Translations under genes and position numbers: made by a program | Notes under the pieces: model-generated | Database searches by the model: none | What the model was told of the DNA's origin: nothing | The model's input: only the letters and a program-made list of their open reading frames with translations | Virus record (IMG/VR): IMGVR_UViG_3300036859_000318 | Span: 1-40,735 of that record | Length of the DNA: 40,735 nt | Reading direction: 5' to 3' (one strand) | Origin: a virus | Shown here: in pieces, positions 1-40,735 of the stretch | How the letters are laid out: each line of letters begins with the position of its first letter | Numbering within the stretch: position 1 is the first letter of the stretch

Positions 1-360
1 GAGAAGAAGAAATTTGAATTTCGGTTGAATGTACTAGTGATGCAGCGCGGGCCGTTCTGGATCGCGCAGGGAGTTGAGCTGGACTACGAAGCGCAGGGGC
101 GCACGTGGAGTGACGTCCGGTATGCTTTCGAGCGCGGCCTTGTCGCCACCGCGCAAGCTCACGCACGAAGGTTCGGTAATCTGGAGCACTTTTTCACTCC
201 GGCTTCAGAATCAATCCAGCAAGAGTTCAGGCGTGTGCGGCGAGACGCGATGAAAAAGCGTGCGCTGCGCCGCAAACAGCCGATGCAAGCACAGACCTGC
301 CTGCCGTTCGATGGCGCTGCGCGAAACGCAAACATCCATTTCATGGTTGCAGCAGCGTAG
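1..360 (+). CDS. HicB-like small protein, 5' end outside the window
   Basis: The reading frame is open from base 1 (EKKKFEFRLNVLVM...) to the stop at 358-360, so the start lies left of the window; the internal TTG at 25 is not needed. The N-terminal half has the beta-strand pattern of HicB-type antitoxin folds common in phages: FRLNVLVM, then WIAQGVELDYEAQGRT, then a helix with a row of Ala and Arg. The C-terminal half is basic (KKRALRRK). HicB proteins usually pair with HicA toxins or act as free-standing small proteins. No HicA partner is visible, so function is open. It converges with the minus-strand gene at 374-583. Confidence 0.6.
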   Translation, partial: EKKKFEFRLNVLVMQRGPFWIAQGVELDYEAQGRTWSDVRYAFERGLVATAQAHARRFGNLEHFFTPASESIQQEFRRVRRDAMKKRALRRKQPMQAQTCLPFDGAARNANIHFMVAAA

Positions 361-373
361 GGAGGTATGGGAC

Positions 374-583
374 CTAGCGTCGCATGATCGCAGTTCTGCG
401 CGACGCGATCCCTCGATGGGCATTCCTCGAATTCCTGCGCGAAACGGCGTTGATGACCTTGACTAGCTGGCTGATGCGTCCGGCAAAAAGATCCTGCGTA
501 TCGATAGGGGCGTTCGGACTGAATGTCTGAGCGATCTCGGTCAGTTTCTTGACCATCTCGCCCGTGCTCATTTGCTGCGACAT
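374..583 (-). CDS. Small protein of unknown function behind a possible leaderless promoter
   Basis: A 69-aa protein with an amphipathic N-terminal helix (MSTGEMVKKLTEIAQTF) and a very basic C-terminus (repeated SRR/RR). No family is recognised. There is no Shine-Dalgarno site before the ATG at 583. Instead a TATACT -10 ends six bases upstream, so the transcript may start at the ATG. It is the last minus-strand gene of the left arm and has its own promoter. A small regulator is conceivable from the size, basic tail and private promoter, but that is inference. Confidence 0.45.
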   Translation of the reverse strand: MSQQMSTGEMVKKLTEIAQTFSPNAPIDTQDLFAGRISQLVKVINAVSRRNSRNAHRGIASRRTAIMRR

Positions 584-589
584 GGAGAC

Positions 590-617
590 AGTATACGCGC
601 ATTGTCGGCAGTTGCAA
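590..617 (-). promoter_or_regulatory. Sigma70-like promoter for the 374-583 gene
   Basis: On the minus strand, TTGCAA (612-617) and TATACT (590-595) are separated by 16 bases. The -10 matches five of six consensus bases and the -35 four of six. Only six bases separate the -10 from the ATG at 583, which predicts a leaderless message. Confidence 0.45.
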
Positions 618-679
618 CGCCGATACTCGCAACAAAGTAACCGTTGGGGACAATATGGCGTCGCCCGCTGGGCGGACGG

Positions 680-907
680 CTAGTCGCGTGACCTCTTAGG
701 CTGCGACCACCGCGCCGCCGCCGCCTTCTTCGCGATCTCCGATCGCCTCTTCTTCGTCAGGCTGGCGGCGCGCGCCGGTCCGCCGATCTTGCCGCCCATC
801 TTCCCGAAAGCCGCAGCGGCAGCGCGCATCTCGTCGGTGATCTCGACGGGCGCGTCAGGTTCGTCACATCTCTCGCTCTTCGCGGCCATCGTCTCCATGA
901 CGCGCAC
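680..907 (-). CDS. Small basic protein with Gly-Gly/Ala-rich helix-forming C-terminus
   Basis: A 75-aa protein with an acidic N-terminal half followed by GKMGGKIGGPARAASLTKKR and AKKAAAARW. The pattern of a short Gly-Gly-Lys stretch, then AA.LT.E.R.EIA.KAA.ARW, recurs in many phage and bacterial small proteins of unknown role and looks like a nucleic-acid-binding tail. The start is uncertain: GTG at 907, ATG at 898 or ATG at 889, the last with GGAG very close to it. It is the last gene of the left early operon apart from the separately promoted 374-583 gene. Confidence 0.6.
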   Translation of the reverse strand: MRVMETMAAKSERCDEPDAPVEITDEMRAAAAAFGKMGGKIGGPARAASLTKKRRSEIAKKAAAARWSQPKRSRD

Positions 908-954
908 GGCCGCTTGCGCTTCGTCCTCGCGCTTATCGTGTCGCTAGTGCTGGC

Positions 955-1278
955 CTATACTTCCTGCACGTCGATTCCGTAGCATGCTTTCATTAGCTTT
1001 TTCTTAATGATGAACTCGCGCGTGCGGCAACCCTTGGAATCCTCAACTACTAGCCAGTTACGTTTTGTTTCGAAATAGCAGAAGTCGGCTACATACGTGC
1101 AGATGAGCTGATTCTCGGCGTATAGCTTGAATCGTCGCTGTACTTCAAGAGAACGGATCTCTCCGGCTCTCTGGAGTAGCTTCAATTCAGAGTAGCGCTT
1201 CGCCTCTCGCTTGCTGGCGAATGAGATCCCATCAACCTCGGTGCGCTTGTTACCGTATTTCGAGCGGCGCTGGGTCAT
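955..1278 (-). CDS. DUF1064-type phage protein, predicted small nuclease
   Basis: A 107-aa protein beginning MTQRRSKYGNKRTEVDGISF, followed by SKREAKRYSELKLLQRAGEI, an Arg/Lys-rich strand, CTYVADFCYFE and LVVEDSKGCRTREFIIKKK. This is the order of the DUF1064 family: a K.N..T..DG..F.S..EA.RY..L start, then the Y.aDF.Y and vveD.KG strands of a PD-(D/E)XK-like core. The family occurs in phage replication and recombination regions and is thought to be nuclease-like. The ATG at 1278 overlaps the upstream stop as ATGA, which fixes this start over a longer open frame reaching 1368. Confidence 0.75.
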   Translation of the reverse strand: MTQRRSKYGNKRTEVDGISFASKREAKRYSELKLLQRAGEIRSLEVQRRFKLYAENQLICTYVADFCYFETKRNWLVVEDSKGCRTREFIIKKKLMKACYGIDVQEV

Positions 1279-1580
1279 CGTCCCAACTTCCTCGCGAACT
1301 CGATAAACGGCACGTCCCACGGCTGCATTGATTTTGGTTTCGCGCGCGGCTTCTTCCTGCGACTCCACGCGTACAGATCATCGCCGACGCAGCGTAGATT
1401 CCCGACGAGCGCGCCCACGGAAAGCAACTCTTGCGCGCGTACGCTCAGGATATTCAATGCGAGTGCAACCTCGCGCGGCGTCACGTCCAGATACTCGCGT
1501 GCGAACTTCTCCACCTTCGCAAGGGCATCCGCGTCGCATCGAATTTGGTGATCATCGATCTTGTCCTCGTGAATGATCAT
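1275..1580 (-). CDS. Hypothetical phage protein, early operon
   Basis: A 101-aa protein starting MIIHEDKIDDHQIRCDADAL. Its middle is helical (LAKVEKFAREYLDVTPREVA, then ALNILSVRAQELL) and its C-terminus is basic (WSRRKKPRAKPK). No family is recognised. The ATG at 1580 overlaps the upstream stop as ATGA, and the gene's own stop overlaps the next ATG, so it sits in a chain of coupled genes. The helix-rich centre and Lys/Arg patch would fit a small DNA-binding protein, but no clear helix-turn-helix is seen. Confidence 0.6.
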   Translation of the reverse strand: MIIHEDKIDDHQIRCDADALAKVEKFAREYLDVTPREVALALNILSVRAQELLSVGALVGNLRCVGDDLYAWSRRKKPRAKPKSMQPWDVPFIEFARKLGR

Positions 1581-1780
1581 CCGCGTTTCTCTAGTTCCCG
1601 CGCGATCCGCCAAACTGTACGTGCGTGGTGCTTCGCCTGAATGATGAGCTGCGCAGCGGCTGCGTGAGTGTCAGCCAACCGCGCGAAGCGTAGGTACCTG
1701 CGCACTTCGCCAGCGGCCCATGTTGGATCAAGACTCTTGATGCCGAATACCTCATGTCGTCTATGCCGCTGTCCCGTCAC
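1577..1780 (-). CDS. Small hypothetical protein, early operon
   Basis: A 67-aa protein with GTG start at 1780 overlapping the upstream stop (GTGA). A second GTG at 1789 is possible. The sequence reads as helical, with EVRRYLRFARLADTHAAAAQ and then LIIQAKHHARTVWRIARELE, rich in His, Arg and Ala. No known family is recognised. Tight overlaps on both sides are the main support. Confidence 0.55.
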   Translation of the reverse strand: MTGQRHRRHEVFGIKSLDPTWAAGEVRRYLRFARLADTHAAAAQLIIQAKHHARTVWRIARELEKRG

Positions 1781-2019
1781 GCTCGCCACTCCGTTCCGTG
1801 CCGCTCACATTCACGCCGAGACTCGCGACGCCGCCACCACCCGAAGAACAGGCAGACCGGCGGGATCGACGCGAGTAGGGCGGCGCAGATCCACAGTATC
1901 GCCCCGATCCCATCAACGGCTATGCGCGCGGCGTCGAGGATATTGCCACTCCATTGATCGCGGTACCACTCTCGCGTGCTTGTGAGGAGGGAAGAGCGGG
2001 CGTCATCGAGAATGGTCAC
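1777..2019 (-). CDS. Small single-pass membrane protein
   Basis: An 80-aa protein with one hydrophobic segment at about residues 36-60 (AVDGIGAILWICAALLASIP and PVCLFFGWW). It is flanked by a polar N-terminus and a strongly positive C-terminus (RRRESRRECERHG), so the C-terminus is predicted to be cytoplasmic. The GTG start at 2019 overlaps the upstream stop as GTGA. Function is unknown; early phage operons often carry such small inner-membrane proteins. Confidence 0.6.
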   Translation of the reverse strand: MTILDDARSSLLTSTREWYRDQWSGNILDAARIAVDGIGAILWICAALLASIPPVCLFFGWWRRRESRRECERHGTEWRA

Positions 2020-2294
2020 GTTAATGTCTCATAGTACGTCAGCGCAGCCACCGCCCGACGTGCCCGCAAGGTAGACGGGCCGCAAGCGCATGGAGGGAAC
2101 GAGCCAACCTCGCAGCTACCGTCTTCTGGATCGTGACGACTACAATCATGCGCGCAATCAGGGCAGCGAGTTTCCATTATCCCGAAGGAAGTGCCGCCGC
2201 GCTCGCAATGCGGGCATACGGAGCCGAGACATTTTTGAACACTGACATATCCGCCGTCATCGCCCGTCACGTGCACCATGAGTTGCCTAGCCAT
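2016..2294 (-). CDS. Cys-rich protein with predicted double zinc-binding site
   Basis: A 92-aa protein with a Cys/His pattern typical of zinc ribbons: CLGSVCPHC, later CPDCAHDCSRHD, then C and CAC near the C-terminus. The ATG at 2294 is preferred because GAGGAA stands nine bases upstream; an ATG at 2279 is an alternative. The open frame continues upstream to 2402 but would then overlap the preceding gene deeply. The binding partner is unknown. It is one of several Cys-rich genes here. Confidence 0.6.
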   Translation of the reverse strand: MARQLMVHVTGDDGGYVSVQKCLGSVCPHCERGGTSFGIMETRCPDCAHDCSRHDPEDGSCEVGSFPPCACGPSTLRARRAVAALTYYETLT

Positions 2295-2319
2295 CGATCT
2301 ATTCCTCAGCCAAATCTGC

Positions 2320-2739
2320 TCAGGGCGCGTGCCGGACGGGTGGAGGGTGAGTTCCTGCGTCCATGAAAGCGGGGTCCGGTCGCTTTTGGCACGGGAGTAC
2401 AAGTTGTCGCCCGTGACTCTTCCGCATCGGTGCGGGCATCGGGAACGCCATCGGATCGAGCGTCGCGTAGTTGATGATCGTGCCGTCGTCGGGCGCGCCG
2501 CAGTATTTGCATTGCCCGATTCCGCCGGAAGGACCGTACTGCGCGATGTAGTGAAAGCCGTCGCGACATGGATCGGGGCGCTCGTTTTCTGCCGCCTCTA
2601 GCGCGGCCTCGTGCTCGTTCTCTGCGTCGTCGAATTCTCGCTCTAGCTTTGCCACCCGATCCTCAAGTGAGGCGATCCGTTTCGCGTCATTATTTGCCGC
2701 GAATTGCAGATCTGCTAGTAAATCCTGAACCTCTGTCAT
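2320..2739 (-). CDS. Coiled-coil protein with C-terminal zinc-ribbon-like motif
   Basis: A 139-aa protein. Residues about 1-55 form a coiled coil (VQDLLADLQFAANNDAKRIA, then LEDRVAKLEREFDDAENEHE). A Cys motif follows (DPCRDGFHYIAQYG, then CKYCGAPDDG), and the tail is Pro/Met-rich. This pairing suggests an oligomeric zinc-binding protein. The ATG at 2739 shares its A with the last base of the clamp stop (TGATG), so it is probably translated by ribosomes finishing dnaN. No specific family is recognised. Confidence 0.65.
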   Translation of the reverse strand: MTEVQDLLADLQFAANNDAKRIASLEDRVAKLEREFDDAENEHEAALEAAENERPDPCRDGFHYIAQYGPSGGIGQCKYCGAPDDGTIINYATLDPMAFPMPAPMRKSHGRQLVLPCQKRPDPAFMDAGTHPPPVRHAP

Positions 2740-3830
2740 CACATCCTCCTCGGCATCACAACCTCGATATGCTCGCAATCTTCCTCGGGCGGTTCAGCGC
2801 GCAAAAGGAGCGGCGTCTCGTGAGTTGTTTTGGCGAATTCGAGAGCTACCATGTCGCCGCGCATCGCGTCAACGGCTTCCGCGAGATATCGACCATCATA
2901 CGTCGCCGCGAACTGTTCGCCGGAGTAGTCGCATGGCACGGATTCGGCCGTCTCGCCGCGCTGCGATGTAGCGGTGAGCGTCACGCGCCCGCGATCCATA
3001 GAGACAAGCAACCATTCCGAGCGCGCGACGCGTGCCCGCCGGATCGCTCCGGACAGGCCCGCCCTTTCGATGAGCGCGGATACGTGTTTAACCGGAATGA
3101 CGTTGCCGTAGTTCGGATAGTTCACGTCCTCACGCCGCGAGTAGATAGCTCGACTCCCGATCGTGAACGAAATGAATCTGTCGTCTGATCCGATTTGCGC
3201 ATTGCCTTCTCCGTCGATCGCCGCGATAAGGACATGGGCGCGGGAGGCAATCAGCGCCGAAAACTTCGCGGTTCGTGGCTGCCCGTTCATTTCGACGAGA
3301 GACATACGCCCGTCGTCAGTCGCTACGGCCGTCAGCTTTCCACCTTCGGCATGGACGAGCACGCCCTGAAGCATGAAGCCCCGAACGTCATGATCGCTGA
3401 CAGCGTGCTTCACCCGCGTGATGAGATCCTGAACGCTTGCCCACGGCGCGGTCACCTGCGCCTCGGGGCTATCCGGCATCACGGGGAAGTCATCGGCGGG
3501 GAGGGAATGCATCTGGATCGAAAACGCCCCTGACGTGACCGTGAGGCGACGATCGCTCCCGAGGGATAGGGACGCCCCTTCTTCGTGAGATTCGACGACA
3601 GAGCGGCGCAGAACGTCGAAATCGACGACGCAAGCGCCCTCTTCCTCGATCTCAGCGGGGATCGAGGTCACGAGGGTCACATCGAGATCCGTCGCCGCGA
3701 TCGTGACGCGCCCGCCCTCCGCGCGCAGCAACACGCATTTCATGATCGGAATCACGTCCCGCTTGGCGACGGCATGCGCGCAGATGCGCAACTCCTCCGC
3801 GAGCGCGTCACGTTCGGCAGTGAACCTCAC
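2739..3830 (-). CDS. dnaN: DNA polymerase III sliding clamp (beta subunit)
   Basis: This encodes the ring that encircles DNA and tethers polymerases and other enzymes. At 363 aa it matches the usual length of about 366. The three-domain repeat is visible: RDVIPIMKCVLLRAEGGRVT in domain I; TDLDVTLVTSIPA; FPVMPDSPEAQVTAP and the FMLQGVLVHAEGGKLTAVAT stretch in domain II; SRREDVNYPNYGNVIP; LTATSQRGETAES and ATYDGRYLAEAVDAM in domain III. The C-terminus, EVVMPRRM, resembles the bacterial VMPMRL end that lines the partner-binding pocket. The GTG at 3830 overlaps the upstream stop (GTGA). No polymerase or clamp loader gene is seen nearby. Identification is firm; which enzymes it serves is inference. 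Confidence 0.95.
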   Translation of the reverse strand: MRFTAERDALAEELRICAHAVAKRDVIPIMKCVLLRAEGGRVTIAATDLDVTLVTSIPAEIEEEGACVVDFDVLRRSVVESHEEGASLSLGSDRRLTVTSGAFSIQMHSLPADDFPVMPDSPEAQVTAPWASVQDLITRVKHAVSDHDVRGFMLQGVLVHAEGGKLTAVATDDGRMSLVEMNGQPRTAKFSALIASRAHVLIAAIDGEGNAQIGSDDRFISFTIGSRAIYSRREDVNYPNYGNVIPVKHVSALIERAGLSGAIRRARVARSEWLLVSMDRGRVTLTATSQRGETAESVPCDYSGEQFAATYDGRYLAEAVDAMRGDMVALEFAKTTHETPLLLRAEPPEEDCEHIEVVMPRRM

Positions 3831-4114
3831 GCCGCACCCTTCCGGGCCTTCCGGCGCGGCGTGAACGACAGCCCGACTTCTTCCTTGATTTCGCGCTTGA
3901 CCGTCATCAGTCCGGACGTGTCTTCCATGAGTCGGTACAACCCGTCCTTCTGCGTCTTTACGAGTTCGCGACCTTCGTCAAGCGAAATTTCGCCGTCGCT
4001 CACGTAGGTCAGTTGATGCGAATCTCGATCCTCGCTGAAAATGAACAAGTGTTTGACGGGGGCGGGGCGGGGGGCTTTCTTCGGTTTCGGTTCTTTCTTC
4101 GGTGCGGTACTCAT
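3827..4114 (-). CDS. Small basic protein encoded directly before the sliding clamp
   Basis: A 95-aa protein. Residues 1-22 are a Lys/Pro-rich tail (MSTAPKKEPKPKKAPRPAPV), the middle is a compact mixed region (HLFIFSEDRDSHQLTYVSDG), and the C-terminus is basic again (RRKARKGAA). The start at 4114 has a near-perfect AAAGGAGG seven bases upstream, the best site of this operon. Its message begins with the folded leader at 4115-4394. The charged tails suggest DNA or RNA binding, so regulation of its own leader is conceivable but unproven. It is translationally coupled to dnaN. Confidence 0.7.
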   Translation of the reverse strand: MSTAPKKEPKPKKAPRPAPVKHLFIFSEDRDSHQLTYVSDGEISLDEGRELVKTQKDGLYRLMEDTSGLMTVKREIKEEVGLSFTPRRKARKGAA

Positions 4115-4394
4115 TCGATTCCTCCTTTTGGTTCCCTCAATGATCCGTACCACGTACCACAACACCTACCCCGCGCCTGAAAGGTAATGGCCTTGGTCGG
4201 GGATCGAACGGTAGTGGTCTTTGACGCCGTTACGGTCCGCCGCGATACGGATCATTCAAAGAACCGGGTGATGTGCGCGAGTGCTATCTACTCGCAGAGG
4301 TTATCGCGGTAGGAAGCCGGATAACTTGACTTTTCGACCATTCTCTTTCCAGTTACCGCGCGCCCCGGAAATCAGCCGGTTGCGATCCGGCTAC
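4115..4394 (-). ncRNA. Long structured leader upstream of the basic protein/dnaN genes
   Basis: About 280 nt lie between a predicted start site and the ATG at 4114, unusual in an operon where most genes overlap. Two 20-nt arms, 4130-4149 and 4246-4265, can pair at 19 of 20 positions (two G-U, one mismatch). Inside them, 4156-4160 pairs with 4214-4218, 4169-4173 with 4198-4202, and 4181-4184 with 4191-4194, forming a nested stem. Three more hairpins precede it: 4374-4379/4387-4392, 4300-4309/4317-4325 (one bulged base) and 4277-4282/4290-4295. The Shine-Dalgarno site directly follows the long closing stem. A riboswitch-like, protein-binding or stand-alone RNA role is inferred; no known family is recognised. 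Confidence 0.5.
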
Positions 4395-4400
4395 TTGATG

Positions 4401-4409
4401 ATTATACCA
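4401..4409 (-). promoter_or_regulatory. Extended -10 promoter inside the exonuclease stop codon
   Basis: On the minus strand TGGTATAAT gives a perfect TATAAT with the TGn extension. It overlaps the TAA stop of the exonuclease gene. No good -35 is seen, which extended -10 promoters tolerate. Predicted transcription starts near 4394 and would make the folded leader plus the basic protein and dnaN genes. Confidence 0.55.
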
Positions 4410-5070
4410 GAATGCCTAACTCGCGGCGACGGTTATTGCGCGCCTCAATCATCCCTTCGGTCATGAAGCCTTCGCGAATCAGCTTCGCGCGGCACTCGCT
4501 CAGGTATTCGATGAACTGATTAACCGCCGCTGCCAGCTTCGAAATGAACTCCTCATCACGCACCGAACGCGTAATGACGCAAGGTAGCTCCGGGTTGTAG
4601 GACAATCTGTCCCACCATCGCCGTCCCGTGATCCAGAGCGCGCCTTGGATCTGACATCTTGCCTTCTCTTCTTCCGCGTGCAGCATCGCGCCTACGTGGT
4701 TAGCCGCGTTGTAGCACTTGATTTCCAGTCCGCCATCGTTACCGACGAATCGGTCAGGGGAGCACCCGACACGTCCATCATCGCGGAGGATGAAGCCGAC
4801 GCGCTGCGTTGCCGTGTCCTGCGTGAACTCGTAGAACCTCACGGCATCGCGTTCAAGCTCGCTCCCGCGCGTCATGAACATGGATTCCTGCTCATCGATG
4901 GGATGATTGAGCATTTCTTCGGCTAAAAGTTCGTGCGCGTACGGTTCGGCGGACGCGGATAGCTTCATGGTGCGAGGGGTCAAAACTCTGTGAAATTGAC
5001 TAGCCGTCGGCAGGCCCAGTCGCGCGGCTATCCAGCCATCCGATCCTTGCTCGAAATCGAGAACGATCAT
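4402..5070 (-). CDS. YqaJ/lambda-type 5'-3' exonuclease (viral recombinase)
   Basis: A 222-aa double-strand DNA exonuclease of the YqaJ/lambda Exo family, which makes single-stranded tails for the annealing protein next door. Visible motifs, in order: GSDGWIAARLGLPTASQF (residues 9-26), TRGSELERDAVRF (67-79), CSPDRF with the metal-binding Asp (103-108), GGLEIKCY with the catalytic Glu and Lys (113-120), and CQIQGALWITGRRWWD (139-154). The length is typical. The ATG overlaps the ERF stop (ATGA). The C-terminus ELGILV resembles a clamp-binding pentapeptide. Identification rests on motif order and context. Confidence 0.9.
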   Translation of the reverse strand: MIVLDFEQGSDGWIAARLGLPTASQFHRVLTPRTMKLSASAEPYAHELLAEEMLNHPIDEQESMFMTRGSELERDAVRFYEFTQDTATQRVGFILRDDGRVGCSPDRFVGNDGGLEIKCYNAANHVGAMLHAEEEKARCQIQGALWITGRRWWDRLSYNPELPCVITRSVRDEEFISKLAAAVNQFIEYLSECRAKLIREGFMTEGMIEARNNRRRELGILV

Positions 5071-5816
5071 CGCGCCGCCTTCCGGCGTTTCTGCTCCAAC
5101 GCGAGTGTTGCCGTTTTGTAGTGCCGCTGTTGGATTGATTCGAGAGAGTCGTAGCCGATGTACGCGAGAAATGCTTTCTCGTCGGCTCCGACTTCCTTCG
5201 CGAGCGCCTTCAACGTCTCGACTTGTGCGGGAGTGATCGGGTCCATTGCCGCGCCGTCTTCGTCAGGATCTACGGACGTGATGCCGAGGACTTCGACGAG
5301 CGAGACGCGTTTCGCGTAACTGAGCGCGGAGGAATACTTCTGCTGCTCCGACATCCCGGCCTTACTCTCCACGGGCGCGGTGAACGATGCCTTCTCGCTG
5401 TGTCCGTTCACGTGGCGCAAAGTACACGTGCAAACCATCAGCTTGTCGCGGACTTCAGAATCGAACGTGAACGCGAATCCGCGCGCGTAGAGTAGTGGGC
5501 GCACGACGCGCACAATATCGTTCAAGTCCGCGTATGTGTATTCAAAGGAGCCGCCGCTGCCGGTGACGATCTTCGCCGTGCGCGTCTTCTTGATGACGGG
5601 GCAGTCGTTCTGAAATGCGGCGAGTGATTCGGCGAACTCTGTCGCGGCTACGCGATCGGATATTCTCTCATGTAGCGAAACTAGTTTTTCCATCGCTACC
5701 GGATCGCATCCTTTTTCCAGAGCGAAGCGGAGAAGGTCTGTCACGTCGCGCGTGGACGTGACGCTAAGAGCGGTTTCGTCGTCACCCTTAAATACGACTG
5801 CGGTTTGGTCGCTCAT
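5067..5816 (-). CDS. erf: ERF-family single-strand DNA annealing protein
   Basis: A 249-aa protein of the ERF family (phage P22 Erf), which anneals single strands during recombination and genome circularisation. The signature lies at about residues 57-115: ATEFAESLAAFQNDCPVIKK, then TRTAKIVTG, FEYTYADLNDIVRVVRPLL and GFAFTFDSE. The central SSALSYAKRVSLVEVLGI matches the usual SAlSYArRYaL.. helix. The C-terminal 60 residues are helical and end in a basic tail, typical of the variable half. The ATG at 5816 overlaps the upstream stop, and the stop overlaps the exonuclease start, giving a Red-like pair. Confidence 0.92.
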   Translation of the reverse strand: MSDQTAVVFKGDDETALSVTSTRDVTDLLRFALEKGCDPVAMEKLVSLHERISDRVAATEFAESLAAFQNDCPVIKKTRTAKIVTGSGGSFEYTYADLNDIVRVVRPLLYARGFAFTFDSEVRDKLMVCTCTLRHVNGHSEKASFTAPVESKAGMSEQQKYSSALSYAKRVSLVEVLGITSVDPDEDGAAMDPITPAQVETLKALAKEVGADEKAFLAYIGYDSLESIQQRHYKTATLALEQKRRKAAR

Positions 5817-6304
5817 TGCACTTCTCCTGTTTCCTCGGACTGCTCCAATTCTTCAGCTACGATGCCAAGGAAGTCTATCGCCGCGTTGAGCGCCTTGACT
5901 TCGCGACGCGTACTCTCTTCCGGCTTGGCGACGGATCGAAGTACGCGCAGCACATGCGCCGCCGCGCGAAGAATCTGATAATCCTGTTTCGTGCCTAGCG
6001 ACTCCATCGAATCGTGCGCCATCTCGCAAAGGATCGATTGTACCTCATCCGCGATTACCGCAACCTCGCGCAACCCTGCCGAAGTCTCAACGATCGGCGT
6101 TCCGGGCGCAAATAGCGCATCCCTCACGCCGTCCATCGCCCGTACGCCAGCTGAGGGAGCGACGAAGGCGTGACAGGGAACGCCATAGATGATGACGCAT
6201 GCATTGATGCATCTGTTTCTGCCGCATTGAACATGCACGGCTAAATCCCCAATCTCACGCCCGCAAACGATTTTCTCGCCGAGTTGAAATTGGCACGCGT
6301 TCAT
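5813..6304 (-). CDS. Hypothetical early protein upstream of erf
   Basis: A 163-aa protein. The N-terminal third has several Cys residues (ACQFQLGEKIVCGREIGDL, then CGRNRCINACV), and the C-terminal half is helical (VIADEVQSILCEMAHDSMES; RAAAHVLRVLRSVAKPEEST; LNAAIDFLGIVAEELEQSEE). The ATG at 6304 overlaps the upstream stop as ATGA, so the longer open frame to 6403 is not used. The Cys spacing could bind metal. No family is recognised. Context suggests a recombination or replication accessory role. Confidence 0.6.
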   Translation of the reverse strand: MNACQFQLGEKIVCGREIGDLAVHVQCGRNRCINACVIIYGVPCHAFVAPSAGVRAMDGVRDALFAPGTPIVETSAGLREVAVIADEVQSILCEMAHDSMESLGTKQDYQILRAAAHVLRVLRSVAKPEESTRREVKALNAAIDFLGIVAEELEQSEETGEVQ

Positions 6305-6444
6305 TTCTTCACCCATCGTTGATTCGTCAATTTCCGCGCCGCGTCCTTCTTGCCAAGCGACGCGAGGATTCGAGCGACTTCGCTTATCGTTAACTCGCCG
6401 CAATCGCTCCTGATAAGACTGCGGCGGATGTCGATCTCACTCAT
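6301..6444 (-). CDS. Tiny helical protein, possibly a frameshift extension of its neighbour
   Basis: A 47-aa protein starting MSEIDIRRSLIRSDCGELTI and ending in a basic tail (RKLTNQRWVKK). The ATG at 6444 overlaps the upstream stop as ATGA. Its frame stays open upstream across a run of eleven Gs, so a -1 slip or one extra G in the upstream gene would join the two into one protein. Whether it is a separate gene or a C-terminal extension cannot be decided from sequence alone. Confidence 0.5.
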   Translation of the reverse strand: MSEIDIRRSLIRSDCGELTISEVARILASLGKKDAARKLTNQRWVKK

Positions 6445-6575
6445 GCCTCCGTTGCCCCCCCCCCCGCGAAGATCCCGCGCGCATCCTTGAGAACTTTCAG
6501 CACGGCGCGTTCGTCGTCGGTGAGGGCGGGAGCCGGAGTGCCGTAGCACAGAAAAGCGACGCGCTTGCCGTCCAT
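6441..6575 (-). CDS. Tiny protein ending in an 11-G homopolymer
   Basis: A 44-aa protein (MDGKRVAFLCYGTPAPALTD, then DERAVLKVLKDARGIFAGGG). The three Gly codons come from eleven consecutive Gs (Cs on the plus strand at 6455-6465), five codons before the stop. The ATG at 6575 overlaps the preceding stop by one base (TGATG). Slippage on the G run would fuse it to the 47-aa downstream frame, giving about 87 aa. Function unknown. Confidence 0.55.
   Translation of the reverse strand: MDGKRVAFLCYGTPAPALTDDERAVLKVLKDARGIFAGGGATEA
6455..6465. repeat. Homopolymer C11 (G11 on the coding strand)
   Basis: Eleven consecutive C bases inside the coding region of the 44-aa gene, close to the point where two overlapping frames meet. 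Such a run is a hotspot for polymerase or ribosome slippage and also for assembly length errors. Confidence 0.9.
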
Positions 6576-6772
6576 CAGCGTGCTCGCTTGTCGTGTTCCT
6601 GCTTGACGGCGACGAAAACACCGGGGTCGGGAACGTTGACGACAATCTCGCCGTCCGCCGGTTCGATGTCGCCAGTGCTCCATTCCATGATGTCCATCTT
6701 TCGCAGTTTCGGGTTGTTGAGAACCTTGCGGGCTCCCGCTAAAATCGCGCGCTCCAACGTCGCCATGCTCAT
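6575..6772 (-). CDS. Small hypothetical early protein
   Basis: A 65-aa protein: helical start (MSMATLERAILAGARKVLNN), then a short acidic section and a beta-like section (DGEIVVNVPDPGVFVAVKQE). The ATG at 6772 has GAGAGGAG just upstream and lies three bases after the preceding stop. No family is recognised. Confidence 0.65.
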   Translation of the reverse strand: MSMATLERAILAGARKVLNNPKLRKMDIMEWSTGDIEPADGEIVVNVPDPGVFVAVKQEHDKRAR

Positions 6773-6775
6773 AAT

Positions 6776-7051
6776 TCACTCCTCTCTAGAATCGTGTCTA
6801 GTAAATGTCCAACCGCCGTAGCATTTCCCGTCATCCGTCGCGTCGTCGAAGGGTCGCGGCGGCGAGCAGTTCTCGCACGGCGGGATGATGAATCGTTCGC
6901 GTTCCGGGAAATCCAAGGTACCGTGGCAATCGCACGGGCATTCCGTCGCGTGGACGTACGCGCTCGGTTCGTCATATGAGTCAGACATATCCCGTGCGAG
7001 TTCGCGGGCTTGCTGGAGTGTGGCGCGGGTCATACCTTTCGCTTCAGCCAT
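6776..7051 (-). CDS. Small Cys-rich early protein
   Basis: A 91-aa protein with a helical N-terminus (TRATLQQARELARDMSDSYD) and a Cys/His cluster (CPCDCHGTLDFPERER, then PPCENCSPP and a late Cys), consistent with a small zinc-binding domain. The start at 7051 has AGAAGG about eight bases upstream; an ATG at 7033 is an alternative. Second gene of the left operon. No family is recognised. Confidence 0.6.
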   Translation of the reverse strand: MAEAKGMTRATLQQARELARDMSDSYDEPSAYVHATECPCDCHGTLDFPERERFIIPPCENCSPPRPFDDATDDGKCYGGWTFTRHDSREE

Positions 7052-7099
7052 TCGGCGACCTTCTTTTCTGAACCCCACGCAGCGGAGGGGACATCGTTA

Positions 7100-7288
7100 T
7101 TACGCGACGATGTGCGGCAGCGCGGGGCCGTTCCGTTCGTCCGCTGCGCCGATCGCATCGCGGAGGTTGTTCGTCAGGACCGCGTAGAGAAAGTGGCCCG
7201 GCGGCAAGCCGTACGTCACGTAGCCCTCGATGCATTCTTTCGTGATCGGCGGGATGAGACTCGAATTCGGTGGCCAGTTCGTTGCCAT
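7100..7288 (-). CDS. First gene of the left early operon, small conserved phage-type protein
   Basis: A 62-aa protein. Its core, GYVTYGLPPGHFLYAVLTNN followed by LRDAIGAADERN, matches a widespread type of short phage protein (I..Yv..G.ppG.Fl.aVL.NDL..A...AD..N) whose role is unknown. The ATG at 7288 has GGAGGG five bases upstream and lies about 12 bases from the predicted start of the strong leftward promoter. That makes it among the first products after infection if the promoter acts early. Confidence 0.75.
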   Translation of the reverse strand: MATNWPPNSSLIPPITKECIEGYVTYGLPPGHFLYAVLTNNLRDAIGAADERNGPALPHIVA

Positions 7289-7307
7289 GTGACCCTCCAC
7301 GCAGAGC

Positions 7308-7336
7308 AATGTATGCGATCCAGAGCGCGATGTCAA
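7308..7336 (-). promoter_or_regulatory. Leftward early promoter
   Basis: On the minus strand TTGACA (7331-7336, perfect) and TACATT (7308-7313, four of six) are separated by 17 bases. Predicted transcription begins near 7301, just before the Shine-Dalgarno site of the gene at 7288. Host sigma70-type RNA polymerase would be expected to use it. Confidence 0.7.
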
Positions 7337-7351
7337 GCAAGAAGATTGGAC

Positions 7352-7380
7352 TTGACAAATCCAGAACGAGCGCGCACGAT
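7352..7380 (+). promoter_or_regulatory. Rightward early promoter, possibly leaderless
   Basis: TTGACA (7352-7357, perfect) and CACGAT (7375-7380, three of six) lie 17 bases apart. The ATG at 7387 begins six bases after the -10 and has no Shine-Dalgarno site, so the first gene may be translated from a leaderless message. The weak -10 suggests dependence on an activator. It stands back to back with the leftward promoter. Confidence 0.5.
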
Positions 7381-7386
7381 GCGCCG

Positions 7387-7641
7387 ATGAAGGCAAAAAC
7401 CGTCAACGGCTACACCATCGAGAAGGGCATCCCATTGCCGCGCGGCGGCAAGGGTGGGAGTGGGCGAAAGTATCCGTGGCGCGACATGGAGATCGGGGAA
7501 TCGGTTCTGATTTCGTGCGACGACGGAGAGACACCAGCGAAGGTTGTCGCCCGCCTTGGCGCGTCGCTAGCGTACGCCGCACCGCGGAAGTTCACGCGTC
7601 GTCGCGAAAAGCGCGGCGTGCGCGTCTGGAGAATTGCATGA
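7387..7641 (+). CDS. First gene of the right early operon, conserved phage-type protein
   Basis: An 84-aa protein (GYTIEKGIPLPRGGKGG, GRKYPWRDMEIGESVLIS, then KFTRRREKRGVRVWRIA). The layout Y.iekgiPlP....g....YPw..M.vGeSf......... kF.tR.e..GvrVWRi recurs in many phage small proteins of unknown function. No Shine-Dalgarno site precedes the ATG, in line with a leaderless start. The stop overlaps the next ATG (ATGA). Confidence 0.75.
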   Translation: MKAKTVNGYTIEKGIPLPRGGKGGSGRKYPWRDMEIGESVLISCDDGETPAKVVARLGASLAYAAPRKFTRRREKRGVRVWRIA

Positions 7642-7832
7642 ACACTCCGAAAATCGAACCGGGCGAAACGCGCGTGATCGTGACCGCGGTCGGTAGCACG
7701 ATGGCGGGCGAAAGTGGGACGGTTGTCGAGATTGATCGCCGTGTCACGCATTCATGTAGGGTGCAACTCGACCTTGACAGTGACGACATCGGGACGTGGT
7801 TTGCGCCGGATGAGCTGCGGGTGATTTCGTGA
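7638..7832 (+). CDS. Small beta-rich protein
   Basis: A 64-aa protein (GETRVIVTAVGSTMAGESGT, VVEIDRRVTHSCRVQLDLDS, then WFAPDELRVIS). The pattern of two strands around a Gly-rich turn, ending in W[F/Y].P.ELR.I, is that of SH3-like or KOW-like small barrels. Function unknown. ATGA overlap with the previous gene and GTGA with the next. Confidence 0.65.
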   Translation: MNTPKIEPGETRVIVTAVGSTMAGESGTVVEIDRRVTHSCRVQLDLDSDDIGTWFAPDELRVIS

Positions 7833-8062
7833 CCACACCGAACGACAAGCCCGCGACCGCGCAGAGTGAACGACTCCAGCACTCGTCGCTCGTCAGCGCT
7901 CATTTGCGTTTCTACAAGGCTGCGCACTTTCGGCACGACGACTTCTGCGACGCCTGCCACGTCAAGTTCTTCAATGAAGATCGCGTGTCGGTTCGCACGA
8001 CCGAGTGGCACACTCTCATGATTCACGCTGGCTGCAAGGAATTGGTGGTGACACATGATTGA
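7829..8062 (+). CDS. Small protein with Cys/His motif
   Basis: A 77-aa protein starting at GTG (GTGA overlap). The centre holds FRHDDFCDACHVKFFNEDRV and later HTLMIHAGCKELV, so CxxCH plus a distant His and Cys could form one zinc site. Unknown function. Confidence 0.6.
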   Translation: MTTPNDKPATAQSERLQHSSLVSAHLRFYKAAHFRHDDFCDACHVKFFNEDRVSVRTTEWHTLMIHAGCKELVVTHD

Positions 8063-8273
8063 AGATGCCGAATTGGTTCACCAACTCGAAATCGCAGCGG
8101 ACAACGAGATGCTGCCGGACCCGATGAAGCGATTGGCCGGAGACGCCGCCGACCGCATCGAAGCGCTGTCCGCCCGTTGCTGTGTCCGCGAATCCCACTA
8201 CGACGATCAGGGCTTTGTAGTGTGCGAGCGCCACGGAACGGACAGTGCCGGTGGAGAGGGGCAGACGAAATGA
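8055..8273 (+). CDS. Small helical protein
   Basis: A 72-aa protein: MIEDAELVHQLEIAADNEML, then AGDAADRIEALSARCC and VVCERHG. The helix LAGDAADRIEAL resembles the short L..AAD.Ie.L helix common in small phage proteins of unknown role. The start overlaps the previous gene by eight bases. Confidence 0.6.
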   Translation: MIEDAELVHQLEIAADNEMLPDPMKRLAGDAADRIEALSARCCVRESHYDDQGFVVCERHGTDSAGGEGQTK

Positions 8274-8455
8274 CCAATGAATGCCCGCACTGCAAGCACA
8301 CAGAAACCTCATTCACATCCTGTGTTTCGGGGATAATCCTGTTGATCATATGGGCAGTAACAAGCGTTTATGGCACGTGGTTCGTGGCGTCAACGCTAGC
8401 GCGCTTGGATGTCATCGAGGCGCACCTCAACATCAAGAAAGTACCAGCGAAATGA
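8270..8455 (+). CDS. Small membrane protein with N-terminal CxxC
   Basis: A 61-aa protein. Its N-terminus is MTNECPHCKHTETSF with a CxxC pair, followed by a hydrophobic segment at about residues 19-39 (VSGIILLIIWAVTSVYGTWF) and a short helical tail ending KKVPAK. ATGA overlaps on both sides. Unknown function. Confidence 0.6.
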   Translation: MTNECPHCKHTETSFTSCVSGIILLIIWAVTSVYGTWFVASTLARLDVIEAHLNIKKVPAK

Positions 8456-8592
8456 TCCGCCCGCAACACCCACTCCGCGGCCTATCGCTCGTCGATCGAG
8501 CGCTTGTGCTGTGGCGGTACCATCTGGAGCAGCAGGAGAAACGCGATGCGGAACGGAAGCGAACGGCCGCTCAGCGGAGAGCGAGGAAGTGA
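8452..8592 (+). CDS. Tiny highly charged helical protein
   Basis: A 46-aa protein (MIRPQHPLRGLSLVDRALVL, then a long charged helix, YHLEQQEKRDAERKRTAAQR). Unknown function. The ATGA overlap with the previous gene supports the start. Confidence 0.5.
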   Translation: MIRPQHPLRGLSLVDRALVLWRYHLEQQEKRDAERKRTAAQRRARK

Positions 8593-8594
8593 TC

Positions 8595-8804
8595 ATGAAC
8601 CTGCAACAAACTAGAGCGGGGAAAGCAAACGATGGTCGCTTGGTACCAAACTGGCCGGTCGTGTGTGTTGGCGGCGAGATCGTAATGGCCGGAGTGAACT
8701 CCGGAGTGATGCATGACGAGGACGAACCACGAACTGTCGGCCGGTGGTTCAAGTTGTACTACTGTCCAAATCACGCGGGCAGCAGAGGCGTTCGCCGCAA
8801 TTAA
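8595..8804 (+). CDS. Small hypothetical protein
   Basis: A 69-aa protein (NLQQTRAGKANDGRLVPNWP, then VVCVGGEIVMAGVNSG, ending in a basic tail with one Cys/His). GAGGAAG lies upstream of the ATG. The function is not recognised. Confidence 0.5.
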   Translation: MNLQQTRAGKANDGRLVPNWPVVCVGGEIVMAGVNSGVMHDEDEPRTVGRWFKLYYCPNHAGSRGVRRN

Positions 8805-8839
8805 AGATGACGACGACGGAACGGTAAAGCGAGGAAGCG

Positions 8840-9007
8840 ATGAGCAGATTGATAGCAGTTTACGCAACGGTGTTCGCAGTGACGTTTATGTTGACGTGGG
8901 TCTACGTCGATACGATAGGCCCGTTCACGCCAGCACTATTCCTCATCTGGGTTGCTGTGCTGGCGATCCACGGGTCCATTGCGGTATTGCGGATGCATAC
9001 GACATGA
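8840..9007 (+). CDS. Two-segment membrane miniprotein
   Basis: A 55-aa frame beginning MSRLIAVYATVFAVTFMLTW, then a short polar turn (VYVDTIGPFTP), a second hydrophobic stretch (ALFLIWVAVLAIHGSIAVL) and a basic end. GAGGAAG precedes the ATG by two bases and the stop overlaps the next ATG as ATGA. The hairpin of two membrane helices is holin-like in shape, but position in an early operon argues against assuming lysis. A longer open frame at 8713 crosses this gene in another frame and is rejected as its coding start. Confidence 0.6.
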   Translation: MSRLIAVYATVFAVTFMLTWVYVDTIGPFTPALFLIWVAVLAIHGSIAVLRMHTT

Positions 9008-10221
9008 AGGCAGCCAAACTCTGCACCGTGCCGGGTTGCGGCAAGCCCGATGAGGCGGCAGTTCATATACCGCCGACAATGCGGCAACCCGATAATGACC
9101 AGCGGCATCATGTGTTTCAGCCGGACACGGAGCGCGCAATGACCACCATCACCACACCAACCCCCATCGACTGCCAAGGATGCCGCGAGGGATTTCCGAT
9201 CGTTGACGGCTTCCACCGCGGAGTATTACGTGCCATCGACCTGTCGCGCGAGGCAGTAATTCGGTGCACTGCTGCCGATCGGTCTGGAGCGCGACACCTG
9301 TCGTACTGTACGGCGTGTCTCAATCCAATGGTTGATGGACTGCGATGCACGTGCGGTACTCGGTCTGGAGCGCAGGCGAGCGGGCCATCCGACACGTTGC
9401 GTGACGCTGCTGAAATGCTGTGGGTTGTACTAGCGAATGTGAGCGGCGGCGATTGGACGCAGCAATCGGCTGAGTGGCAAGAATCGGCGGCGCGATGGAG
9501 GGAGAATTACTTCAAGGCCGCAGAGAATTTTGTAACCCAATCGTCCGCCGTGCCGTTTGCCCGCTGCACCGTACGCGTACATGACATGGCAGAAACGAGC
9601 GTGTGCGATAAGGTGCTGCCGTGTCCCGACCATCCCGCTCAGCGACCGCATCTACTTGAGCGTACAAGCGCGTTCGGTGAGGCTTTCGTGGGTACCTGTA
9701 AGCTGTGCGGGACTACCGGTCTGCGTGCCAGTCAGGTAGTTGAAATCTGTGGTGGCCCTCGCGTCGTATCTGGCGTATCGACAGAGCGGGCCGCGCCGCG
9801 GTCTATCTGTGAATGGTGCGGATACGACGTGAGCCTACTCCCGGCTACGCGCGAGGAAGCGTTAAGACGTGCGCAATGCCACAGCAGCATCGAGCCGCAG
9901 GAGGCGCTTTGTGGACCGCACGTATGCGTAGACGATCTAGTGATGGCGATGTGCGCGTGCTTCCAAGGTGGGTTCCCGGGACTTGTGTACGCCGCCGATG
10001 CCACATTCAAGAGTGGGACAGTACGACTCGGTACGCACACGTTCCGTGTGCGTCGCGCGGTGCCCGGTACTGGTTTCGCCTTCCCGTGCAACATGTGCAA
10101 CGGGAGCGGATGGCTGAGAATGCACCGCGAGACAGCGATTGATCTTGAATACCCGTTCCGTGAATTAAGGTGGACGGAACATACAACAGAGAAAGGACTG
10201 GGCAATGAACAGCCTTCATAA
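9004..10221 (+). CDS. 405-aa protein with an array of zinc-knuckle-like Cys motifs
   Basis: Starts MKAAKLCTVPGCGKPDEAAV at an ATGA overlap; an ATG at 9139 (MTTITTPTPIDC) is an alternative. At least five CxxC pairs are spread along it: CQGC, CTAC (then CTCG), CKLC, CEWC and CNMCNGSGW near the end, with further Cys and His between (CPDH, CGPHVC, CACF). One helical section lies in the middle (DAAEMLWVVLANV). This looks like a string of small treble-clef or ribbon modules, possibly formed by fusion of several tiny Cys-rich phage genes. Ligands, nucleic acid or protein, cannot be told. It is the largest gene of the right early operon. Confidence 0.6.
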   Translation: MKAAKLCTVPGCGKPDEAAVHIPPTMRQPDNDQRHHVFQPDTERAMTTITTPTPIDCQGCREGFPIVDGFHRGVLRAIDLSREAVIRCTAADRSGARHLSYCTACLNPMVDGLRCTCGTRSGAQASGPSDTLRDAAEMLWVVLANVSGGDWTQQSAEWQESAARWRENYFKAAENFVTQSSAVPFARCTVRVHDMAETSVCDKVLPCPDHPAQRPHLLERTSAFGEAFVGTCKLCGTTGLRASQVVEICGGPRVVSGVSTERAAPRSICEWCGYDVSLLPATREEALRRAQCHSSIEPQEALCGPHVCVDDLVMAMCACFQGGFPGLVYAADATFKSGTVRLGTHTFRVRRAVPGTGFAFPCNMCNGSGWLRMHRETAIDLEYPFRELRWTEHTTEKGLGNEQPS

Positions 10222-10396
10222 ACTAGCGGAACATGCCGACTGGTATCGATGGCCACCGCGCAAACTATGGCGTCGGTTGCTTGCGTGGTGTGATCGTCGC
10301 TGGACGACTAGGCCGAGCAAGGCCAATGACGTAGCGGCAACGGATCGAATCCACCCTGATAAGCCGCCGAAACCTCCGGGGCGGGAGTTTGCATGA
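10205..10396 (+). CDS. Small basic protein
   Basis: A 63-aa protein with a Trp/Arg-rich core (DWYRWPPRKLWRRLLAWCDR) and a Pro/Lys tail. It overlaps the previous gene by 17 bases, and its stop overlaps the next start (ATGA). Unknown function; the net positive charge suggests nucleic-acid or membrane contact. Confidence 0.5.
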   Translation: MNSLHKLAEHADWYRWPPRKLWRRLLAWCDRRWTTRPSKANDVAATDRIHPDKPPKPPGREFA

Positions 10397-11274
10397 TCGT
10401 GCCATCCGCCGAGCCGACGCCGAGATTTCCGTGGCCGGGCGGTCCGTTGACGCCATTGGCGATCCGAACGTTTCTAGCTGAGCACGTCGAGCGGAATGGC
10501 GGTCGCTTGGCTCACGGCCGCGCAGAAGAGGCGATCAGATTCCTCCTCTCCGAAATCGACCGCCGCGACGCCGATCTGCGCGCGAGGGATGAACGGAACG
10601 CGGAGCTGGAGCGGCGAGGGGGAGCGTGGAAGTGGGGAGCATGGAAGGAGCACGTACCAGTTACGAACGAGCAACACAATCCCGAGAGCGGATTGATTTC
10701 CGGCTTCTGTATTCGCTGCCGACGTCCGTGGCCGTGCATCTACTCTCCAGAATCGCCAGAGCCGATCAATCTAGCAGATGCACTGTCCGCCGCACGCGAA
10801 TCCGCCATCGACGTCACCAACCTCCGCGCTGCCGATCTGAAGTCGCTCGGCGAGGCGCGTGCCGAGATCGAACGGCTGAAGGCAGGCTTCCGCGATTACG
10901 AACGCAGAGCCGGTGACCAGCTTGCTGCCGCCGACAAGGAGCGGCTGAGCGACGCGGCGCTAACTGCTGTAGCTACCCGCATCTTTCAGCACGGCGGGCG
11001 ATTCGGGCACACCGTGAGTTGGTACGAAGAAGAACTCCGCGCCGCCCGCGGCACCGACTCAGCGAGCGAACCTGCGGCGGCTCGTACTGTTGATCGGATG
11101 ACGGTCGATATGTATTGCCGCGACATCAAGCAATGGGCGGACGATCTCGGCAACCCGCGGCTCCCGAAACGGGGAAGCGACGAACACAACGCTCTTTTGG
11201 ATGCGCGGTGGAACAAGCTGGCGTGGGACCATTTATCAGACATCAAGCGGCTCGGAGACGGAGGTCGAGAATGA
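10393..11274 (+). CDS. 293-aa coiled-coil protein with a central Cys motif
   Basis: Residues about 20-75 are helical and charged (EEAIRFLLSEIDRRDADLRA, then RDERNAELERRGG). A Cys section follows (GFCIRCRRPWPCIYSPE), then a long coiled coil (LGEARAEIERLKAGFRDYER and onward) and a C-terminal part with Trp/Asp (MYCRDIKQWADDLGNP; WNKLAWDHLSDIKRLGD). No family is recognised. ATGA overlaps on both sides. It may be an oligomer organised by the coiled coil. Confidence 0.6.
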   Translation: MIVPSAEPTPRFPWPGGPLTPLAIRTFLAEHVERNGGRLAHGRAEEAIRFLLSEIDRRDADLRARDERNAELERRGGAWKWGAWKEHVPVTNEQHNPESGLISGFCIRCRRPWPCIYSPESPEPINLADALSAARESAIDVTNLRAADLKSLGEARAEIERLKAGFRDYERRAGDQLAAADKERLSDAALTAVATRIFQHGGRFGHTVSWYEEELRAARGTDSASEPAAARTVDRMTVDMYCRDIKQWADDLGNPRLPKRGSDEHNALLDARWNKLAWDHLSDIKRLGDGGRE

Positions 11275-11369
11275 ACGCCCCAGACCAAATCCTCACACCG
11301 ATCACTCTCGCCGCAATCGCATGGGCCGCCCTCGTCGTATACGTCGGGCGGATCGGAGCCAAGCTGTGA
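11271..11369 (+). CDS. 32-aa single-pass membrane miniprotein
   Basis: MNAPDQILTPITLAAIAWAA, then LVVYVGRIGAKL: one hydrophobic helix with a basic C-terminus. It begins at an ATGA overlap and ends at a GTGA overlap, which supports it despite its size. Confidence 0.5.
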   Translation: MNAPDQILTPITLAAIAWAALVVYVGRIGAKL

Positions 11370-11650
11370 GCGCGCACGCCGGTCGTTGCATCTGCGGTCA
11401 CGATCTCGACGCACATAACGACATCACGAAGCGATGCTGCTTCAGGGTCACAGTCGGATTGGACACGGACGGCCTGCCGTATCCCGACCCGGATGAAGCC
11501 CCGAATCCGGTGAGCCGATTCTGTGACCTTTGCCCGCCGAGCGGATACACAGAGAGCGGCTTCGATCATTCGCTCTACGGCCGGATGTGGCCGCGCGAAG
11601 ATTGGATGACGGGATACGGAGAGCGTGAACGATGGGCTCCAGTGCCATGA
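11366..11650 (+). CDS. Small Cys/His-rich protein
   Basis: A 94-aa protein starting at GTG (GTGA overlap): GRCICGHDLDAHNDITKRCC near the N-terminus and RFCDLCPPSGY in the middle, a pattern for one or two zinc sites. The C.CGH....H......C opening is common in short actinobacterial and phage proteins of unknown role. The stop overlaps the next ATG. Confidence 0.6.
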   Translation: MSAHAGRCICGHDLDAHNDITKRCCFRVTVGLDTDGLPYPDPDEAPNPVSRFCDLCPPSGYTESGFDHSLYGRMWPREDWMTGYGERERWAPVP

Positions 11651-11736
11651 TCCTCTGGACCATCGTCATCGCCTGCGCGCTCGCCTGCTGGCCGCTGTGG
11701 GGTCCGGCGTTTTGGAGGCATCCTTGCGCGCCCTGA
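11647..11736 (+). CDS. 29-aa hydrophobic miniprotein
   Basis: MILWTIVIACALACWPLWGP followed by AFWRHPCAP. It starts at an ATGA overlap. Its coding region contains the GGAGG that serves the next start, a TTG, so it may act mainly as a translated leader for that gene. Low certainty because of size. Confidence 0.35.
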   Translation: MILWTIVIACALACWPLWGPAFWRHPCAP

Positions 11737-11939
11737 TCGTCCTGCTCGCGCTGTGCGCCATGTGGCTCGTCGGGATGGGCGGCTACGCGTGGCTCTGCGA
11801 CTACTGGCCGCGGCACTGTCAGGCTTGCTGGTTGGATCGCGAAAGGAACGCGCGCAAGGGGACGGCGAGAGGCGCGCGGACGAGCGTCCTGATGAAACAC
11901 CGATGTTGGTCGTGGTGGCGGGAACTTCATGCGAGCTAA
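11724..11939 (+). CDS. Small membrane protein with Cys motif
   Basis: A 71-aa protein starting at TTG with GGAGG five bases upstream. A hydrophobic N-terminal helix (LRALIVLLALCAMWLVGMGG) is followed by CDYWPRHCQACW and a basic tail. Another frame across 11753-11989 is also open, and the choice rests on the hydrophobic helix and Shine-Dalgarno site. Confidence 0.4.
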   Translation: MRALIVLLALCAMWLVGMGGYAWLCDYWPRHCQACWLDRERNARKGTARGARTSVLMKHRCWSWWRELHAS

Positions 11940-11988
11940 GCGACGTGGGTGGCGATGTGCTGAAGTGCCGCGCGGATCGGAGCGAGTG

Positions 11989-12255
11989 ATGATTGCCACG
12001 ATAACGATTCCCGAAGATGTGATTGAGGATCTTGCGGCCGAAGTGCTGCGAGCACGAGCGAAGTTCCCGCGCAACCGACTCCTGACCGTTGCCGCGCTGG
12101 AGGAACTGGGGGAACTCGCTGCCGCTCAACTCCAACAACTCCCCAAAGCGGAGATACGCCGCGAAGCAATTCAGGCGATGGCGATACTCGTCCGGATCAT
12201 CACGGAAGGCGACGCGACGCTTGAAGGGCTCGACGCTGAGGCATCGCAGAAGTGA
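11989..12255 (+). CDS. MazG-like nucleotide pyrophosphohydrolase-type protein
   Basis: An 88-aa protein. The section ARAKFPRNRLLTVAALEELG, then ELAAAQLQQ, shows the EExxE metal-binding helix of all-alpha NTP pyrophosphohydrolases (MazG superfamily). The second helix follows as REAIQAMAILVRIITEGD, with the first Glu present and the usual Asp position less clear. Phage relatives of this short type are common and are thought to trim noncanonical or alarmone nucleotides. The ATG at 11989 forms TGATG with a stop in another frame; an in-frame ATG at 11929 is possible. Confidence 0.65.
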   Translation: MIATITIPEDVIEDLAAEVLRARAKFPRNRLLTVAALEELGELAAAQLQQLPKAEIRREAIQAMAILVRIITEGDATLEGLDAEASQK

Positions 12256-12268
12256 GCAGGAGGATTCG

Positions 12269-12385
12269 ATGGTCTGGTGGATTGCTGGCGCGTTCGCGCT
12301 CGGGATGTTCGTCGGCGCGTTTATCTGGAATGCGATATTGAATCGCGCGGCAGAGAACGCATTCCGTAGTTTTTTCGGATGGTGA
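12269..12385 (+). CDS. 38-aa single-pass membrane miniprotein
   Basis: MVWWIAGAFALGMFVGAFIW, then NAILNRAAENAFRSFFGW: one Gly/Ala-rich membrane helix and an amphipathic tail. AGGAGGA lies five bases before the ATG. Unknown function. Confidence 0.5.
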   Translation: MVWWIAGAFALGMFVGAFIWNAILNRAAENAFRSFFGW

Positions 12386-12388
12386 ACG

Positions 12389-12721
12389 ATGAAACGATTC
12401 TGGATTAGTTGGGTTTCGACCGAGGAGGACTACCGACCGCTGCACGATCCTCCGAACGAGGCGATACTTGGTTGGTGGTGTTCTGGCGAAGACGCTGGCG
12501 GACGGGCGATTCTAGTCGCATGGGTGCAGGCAAGGCACATGGCGCTCGCTGTTCTTGCGATAGCGGAAGATTGGCCGGAAACGAAGCAGCAGAAAGAGTG
12601 GCGATTCGACGATGAAGTGCCGATGAGCTGGCGTCCTACCGATCGCTTCCCTTTGGAACCGTGGATGAAGAAGCGAGTGGGGACCGCGGCCACGAAGCAC
12701 AGGAAAGGACGAAAACTGTGA
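12389..12721 (+). CDS. Conserved phage-type hypothetical protein, last clear gene of the right early operon
   Basis: A 110-aa protein of a pattern seen in many phages: FWISW near the start, then WWCSGEDAGGRAILVAWVQA, an Ala-rich helix, EWRFDDEVPMSWRPTDRFPL and EPWMKKR. The function of this group is not known. A basic tail (KHRKGRKL) ends the protein. About 100 bases of convergent spacer without a clear terminator separate it from the late operon. Confidence 0.7.
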   Translation: MKRFWISWVSTEEDYRPLHDPPNEAILGWWCSGEDAGGRAILVAWVQARHMALAVLAIAEDWPETKQQKEWRFDDEVPMSWRPTDRFPLEPWMKKRVGTAATKHRKGRKL

Positions 12722-12821
12722 ACGTATCGGCTCGCCGCCTCCGCGATGACTCCTGACGCCCTTCAACTTCGGATTGCTCGTCACCGCGTAACGGCTGATC
12801 CCCTCGCGAGCAAGGATACCA

Positions 12822-13229
12822 CTACTCCTCATCCTTCGGCGGCGCGGGCGTCAGCAGCGCAGCCTGAACCGCCGCAGCGCTGTCAATTGCGATCGTCTTC
12901 GCGTCCTTGAGTGCGCTGATCTCGTTTCTCATGCCACGGATCTTCTCAGCGTCTACCGCCGCGAGCGATTCGAGATGCTTCGTGTGACCGTTTACCTGAG
13001 TCGCAATCTCGTCGGTCTTCCTAGCGGCCGCCGCAATCTCCGCATGTACTGCTGCGGCGAGCAACGTGCCGAGGCCGATTACGACAGGGACCATGACGCC
13101 GATGATGGTAGTGATCAGCGACGTGTTGTCCGCGTCCGGGCGCAGCCACGTGATCCCAAGCACGAAGCCAACCGTGATGATACACGTTGCTAAAAGTCCA
13201 GCGATGAGAAGCGGCACCTTACCAGTCAT
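12822..13229 (-). CDS. Two-segment membrane protein with coiled coil (lysis-region candidate)
   Basis: A 135-aa protein starting MTGKVPLLIAGLLATCIITV. A first membrane helix lies at about residues 5-27, a short polar loop (WLRPDADNTS) follows, and a second helix spans about 36-62 (LITTIIGVMVPVVIGLGTLL). A coiled coil comes next (HTKHLESLAAVDAEKIRGMR), then an Ala/Pro tail ending KDEE. The ATG at 13229 overlaps the upstream stop (ATGA). Small membrane proteins at the end of a late operon are often holins, but no endolysin is adjacent. Last gene of the late operon. Confidence 0.55.
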   Translation of the reverse strand: MTGKVPLLIAGLLATCIITVGFVLGITWLRPDADNTSLITTIIGVMVPVVIGLGTLLAAAVHAEIAAAARKTDEIATQVNGHTKHLESLAAVDAEKIRGMRNEISALKDAKTIAIDSAAAVQAALLTPAPPKDEE

Positions 13230-13375
13230 TTTGGCCAGTGTAGCAGCAGATAGACGAGCGCGGCGCACGCGAGTCCGCCCCACCCGAGACGGAAGCGCGG
13301 AGCGTCAATGCCGAACGTCTGGAGCAGCAGAAGCACGAAGCACGCAACGAGCAGGATCGAAATGAAAAGCGACAT
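13226..13375 (-). CDS. 49-aa two-segment membrane protein
   Basis: MSLFISILLVACFVLLLLQT, a short loop (FGIDAPRFRLGW) and GGLACAALVYLLLHWPK. The loop-plus-second-helix arrangement (prn.GW.GLA....L) is common in tiny phage membrane proteins of unknown role. The stop overlaps the next ATG as ATGA. A holin-like function is possible from size and place only. Confidence 0.55.
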   Translation of the reverse strand: MSLFISILLVACFVLLLLQTFGIDAPRFRLGWGGLACAALVYLLLHWPK

Positions 13376-13384
13376 GGCAGTCTC

Positions 13385-13690
13385 CTATTCGTCGTGCGCG
13401 TACGCGTATTTCTTCGCAAGGTCGATGTAGAAATCGGAAACCTTGTCGGCGAACTTGACGATATTGTGCGCGTAATCGAGCAGTTGCTTCTCACCGAACT
13501 CGCACACTTCGTACGAGAGCTCGACCACAGCCTTCTTCTCTTCCGGGGTGAGGTACTCCTCAAGCTCAGCGATCATCTTCGAAACGTTGTCGTTCACGAC
13601 TTGAAGCTGCCGCACCGCGCCGATGAGTTGCTCACCCATTCCGTTGTTGTTGCCGCCGTCGATGATGATTTTGCAAGCCGCTCCACCCAT
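13385..13690 (-). CDS. Helical late-operon protein of unknown function
   Basis: A 101-aa protein: a Gly/Asn-rich start (CKIIIDGGNNNGMGEQLIGA), then an all-helical section (RQLQVVNDNVSKMIAELEEY; TPEEKKAVVELSYEVCEF; LLDYAHNIVKFADKVSDFYI) ending in acidic residues. AGGAGG is located five bases before the ATG. No family is recognised. Confidence 0.6.
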   Translation of the reverse strand: MGGAACKIIIDGGNNNGMGEQLIGAVRQLQVVNDNVSKMIAELEEYLTPEEKKAVVELSYEVCEFGEKQLLDYAHNIVKFADKVSDFYIDLAKKYAYAHDE

Positions 13691-13699
13691 GACCGCCTC

Positions 13700-14131
13700 C
13701 TATTTTGCGCTCTCGCGACCCTCAAGTCGTGAGATGCTTTTTTCGAGCACGATGATACGCGCCTCCAGAAGTTCGGCGCGCTTATTCGCGTCGTCGATCC
13801 GCTGATTCGCCGCTTCTTTGTTGTTCCTCTGCTCCGTCTTCACTTCCCTGATTTCAGTCGTGAGCGTCTGCACAATTTCGACCACGCGCGCGTTTGACGC
13901 CTCTGTTCGTGCGGCGGATAACTCGATTGCTGTCGTTCGCGAATAGAGCCCGATGAGCCCACCGACTAAGATGACGAGGAGCGATCCGAATTGAAGAAAG
14001 AACGCGCGGATCTGCCACGCGTTTGCAGGAGGCGTTTGTGGCGGTTGGGCGCGTCGATCCTCACCCGAACGTCGCTCTTCCCCCCGTTCGTCCGCCATCT
14101 CGTTCGGTTCCTCTCGCTCGACCACGTGCAT
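13700..14131 (-). CDS. Membrane-anchored coiled-coil protein, spanin-like in shape
   Basis: A 143-aa protein. The N-terminal 35-45 residues are polar and charged, then a membrane helix (FFLQFGSLLVILVGGLIGLY), then a long coiled coil to the end (VVEIVQTLTTEIREVKTEQR; RAELLEARIIVLEKSISRLE). An inner-membrane anchor with a periplasmic coiled coil is the shape of i-spanins, but it also fits other phage membrane proteins. ATG at 14131 is chosen because GAAGGAAG stands six bases upstream; GTG at 14155 and ATG at 14098 are alternatives. A 13-nt palindrome covers the start codon. Confidence 0.5.
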   Translation of the reverse strand: MHVVEREEPNEMADERGEERRSGEDRRAQPPQTPPANAWQIRAFFLQFGSLLVILVGGLIGLYSRTTAIELSAARTEASNARVVEIVQTLTTEIREVKTEQRNNKEAANQRIDDANKRAELLEARIIVLEKSISRLEGRESAK

Positions 14132-14138
14132 TATGCAC
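14126..14138. repeat. 13-nt perfect palindrome over a start codon
   Basis: GTGCATTATGCAC, six-base arms around one central T, overlaps the ATG of the coiled-coil gene (14129-14131). It could be a protein-binding site or a small hairpin at the translation start. It may also be chance. Confidence 0.35.
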
Positions 14139-14147
14139 TTCCTTCGT

Positions 14148-14345
14148 TCAGTCACCCGCCTGACATGGCCCGCACCGATCGTGCATGTGCGTCTCGTTCG
14201 TGCAGCCGCCGGTCGCCGCGTGATTCGGATGTTGGCACTGGCACATCTTCCCGAGCGCGCGGAGCCAGACTGGCGACGTGTACGCGCAGAAGTTCTCGAT
14301 GTACGGCGGTGCGGGCGGGGCTGGCGAGTGGGCGAGTGGCGTCAT
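14148..14345 (-). CDS. Small Cys/His-rich protein
   Basis: A 65-aa protein with a Pro-rich start and a Cys/His cluster (MCQCQHPNHAATGGCTNETH, then DRCGPCQAGD), fitting a small zinc site. The start at 14345 overlaps the upstream stop as ATGA. Unknown function; several phages carry similar short C.C.HpnH proteins. Confidence 0.55.
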   Translation of the reverse strand: MTPLAHSPAPPAPPYIENFCAYTSPVWLRALGKMCQCQHPNHAATGGCTNETHMHDRCGPCQAGD

Positions 14346-14557
14346 GCGAGCGCTCCGGCCGGATGTACCACGCCGTCCTCGTCAATTTCGATTATCTCGA
14401 CTGTGATCGGCTGGAATCGCGTGCCGCACCTGGAAGTACATTCCCACCATCCACGCGTTGCTTCGCACGGTTCGCCACGTAAGTTCGCGCCGCCATCCAC
14501 TACGATCTCCGTTCGCCACTCAACACGAATATGCGCGCAGCATGCTCGATCGGCCAT
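14342..14557 (-). CDS. Small zinc-ribbon-like protein
   Basis: A 71-aa protein: RACCAHIRVEWRTEIVV, then GEPCEATRGWWECTSRCGTR and an acidic beta-like end. The W.C...C...F pattern after a strand resembles short ribbons in phage proteins. GGGAGGAG is located just before the ATG at 14557. It is the first gene after the terminator at 14571-14596. Confidence 0.55.
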   Translation of the reverse strand: MADRACCAHIRVEWRTEIVVDGGANLRGEPCEATRGWWECTSRCGTRFQPITVEIIEIDEDGVVHPAGALA

Positions 14558-14570
14558 CGCTCCTCCCTGC

Positions 14571-14596
14571 AAAATGGCCCGGCAACGCGCCGGGCC
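14571..14596 (-). terminator. Rho-independent-type terminator inside the late operon
   Basis: On the minus strand an eight-pair GC stem (14589-14596 with 14576-14583, five-base loop) is followed by ATTTTGC. The stem is strong but the T run is short (four), so partial termination is likely. It lies after the 176-aa gene and just before the small Cys and membrane genes, which would lower their expression relative to structural genes. Confidence 0.6.
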
Positions 14597-14626
14597 GATC
14601 CCAAAGCCCTTCTCGAAAGCTCGGGA

Positions 14627-15157
14627 TCACGCGATTGTTCGGAACAACACGAATCGCTGCTTATCCTGTGGAAGCGCTTGTCCGATCTCGACGGTCTGAT
14701 CCCGATCGGACCAGCGGAACACCTTCCACGTTCTTGAACCAGTACTTGGCTTCGCAATGCCGATGTCGTCGCCGTGGACGTACCCGCGCGCGAGCAGATC
14801 GCCATCGCTCGGGATCTGCGACTCGTCGGTATAGCTGACTGGAGCCGCGTCGTAGATGCTCGCGGGCGATGGTTCCGGCGCAGGGACGGTCGGGTCCGGC
14901 GATGCAACCTCGTCGATCTCCCCTCCACGCTCGCGGATCACATCGAACACGCTACGCTCATTCTCAGCGTCGAGGTGTGCGAGTTGTTCCGGTGTGGCGT
15001 GATTCTCGGCGAGAGCCCTCCGCGCGTCTGCGAATGATAATCCGCCGCCGATCAGCGCCGATGCCACCTGCGTAATCCCGCCAGTCGGTAACAGCGGAAG
15101 AACGAGCTTCGCGATGCGCGCAGCGAGTTCGAGACGCTTGATCGTTTCGCTTGTCAT
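14627..15157 (-). CDS. Late-operon protein of unknown function
   Basis: A 176-aa protein. The N-terminal half is helical with an Ala/Gly-rich, mildly hydrophobic stretch (IAKLVLPLLPTGGITQVASA, LIGGGLSFADARRALAEN), the middle is Pro-rich (SPDPTVPAPEPSPASIYD), and a compact C-terminal part follows (TWKVFRWSDRDQTVEIGQAL). It starts at an ATGA overlap with the lipoprotein gene and is followed by the terminator. A minor virion or lysis-related role is possible; no family is recognised. Confidence 0.55.
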   Translation of the reverse strand: MTSETIKRLELAARIAKLVLPLLPTGGITQVASALIGGGLSFADARRALAENHATPEQLAHLDAENERSVFDVIRERGGEIDEVASPDPTVPAPEPSPASIYDAAPVSYTDESQIPSDGDLLARGYVHGDDIGIAKPSTGSRTWKVFRWSDRDQTVEIGQALPQDKQRFVLFRTIA

Positions 15158-15540
15158 TGAACTCCGCCTTTCTGCGCGATCGGGATCAGTTGATTGACGA
15201 GCTGCGCGAACGCCTCGCACATTTCGCTGAATTGGTTGAGATGGCCGTCATCGATGAATTTCCGTGCCTTGCGATAGGTGTCGGTAAACGGGGTGTCGAT
15301 CCGTGTGTCGTATTCGCGCACTTGGTTTGCGTCGAGCACGACTGGGTAGAGAGTTGCTACCGTGTCGCGTGCGGCTATGCGGACGATTTGTGCTTTGGCA
15401 AGCGCGTCGTTAGCCTTCTCGGCGGTAACGAGTTCGGCACAGTTGATCGGCTCAAGCTTGACTGGCTTCACGGTGTTGCATGCGATCTGCGATCCAGCGC
15501 ACAACACGAGAACGAGGACTGGACTGAGAAGCTTCTTCAT
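15154..15540 (-). CDS. Putative lipoprotein or secreted late protein
   Basis: A 128-aa protein with a signal-type N-terminus (MKKLLSPVLVLVLCAGSQIA followed by Cys). QIAC is an imperfect lipobox because the -3 residue is Gln, so either a lipoprotein or an ordinary signal peptide is possible. The rest is mixed, with two further Cys. AAAGGAG sits six bases upstream of the ATG. Outer-membrane lipoproteins of phages include o-spanins and superinfection-exclusion proteins; the length is more than typical for an o-spanin. Function open. Confidence 0.6.
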   Translation of the reverse strand: MKKLLSPVLVLVLCAGSQIACNTVKPVKLEPINCAELVTAEKANDALAKAQIVRIAARDTVATLYPVVLDANQVREYDTRIDTPFTDTYRKARKFIDDGHLNQFSEMCEAFAQLVNQLIPIAQKGGVQ

Positions 15541-15558
15541 TAACGCTCCTTTCTGTTG

Positions 15559-16206
15559 TTACTCTTCTTCCATCGTGACGCGAAACCGCTGCGTCACGTA
15601 CAAAACTTCACCAACGCGGACACGGCACGCATATCCGAACGAAAACCCTTCGGCAGCTTCGGCAGGTGTGCACGGCCGCGATGGTTCGCCGTCCTTAATC
15701 CATCGCCAATAGATTTCATTCTGCCGTTTCTCCTCACCGCCGAAACTAACACGTGCATCGAAAGGTGGAACGGAGTGAGCGAACGCGAACGTTGGCGGCG
15801 GCTCGCATTCTTCGCGAGGCAGGCAATGAACAAGCTTCTGCTCGGCTACCTCAACCATCGGTGCCGACTCAGCGCGCGCGCTGAACAACCGCGACAACGG
15901 AGCGGACAACTCGACGGCAATGGGACCGGGATAGGGGTTCGCGAGAAAGTTGACCGGTCCAGATTTACGATGCACGCGCGCGCGACGCGGCACGGCGCGC
16001 GGCGCGAACTGCTTCGATTCCGGTCGTGATTCCGCAACGGCAACCGGCGGTGGTACCGGAGGGCCGAATGTCTCGGTCGCAACCGTCGCGATCTGCGCGG
16101 TGACGGTCGGAAGAGGCACGGGCTCTTCACGAACAACGGGTTTTTCTTTGCCGCACGCGACGAGAAGAAAGACGAGCGCGAATTTCATGCGACGGAATTC
16201 TATCAT
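15559..16206 (-). CDS. Putative lipoprotein with Pro-rich linker
   Basis: A 215-aa protein. The start MIEFRRMKFALVFLLVACGK holds a clear lipobox (LVAC), with Cys 18 as the predicted lipidated residue. A Pro/Val-rich linker follows (VPLPTVTAQIATVATETFGP, VPPPVAVAESRPES), then a basic stretch and a compact C-terminal domain with two Cys pairs (CLPREECEPPP; CTPAEAAEGFSFGYACRVRV). The ATG at 16206 shares a TGATG overlap with the upstream stop; starting at the inner MKF would leave too short a signal. A role at the outer membrane, for example in lysis or exclusion, is inferred. Confidence 0.6.
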   Translation of the reverse strand: MIEFRRMKFALVFLLVACGKEKPVVREEPVPLPTVTAQIATVATETFGPPVPPPVAVAESRPESKQFAPRAVPRRARVHRKSGPVNFLANPYPGPIAVELSAPLSRLFSARAESAPMVEVAEQKLVHCLPREECEPPPTFAFAHSVPPFDARVSFGGEEKRQNEIYWRWIKDGEPSRPCTPAEAAEGFSFGYACRVRVGEVLYVTQRFRVTMEEE

Positions 16207-17297
16207 CAAATCCCGCCGCCGATGAGATTGTCAATGTACTTCTGCCGCGGATCTTGCGAGGCAGATCCGAGCTGCACGGCACGCGTGAGGAGTGCCGCGG
16301 CTTCTGCACCCTGACCGGCCGCGAGGAGTTCGGCAGCGCGACTTTTGAGCATCGCGGAGATCGTATTCCATTGCGGCGTTTTCATGAGCTTCCCGATTGT
16401 TTGCCAAGCAGCTACCGATCCGGCCGCGCCGGGAAGCCCGATGCTCGTCCCGACCGCCTCCCCGACCGCCGCCTTGCCGACACCTTCGGCGATAATCTTT
16501 CCCGGTGACTTCTGCTCCGGGAAAACGCGCACCTTTGCCTGACCGCCGCTTGGAGTTTCGATGGTGTGCAATTCACCATGTTGACGGCCGCGGAGAGTAG
16601 TCATCCCCTCCGGGTCCGCGAACGGCGTCCCCTTGCCAGTCCTGACTTGGACGGTGCGACCCCGCGGCGTCGCATTGGCGGCGTTCATCGCGTTCGCCTG
16701 TGCGCCTCTCGTGAGCGCAGGAGCGACTTTGGAGGCTAGGTTCAGTCCACCCTCCACGATCTTCGGGCCAAACACGAGTCCCGCCGTCGTTCCAGCCGCG
16801 CCCGCCACATCACCTGAGCGCGCCTGATTCACGACGCCCTCCGTGATCGGCGAGCCAACGGAGAGCGCTGCGTCGAGTGGGCGTCCGCCCCTCAGGTGCT
16901 CGTATGCGGCTTGCGCTCTGCGCGGACTCGGGATCGATGAGACGCCTTCGGCTAGATTCATCGCAGTTTCGCCGAATTGATTTCCGGCCCCACGAAAGTC
17001 CCCCTGCATCATTTTCCCCACCGGTCCCGTGATAGCGCCACGGACAAGAGGCATCGGATTCATGGATTGCGCGAAACTCGTGCCGAATCTTTTCGCGGCG
17101 TCTACGAATCCACCGCCCTGTTGCGGGATCGGGGTGGGCGGTGCGAGTCCCGAAAGACGCGCGACTACGGCTTGCTTGTCCGGGTCCGCCATTGCCGCAA
17201 ATTCCGAATCGATGCGCGCAAGCACAGCCGCCTTATCCTGAGGCGACATGCTCAGAAATTCTGGATCGTTCATTATTGCGCGAACGTCAGTAGGCAT
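16206..17297 (-). CDS. Gly/Ala-rich putative internal virion protein
   Basis: A 363-aa protein. Residues 1-50 are helical with regular MSPQDKAAVLARIDSEF-type repeats, then come long Gly/Ala/Pro-rich segments (AAGTTAGLVFGPKIVEGGLN; GKAAVGEAVGTSIGLPGAAG) that are weakly hydrophobic. The C-terminus is helical (ISAMLKSRAAELLAAGQGAE). This composition and the place between other large virion proteins fit an ejected internal protein. No lytic transglycosylase motif is seen. The stop of the previous gene lies just before its ATG. Confidence 0.6.
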   Translation of the reverse strand: MPTDVRAIMNDPEFLSMSPQDKAAVLARIDSEFAAMADPDKQAVVARLSGLAPPTPIPQQGGGFVDAAKRFGTSFAQSMNPMPLVRGAITGPVGKMMQGDFRGAGNQFGETAMNLAEGVSSIPSPRRAQAAYEHLRGGRPLDAALSVGSPITEGVVNQARSGDVAGAAGTTAGLVFGPKIVEGGLNLASKVAPALTRGAQANAMNAANATPRGRTVQVRTGKGTPFADPEGMTTLRGRQHGELHTIETPSGGQAKVRVFPEQKSPGKIIAEGVGKAAVGEAVGTSIGLPGAAGSVAAWQTIGKLMKTPQWNTISAMLKSRAAELLAAGQGAEAAALLTRAVQLGSASQDPRQKYIDNLIGGGI

Positions 17298-17298
17298 T

Positions 17299-18729
17299 TT
17301 AGTATCCGTGCTTTTTCAGGTAGGAGTCCGCGGCGGATGTCGTCGAGCCGCCGTCGTGCAGCTTAGCGAGGTCTGATTTAATCTTTGCGATAATCTTCCC
17401 GGCGTCGCCGAAATCCTTTCCAACGCCCATGTTCGTATCCCATTGCTGTTGAATCGCGTCGAGACGGCCGGCCATTAACTCAGTCATTGTATCGATGGCC
17501 GTCCTTATCTGCTCGGGCCCCTGCGCTGCCTTCAGTTGCTCGCGCCATGCCTTAATTTCCTGATCCGTTCCGCTCGCCGCCTTGAACACGGCCGCCATTT
17601 CACCAGCAACCGCATCGGCCGCAACCTTGAATCTCGTCACTCTCGGGTCACCGGTCTGCTCCAGCGTGTAGTTCGCGATCTTATTCCAGAGTTGTAGGTC
17701 CGAGTTTTCTAGAGCGTCACCAGCCTTCTGCAAAGATTCGAGATGATGCACGGCCGTGTTAATCGCGCGGATGTTATTGTTCGTTTTCCCTGCCGTGAAA
17801 TCCTTGCGCGTAGCGACTTGCGTCGTGTAGTCCTGTATATTTATCGATGGGTCGTATCGCTGCGCCATGCCTAGCACTTGCTCTTGTTCTTCTGGCTTCA
17901 TGCGACGCATGAGCATCGGGTCGTATGTTCTCTCAACGATCATCCTTACGATCGCTGGAGCATTTTCGAGCGGCGGTAATTCGGCGTCGCTCATATTGAG
18001 CGCTGACATACCGCGCTGCTTCTGTAGCTCACTGACCGTCTGTGCTTGCCGTAGCGGGACGTTCGCGCGACTCTCCGCAGCGTTCGCCAGTGACGCGGTT
18101 CCGGCGGCGCGCGTTTGGAATGTTTTCGGTCCTTGCGTGAATGCGGTATCCGCCTCTGCCAATCCGGTCTGCGCTTTCGTGAGCGGCGCGAGTCGCGTTT
18201 CCTGCGCCGCCTCTGCTGGCTTCATCTGCACGCCGCCGAGGATTCGGTTCGATTCCGCGAAGTCCGGCGCTGTCATGCCCTGCCTGCGAATGTCCTGCTC
18301 TTGAATCTCCTTTGGCATCGCGGCACCGTACATGCTCTGATAGGTGCCAGCGTTCTTGATGTCTGGTGCCATCGTTGGAAATCGCTGCATCGTTTCGTCG
18401 CGGCCCATCTTTTTGATTTGTTCCGCTGGAGTCCTGCCGTACGTCTGCATCTCCGCGACCGGTTGCACGAATTCTTTCAGCCCGAGATTATTGACCGCGA
18501 AGTCGAGTGCTTCCTTGCGCAGCGTCTCGGGATCTTCGCCTTCCTCGCGTCGCCTCTTCAGAGTTGCCATGTACTCATCGGCGATTTGCTTGCGCCGCGC
18601 GTAGTCCGTCGCCGCCGCTTGCTTCGATTCCTGCTCGCGGAACATGCGGCGGTTTTGTGAATTCGCGAGGAATTCCCGAATCCCGGTTTCGAGCGGCGCC
18701 GTACCCCCATCCCATATGACTGACGGCAT
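17299..18729 (-). CDS. Putative internal virion protein with conserved helical C-terminus
   Basis: A 476-aa, mostly helical protein. The C-terminal third (YDPSINIQDYTTQVATRKDF, TAGKTNNNIRAINTAVHHLE, then a helix containing NKIANYTLEQTGDP and QWDTNMGVGKDFG) matches a pattern common in podophage virion proteins: YDP.fd...y..R...r.dFtsG....ni..LNTai.HL. AAGGAGG lies five bases before the ATG. The N-terminal part is a charged coiled coil. Probably an internal or ejected protein; the assignment to a specific T7-type counterpart is not possible here. Confidence 0.65.
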   Translation of the reverse strand: MPSVIWDGGTAPLETGIREFLANSQNRRMFREQESKQAAATDYARRKQIADEYMATLKRRREEGEDPETLRKEALDFAVNNLGLKEFVQPVAEMQTYGRTPAEQIKKMGRDETMQRFPTMAPDIKNAGTYQSMYGAAMPKEIQEQDIRRQGMTAPDFAESNRILGGVQMKPAEAAQETRLAPLTKAQTGLAEADTAFTQGPKTFQTRAAGTASLANAAESRANVPLRQAQTVSELQKQRGMSALNMSDAELPPLENAPAIVRMIVERTYDPMLMRRMKPEEQEQVLGMAQRYDPSINIQDYTTQVATRKDFTAGKTNNNIRAINTAVHHLESLQKAGDALENSDLQLWNKIANYTLEQTGDPRVTRFKVAADAVAGEMAAVFKAASGTDQEIKAWREQLKAAQGPEQIRTAIDTMTELMAGRLDAIQQQWDTNMGVGKDFGDAGKIIAKIKSDLAKLHDGGSTTSAADSYLKKHGY

Positions 18730-18739
18730 TCGTACCTCC

Positions 18740-20908
18740 TTACGGATGTATTACCACGGTCCCCGGCGGATTCTGACCGGGAAGAAGATTCTGCCCGCTT
18801 CCAGCGAAAATGAGCTTCGCCCACTCCGGTCCAAGCTGCGCGAGTCCGAGCAAAAAGTCCTGCAAGTTCCCCTCGCGCTGGATATCGTAACCGAGGATGC
18901 CAAGCTCGCGCCTCACTTCTGCGTCGAGCCGCGCGGCATTCGCTGATGCGTTCGCGCCCGCCCGCGCCGCCGCCGCGTGGAAGCGCGCCGCGTCCACTTG
19001 TGCGCCCGCAGAATATTTGATGCCCGCGAGTTGAAGGTCTGCCTTGTACCTCTCCAAAACTTCGTTTTTGTCGATGCCATACTTTTCGAGATCGAGCTTA
19101 GAGCGTTCAAGATCCGCGTTCGTCTGAATCTGTTCGCGGCGGAGCGCTGCGTCGAGATCGGCCATGTATTTCTGCATGCCCGTTGTCGTTTCAAGCTCCT
19201 TCAATCGTGTGCGCGTCTCCTGATCTGAGATGTACTTCTGGAGCTGACGATCGAGCGCCGACTGCTCCGCGCCGAAGAGCTTTTCCGAGATTTCCTTCCC
19301 CTGTTCCGCGAGCAACCCGCTCATCGATTTCCCGAAAGCCTCACCTGATCCACCGGAATTCGCCATACCAGAAACGCCGAATTGATGGCGCAACTGACGG
19401 GCGAGCGCTTCCTGTTGCATCGTGTTGTATGGCGCGATGCCTTTCACAAACCTGTCGATCGACGCGGCAACATCACTTCCGGAATTGTCGAATGGTTGTT
19501 CCTGATATGGAGCCGGAGGCGGCGCGTCAATGGGCGGTTCTACGACGGGCGGCGGTTGTCCGGCCGGAGGCGGCTCATTCACTGGAGGGATTGGCGGAGG
19601 CTGTTCTTGCGGTGGCGGTCCCTCAGAGGGAGGCGGAGGTTGTTCCGCTGGTGGCGGCTCCTCGATCTGTGGCGGTTCCTCTCCAGCGGGCGATGGGCTC
19701 ATGCCTCTAGCGTCGGTCGGAGGCGGAGGTCCGCCTGCGTCTGGAGGATTCAGGTTCCCCTGATCGTCAAACCAATTGCCGCCACCCTGATTCCCCGTGC
19801 GCGGCACGATCTGACCGTCAGGCGTGAGCATATGCGTATAGCTGTCATACGGCTGTCCGCTCGGGGATCTGCGCCTACCGGTCATATAAAGCGGATTTGG
19901 ACCGAGCGAGTCGCCGGGGAACCGGTTGTGCAGCCAATCGATGAAATCAATGTGCTCTTCGCCATATGCGCCAGCGAGTCGGGTTGCCTCTGCAACGTAC
20001 TCGTCCCAAACCCACGCATTTGGCACGAGCCAGTCGTAGCGCGGATCTTCCGTCGCATAGCTGACCATCCGATTGTAGGCGTCCGCGCTCGTTCCTGGCG
20101 GGATCGGCTCCGGCTGTCCTGCGATGCGTCCCCGATCGGCTTCTGTCTCTTCCGTGAGTGCCGATGACATTGACGTGAATCGTGGGCGGTCCTGTGGTGT
20201 TTGCTGTTGCTCGGGTACCGGCCCCGCCCCTTCGCGCTGAGTGCCCTTCGTCTTGTAGTAGTCAGCTCCGGGCTCCAGCGGAGGACGTGTCGGAGGGGGC
20301 ACGAACGGTCCGGATGGCACGCCGGGCGCACGCGGAGGGATGCCTACGCGCCCGTCGTCTCCACCCAATTGCGGTGGAGGCGGTTCACGAGGAGGGAGCG
20401 AAGGTCCAAGCGGTGGATAATCCTGACCGCCACCCTTCCCGCTTGCCTGACCGCCGCCCCTTTCGGGCGGAATGAATTGGCCGGGAGGCACCGAAATATC
20501 ACGCTGGTGCGGATCCGTGAATCGACTCAGCGCCGATTCGAGCGCCGTCGATCGGAACTGCGAAGGATCGGGAGACCGCCCACCGTTACCGGGCTGCTGC
20601 GGTGCGACTATACCGCCCGGCTGTTGCGGCGGCACGCCACCGGGACGAGGCATACCCATCGCGGCGGCGGGCGGGAAGCGGGGTTGCGCTGGATTACGGG
20701 CCGCGCGGAGCGCTTGCGAGTGTGCCAGCATGGACTCGAATGGATTCGCGCCTCCTGCGCGGGCTCCGGCACGCTGAGTGACGGCATTCGACTGCGATGC
20801 GGGTGTCAGTGCGCCGGTTGAGCCATTCGGCATGTCGCCGCGCGGATTGTACTCCTTCGGCTGGTACGCCCAGATGCTTCGCGGCTTGTAAGGGTCTTGA
20901 ATCGCCAT
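18740..20908 (-). CDS. Very proline-rich large virion protein
   Basis: A 722-aa protein. Residues about 75-255 and 400-480 are Pro/Gly/Gln-rich and unstructured (short pieces: PPQQPGGIVAPQQPG; PPPPSEGPPPQEQPPPIPP). Between them lies a folded island (DPRYDWLVPNAWVWDEYVAE, then FIDWLHNRFPGDSLGPN). The last 230 residues form a long charged coiled coil and Ala-rich helix (LDRQLQKYISDQETRTRLKE; DLERSKLDLEKYGIDKNEVL) and end in a Pro-rich tail. A virion component that must unfold or thread, such as an ejection protein, is a reasonable guess. No family is recognised. Confidence 0.6.
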   Translation of the reverse strand: MAIQDPYKPRSIWAYQPKEYNPRGDMPNGSTGALTPASQSNAVTQRAGARAGGANPFESMLAHSQALRAARNPAQPRFPPAAAMGMPRPGGVPPQQPGGIVAPQQPGNGGRSPDPSQFRSTALESALSRFTDPHQRDISVPPGQFIPPERGGGQASGKGGGQDYPPLGPSLPPREPPPPQLGGDDGRVGIPPRAPGVPSGPFVPPPTRPPLEPGADYYKTKGTQREGAGPVPEQQQTPQDRPRFTSMSSALTEETEADRGRIAGQPEPIPPGTSADAYNRMVSYATEDPRYDWLVPNAWVWDEYVAEATRLAGAYGEEHIDFIDWLHNRFPGDSLGPNPLYMTGRRRSPSGQPYDSYTHMLTPDGQIVPRTGNQGGGNWFDDQGNLNPPDAGGPPPPTDARGMSPSPAGEEPPQIEEPPPAEQPPPPSEGPPPQEQPPPIPPVNEPPPAGQPPPVVEPPIDAPPPAPYQEQPFDNSGSDVAASIDRFVKGIAPYNTMQQEALARQLRHQFGVSGMANSGGSGEAFGKSMSGLLAEQGKEISEKLFGAEQSALDRQLQKYISDQETRTRLKELETTTGMQKYMADLDAALRREQIQTNADLERSKLDLEKYGIDKNEVLERYKADLQLAGIKYSAGAQVDAARFHAAAARAGANASANAARLDAEVRRELGILGYDIQREGNLQDFLLGLAQLGPEWAKLIFAGSGQNLLPGQNPPGTVVIHP

Positions 20909-20918
20909 TCCTCCCTCC

Positions 20919-21794
20919 CTACGGCCTCAATCCCGTCTGGGTGCCGCTGATGCTGCCGGGAATGAATCCGCCTTCATCGCCGCCCTTTCCGCCGCCCGCA
21001 TTCAAGAGCGATTGAAGGATCTTTCCGATGATCGCACCGGGGAGCCCCAACGTTGCCGCGAGCGCCGCTGCAATCCCATTAATGCCGAGGCTTGCCCAAT
21101 TCGGGTGCGATGCTTTGAAATCCTGAAACGCGTTCGCAACCGCGGCAATCGGATTGCCCGTGCCATAGCGCGTTTCGCCCGGTGGCGTAGGGCCAATGAA
21201 TCCCGGCGGTTTTGTCGGCTTATTCGGATCGCTTGACCCGCCCGTTGTAGGGAAGTCGCGCTCGTTCCCAACATAGCTCGGATCGCGCGTCATACGGCCA
21301 TAGATCGACTCGCCCCACCGATCGTAGTCCGTCTCACCTCCGGCGGGTTCCCATACCTGCCGGAACTGACGCTGGCCAAATCCGCCCTCCGGGCCACCTG
21401 AGAACGAATCGGGAATGCGCCCACCTACGGGACGTTCGGTTGTCTGCGGTTTCCCGCCGGGAGCCGCCATCATCGAGAAATCGAACTTCGGCACTTGCAC
21501 GCCGCCGCTGAATGACTGCCCCTGAAGATGCGGCGACATAAACTTGAAGTTTGTCGGGCCGCTCGGAATTTGCTGGAGGTATTGGAAGCCTGCATTTCGG
21601 ACAGCCTGCACTTCCGGCGCGCCGCCTGCCTCAAACATTTTCTTTCGCTGTTCGTCCCAATACTTATCTTCCGGAGTGAGCGGTTGCGGCGTGAAATTCG
21701 GCGTCTTCTGGCGCTGCTGCTGAAGGTACCATTCCAGCGCCGCGCCGAGCATGTCATCGCCGATGTCGCCCCAATTAATATTGCTCGTCGCCAT
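20919..21794 (-). CDS. Virion-cluster protein with hydrophobic C-terminal segment
   Basis: A 291-aa protein. The N-terminus is helical (DDMLGAALEWYLQQQRQKTP), the middle is Gly/Pro-rich, and the C-terminus has a Gly/Ala hydrophobic helix (NWASLGINGIAAALAATLGL, PGAIIGKILQSLLNAGGGKG). The latter resembles the membrane-active segment of ejected proteins. It sits between the nozzle-like and proline-rich proteins. No known family. Confidence 0.55.
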   Translation of the reverse strand: MATSNINWGDIGDDMLGAALEWYLQQQRQKTPNFTPQPLTPEDKYWDEQRKKMFEAGGAPEVQAVRNAGFQYLQQIPSGPTNFKFMSPHLQGQSFSGGVQVPKFDFSMMAAPGGKPQTTERPVGGRIPDSFSGGPEGGFGQRQFRQVWEPAGGETDYDRWGESIYGRMTRDPSYVGNERDFPTTGGSSDPNKPTKPPGFIGPTPPGETRYGTGNPIAAVANAFQDFKASHPNWASLGINGIAAALAATLGLPGAIIGKILQSLLNAGGGKGGDEGGFIPGSISGTQTGLRP

Positions 21795-21802
21795 AATTCA
21801 CC

Positions 21803-22102
21803 TCACTGACTGCGCGTACCCACCCATACGTCAACGCGCCCCGCCGCTGATCCCCTCAGCACGACAACCTCGGCAGTCCATGCGCGCCGATCGTCTTCCG
21901 TGGCCCACACCTGAATGTTCGCGAAGCGATCCGCGATGAAAAGCTCTGGAATCATCCCGAGTTCGTGCCGCACGACAAAAACGCCATTCACAGAATCCGA
22001 GCGCACCGGAGCCGCCCACCGGATCACTGGCGCGAGATTCGACAGAAACGCCGTGTTGATTGATGACGCGCTCGCGTCCCTGACCGTTGCGCGCGCTCTC
22101 AT
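21803..22102 (-). CDS. Small beta-rich virion-cluster protein
   Basis: A 99-aa protein (NTAFLSNLAPVIRWAAPVRS; GVFVVRHELGMIPELFIADR; NIQVWATEDDRRAWTAEVVV; GRVDVWVG). The alternating strands and the pattern HeLG..P..f.......i..Wat..D...W....v.. resemble short fibre or baseplate-like modules in phages. The ATG at 22102 overlaps the nozzle gene stop (ATGA). Exact role unknown. Confidence 0.6.
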   Translation of the reverse strand: MRARATVRDASASSINTAFLSNLAPVIRWAAPVRSDSVNGVFVVRHELGMIPELFIADRFANIQVWATEDDRRAWTAEVVVLRGSAAGRVDVWVGTRSQ

Positions 22103-24606
22103 AGGTTGTTCGTCCCTGCCGTTGGATTCGCGGCCGGATACTCGCCACGTTTTATCTGTATCGTTGCATCGAGAACGCTCAGCGAAAAGTTCCCCTCCCC
22201 GCCGTAGCCCGAATGCTCAATGCGTGGGAGGACACTCGGTCCCATCTGCCAGACTACCATCGGATCACGGATCTTGCCACCCGGCGACGTGTTCAGCGTC
22301 ATTTGATGCGACTTCGGGAAGGTGACGCCCTCATTGAACGAAACGTAAGCCGTCGTCGTCTGGCTCGCGCTCGCCTGCGCAACGGTTGACGAATGGTGAA
22401 CGCCGATCTCTTCCAGAATCGCGTCCCATCGCGGCGCAGTCATCTCCAGCGGCTTCAACCAAAGATCCGCGACCACGGGAAGCGTGCCGCTGTTGCTGAT
22501 CGTGTCGTACGCTCCGTCGTCAGTATCCTCGCACGTCCATGTGACGGTATTGTCAACTACCGTACTACCTGCCGCCGTGGGCCAAGTCGGTTCCGTCGTC
22601 GCGTGCGAAGTGCCGCCCGTCGTCGCGCGGTATCGGAATCCATTCGCAGTCGTCGGGACGACTGTGTAGTTCGTCGTGTACGCTCGCGCGACTGCCCACG
22701 CGGGGAACGACATCTGCGCGCGCGTGAGTCCGGCCGTTCCTGCCGCGGCCGTCCCCCATGCCACGTACATCGTTTGCGTATTCGGGTTGTAAAGCATGTC
22801 GCGGACTTCGTAGCCGGTCGGGGTGAGCGATGATCCGCCGCCCGCATCGAGGAACGACCACGCCTGATAGTCGAGATGGTAGACGTAGATCCGCCCCTTT
22901 TGCGTGTACACCCACACCTGCCGGTCTTTCTTGTGGACGCGGAGAATCGGGAGATTGTACGTCGCCTGCGATTCAACCCACGTTGCGGAATCCTTGTTCA
23001 GAATTTCCTCGCGCATGCCGTCGCCGCACAACGGTTCCGGAGGCACGCCCGGTTTCATCCGGTAAACCTCATTCTCGCCGATAAAGTACCACCATCCCTC
23101 AAACTCGTCGTGCGCGCGAGGACCGAGGCACCCGACGCCGACAAGCACGTCCTCGGGCAGGATCGGATTCGCGGCGTCAGACGTTGCGTTGAAAATCCAC
23201 ACCGCATTTCGTTTCGCCGCGAGAAGCCTATTGCCGACAGACTTCAGGGCGGTACCGCGTCCCGCGATGTCCGTGCAGCGGTAGAAGTTGGATGCGATGA
23301 CATTCGCAGCCTCACCGGGTTCTGACCACACGACCTGATCTGAGATATTCTCTGTACCGACAGTTCCGGATTCCGTGTTCATGAACGGATGCTTGAACGA
23401 TGACAAAACTATCTGATGGCCGTAATTGCGCTTATCTGCCGCGCCATCAGTCAGGCCGTCCTTATAGGCGAATCGCACGGCCGCGAGCGTTGCCAAGGTT
23501 GCCGTACTGCTGTTACCAAATTTCAAGCGCGCTGCGATTCGCGTAGAACTCGGCGTCTTCAGCGATCCTGTTACGTAAAACGATTGGAAATCCGGCGTGT
23601 CAGAAACCGACGGGACGGTGATGTCCTGTTGCGCGAGAATGTCTGAACCTTCAAGTGTCCAGACCACGCTGCCATCGGCAGTCGTTCCTCCGGGTGTCGT
23701 GCCCCACACAGGCTCACCAGCCGCAGACGTTCCGGCAGTCGTAACCCGATAGCGAAAACCATTCGGCGCCGTTGGTGTGCGAATCGCTCCGAGCGAATAC
23801 GCGGTCGCGGTAGCCCATACGTAGTTAATGTAAATCTGCTGCGTCATCGGGACGCGATACGTCTCGTGATCTCCGGCGAGTTGCGCTAGATATGTGATGT
23901 CAGTCGGCCCGGTGATGGAGATCGTGAGATTTGTTGTTTGTAGCGCCGAGTTCGTTGTGACGGTTGGAAGAATCCGATACGTTACCGTTGATCCGGATGT
24001 GATCGTATCGACGTTCGTAGTAGAACGCGACCACACGGCCGGATCATAGGCGTAGCTAGTCGAAAGCTGATTAGTGAAATTAAGCGTGGCCCCGAACGCA
24101 AACAAACGATCAATATAGGATTCGAGCGCGGATGGACGAATGCCGTTATTGACGGGACCAAACGCGAGATTCGGGATCGGTAGAGATGTTGAATTGGATG
24201 CAAACGAGTCGGTATTGTTTCCGGCTAGCGAATTTAACGTGATGTAGATTTGCCCGTGGTAATTGACCGCGTTGAGGATACGCAAGGCGTTAAACGACGA
24301 GCTATTGAACGAAACAGAATTCAACTCGCCGCTTACGGCCTTAAGATAGAAATCGTTACTATCGTTGAAGAAGAACAAGCGTGTAACCTTGTTCGCTCCG
24401 TCCTCGAAATTCATGAGTCCCGATACGCCAACGACGTTATCGAACGTGAACGGCGCGCGCACCGGCATACGCGGCCCCGGCCGCACGAGCAGGTTACGCA
24501 TTCTCCGGCAATATCCGTCAGGAATCTGCGACGCGTCGCCAGATGAATACTGACCCCTCAGGAAGGGGACCGGAATCGTTGGGCGCGGATCGGCAATTTT
24601 CGGCAT
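22099..24606 (-). CDS. Nozzle-like tail protein with two Ig/carbohydrate-binding-like insert modules
   Basis: An 835-aa beta-rich protein. The N-terminus (PVPFLRGQYSSGDASQIPDG, then CRRMRNLLVRPGPRMPVRAP, FFFNDSNDFYLKAVSGE, ALRILNAVNYHGQIYITLNS) follows the layout of podovirus nozzle proteins (T7 gp12, P22 gp10 type), in which a list of strands builds a beta-propeller around the DNA channel. A later stretch (GTALKSVGNRLLAAKRNAVW, GWWYFIGENEVYRMKPGVPP) fits propeller blades. Two related modules are inserted: GFRYRVTTAGTSAAGEPVWG... near 23655-23766 and GFRYRATTGGTSHATTEPTW... near 22528-22645. The ATG at 24606 follows the previous stop by one base. Confidence 0.7.
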   Translation of the reverse strand: MPKIADPRPTIPVPFLRGQYSSGDASQIPDGYCRRMRNLLVRPGPRMPVRAPFTFDNVVGVSGLMNFEDGANKVTRLFFFNDSNDFYLKAVSGELNSVSFNSSSFNALRILNAVNYHGQIYITLNSLAGNNTDSFASNSTSLPIPNLAFGPVNNGIRPSALESYIDRLFAFGATLNFTNQLSTSYAYDPAVWSRSTTNVDTITSGSTVTYRILPTVTTNSALQTTNLTISITGPTDITYLAQLAGDHETYRVPMTQQIYINYVWATATAYSLGAIRTPTAPNGFRYRVTTAGTSAAGEPVWGTTPGGTTADGSVVWTLEGSDILAQQDITVPSVSDTPDFQSFYVTGSLKTPSSTRIAARLKFGNSSTATLATLAAVRFAYKDGLTDGAADKRNYGHQIVLSSFKHPFMNTESGTVGTENISDQVVWSEPGEAANVIASNFYRCTDIAGRGTALKSVGNRLLAAKRNAVWIFNATSDAANPILPEDVLVGVGCLGPRAHDEFEGWWYFIGENEVYRMKPGVPPEPLCGDGMREEILNKDSATWVESQATYNLPILRVHKKDRQVWVYTQKGRIYVYHLDYQAWSFLDAGGGSSLTPTGYEVRDMLYNPNTQTMYVAWGTAAAGTAGLTRAQMSFPAWAVARAYTTNYTVVPTTANGFRYRATTGGTSHATTEPTWPTAAGSTVVDNTVTWTCEDTDDGAYDTISNSGTLPVVADLWLKPLEMTAPRWDAILEEIGVHHSSTVAQASASQTTTAYVSFNEGVTFPKSHQMTLNTSPGGKIRDPMVVWQMGPSVLPRIEHSGYGGEGNFSLSVLDATIQIKRGEYPAANPTAGTNNL

Positions 24607-24607
24607 G

Positions 24608-25054
24608 CTAACAACTCGGTGTGCAGAGATTCTGATAGATAACGAGATACTTGCCGTTGGGGGCAGCAAGAGGTCCGTATGCACAATCTTTTAAGATGAG
24701 CGAACCTCGAAACAGCGACGCGAGCGCGTAGCTCGTAAACGACTGAATCACGTAGTTACTAATCGTCGAACCTGAACACGCTGGATGTGCCGTTGCGAAT
24801 CCGCTCAGCGTCGGCTCGTCCAGCTCTGTTGTCTGATGAATCAGAAGATAAACGACATCATCACCGCCTCCGGTGGCAATCACGCGTTGCGGTATCAGCG
24901 ATAGACGATCCTGCTGCGTCGTTTGGAGGAATGCGGTTTCAGCGAATGCATCGTTCGCATTGGCAAACGTGCGGATCGTGAGCGCGGATTGCTGGACTTG
25001 CGCGCTGATCGTAGCGGCAAACATGAGAACGAGCATGAATGTTAAGTTTTTCAT
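24608..25054 (-). CDS. Secreted-type protein encoded between adaptor and nozzle genes
   Basis: A 148-aa protein with a classic signal peptide (MKNLTFMLVLMFAATISAQV, cleavage likely after SA). The mature part is beta-rich (QQSALTIRTFANANDAFAET; LSLIPQRVIATGGGDDVVYL; GKYLVIYQNLCTPSC) with four Cys that could form disulfides. Virion proteins are assembled in the cytoplasm, so an exported product here is odd. It may act in the envelope during infection, for example blocking adsorption, or the hydrophobic start may anchor it. Start is 17 bases after the preceding stop, with only a distant GGAG. Confidence 0.6.
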   Translation of the reverse strand: MKNLTFMLVLMFAATISAQVQQSALTIRTFANANDAFAETAFLQTTQQDRLSLIPQRVIATGGGDDVVYLLIHQTTELDEPTLSGFATAHPACSGSTISNYVIQSFTSYALASLFRGSLILKDCAYGPLAAPNGKYLVIYQNLCTPSC

Positions 25055-25071
25055 GTGTTCAGCATACTCCG

Positions 25072-25770
25072 TCAGGCGGGCACTCCCGCAACTTTCAGCC
25101 GCACTCGGTCGCCGCGCTTCTCCAATCCGGACGGATTCACGGTCATGGTGATGTCGCGCTGAACGTACCCGTTCCACCTCTCCGCGTCCGTCATCCACCC
25201 CATCTGTTCCATCGTGATCGCGGTCGCGCACTTCACGATGACGGGATGCCAGAGGTCATTCACGACGAACGTTTGCTGCGCGCTCGTCAGGGCCGATTCC
25301 TTCCGGACGCCGCGCGCAACAAGAACCGTGCGGTAGTCTGTCGGCGATGTGGAGGTTGTCGGCCAGTAGTAAATCTGCGCCCCGTCGCGCCGCCATCGCA
25401 GCGGCCATCCGGTAGAGGTTTTATCGAGCAGGGCGAACTTCTCGGGGTCCGTCTCCTCCTCCATTTTGTACTCAGTGTCCGCGTCCGGGTCGTAATTCGT
25501 CGCGACTTCGGTTCGCGTCACGGTTTGGAGAACGAGCATGTTGTCAGGGATCGGCATCGCGTTCGCGTTCGCGTCCGTGAGTCTCCACCACCGCCGATTC
25601 TGAAGCTCCGGGAAAAGGTTGAACGCGCGACGATCCTCGGCGAACGCAGCGATAATCACGCGATTCGCGGCCTCGTTCACGTTGTCGGCGACGTTCGAAT
25701 AGAACGGATGCGCGGGCTGCATGTTGCCGCAGTTCCGGTAAACGAGCGTCTGCATCGTGCCAAAGTTCAT
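25072..25770 (-). CDS. Tail adaptor-like (head-tail connector) protein
   Basis: A 232-aa protein placed directly upstream of the nozzle region. The N-terminal half is helical (ADNVNEAANRVIIAAFAEDR; FNLFPELQNRRWW). The middle has PIPDNMLVLQTVTRTEVATN and strands (WPLRWRRDGAQIYYWPTTST), and the end contains helices (NDLWHPVIVKCATAITMEQM) followed by a tail. Helical bundle plus small beta section is the shape of podovirus adaptors (T7 gp11 type). Identification is from context and layout, not a clear motif. The ATG overlaps the upstream stop (ATGA). Confidence 0.55.
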   Translation of the reverse strand: MNFGTMQTLVYRNCGNMQPAHPFYSNVADNVNEAANRVIIAAFAEDRRAFNLFPELQNRRWWRLTDANANAMPIPDNMLVLQTVTRTEVATNYDPDADTEYKMEEETDPEKFALLDKTSTGWPLRWRRDGAQIYYWPTTSTSPTDYRTVLVARGVRKESALTSAQQTFVVNDLWHPVIVKCATAITMEQMGWMTDAERWNGYVQRDITMTVNPSGLEKRGDRVRLKVAGVPA

Positions 25771-26255
25771 GGATCGTACCGCACGCTGAAGTAGCCGATC
25801 TGGATGTCGTTTGCTGTCGCGACGCCGTTAGTTCCAACTGCCGCAATGAGTAATGTGGACGCGAAATCGATCGACGGGAATGCGAGGAGTGTAGTGGTTT
25901 GATTCGTCACCCCAACGCGACCATTCGGCATGACTTTCCCCGTCGAAGCAGTGACGCGTGCAACCTTGACCCGAATCCACCAGAACGTGTTATTGGGGGC
26001 GGTTGTGACGGCGTTCACGGCGTACGAATTCGCGCCGATTTCAATGGCCATCGTTTTCGTGTTCGCATTTGCCGCAACACTTCCGGCAGCTTCGATGACT
26101 AATTCCTGCCCCGCCGCACCAAGTTGACCGGCCGCAACGGTGTAACTGGCGAGCGTCTTCTTCGTCGTGTTCGCGTCCGTCCCAACCGTGTCCGTCGTGA
26201 CGTATAGCAATCCCGCAGCGTGTGCCACTCCATCCACCTCTTTCCAGTCAGGCAT
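25767..26255 (-). CDS. Beta-rich virion surface/decoration-type protein
   Basis: A 162-aa protein starting MPDWKEVDGVAHAAGLLYVT. The core (TLASYTVAAGQLGAAGQELV, IEAAGSVAANANTKTMAIEI, NTFWWIRVKVARVTASTGKV, FASTLLIAAVGTNGVATAND) shows the jelly-roll-like pattern TLa.Ytv.ag.L...g..l.i.a.G..a.n.n.Kt. common in phage fibre and decoration proteins. AGG stands just before the ATG at 26255, which overlaps the methyltransferase end by eight bases. Confidence 0.65.
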   Translation of the reverse strand: MPDWKEVDGVAHAAGLLYVTTDTVGTDANTTKKTLASYTVAAGQLGAAGQELVIEAAGSVAANANTKTMAIEIGANSYAVNAVTTAPNNTFWWIRVKVARVTASTGKVMPNGRVGVTNQTTTLLAFPSIDFASTLLIAAVGTNGVATANDIQIGYFSVRYDP

Positions 26256-26970
26256 TCGCGGCCTCCGGCATCGGTTCTTTCCGGAGGACCACGGCGATAT
26301 CGTCAATCACGTTGAAGCAATGCACCTTGTCCCACGCTATGCGCTCTTCCGAGAAACCGGCGCTTTCGTAATCCTCGTGCGGCGCGAAGTAAAACTCTCC
26401 GTTCAAAACGGAGAAGTTCACGCGGTCCCGCGCATGCTCCTGCTTTTCTCGCACGAGCCAATCCCATGATAGGTACGCGAAACGCGCCTCGAAAACGGGT
26501 TGCTTGTGATCCGGATCTTGGAAGTACCGGCTGTTGAGAAAGTACGGCGCTTTGATGATGTAGTGCCCGCCCGGTTTGAGCACGCGGTACGCCTCGCGGA
26601 AGTGCAGATTCCAGTCCGGCACGTGTTCAAGAAAGTGCGAGGAATGGAGGAGATCAACGGATTCGTCGCGGATGCGAAGCGTTGCGCCGAAGACTTCGCG
26701 CTCTTCTCCCTTGTCGATATCGAAGGCCATCACGGACGGGTAGTAAACAGACCACGGCTCACGGTAGAGGTCCGCCTTCCGAATGCGCTCGCCAGTAGCA
26801 TACAGATCAAGCCCAATGTAATCGGGCTCCGGCCGCTGTCCGCATCCGAGATCATAGAGCAGAGGAGATTCAACCGTGCGGCGAATCTCAGTAAGCAATT
26901 CCGCCTCAACCGCAAGAATCGTCCGCGTCTTCTCTTTCTTCGCCTTCCGCTTCGCTGCGACTTCATCCAT
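26248..26970 (-). CDS. SAM-dependent methyltransferase (class I)
   Basis: A 240-aa enzyme. Motif I, LLYDLGCGQRPEPDYIGLDL (residues 37-56), binds S-adenosylmethionine. Later come a loop with SHFLEHVPDW (111-120) and AYRVLKPGGHYIIKAPYF (127-144), the usual strand 5 of type-11 methyltransferases. A charged N-terminal helix precedes the fold (MDEVAAKRKAKKEKTRTILA). The gene starts at a TAATG overlap with the glycosyltransferase gene, so the two are co-expressed. No DNA methyltransferase motif (DPPY type) is present. A sugar or protein on the virion or host surface is a more likely substrate than DNA, which is inference. Confidence 0.8.
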   Translation of the reverse strand: MDEVAAKRKAKKEKTRTILAVEAELLTEIRRTVESPLLYDLGCGQRPEPDYIGLDLYATGERIRKADLYREPWSVYYPSVMAFDIDKGEEREVFGATLRIRDESVDLLHSSHFLEHVPDWNLHFREAYRVLKPGGHYIIKAPYFLNSRYFQDPDHKQPVFEARFAYLSWDWLVREKQEHARDRVNFSVLNGEFYFAPHEDYESAGFSEERIAWDKVHCFNVIDDIAVVLRKEPMPEAANA

Positions 26971-27788
26971 TAATAGATCCTTCCCGTTTTGAAATCCATG
27001 TGCCCGACCTTGACGCCGCAGTTGACGCCGAACCGCGCGCCCGCTTCCTTCTTCGCCTTCCGGCAGAAATAGAGATCCTGCGTCGTTCCGCCCTCGGTCG
27101 CGAACCACGGCTCGGAGACGCGCGAGAAGAGTTCCTTACGCCACATCGCGCAGCCCATCCCGATCCCGTTTACTTCAATCGTCTCACCCTCGGACACTGC
27201 GCGCTTCACGCTCTGCGGTCGGAAATCGTTCGGATCTTTCTTCGGGTCGCCATACGCCATCGGTCGCGTAGGAATACTCTTCGTCATATAGAGTCCCGAC
27301 ATGGCATCATAGCCATGATGCCCGTTCGCGCATTCCCATGACTTGCCATTGATTTCTTCGCCGCAATCAGGGCACACGTAGAGTGATGCAAATAGACTCT
27401 CGATGGCATCGCGCGGGATGATATTGTCTTCCTCGGTCGTGAGCACGAACGACGTAGACGCGATGATGTCGGCACCCTCGCGCGTGAATTTCTCTTCTGC
27501 TGCGGCGTCATCCGTTGCCCACTTGAAGAGGTTGTTGTATGCCTCCCCGACTTCAAGGCCGATCGTGATCAATCGGAACGATCGCTGCGTGTTCATTGGC
27601 CACGAAATTTGATCCCACGATTCCGCGATCTTCACGTGGAACATTCCCGTCTTCATCGGGATACACCATGTCACCGACTGATCAAGCCAATTCTTCGTGT
27701 GCTCGAATGTATCGAGAATTTCGGTGCGAAAGCCGAGAGCCCCTTCATGTAAAGACTTGCCCTCGACGGGTCGAATGACTGCGCTCAT
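26970..27788 (-). CDS. GT-A-like glycosyltransferase with an apparent zinc-ribbon insertion
   Basis: A 272-aa protein. FVLTTEEDNIIP (about 114-125) resembles the acidic metal/sugar-nucleotide site of family 2-type transferases. EVNGIGMGCAMWRKELFSRV (205-224), PWFATEGGTTQDLYFCRKAK (227-246) and CGVKVGHMD (257-265) match the C-terminal acceptor part, where TQDLYFC takes the place of the usual (S/G)EDvyf. Between them lies YVCPDCGEEINGKSWECANG plus HH, a four-ligand Cys/His ribbon. The role may be virion protein or glycan decoration together with the methyltransferase, with which it overlaps (TAATG). Family identification is good; substrate unknown. Confidence 0.7.
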   Translation of the reverse strand: MSAVIRPVEGKSLHEGALGFRTEILDTFEHTKNWLDQSVTWCIPMKTGMFHVKIAESWDQISWPMNTQRSFRLITIGLEVGEAYNNLFKWATDDAAAEEKFTREGADIIASTSFVLTTEEDNIIPRDAIESLFASLYVCPDCGEEINGKSWECANGHHGYDAMSGLYMTKSIPTRPMAYGDPKKDPNDFRPQSVKRAVSEGETIEVNGIGMGCAMWRKELFSRVSEPWFATEGGTTQDLYFCRKAKKEAGARFGVNCGVKVGHMDFKTGRIY

Positions 27789-28087
27789 TTATGCACCCAC
27801 ACCCCATCCTCGCGCACCCATAGGCCACTATTCAAGCCTGCGCTGATGCAGGAGTACAGCGAGCCGTCACTCACCACCAGAGTCGGCGCCTCGCTTCCTG
27901 AATACCATTTCACGACGCCGCCGACATTGAGCGCGCCGCCGAACGTGGCGAACTGGCCCATGCTCACAAGGTTGCCTTCGTGGTCGATCGAAAATAGTGT
28001 GTCGCCGTCTTGGGCCGTCTTGACGTGTAGCCACTGACCGGGGATGGTCGGAACGACGACGACTACGGGTTCGGTGTATGTTGGCAT
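27785..28087 (-). CDS. Small virion-cluster protein, fibre-associated
   Basis: A 100-aa protein with a beta-rich sequence (EPVVVVVPTIPGQWLHVKTA, TLFSIDHEGNLVSMGQFATF, LNVGGVVKWYSGSEAPTLVV). It has the repeated strand-turn pattern of short tail-fibre modules (dG.l...g.f...G.l.vgG). TAATG at the upstream junction and ATGA at the downstream one. Likely a partner or extension of the fibre-like protein encoded just upstream. Confidence 0.6.
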   Translation of the reverse strand: MPTYTEPVVVVVPTIPGQWLHVKTAQDGDTLFSIDHEGNLVSMGQFATFGGALNVGGVVKWYSGSEAPTLVVSDGSLYSCISAGLNSGLWVREDGVWVHK

Positions 28088-29130
28088 TACGCGATATCCT
28101 CCAAAATAAAATGTGATCCGACGAGAACAGAGCTTGTTCCGTTTGCAGCATTCTGCGCGAATTGCGGTAGCAGGGTGCCACCAGCATTGACTGTGATTAA
28201 CCCGATAAGCTCCGTGTAGTACGCTGTGCCGACCGCCTCACCGGCCGATCCGCCCAAGGCAGTCTGTCGTGAGTTAATTCGAAACGCATTCGAGCCATTG
28301 TTGATGGAATTTATTTGGTACACGATCGCGGTAGCCGTTGCGGTTCCGGCAATAGCGTACTTGTGACCGCCTACGGCATCGGTGTTTACGTACAAGACCG
28401 CGCGGAACGAATACGAACGACCGGCGGTAACGGTGACGGAGAGATCCGCCACGTCCGCAAGTGTCGCGTCAGTCTTATCGAACTGCGTCGCTACGCGCTT
28501 GCGGCTGCCGGTCTGGCGCACGAAATCTGCCGAAGGAGTCGTGAGTGCAGGAGAATTAGCGAAGACGAGCGATCCCGATCCCGTCTCGTTCGTGATGACA
28601 CCGGCCAGCTCTGCCGACGATGTTGCGGCGAACGCGGAAAGCTTATTCTCCAATAACGCAAATGTCCCGGCCAAATTCTGAACGATCTGCGTCCGCGAAG
28701 TCGTAAGCCCCGACATATTGAGGGTCAACAGAACGCCGGAGACGTTACTTTCAAAGAACGTGGGCCCTATGGAGTTTGTGAACCGAATGCTATTCGAATT
28801 CGCGTCATCGATCCTGAGCGCGATTCCGGTTTGCGTGATAATGCCAGTATCGCTGATTGTTACGGCGCGGCTCTGAAGCGTCGCGCCGCCCGCCCCATCG
28901 GCCGCGAGGACCGCGTTGTCTGTCGCGCCGGTCGATCCGCCGATACCTGCGGCAGGAGCGGACCATCCAAGTTGACCATTCAAAAAGTTCGTCGCGATAT
29001 TGTCGCCTTTCGGCAAAAGGCCGTGCTGCGTCGTCGAAGCGTTACGTGTCGTTACGTCTGTGAACGCAAGCTCGGATTCTGAGATCGATCCGCCGAGCGC
29101 GCTTGGTGCTGTTCCGATTTCGAGAGGCAT
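28087..29130 (-). CDS. Tail-fibre or receptor-binding-type protein
   Basis: A 347-aa protein. The N-terminus has TTRNASTTQHGLLPKGDNIA, a segment often repeated in phage fibres, then NAVLAADGAGGATLQSRAVT and other short repeats typical of trimeric beta-helical shafts (AELAGVITNETGSGSLVFAN, SPALTTPS). The C-terminal 120 residues (FDKTDATLADVADLSVTVTA, GRSYSFRAVLYVNTDAVGGH, KYAIAG) look like a compact beta-sandwich head. This architecture is that of host-recognition fibres. It is short, so it may need the neighbouring genes. Confidence 0.7.
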   Translation of the reverse strand: MPLEIGTAPSALGGSISESELAFTDVTTRNASTTQHGLLPKGDNIATNFLNGQLGWSAPAAGIGGSTGATDNAVLAADGAGGATLQSRAVTISDTGIITQTGIALRIDDANSNSIRFTNSIGPTFFESNVSGVLLTLNMSGLTTSRTQIVQNLAGTFALLENKLSAFAATSSAELAGVITNETGSGSLVFANSPALTTPSADFVRQTGSRKRVATQFDKTDATLADVADLSVTVTAGRSYSFRAVLYVNTDAVGGHKYAIAGTATATAIVYQINSINNGSNAFRINSRQTALGGSAGEAVGTAYYTELIGLITVNAGGTLLPQFAQNAANGTSSVLVGSHFILEDIA

Positions 29131-29137
29131 GACGCTC

Positions 29138-29518
29138 CTAATACTGGTAGAAATACTGAATGCAAAGCTCGGCGGTTGCCGTTTCTTCGATGAATTTCAG
29201 TGTACGAATCAGATCCGCAGAGTTATCCACGCTGAACGGCTGTCCCGGCTCGATGCGAATTCCTTCTGACGTTGTTGGATTCGTGGTTGTGCGCCATCGC
29301 ACGTTCTGAGTCGATACGCGGAAAGTCGCAGCGGTCGGCGGAGGGGTGAGGGCGTTGCCCTTGTCCCCCGCGGATGTCGTATCCGACCAGATGCTTTTTG
29401 CCGTCGAAAGATTCGAATACCGCGCGTATCCGTTGTTGGCAGCGACGACGGTGATGCCGTTGTATGTCGCTCCGTCAACGTATGGAATCAACGGAAGTTT
29501 GAAGCCTCCACCGCTCAT
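29138..29518 (-). CDS. Small beta-rich virion protein
   Basis: A 126-aa protein (GGGFKLPLIPYVDGATYNGI, RVSTQNVRWRTTTNPTTSEG, IRIEPGQPFSVDNSADLIRT, ATAELCIQYFYQY). The VRWRTT....T...G..l..G.pf.v....li...kFI......A.l.v.Y pattern is common in phage capsid- or connector-associated small proteins of unknown role. GAGGTAA lies just upstream of the ATG at 29518. Confidence 0.65.
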   Translation of the reverse strand: MSGGGFKLPLIPYVDGATYNGITVVAANNGYARYSNLSTAKSIWSDTTSAGDKGNALTPPPTAATFRVSTQNVRWRTTTNPTTSEGIRIEPGQPFSVDNSADLIRTLKFIEETATAELCIQYFYQY

Positions 29519-29522
29519 GAGA

Positions 29523-30098
29523 TTACCTCACTCGAAAGATGTTCCGGAATGTCGTTCCGTTGAAAGTCAGAGAATAGAAATCGCCCGGCGTTGCGCCGAC
29601 ATCCGCCTGCACCGAGAGATCCGTCTGTGTTGCCGTCCGCGAGGATACCGCAACCGTGATGCCGCTCGTCGCCGAGACTGTGTCTGCCGTCGAGAAGTTG
29701 TGGCCAGCGAGTACGAGAGTCGTAGCCGCGGCACCACGGGTGAGGTATAGGGGAACGCTTGGCGTGACCGCCACGCCCGAAACGGTCATTGAGACGGTCA
29801 CACCTACGGGTGCGTCCTCGGTCGCGTATTTGAGGGCGAATGGCTGCCCCTCGATGACATCCTCCGCGATCCACTCGAACGCCTCCCCACGAATCCGTTC
29901 AAGCTCGTCCCGGCCTCGAATCTCGACGCAGTTCGGGCATCGGCGACGGCCGTCCTCCCACGCCATGACCGAGGACGGGTAAAGACCATCGCAGCGATGA
30001 CACCGCTCCTGCCGCATCTCGTCGATGCGTTGCCGTTCGTAAAACTCCGGCCCGCGCCAGACGCGCGGCAGTGGGCGGCTTTGGGCGATGATGCGCAT
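29523..30098 (-). CDS. Zn-finger / Ig-like fusion virion protein
   Basis: A 191-aa protein. Residues about 33-57 hold two Cys pairs (CHRCDGLYPSSVMAWEDG, then CPNCVE), a zinc ribbon, embedded in a charged region. From about residue 95 a beta-sandwich follows (GVTVSMTVSGVAVTPSVPLY; TTLVLAGHNFSTADTVSATS; TQTDLSVQADVGATPGDFYS) in IPT/TIG-like style. Combining a ribbon with an Ig-like domain next to the capsid genes suggests an accessory capsid or fibre-attachment protein. The ATG follows the preceding stop without a gap. Confidence 0.6.
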   Translation of the reverse strand: MRIIAQSRPLPRVWRGPEFYERQRIDEMRQERCHRCDGLYPSSVMAWEDGRRRCPNCVEIRGRDELERIRGEAFEWIAEDVIEGQPFALKYATEDAPVGVTVSMTVSGVAVTPSVPLYLTRGAAATTLVLAGHNFSTADTVSATSGITVAVSSRTATQTDLSVQADVGATPGDFYSLTFNGTTFRNIFRVR

Positions 30099-30458
30099 TT
30101 AGGCGTCTTCTTCCTCGGCTTCCGGCAATGCCCCGACGACGGGCGGCGCGTCGAATGTCTCGCCGCTCGTCCCCTCGAACGAAAGCGGGCCAACCAACAC
30201 ATCTGGAGGCGAGGCGCCGATGACCTCTGATGCCTCGCGCTCGGCGGCCGGGATGTGATCGCACTTCGGAGCCTCTTCGCCATCGGGCACGTACAGCGCG
30301 CGAACGGCCTCGCACAGAAACGGGTGAAACTCAATGCCGAGCGTGCCGCACGCCCTTTCAGTCGTCGCGAGATTTTCGGCAAGGGATGATCCCCCGGCGT
30401 GGCGATCGTTCACGCCGGGAAGGACTTTGTTGAGGTTGTCGATGTGTAGCTTGCTCAT
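30099..30458 (-). CDS. Small protein downstream of the major capsid gene
   Basis: A 119-aa protein (MSKLHIDNLNKVLPGVNDRH...; LGIEFHPFLCEAVRALYVPD; HIPAAEREASEVIGASPPDV) ending in an acidic Glu-rich tail. AGAGGAAA stands upstream of the ATG at 30458. No family is recognised. Position suggests a capsid or connector accessory. Confidence 0.55.
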   Translation of the reverse strand: MSKLHIDNLNKVLPGVNDRHAGGSSLAENLATTERACGTLGIEFHPFLCEAVRALYVPDGEEAPKCDHIPAAEREASEVIGASPPDVLVGPLSFEGTSGETFDAPPVVGALPEAEEEDA

Positions 30459-30475
30459 GTTTGTTTTCCTCTGCG

Positions 30476-31432
30476 CTACGCGCCCAAATTTCCTAACCAC
30501 CCGTGCGGATCTTGATTGAACGCCACGCCGCGGAAGATCGAGCGCATCTTCATCGAAACCGTGTCGAAGTCGCCCTCTTTGGCAAAGTTGGGCTTCTCTC
30601 TCCACATCCACGTACAGGTGTGGGTATCGGGGTTTCCCAAGAAAAACCCCTTGTTCGCGTTGCCGAGGTACTGATTGATTACGGGCGTGATTGTGTAGTC
30701 GTCGAGCGGGTTGGTGTTGTTGTTGTTCGTGTCCACCTGACCTTTGGTCGCGATGATGTCGCGGAGCCTCATCATGTTGTACGGCGAAACCATCGCGATG
30801 TACGCGTCGTTCATCGGCTGATAGTTGCCGGTGTCGTCAGGGATCGTCGCGTCCGTCGTGATCATGCCCTGCAACTGAATCGCAGAGAGGGACGCGGCGG
30901 TCTGGAGATTACCCCACGTGATCGGCGGGTTTTTCAGCGTGACGTGCGACGCCGAACCGAACGCCAGACCATCGCGACCGAGATACGCCGCAGTGGTAGA
31001 CGTAAAGTTGACGAAGCGGTTCGCGCACTCGATCTCGACGGCCCAATTCGCGGACTTACGAAATCGGCGCGTAACCTCCTGAAACGCGGCAAGACGCGCG
31101 ACGTTGTAGGGGTCTTTCGGCCCTGCGTCCATCAGATCCTTCACGACGTTCTCCGAGACGCGCAGACCAGTCGCCCAATCCTCCGGGTTGATGGTCTGCT
31201 TTTCGCCGAATGCGTAATCATCGTAATCGATCGGTGCCATTTCATCGCCGCGCTTGGTGTGCTTCCCGAACCCGGCGACGCGGTAGCTGATGTACTGGCC
31301 ACGGTCCATGTCCTTGACCTTCATGTACTTCTCGAAAGTCGGCTTTGCCTTTTCCCCTTCGACTTCGTAGACGGAGTCGAGAAGGTCGAAAATTACGGTT
31401 TGCGCTTCGTTTCGTGTCAGAACTTGTGCCAT
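30476..31432 (-). CDS. Major capsid protein
   Basis: A 318-aa protein. It has the expected helical N-terminal arm (MAQVLTRNEAQTVIFDLLDS), an E-loop-like section (KYMKVKDMDRGQYISYRVAG, FGKHTKRGDEMAPIDYDDYA), a long helix region (PYNVARLAAFQEVTRRFRKS, ANWAVEIECANRF), a ligand-binding-type A-domain (PMNDAYIAMVSPYNMMRLRD) and the C-terminal FRGVAFNQDPHGWLGNLG. This is in line with HK97-fold capsid proteins of Mu-like/podophage type. TAGGAGT sits eight bases upstream of the ATG. Placement between scaffold and connector genes supports the call. Confidence 0.85.
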   Translation of the reverse strand: MAQVLTRNEAQTVIFDLLDSVYEVEGEKAKPTFEKYMKVKDMDRGQYISYRVAGFGKHTKRGDEMAPIDYDDYAFGEKQTINPEDWATGLRVSENVVKDLMDAGPKDPYNVARLAAFQEVTRRFRKSANWAVEIECANRFVNFTSTTAAYLGRDGLAFGSASHVTLKNPPITWGNLQTAASLSAIQLQGMITTDATIPDDTGNYQPMNDAYIAMVSPYNMMRLRDIIATKGQVDTNNNNTNPLDDYTITPVINQYLGNANKGFFLGNPDTHTCTWMWREKPNFAKEGDFDTVSMKMRSIFRGVAFNQDPHGWLGNLGA

Positions 31433-31441
31433 TGTTTACTC

Positions 31442-31921
31442 CTACACGTCGCCCTGAATCTTCGAACCGATGACCGAGAACATGACTTCGGCGAGAACAT
31501 CGGCGACATCCCATGCGCTCGTCCATCCCTCGATGACCGCGTTGTATGATGCTGAGGCAGCCGTCGAGATCGACAGCAGCCACGACGACGCCGATTTACT
31601 GATCTGCGCTTTCGCGCCGTTGTGAGACTGCGTGAGCGTTCCGGCGAGAGTGCCGACGTACAGCTTTCCGACTTCGGCAACGTATGCCGAGGAAGTCTTT
31701 GCGCCGTCGCTCGCGCCATTCTGACCGGCGACACGCGCGAAGCCCCAAATCGTTTGCGGGATCGACTCGCCCTCGTGAATAAAGCCGTCCGTCGATTTGA
31801 AGAGCGGCGCGCCCTTCACGAACGTCTGGACCGACGCTTCCAATCCAGTGCGCACGCGCGGCTGTCCGGCGTTTCGATTCGATGGAGAGAAAGGAATGTA
31901 GCTCTTCCCTGTTTGTGCCAT
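31442..31921 (-). CDS. Head decoration-type protein
   Basis: A 159-aa protein (FKSTDGFIHEGESIPQTIWG; YVAEVGKLYVGTLAGTLTQS; AKAQISKSASSWLLSISTAA). Beta-rich, with short turns and small residues, directly upstream of the capsid gene in transcription order, a common place for capsid-stabilising proteins. Its translation start region is nearly identical to that of the capsid gene. Confidence 0.6.
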   Translation of the reverse strand: MAQTGKSYIPFSPSNRNAGQPRVRTGLEASVQTFVKGAPLFKSTDGFIHEGESIPQTIWGFARVAGQNGASDGAKTSSAYVAEVGKLYVGTLAGTLTQSHNGAKAQISKSASSWLLSISTAASASYNAVIEGWTSAWDVADVLAEVMFSVIGSKIQGDV

Positions 31922-31930
31922 TGATTACTC

Positions 31931-32392
31931 CTAGATGTTCGGATTCGACGCAGAATCGGCCGTCGCGATCACCCACAGAATGAACTGAGCGCCCTTGCAA
32001 GCACCCGTTGACGCTGCCGTGGTGATGCGAAATTGCAATCGGTCGCCCTCGGCGAATGTTGATGTGGTGAAGGTGGTTACGCGCGCGGAGGTCGCATCCG
32101 TCAAAGTCTGATCGGCCGCGATAACCACGCTCGTAGTCACGTTGTAAATGTCGCCGCTTGTAGTACCGGTAACGTCATAGGCGAAAACGCTACCCTCGCG
32201 GACAATGCCAGCGAACGGTGCGCGAATCTCGCAAGCGACGCCATCGGTGATATCGGCGGCAAGGTCCGTACCCTGCTGGAATACGAGCGGCACGAGTGCG
32301 CCAAAGAACCCGCCCTTTGAGGGATGGTTAATAACGCCGCCCACGCCGCCTGTTGCAGTTGGGCCAGTGTTGAGGTTTGTCGGTATGGCCAT
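31931..32392 (-). CDS. Beta-rich head protein
   Basis: A 153-aa protein (ADITDGVACEIRAPFAGIVR, EGSVFAYDVTGTTSGDIYNV, TSARVTTFTTSTFAEGDRLQ, FRITTAASTGACKGAQFILW). The alternating strands suggest a beta-sandwich, similar in style to decoration or head-fibre proteins. TAGGAGT precedes the ATG. Exact role unknown. Confidence 0.6.
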   Translation of the reverse strand: MAIPTNLNTGPTATGGVGGVINHPSKGGFFGALVPLVFQQGTDLAADITDGVACEIRAPFAGIVREGSVFAYDVTGTTSGDIYNVTTSVVIAADQTLTDATSARVTTFTTSTFAEGDRLQFRITTAASTGACKGAQFILWVIATADSASNPNI

Positions 32393-32401
32393 GCCTCACT
32401 C

Positions 32402-32899
32402 CTACTTGCGAACCTTGTTGAGCACTTCGCCGCGGCTGTTCTCCACTGCAATTCCGTGGCGTTCAGCATAGGCGATGGCGTCCTCGTTCGCTTCGTTTTT
32501 CGGTTTCTGCGCGGCTTCCTTCGCGATCTGCTCTTCAAGCCAGAGTTCCGCCGGCCGCGCCATGAGATATTGCCCGCCGAGCCCGCGCAGCTTCCCCTCG
32601 GCGTTCCATCCGATCGATTCGCCCTTCTCCACCCAATGCCAACGCTCAGCGGTCCACGCGTCGCGCGTGACGAACGTGAATCCCGAATCGCGGTAGTTAT
32701 CGAGATCGGTCGGATGATTCAAGTCCACCCACGCGAATTGATGACGCTTCGCGGGCTCTTTGGTGAGGTACACGTCCGCCGTGCCATCCTTGTGCCCTAC
32801 GTTCATGTGCATCATGTTGTTGATCGGCTGTTGAGCACGCGACCACGTAGGCGGAAGGTTTAGGGCAACGTCCCCGTAATTTTGGTAGTTTGCTGACAT
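32402..32899 (-). CDS. Head-cluster protein of unknown function
   Basis: A 165-aa protein. The N-terminus is NYQNYGDVALNLPPTWSRAQ; the middle has the Trp/Asp-rich AWVDLNHPTDLDNYRDSGFT, FVTRDAWTAERWHWVEKGES and LMARPAELWLEEQIAKEAAQ; the C-terminus is a charged helix. The pattern of Gyv.....W........W...g....g.g..LM.rpee.w.e is common in phage head operons. No enzymatic motif. It lies between scaffold and decoration genes. Confidence 0.6.
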   Translation of the reverse strand: MSANYQNYGDVALNLPPTWSRAQQPINNMMHMNVGHKDGTADVYLTKEPAKRHQFAWVDLNHPTDLDNYRDSGFTFVTRDAWTAERWHWVEKGESIGWNAEGKLRGLGGQYLMARPAELWLEEQIAKEAAQKPKNEANEDAIAYAERHGIAVENSRGEVLNKVRK

Positions 32900-32902
32900 C
32901 GG

Positions 32903-33865
32903 CTATTTCCTTTTCGTTTGCTTCTCGATCATCTTCGCGATGACTTTCGGATCGTCAGAGAGAGCGCGCAATGCTTCCAAACGCTCCTCGGAGATCGGTG
33001 TCGTTTGGATTTGCTGAACAGGCGGTGCTGGCCTCGCGCTACCCGGAGGCGTTTGCGCTACCGGAGGCGCGGCGATGACGACGGGAGGCGTTGGCGAGGA
33101 ATTCGGTTTCCCGAAAATTTGCTCGGCTGCTTCCATGTACGCATCGGCGCTGAAGAGCGCTTGCGGGTTGCCGTCCGTGATGATAGGGATGAGGTAGTTA
33201 GCGCGAATCTTCGCGGTTTTCTCATCCATCCCATACGCGGCCTGCATCTTTGATACGGCGGCGTCATAAGCCATCGTTCCAGCTTGGCGCACGCGCGCCT
33301 CGTGCTGTTCCGCCGATGACTGCTCGCGGTACTGTCCGAGGTTGGCCTGCACGATCTGCTGCGCTCGTTCATCATTGATTTCAGTGATGAGTCGGAGCGC
33401 TTCTGCCGGATCGTCGTGCCAGAGCTGTTGCGCTCGCACGTAGCGCGGGTCCGGCGTATTCGCCTGCTGTTCGCCGCGCTGCACATAGTCACGAATCGCG
33501 GCATCGGCTACCTGACGGGTGCGCACTTCGTCCAACTGCTCGCGGAGTGTGCGTAGCTCCTGCTCGGTTTTCGATTTGTATGTGTCGTGATGCGTGCGTA
33601 ATTCCTTGTACGATTTCAGGGCTTCAGCTACCGGCTTGCCCTTGAAATACTCGTTGTCTACGTCATCGCCGAACTTGACATCCTTCCAGTTCACTGGAGG
33701 TTGAGCCGGTTCTGGTGCGGGCGTAGCAGCTACCTCGGGTTGGATCTCTGGCTTTGTTTCGCCGCGGATGTCCCTAACTTTGTTTTCGAGCCAGTCGTCG
33801 AGATTCGCGGTGTCAGGCTTGCTGACTACCGGTTCCGCCGCCGCTGGCGCTTGACTAGTGCTCAC
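32903..33865 (-). CDS. Scaffolding protein
   Basis: A 320-aa protein with the usual features: Pro/Ala-rich acidic start (PEIQPEVAATPAPEPAQPPV), a long coiled coil (LKSYKELRTHHDTYKSKTEQ, ELRTLREQLDEVRTRQVADA), helical Gln/Glu/Ala-rich middle, a Pro-rich linker and a C-terminal basic helix (VIAKMIEKQTKRK) of the type that binds capsid protein. Position between portal and capsid supports assembly scaffolding. No protease domain is seen. Confidence 0.75.
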   Translation of the reverse strand: MSTSQAPAAAEPVVSKPDTANLDDWLENKVRDIRGETKPEIQPEVAATPAPEPAQPPVNWKDVKFGDDVDNEYFKGKPVAEALKSYKELRTHHDTYKSKTEQELRTLREQLDEVRTRQVADAAIRDYVQRGEQQANTPDPRYVRAQQLWHDDPAEALRLITEINDERAQQIVQANLGQYREQSSAEQHEARVRQAGTMAYDAAVSKMQAAYGMDEKTAKIRANYLIPIITDGNPQALFSADAYMEAAEQIFGKPNSSPTPPVVIAAPPVAQTPPGSARPAPPVQQIQTTPISEERLEALRALSDDPKVIAKMIEKQTKRK

Positions 33866-33866
33866 G

Positions 33867-33953
33867 TTATTGCTCCTTCACTTCGTTAATCGTGCGCTCG
33901 ATCAACGCGAGCGCTTCTTCGAATCCTTCTGCGATCAATGTCTCTCTCGTCAT
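33867..33953 (-). CDS. 28-aa helical miniprotein after the portal gene
   Basis: MTRETLIAEGFEEALALIER then TINEVKEQ. A single amphipathic helix with the ETLIAEGFEEALA.I pattern that recurs in tiny phage proteins near portal genes. It lies 13 bases after the portal stop with a G-rich possible ribosome site. The frame continues upstream into the portal gene, but that part is not needed. Confidence 0.45.
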   Translation of the reverse strand: MTRETLIAEGFEEALALIERTINEVKEQ

Positions 33954-33966
33954 TCCCCATTCATCC

Positions 33967-36120
33967 TCACTGGATGAGTCCTTCGCCGCCTTGTACGCTC
34001 GCCGTCTCAGCCGCGCCACCACCCGGAGGAATAGGCGGTTGCTCAGGAGGCTGTGGCGGTCCTCCTGGAGGGGGTTCGACTCCGGGTCCGGGCTGAACTC
34101 CTCCGGCGTTGGGAGCTTGATTCTGAGCATTCATCGCCTCCATCTGCTGACTCACGGCGTTTGCTTCCTCTGCCATCGCGTTTACGGACTTCGCCAAATC
34201 AAACTTGTCTTTGTCGGTTCGCGTCTGCGAAATGATCTTGTCAAAAAGGGTCTGTCCCGCTTCGACGATGCGCACAGCGAGCGCCCGCGCGGCAGGCGTC
34301 GCCTCCGGATTCATGATGAGCGGACCCGCAACCGTCGCGACGAATTGCGTATATGTTTGCCACGTGTTGAGCGCGAGGAGGTTCTGATCGAACTCGTGCT
34401 CCTTCGCGAGCATTTCGTCCGCAGCCGTGAGCGAGATTCGGAAGTTCTTAGAAATGTCGCCCATCGGGTAGCGAAACGGAATCTCGATGTACGCCTGTGT
34501 TTCGGGATCGCGCGTCGGGATGACTTGCCCCATCGGTTCAAACTGACGACGCGTCGCGAGGTCGAGCCGAATCAGCCGCACCGTGAAATCGTTGATGTTG
34601 CGCAGGAATGTGATTAGCTGCTGGAGTCCTTGCGTGAGGATCTGCGAAACGGTCTGCGCGGGCGTGCGGCCGGGAACGTCCTCTCCCGATTCCATCGCGG
34701 ACATGTTCTGCGCTTCGCGCAGCCATGAGCGGAACAGATTGATGAGCGGCGCGAGGGAGTAGTGCTCTTCGCCGAGGCGCGCAGTTCCCCATTCTTTCTC
34801 AAAGATCGCGCCGATGCCGTCGCCCGCGTGCAGTTTGCGTTTGCCGCCCTGTAATGCCGCATCCGCCGGGGAATCCGGATCAAACCAATACAGCGGCACG
34901 TTCGCGTGCATCGCGGACTTAATTTCCGCGTGCGTCATGAACGTAATGACCTTCTGAAACCACTTGGAAATCGAAGTTGTCGAGCTTCCCGTGTCGCTGT
35001 GCGCGTCCCGCATCTGATGACATGATGCGTACGGCCGAAGTTGATCATCCCGATAGTTGCGGTAGCAGTTCAACAGCCGATTGGAAGCGCGATGGAACTC
35101 CCCCAATAGGGACACGCGGCGCACGCGCTTCTGCCCATTCGCGTCCTTGAACTTCAGCCAGCGATAGAGCCAGACGAGACGGACATCGATGCAGTTTTTC
35201 GGCGTCTGCTGAATCTTGCCCTGTGTCGTCTGCTCGGCGTTCTTCTGTTCTTCCGGTCGCGGGTCGGTGACCATATCGGCGAGCTTCTTATAGTCCTTCT
35301 CTTCGATGAGAAAGTGCTCGCCCGAATGACACTGCGCTGAGAACTTCGACGGCGACGGCGCGAGGCGTTCAAGCATCCACTCGCATTCATCGAGGTCTGT
35401 TTCGTGGACGCGCTTCAGGATGTTGAAGTACGGGATGCCGTACCACTTCACCGCGCTTGCGCTCGCGTCGATCTCTTCCTTGTCATTGAGATCGAGGAAT
35501 ACACCCTTCACTTTCGGCTGATACGCGGTCTGCACGTCAGTCTCGTAGCAGACTTTCGCGTAACCAACGGAGACAATCGAAGCATCGTCGATCGCCTCTT
35601 TTACGATCCGCGGGAAGTTCACGAGTTCGCGCAGAACGTAATCGTATCCCTGTTCAAGGTAATACGAGGCGTCCTCGGAAGACTTCGGAACGACCATCGG
35701 AACGTCAACAGGCGCACCCGTCTGCGGATCTTGTGCGGAGAACGGAACGATGAGCGGATACTCATCCTTGAAATACGGCTCAAACGACGCCAGCGGTTTC
35801 GGCCGCATGATCGTGTTATATAGCCATGCGCTTTGCTGATCGACCGCGATGCGAGTAACCGGAGCGGGCAGGATCGGCGTCTCGCCGTCGATCGAATCGA
35901 TTTTCGCGGCCTTGTAGACCGCGAGATTTTCTGCGGCATCGGCGTAGAGTGATTTGTATTCACCTTCCGCAAGTTCGATTTCCGCCGCGAGCCATTGCTC
36001 GATTGCTTTCTGCTCCTTCTCGGAAGGAATGAAGCGCAGATATCCCCGCTCATCCGGTTCGAACTTCCCGGAATCCTTGTCAAGCTTAAGCGCTCGCGAT
36101 ACCTGATCTTCGTCGCCCAT
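33967..36120 (-). CDS. Portal protein
   Basis: A 717-aa protein, within the size range of podovirus portals (P22 type, 700-730 aa). The head-to-tail dodecamer subunit shows an early wing-like part (IEQWLAAEIELAEGEYKSLY; VTRIAVDQQSAWLYNTIMRP), a segment with YVLRELVNFPRIVKEAIDDA, the stem-region pattern (DVRLVWLYRWLKF; VSLLGEFHRASNRLLNCYRN), and a long C-terminal helical section with an LTQGLQQLITFLRNINDFTV helix, followed by a Pro/Gln-rich tail. It is next to the large terminase gene, as in typical packaging modules. The call rests on length, order and helices. Confidence 0.8.
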   Translation of the reverse strand: MGDEDQVSRALKLDKDSGKFEPDERGYLRFIPSEKEQKAIEQWLAAEIELAEGEYKSLYADAAENLAVYKAAKIDSIDGETPILPAPVTRIAVDQQSAWLYNTIMRPKPLASFEPYFKDEYPLIVPFSAQDPQTGAPVDVPMVVPKSSEDASYYLEQGYDYVLRELVNFPRIVKEAIDDASIVSVGYAKVCYETDVQTAYQPKVKGVFLDLNDKEEIDASASAVKWYGIPYFNILKRVHETDLDECEWMLERLAPSPSKFSAQCHSGEHFLIEEKDYKKLADMVTDPRPEEQKNAEQTTQGKIQQTPKNCIDVRLVWLYRWLKFKDANGQKRVRRVSLLGEFHRASNRLLNCYRNYRDDQLRPYASCHQMRDAHSDTGSSTTSISKWFQKVITFMTHAEIKSAMHANVPLYWFDPDSPADAALQGGKRKLHAGDGIGAIFEKEWGTARLGEEHYSLAPLINLFRSWLREAQNMSAMESGEDVPGRTPAQTVSQILTQGLQQLITFLRNINDFTVRLIRLDLATRRQFEPMGQVIPTRDPETQAYIEIPFRYPMGDISKNFRISLTAADEMLAKEHEFDQNLLALNTWQTYTQFVATVAGPLIMNPEATPAARALAVRIVEAGQTLFDKIISQTRTDKDKFDLAKSVNAMAEEANAVSQQMEAMNAQNQAPNAGGVQPGPGVEPPPGGPPQPPEQPPIPPGGGAAETASVQGGEGLIQ

Positions 36121-36212
36121 GAAATCTCTACTCGTCCCGCCTCACGTCATCAACGGCCCCATCGTTCCCGCTTTCCCGCTGACCGGAGTCGGAGACGGGG
36201 CGAGTACAAACT

Positions 36213-38144
36213 TCACGCGACAAGTGGCACCCCCAACGCAGGATCAACGGAGCGGCGATACGCTGCCGCCTGAGCGCGAATCTGGCGCGCTTGCTCCTCT
36301 TGCTCCTCTTTCGATTTGCGACGCCTCAGGACCGCTGGAGCCATGCTCAGCGCATCGGGAATCCCGTTCTTCTCTTTCGGCACACCGCGGACCTTCTTCA
36401 ACTCGTCACGCGTCGCCTGCCCGCCCTCGGACGGATCGAGGAGGAAGCGATGCATCTTCAGCGGCTCCCCGAGTCCGGCTTTCATGCGGGAGAGTTTCGT
36501 CGCGTTGCGATGCTGCACGGGCTCGAAACGGTTGCGGATGCGGCGCAGTCGCTTGTCCGTCTTCATGAGATTTTTGATCACGGCGTCCTGATACGCGCCG
36601 TTGTCGAAGCCCCATACGCGCGGTTTGTAGCGCGCGTCGAGTTCAAGGACAGCCTCCACCCACCCGTCAAGCCCGGTCGTGTCGGACAGCGTATGCAGCT
36701 CCATCATCACCATGTCCGAATCCGCGCCGACGATGGACGCGGCCCAGTTGTTGCCGCCATCCTCCCACGCTGGATCAAGTACGCCGACGCGATCGAGATG
36801 CACCCACGGATCGTGAATAACGATCTTTCCGAGCGTTCGCCAGTCACTCCACGTGCGGAAGTTTTCACCCTTCGGAGGCTCGATGCGCTTACCGGCTAAC
36901 CGCGCGTCCTTGTCTCCGTAAACTGGATATCCTTCCTTGTCGCGCTTGTACCGCGCCACCAGGAACCGCTCCTTGAACTCGGCATGTTTCGCGGCCTTCG
37001 GGTGTTCGTATGGACCCATCCACCACCGGTCCCGATCGTCCACGATTGCGGCCGGGAAGATTCGCGCGCCGCCTGCGCCGGGATCGAGTAGGTAATTGCA
37101 GCGCCACGTTTTTGCGCCGTCCGCGTCGGATTCATCGGAGAGTACGGAATCCTGAAGCTGCTGGATCTTCGCCGCCGGATACAACTTAGGAAGCGTCGGC
37201 GTGCCTCGCTGGAGGATGTTGACCACTTCGCCATCGTGTACCTCGATCGGGACGCGGATAGTGAGGCAGGCGCGCGCTCGCGCCCCACTCGTGAGCCACG
37301 TGTCATCATCATCATCGTCCCATTTGTTACCCTCGTGCCGCCTTCGAATGCGGCTCATTGGCATGAAGAATCCAGTCATACTTTTGAGCCAACCGTGCAC
37401 GCCGGGAAGCGCGACCGGCGTCGCGTTGCCACCTTCGCCGCCGACGACGAGATCGTTAACCCACCACACATCGTAGTGCGCGGCGATGTCTTTGGATTTG
37501 TACCCGCCAGCTTGAATTGTCGTCTGCGGCGATGGGATGTTGCGACCGCCGAGCGTGATGTGTTTCATGGTCACTTGCTCGTTGAGCTTCCCCGGCGGGA
37601 GTCGTTCCGGGAAGAGGTCGCGATACGTCCCGGAGAGAATCGTCGCGGCGATCTGCTCGCAGAACTCCCACGCTTTCTCATCGATCGCGTGAATGATTCG
37701 CGCGGTGGAATTCGGATTGTTCGTCGCGGTGAAGGTTGCGCCGCCGTGCGTTACTACGGATGATTTGAAGGTGCCGCGCGACCACCGGAACGAAACCCAA
37801 TCGAGCGCTTCGTCAACTAGTTGACGATCTCGTGAAATCAGAATGTCCCGTATCGCGAATTCCTTTCGGAACTGATCGATCACGTACGACTCGAATCCGG
37901 ACTGCGTGAGTACCCAGATGAGTTTATCCGTCGATCCCGTCGCCGCGTAGCTGAGCGGCATGTGATACTCGGGAATGAGATCCGTGTGACCGGCGACGAT
38001 CTCCGTGAAAGCGTAGGAATCGGCGAGCAGGAATGCCTTCAGCCTCTCCATCCCGTCAGTCGAAAGCGCGTGCCGCTGAGCTGGAGAGCCCACGACTTCT
38101 TTCGCGTTGGCGATGTCGTCAAGATGGCTCTGTATGCTGGACAT
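36213..38144 (-). CDS. terL: Terminase large subunit
   Basis: A 643-aa DNA-packaging motor and nuclease. SRGTFKSSVVTHGGA (about 122-136) is the ATP-binding loop, with Lys-Ser as in deviant Walker A sites; nearby NNPNSTARIIHAI is typical of phage TerL. Walker B seems to be DVWWVNDLVV (225-234). The nuclease part shows VGVLDPAWEDGGNN (about 455), VWGFDNGAYQ (about 511) and GIPDALSMAP (about 595), the acidic triad positions of RNase H-like nucleases. A six-Asp run (KWDDDDDDTW) is found in the middle. GGGAG lies seven bases before the ATG, which overlaps the upstream gene by 26 bases. Confidence 0.85.
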   Translation of the reverse strand: MSSIQSHLDDIANAKEVVGSPAQRHALSTDGMERLKAFLLADSYAFTEIVAGHTDLIPEYHMPLSYAATGSTDKLIWVLTQSGFESYVIDQFRKEFAIRDILISRDRQLVDEALDWVSFRWSRGTFKSSVVTHGGATFTATNNPNSTARIIHAIDEKAWEFCEQIAATILSGTYRDLFPERLPPGKLNEQVTMKHITLGGRNIPSPQTTIQAGGYKSKDIAAHYDVWWVNDLVVGGEGGNATPVALPGVHGWLKSMTGFFMPMSRIRRRHEGNKWDDDDDDTWLTSGARARACLTIRVPIEVHDGEVVNILQRGTPTLPKLYPAAKIQQLQDSVLSDESDADGAKTWRCNYLLDPGAGGARIFPAAIVDDRDRWWMGPYEHPKAAKHAEFKERFLVARYKRDKEGYPVYGDKDARLAGKRIEPPKGENFRTWSDWRTLGKIVIHDPWVHLDRVGVLDPAWEDGGNNWAASIVGADSDMVMMELHTLSDTTGLDGWVEAVLELDARYKPRVWGFDNGAYQDAVIKNLMKTDKRLRRIRNRFEPVQHRNATKLSRMKAGLGEPLKMHRFLLDPSEGGQATRDELKKVRGVPKEKNGIPDALSMAPAVLRRRKSKEEQEEQARQIRAQAAAYRRSVDPALGVPLVA

Positions 38145-38490
38145 TGATCGCTCCCGGCAGGAGTCCGGCGTGCTCGTATTTTTTAGCGAAGGCGGTCAGG
38201 CGCGTGATCGTTGCATCGGAAATGATGACGTGCGTTGTCGTGGTGCCGCCCTCCAGCTTCAGGCGTTTCGGCGCCTCTGATGCGGTGAACTTCGCGGCCC
38301 ACGTCGTCAAGGATTTGTGAATCTCGATGAGTTGATCGATGGAGACTTCGCCCTGCCCGCATGATTCACACCGTACCTGTTGCGCTTCCATAACGCGGTC
38401 GATCAGGCCGTTCGTCAGGGCGATCGACCTTTCGAAAACGCTGCGGATCTGCTCGACGGCTTGCTCCTCGGGCGTGGGTTTTCGTGCCAT
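38119..38490 (-). CDS. Putative terminase small subunit
   Basis: A 123-aa protein and first gene of the late operon, directly before terL and overlapping it by 26 bases. N-terminal helices (TPEEQAVEQIRSVFERSIAL, TNGLIDRVMEAQQ) are followed by a CESCG pair, a further helix (SIDQLIEIHKSLTTWAAKFT) and a helix near the end. TerS proteins are small helical DNA-binding oligomers, so place and composition agree, but no clear HTH is seen and CxxC is not a usual feature. Called by context. Confidence 0.5.
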   Translation of the reverse strand: MARKPTPEEQAVEQIRSVFERSIALTNGLIDRVMEAQQVRCESCGQGEVSIDQLIEIHKSLTTWAAKFTASEAPKRLKLEGGTTTTHVIISDATITRLTAFAKKYEHAGLLPGAINVQHTEPS

Positions 38491-38548
38491 CGCGCGCGAG
38501 TGTGCGGCCTTCTGCTTTTCAAAGTCAAGTAGTTTACCGGTTCAAGCT

Positions 38549-38565
38549 TTCGTTACGGTAACGAA
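38549..38565. promoter_or_regulatory. 17-nt perfect palindrome (operator candidate)
   Basis: TTCGTTACGGTAACGAA: eight-base arms around one central G. It lies in the only sizeable divergent gap, between the late operon and the 38586 operon, and just upstream of an extended -10 on the plus strand. A dimeric repressor or activator bound here could control both directions. Confidence 0.6.
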
Positions 38566-38568
38566 TTG

Positions 38569-38577
38569 TGGTAGGAT
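38569..38577 (+). promoter_or_regulatory. Extended -10 promoter for the co-chaperonin operon, possibly leaderless
   Basis: TGGTAGGAT: a -10 with four of six consensus bases and the TGn extension, but no good -35, where the palindrome sits instead. The ATG at 38586 begins eight bases after the -10, so the message may be leaderless. Confidence 0.5.
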
Positions 38578-38585
38578 GGGTGCCC

Positions 38586-38735
38586 ATGAAAACTCAGAGC
38601 ACGTACGTTGAAACGCCTGACTTCGTGAAGCATCCGACCGCGAGATATGCATGTGGCGACGAGGGCTCCTGCTACACGTCGTACACGCACAAATCGAATG
38701 TGGTTGATTACATCATGCATCAGGTGACGAGATGA
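38586..38735 (+). CDS. 49-aa first gene of the right-hand plus-strand operon
   Basis: A small protein (MKTQSTYVETPDFVKHPTAR, then YACGDEGSCYTSYTHKSNVV). No Shine-Dalgarno site precedes the ATG; its stop overlaps the next ATG as ATGA. Two Cys six residues apart may or may not bind metal. No family is recognised. Confidence 0.5.
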   Translation: MKTQSTYVETPDFVKHPTARYACGDEGSCYTSYTHKSNVVDYIMHQVTR

Positions 38736-38917
38736 TTTGCCAGAATCCCCACCCGATCTCACCGAAGGTGAGCGATGCTACATGCGACCGCATCGCGACG
38801 CATCGAGCGGGCGAGCTGCATGTTTGCCGCCGATGTCGAATGCGTTTCCGGCGTCACGGCGACGGGGAGAAGTTGTCGCCGTACGGAGCGTACAAGATAA
38901 GATGCGTGAAGAAATGA
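38732..38917 (+). CDS. Small Cys-rich protein
   Basis: A 61-aa protein: MICQNPHPISPKVSDATCDR, then LHVCRRCRMRFRRHGDGEKL and CVKK. Four Cys in ribbon-like spacing with a basic loop suggest a small nucleic-acid-binding zinc ribbon. ATGA overlaps on both sides. Confidence 0.55.
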   Translation: MICQNPHPISPKVSDATCDRIATHRAGELHVCRRCRMRFRRHGDGEKLSPYGAYKIRCVKK

Positions 38918-39081
38918 CCGTCCGCAAACAACTCTACGCGATCCAATACCGCGATGCGCTCCGGCGTCTGGCGATGGCTCAACACCGTTCCCGAATTTGC
39001 ATCCACGTCGCGCGCGCAGCTTCGCGAAACAATGGAGTTGCCGAGCCTGAAGCACTACCGCCTACGAATCGCAAAAGTTGA
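38914..39081 (+). CDS. Small basic helical protein
   Basis: A 55-aa protein (MTVRKQLYAIQYRDALRRLA, MAQHRSRICIHVARAASRNN). The ATG overlaps the previous stop (ATGA). A longer open frame to 38737 overlaps the previous gene and is not needed. Unknown function. Confidence 0.45.
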   Translation: MTVRKQLYAIQYRDALRRLAMAQHRSRICIHVARAASRNNGVAEPEALPPTNRKS

Positions 39082-39095
39082 AGGAGAAATTACGC

Positions 39096-39383
39096 ATGGC
39101 GAATGACTGGAGCTACGCGGATCGAATTAGTGACCGCATCGTTGATATGATCAATGAGGAGCGCGTGAAGGATGATTTCAGCCCGACGCAACTGTTAGTT
39201 GGCATAGTTCTCGGGCTGAGGGGATACATGACCACGGCAACGGTTCTCCCGATTCAGCTACCACCGCCATTTATTGCACTCTATGACGCAATCGCGGACT
39301 TCTTGAATTCAGCGCTAAGAGAAAGGGCTACAAATGCCTCCAGTTTTGAAAGCAATGCCGGGAAGAGTGATCCTGAGCTTTGA
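39096..39383 (+). CDS. Hypothetical protein before the GroES-like gene
   Basis: A 95-aa protein (MANDWSYADRISDRIVDMIN, EERVKDDFSPTQLLVGIVLG, LPPPFIALYDAIADFLNSAL). Helical; the central stretch is mildly hydrophobic. AAGGAG lies nine bases upstream. It overlaps the GroES-like gene by 50 bases, an unusually large overlap, so their translation may be linked. Confidence 0.55.
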   Translation: MANDWSYADRISDRIVDMINEERVKDDFSPTQLLVGIVLGLRGYMTTATVLPIQLPPPFIALYDAIADFLNSALRERATNASSFESNAGKSDPEL

Positions 39384-39672
39384 GCGCCCCGCCGAGAAGA
39401 TCGGCGCTATCTACATCTCGCAACGCAGTCAACGCCGCCCGGAACTCGGAAGGCTCGTCGATCTCGGCGCGCCACTGAACGAGACGGAGGAGCAACTACA
39501 TCAGCAGATCGAGGAGCGCGCGAAGGCAGGCCACAAGTTTCCAGTGAGCTACGCGGCCGGTATCGGCTACTGGCAACAGGAGTATGAGAACTTCGGAGAG
39601 GAATACGCATGGTTGAAGGATCTGCGCGTATTCCGGATCGACGAGCTGGCGACGAGCATCGTTGATGAATGA
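39334..39672 (+). CDS. GroES-like co-chaperonin
   Basis: A 112-aa protein with the GroES strand order: PGRVILSFERPAEKIGAIYI (residues 9-28) as first strands plus mobile loop; PELGRLVDLGAP (36-47) as the RGeVlavG strand; KFPVSYAAGIGYW (68-80) as the GDkVlf..yaG strands; LKDLRVFRIDELATSIVDE (94-112) as the y.ilr..DIlA.i.. end. GAIYI stands where GroES has GGIVL, the segment that docks on GroEL. A charged helix (NETEEQLHQQIEERAKAGHK) replaces the roof-loop region. Phage co-chaperonins (T4 gp31 type) help fold capsid protein with host GroEL. GAGAAAGG precedes the ATG by about seven bases; an ATG at 39355 is an alternative. Confidence 0.7.
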   Translation: MPPVLKAMPGRVILSFERPAEKIGAIYISQRSQRRPELGRLVDLGAPLNETEEQLHQQIEERAKAGHKFPVSYAAGIGYWQQEYENFGEEYAWLKDLRVFRIDELATSIVDE

Positions 39673-39892
39673 AATGCGGCAAGCGCGCCCGTTAAACGAG
39701 TGCGATTTGGACGCGCCTACCGACTCCGGCGAAATGCCGGAATGCTCATTTCAGAAACCCGCGCTCATGAAAGCGATTCCAGATACGCAGCCACATTCGC
39801 GCCTCACCGACCATACAGCCTACTGCGAATCCGAATACTACCCCGACGAAAAGATACAATATAGGAGTCATTCACGCCTTCCCCTTTGGTGA
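39665..39892 (+). CDS. Small protein at the end of the co-chaperonin operon
   Basis: A 75-aa protein (MNEMRQARPLNECDLDAPTD, ALMKAIPDTQPHSRLTDHTA) with Cys and His but no clear motif and little predicted structure. The ATG at 39665 overlaps the previous gene by eight bases, with an alternative ATG at 39674. It converges with the minus-strand operon three bases away. Lower certainty. Confidence 0.4.
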   Translation: MNEMRQARPLNECDLDAPTDSGEMPECSFQKPALMKAIPDTQPHSRLTDHTAYCESEYYPDEKIQYRSHSRLPLW

Positions 39893-39895
39893 GCC

Positions 39896-40093
39896 TTAGT
39901 GCTCGATCTCGTCAATTAAGTGCGGCATAAACTCGTCGAGCACAACCCTTGCTCTGGATGCAAAGCCTTCCGGATCTCGCTCCAGAAAATCAAATGCCGT
40001 GAGGCATATTCGTGTCCGTGACAGATCGCGCTGTTTGACGGCTTCTTCAAGCATGAGCCATGATACGGCGACTGCCGCCTCCAGATTCGTCAT
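39896..40093 (-). CDS. Small helical protein
   Basis: A 65-aa protein (MTNLEAAVAVSWLMLEEAVK, RICLTAFDFLERDPEGFASR, ARVVLDEFMPHLIDEIEH). All-helical and acidic at the end. The ATG overlaps the upstream stop (ATGA). Last gene of the right-edge operon. Unknown function. Confidence 0.55.
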   Translation of the reverse strand: MTNLEAAVAVSWLMLEEAVKQRDLSRTRICLTAFDFLERDPEGFASRARVVLDEFMPHLIDEIEH

Positions 40094-40407
40094 TCCGCTT
40101 TCTCCAGAAGTGCATCGGCGATGGCGACGGCCTTCGCAGCAGCTTCGTTGGCCGTAATATTCAAACTTCCCCCTGCCGCGCGTATCAGCGCCACCGCCAT
40201 TTCGCGGGCGATCGAGAGACGGAGATTGCGATGCGATCTCCCTTCAATCCAATTGCGGTATACCTGCTCTTCGTCGGGAGTGAGCGAATTGTGTGTGGAT
40301 GTCTTATATCCGCCGATAGCTTCCTGTGCATGGCATGCACAGTTCGGATTTGTACAGCGCGGTCCAGTGTTCGCGGTGTCAGCGCAGTAGATGCAACAGT
40401 TCATCAT
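40090..40407 (-). CDS. Cys-rich plus helical protein
   Basis: A 105-aa protein: N-terminal Cys cluster (MMNCCIYCADTANTGPRCTN, then PNCACHAQEA) able to bind one or two zinc ions, followed by helices (EEQVYRNWIEGRSHRNLRLS; EAAAKAVAIADALLEKAE). The ATG at 40407 overlaps the preceding stop (ATGA). The C-terminal helix resembles A...A..IADALL.. ends of many phage small proteins. Unknown function. Confidence 0.55.
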   Translation of the reverse strand: MMNCCIYCADTANTGPRCTNPNCACHAQEAIGGYKTSTHNSLTPDEEQVYRNWIEGRSHRNLRLSIAREMAVALIRAAGGSLNITANEAAAKAVAIADALLEKAE

Positions 40408-40613
40408 CGGCAATCCTCCGCCGCAAGCATCAACGGCACTGCGCGCCCGCTCGGATAGACCTTGTGCAGTCGCTTCGGGTTGCCTTCCGATTCGCGGCAG
40501 CAATCGTTGCACGGTTCGTTCACGTGGACCCGTAGCGGCGCGTTTCGATCGCGACAGACTGCGAAAGCATCCGAGAACGTGTCGAAGCGCTGAGCCGCGG
40601 TCGCCCTCATCAT
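40404..40613 (-). CDS. Small Cys-containing protein
   Basis: A 69-aa protein (MMRATAAQRFDTFSDAFAVC, LRVHVNEPCNDCCRESEGNP, RLHKVYPSGRAVPL). CNDCC could bind metal with other ligands. AAGGCGG is near the start; the ATG at 40613 overlaps the preceding stop, with the next ATG at 40610 equally possible. Unknown function. Confidence 0.5.
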   Translation of the reverse strand: MMRATAAQRFDTFSDAFAVCRDRNAPLRVHVNEPCNDCCRESEGNPKRLHKVYPSGRAVPLMLAAEDCR

Positions 40614-40735
40614 CGTTCCGCCTTTTCCCGACAGTCGTCGAGATAGTGGTGTCTGCGCTCGCAAAATGCGCAAGTGACGATGCACGGATTGTTGTCGTCG
40701 GTTTCTAATGTCCAGATCCAGATCGTCCAGTTCCA
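40610..40735 (-). CDS. Partial Cys/His-containing protein, 5' end outside the window
   Basis: The frame is open from the right edge for 41 residues (WNWTIWIWTLETDDNNPCIV, then TCAFCERRHHYLDDC). CxxC followed by HH and a last Cys fits a zinc finger. The stop overlaps the next ATG as ATGA. The N-terminus is missing. Confidence 0.5.
   Translation of the reverse strand, partial: WNWTIWIWTLETDDNNPCIVTCAFCERRHHYLDDCREKAER

Follow-up and report, generated by a model that had tools for sequence, protein, structure and literature searches.

The DNA analysed here is a virus record of 40,735 bases, called the window below, in which the operon under study lies on the minus strand. The operon encodes proteins of recombination and replication, and neighbouring genes from ERF over the exonuclease and the basic protein to DnaN overlap by 4 bases, with the interval 4401-4115 as the exception. 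The features of the locus, from upstream to downstream, are:

5067-5816, minus strand: ERF single-strand annealing protein (Pfam PF04404)
4402-5070, minus strand: YqaJ-type viral recombinase/exonuclease (Pfam PF09588)
4401-4409, minus strand: extended -10 promoter-like site TGGTATAAT, in which TAA is the exonuclease stop codon; transcript start expected near 4394
4115-4401, minus strand: leader, a 287-nt gap without a convincing gene according to the list of open reading frames (ORFs) and a codon-usage census
4288-4341, minus strand: 17-codon ORF MVEKSSYPASYRDNLCE, a weak candidate for a leader peptide (codon score 0.187)
4296-4300, minus strand: CCUCU, a weak candidate for an anti-Shine-Dalgarno partner
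4241-4265, minus strand: 5' arm of the long stem P1, forming 24 of 25 possible pairs with 4130-4154
4155-4240, minus strand: sequence enclosed by P1, 86 nt
4130-4154, minus strand: 3' arm of P1, pairing with 4241-4265 and ending 3 nt before AGGAGG
4121-4126, minus strand: Shine-Dalgarno site AGGAGG of the basic-protein gene, 6 nt before the ATG at 4114
3827-4114, minus strand: small basic protein of 95 amino acids without relatives found, overlapping dnaN by 4 nt
2739-3830, minus strand: DnaN, DNA polymerase III beta sliding clamp (all three domains found with Pfam)

The basic protein gave no Pfam match, and its single-sequence structure model (pLDDT 51) was uninformative. An extension of this protein to a GTG start at 4165 was rejected because the ATG at 4114 has a strong Shine-Dalgarno site. 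Downstream of dnaN, a DUF1064 family protein (Pfam PF06356) is encoded at 955-1368.

A sequence-only reading had described the gap of 287 bases as geneless and as beginning with an extended -10 element inside the exonuclease stop codon. Both descriptions hold. The gap extends on the minus strand from the exonuclease stop (4402) to the basic-protein ATG (4114), and the window contains no exact TGNTATAAT other than TGGTATAAT at 4409-4401, against an expectation of 0.19. Among the matches listed for this element, no -35 was present. Judged by its sequence, the site is a putative promoter, whose activity we infer. On the minus strand, no terminator-like site was found within the leader (4115-4401).

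Other candidates in the gap were dismissed. A 29-codon ORF (4255-4166) has mildly coding-like codons and is without a Shine-Dalgarno site; among out-of-frame ATG ORFs, 4% score as coding-like as the 17- and 29-codon ORFs of the leader. The motif GTTCGATCC resembles a T loop, but ARAGORN detected no tRNA in the leader.

The long stem P1 and the remainder of the leader

When read as minus-strand RNA, P1 consists of 20 Watson-Crick pairs, four G-U pairs and one G·G mismatch over 25 positions. The sequence-only reading had given the arms as 20 nt long with 19 paired positions. The arms are present and in fact reach 25 nt with 24 pairs if G-U is counted, but the shorter description is insufficient on its own, because 0.75 matches of that quality per strand arise by chance. 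For 24 of 25 pairs with a loop of at most 200 nt, a criterion that was picked after the arms had been seen, 0.01 occurrences are expected per strand in a 40.7-kb window (100 first-order Markov simulations). No stem of this quality was present in 17 other phage loci (159 kb in total). The arms are located within a gap that makes up 0.7% of the window. A second inverted repeat, at 23854-23937, pairs at 23 of 25 positions on the plus strand (about 0.16 expected per strand); the large structural gene that contains it has a head-decoration match.

In a sliding scan of both strands, the 140-nt segment at 4126 on the minus strand reached a z-score of -4.87 and ranked first of 1158 in excess stability, with a grid that was aligned to the P1 site and gave it a slight advantage. 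A 146-nt segment compared with 200 shuffles yielded z-scores of -4.40 for the minus strand and -2.21 for the plus strand; a separate shuffle test gave -3.99 and -2.49, respectively. Four of the five positions that are not Watson-Crick pairs are G-U on the minus strand. The four G-U pairs and the better folding of this strand show that the pairing favours minus-strand RNA. Pair probabilities were 0.98-1 in every context tried, except for the innermost pair (0.57) and the G·G. P1 is thus a real and statistically unusual stem.

The same does not apply to the rest of the leader, which had been called highly folded. The 86 nt enclosed by P1 fold slightly worse than their shuffled counterparts (z +0.74); upstream of the stem, the leader (4266-4397) folds like shuffled sequence (z -0.64). 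A nested three-part stem proposed for the interior competes with many alternative folds within 1 kcal/mol. Two small hairpins upstream of the arms were equalled by 3 of 150 and 8 of 150 shuffles, values obtained after post hoc selection. Since interior and upstream leader fold no better than shuffled DNA, the data support one long stem closing a plain loop, not an elaborate, riboswitch-like RNA. The earlier statement that no known RNA class is recognisable agrees with a comparison of the leader with the Rfam covariance models, in which no match was obtained at the gathering score or even at an E-value of 10.

The strong Shine-Dalgarno site had been placed right after the closing stem, and AGGAGG indeed begins 3 nt past P1. 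In most predicted folds part of it pairs with leader sequence or with downstream C-rich codons, and for this reason it is uncertain whether the start site can be called exposed. One of the possible partners is CCUCU (4300-4296), which falls in the final codons of the 17-codon ORF (4288-4341). Its pairing with the Shine-Dalgarno site has a probability of 0.12-0.5 in longer folds and up to 0.99 in the shortest. Such pairing would allow a translational switch, but matches of this kind are common by chance.

Relatives of the locus

Comparison of the leader DNA with phages and plasmids yielded no match, and the pattern of the two arms was absent from IMG/VR. In GTDB genomes (257 Gb) the pattern matched once, inside a UDP-glucose dehydrogenase-like gene, which by our estimate is about the number expected by chance. 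With DnaN, the exonuclease and the basic protein as single queries, no relative was found in IMG/VR. The ERF query and alignments of two to three sequences led to phages with an ERF-exonuclease pair, with exonuclease identities of 41-64%. Leader and basic protein were detected in none of these relatives, in which either other genes or an unrelated gap follow the exonuclease gene. BLAST detected no DnaN in the fetched flanks, at a sensitivity that distant clamps would escape. In six annotated phages with a distant DnaN (26-29% identity), dnaN overlaps the previous gene or starts 5-75 nt behind it. Because the leader-to-dnaN module was not detected in the ERF-exonuclease relatives and dnaN immediately follows another gene in the annotated phages, the module appears to be peculiar to this phage among those seen.

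In one relative (L003:7370-7420), a stretch that resembles the C-terminus of the window exonuclease (4402-4440) is found out of frame behind the exonuclease stop. Its ERRRELG corresponds to NRRRELG in the window, which suggests that the 3' end of the exonuclease gene is a recombination junction. Two further relatives (L012:7472-7885 and L013:3413-3826) encode a protein resembling a single-strand DNA-binding protein directly after the ERF-exonuclease pair, in the place occupied by the basic protein and DnaN in this phage.

Possible function of the stem

P1 most likely shapes or processes the message and would then be an ordinary kind of control element. From the computed stem, its position and its strand preference we infer a possible course of transcription, cleavage and effect on translation. 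A minus-strand transcript would reach the basic-protein and dnaN genes by read-through or from the extended -10 site at 4401-4409. It would fold into one cis-acting stem of 24 bp with a single G·G, an 86-nt loop and an end 3 nt before the Shine-Dalgarno site. This stem probably shields the start site from the message ahead of it, and host RNase III is likely to target it. After a cut by the enzyme, the start site would be exposed behind a short leader, and the clamp message would be split from the exonuclease message. Lambda, T7 and T3 RNAs are cut by RNase III, which can also open up blocked start sites, as in adhE and lambda cIII (PMC5371410). The minimum target size used there was 22 nt (PMC5371410), and P1, with 24 pairs over 25 positions interrupted by one G·G, exceeds this length. 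Proven sites fit the consensus boxes of the enzyme poorly (PMC5371410).

We tentatively favour this reading, in which a cis-acting stem insulates the start site of the basic-protein and clamp genes or, after cleavage by RNase III, exposes it. It is preferred because 3 nt separate the stem from the Shine-Dalgarno site, because its 24 pairs exceed the 22-nt minimum and because a parallel is known from cspA (see below). That only the stem is unusual, and not its interior, suits a double-strand substrate or a spacer better than an aptamer. Of the cis-regulatory RNA that had been proposed, statistics and position support the cis-acting stem. The riboswitch is unsupported, since nothing inside P1 exceeds chance and the Rfam search was empty, and a transcription attenuator is unsupported because the leader is without a minus-strand terminator-like site.

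The leader might instead be a regulated translational operator, in which a bound protein (the basic protein, the clamp or a phage repressor) or a ligand alters which partner the Shine-Dalgarno site pairs with, CCUCU being one example. This is possible but unlikely. The ability of CCUCU to pair with AGGAGG (0.12-0.5 in longer folds), the weakly coding-like codons of the 17-codon leader peptide and the autorepression of T4 gp43 and gp32 via leader structures (PMC3014915) are in line with it. However, neither the P1 interior nor the upstream leader shows excess structure, the leader has many alternative folds, Rfam gave no match and an anti-Shine-Dalgarno match of 5 bases will often arise by chance within 200 nt. 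It is doubtful, too, that P1 belongs to an undescribed phage RNA regulator that sets the synthesis of sliding clamp and basic protein by presenting a start site switchable by the leader peptide or the basic protein. Rather unlikely as well is a chance complementarity in an intergenic gap without any function. By chance, the looser 19/20 pairing turns up about 0.75 times per strand, the choice of 24/25 was made post hoc and no homologue was found that would show the stem to be conserved; set against this are the 0.01 occurrences expected per strand over the window, of which the gap forms only 0.7%, and the base rate of zero in 159 kb of real phage DNA.

We consider it improbable that the arms act at the level of DNA, as terminal inverted repeats of a small mobile element (136 bp) or as a site for protein binding or replication. 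The 20 of 25 Watson-Crick positions and the unremarkable interior are as in small inverted-repeat elements, and the gap coincides with a junction of modules immediately after the exonuclease gene. Yet inspection of the flanks revealed no target duplication, the window holds no second copy, direct repeats were not found, and no plasmid or phage match was obtained; the arm pattern is absent from IMG/VR, and its one match in a coding gene of GTDB is about the chance number. Moreover, four of the five mismatches retain pairing only in minus-strand RNA. Very improbable is a stable small RNA that is freed from the leader and acts in trans. The long closing stem could protect an RNA of 136 nt and a promoter-like site lies just upstream, but no minus-strand terminator-like site follows the stem, which is directly joined to a translated gene, and the candidate RNA has an unstructured interior and no homologue that could be found.

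For the favoured insulating or RNase III-processed stem, comparable elements are known. Like the RNase III sites in T7, T3 and lambda transcripts (named in PMC5371410), P1 would be a stretch of double-stranded RNA within a polycistronic phage message, located between genes or ahead of them. Typical phage RNase III sites are local hairpins with short loops, whereas the P1 loop of 86 nt exceeds these. The nearest well-studied parallel found is the cspA leader of S. aureus, whose 5'-UTR forms an almost perfect helix of 32 bp that RNase III cuts, with a gain in mRNA stability and translation (PMC3386247). Both leaders place a long, nearly perfect helix upstream of the Shine-Dalgarno site; in cspA cleavage and effect were demonstrated, whereas the phage stem of 24 bp with its 86-nt loop is a prediction. 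In T4, the replication proteins gp43 and gp32 are translational autorepressors that act through structures in the leader (PMC3014915), and these likewise lie close to where a phage replication gene starts. The operator of gene 43 is a hairpin of 18 bases and that of gene 32 a pseudoknot (PMC3014915), in contrast to the 24-bp stem of P1 without a known binding protein.

If functional, P1 would provide post-transcriptional control of a phage-encoded sliding clamp, the supply of which could be set apart from that of the recombination genes in the same operon. As long stems in phage leaders are already known as control elements, its value would be the unusual target gene and not a new mechanism.

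Two further observations concern other parts of the window. A run of 11 C at 6455-6465 in the early region, near small overlapping ORFs, may be a length error of sequencing or assembly or a slippage site. A methyltransferase-like protein is encoded at 26248-27108 among the structural genes.
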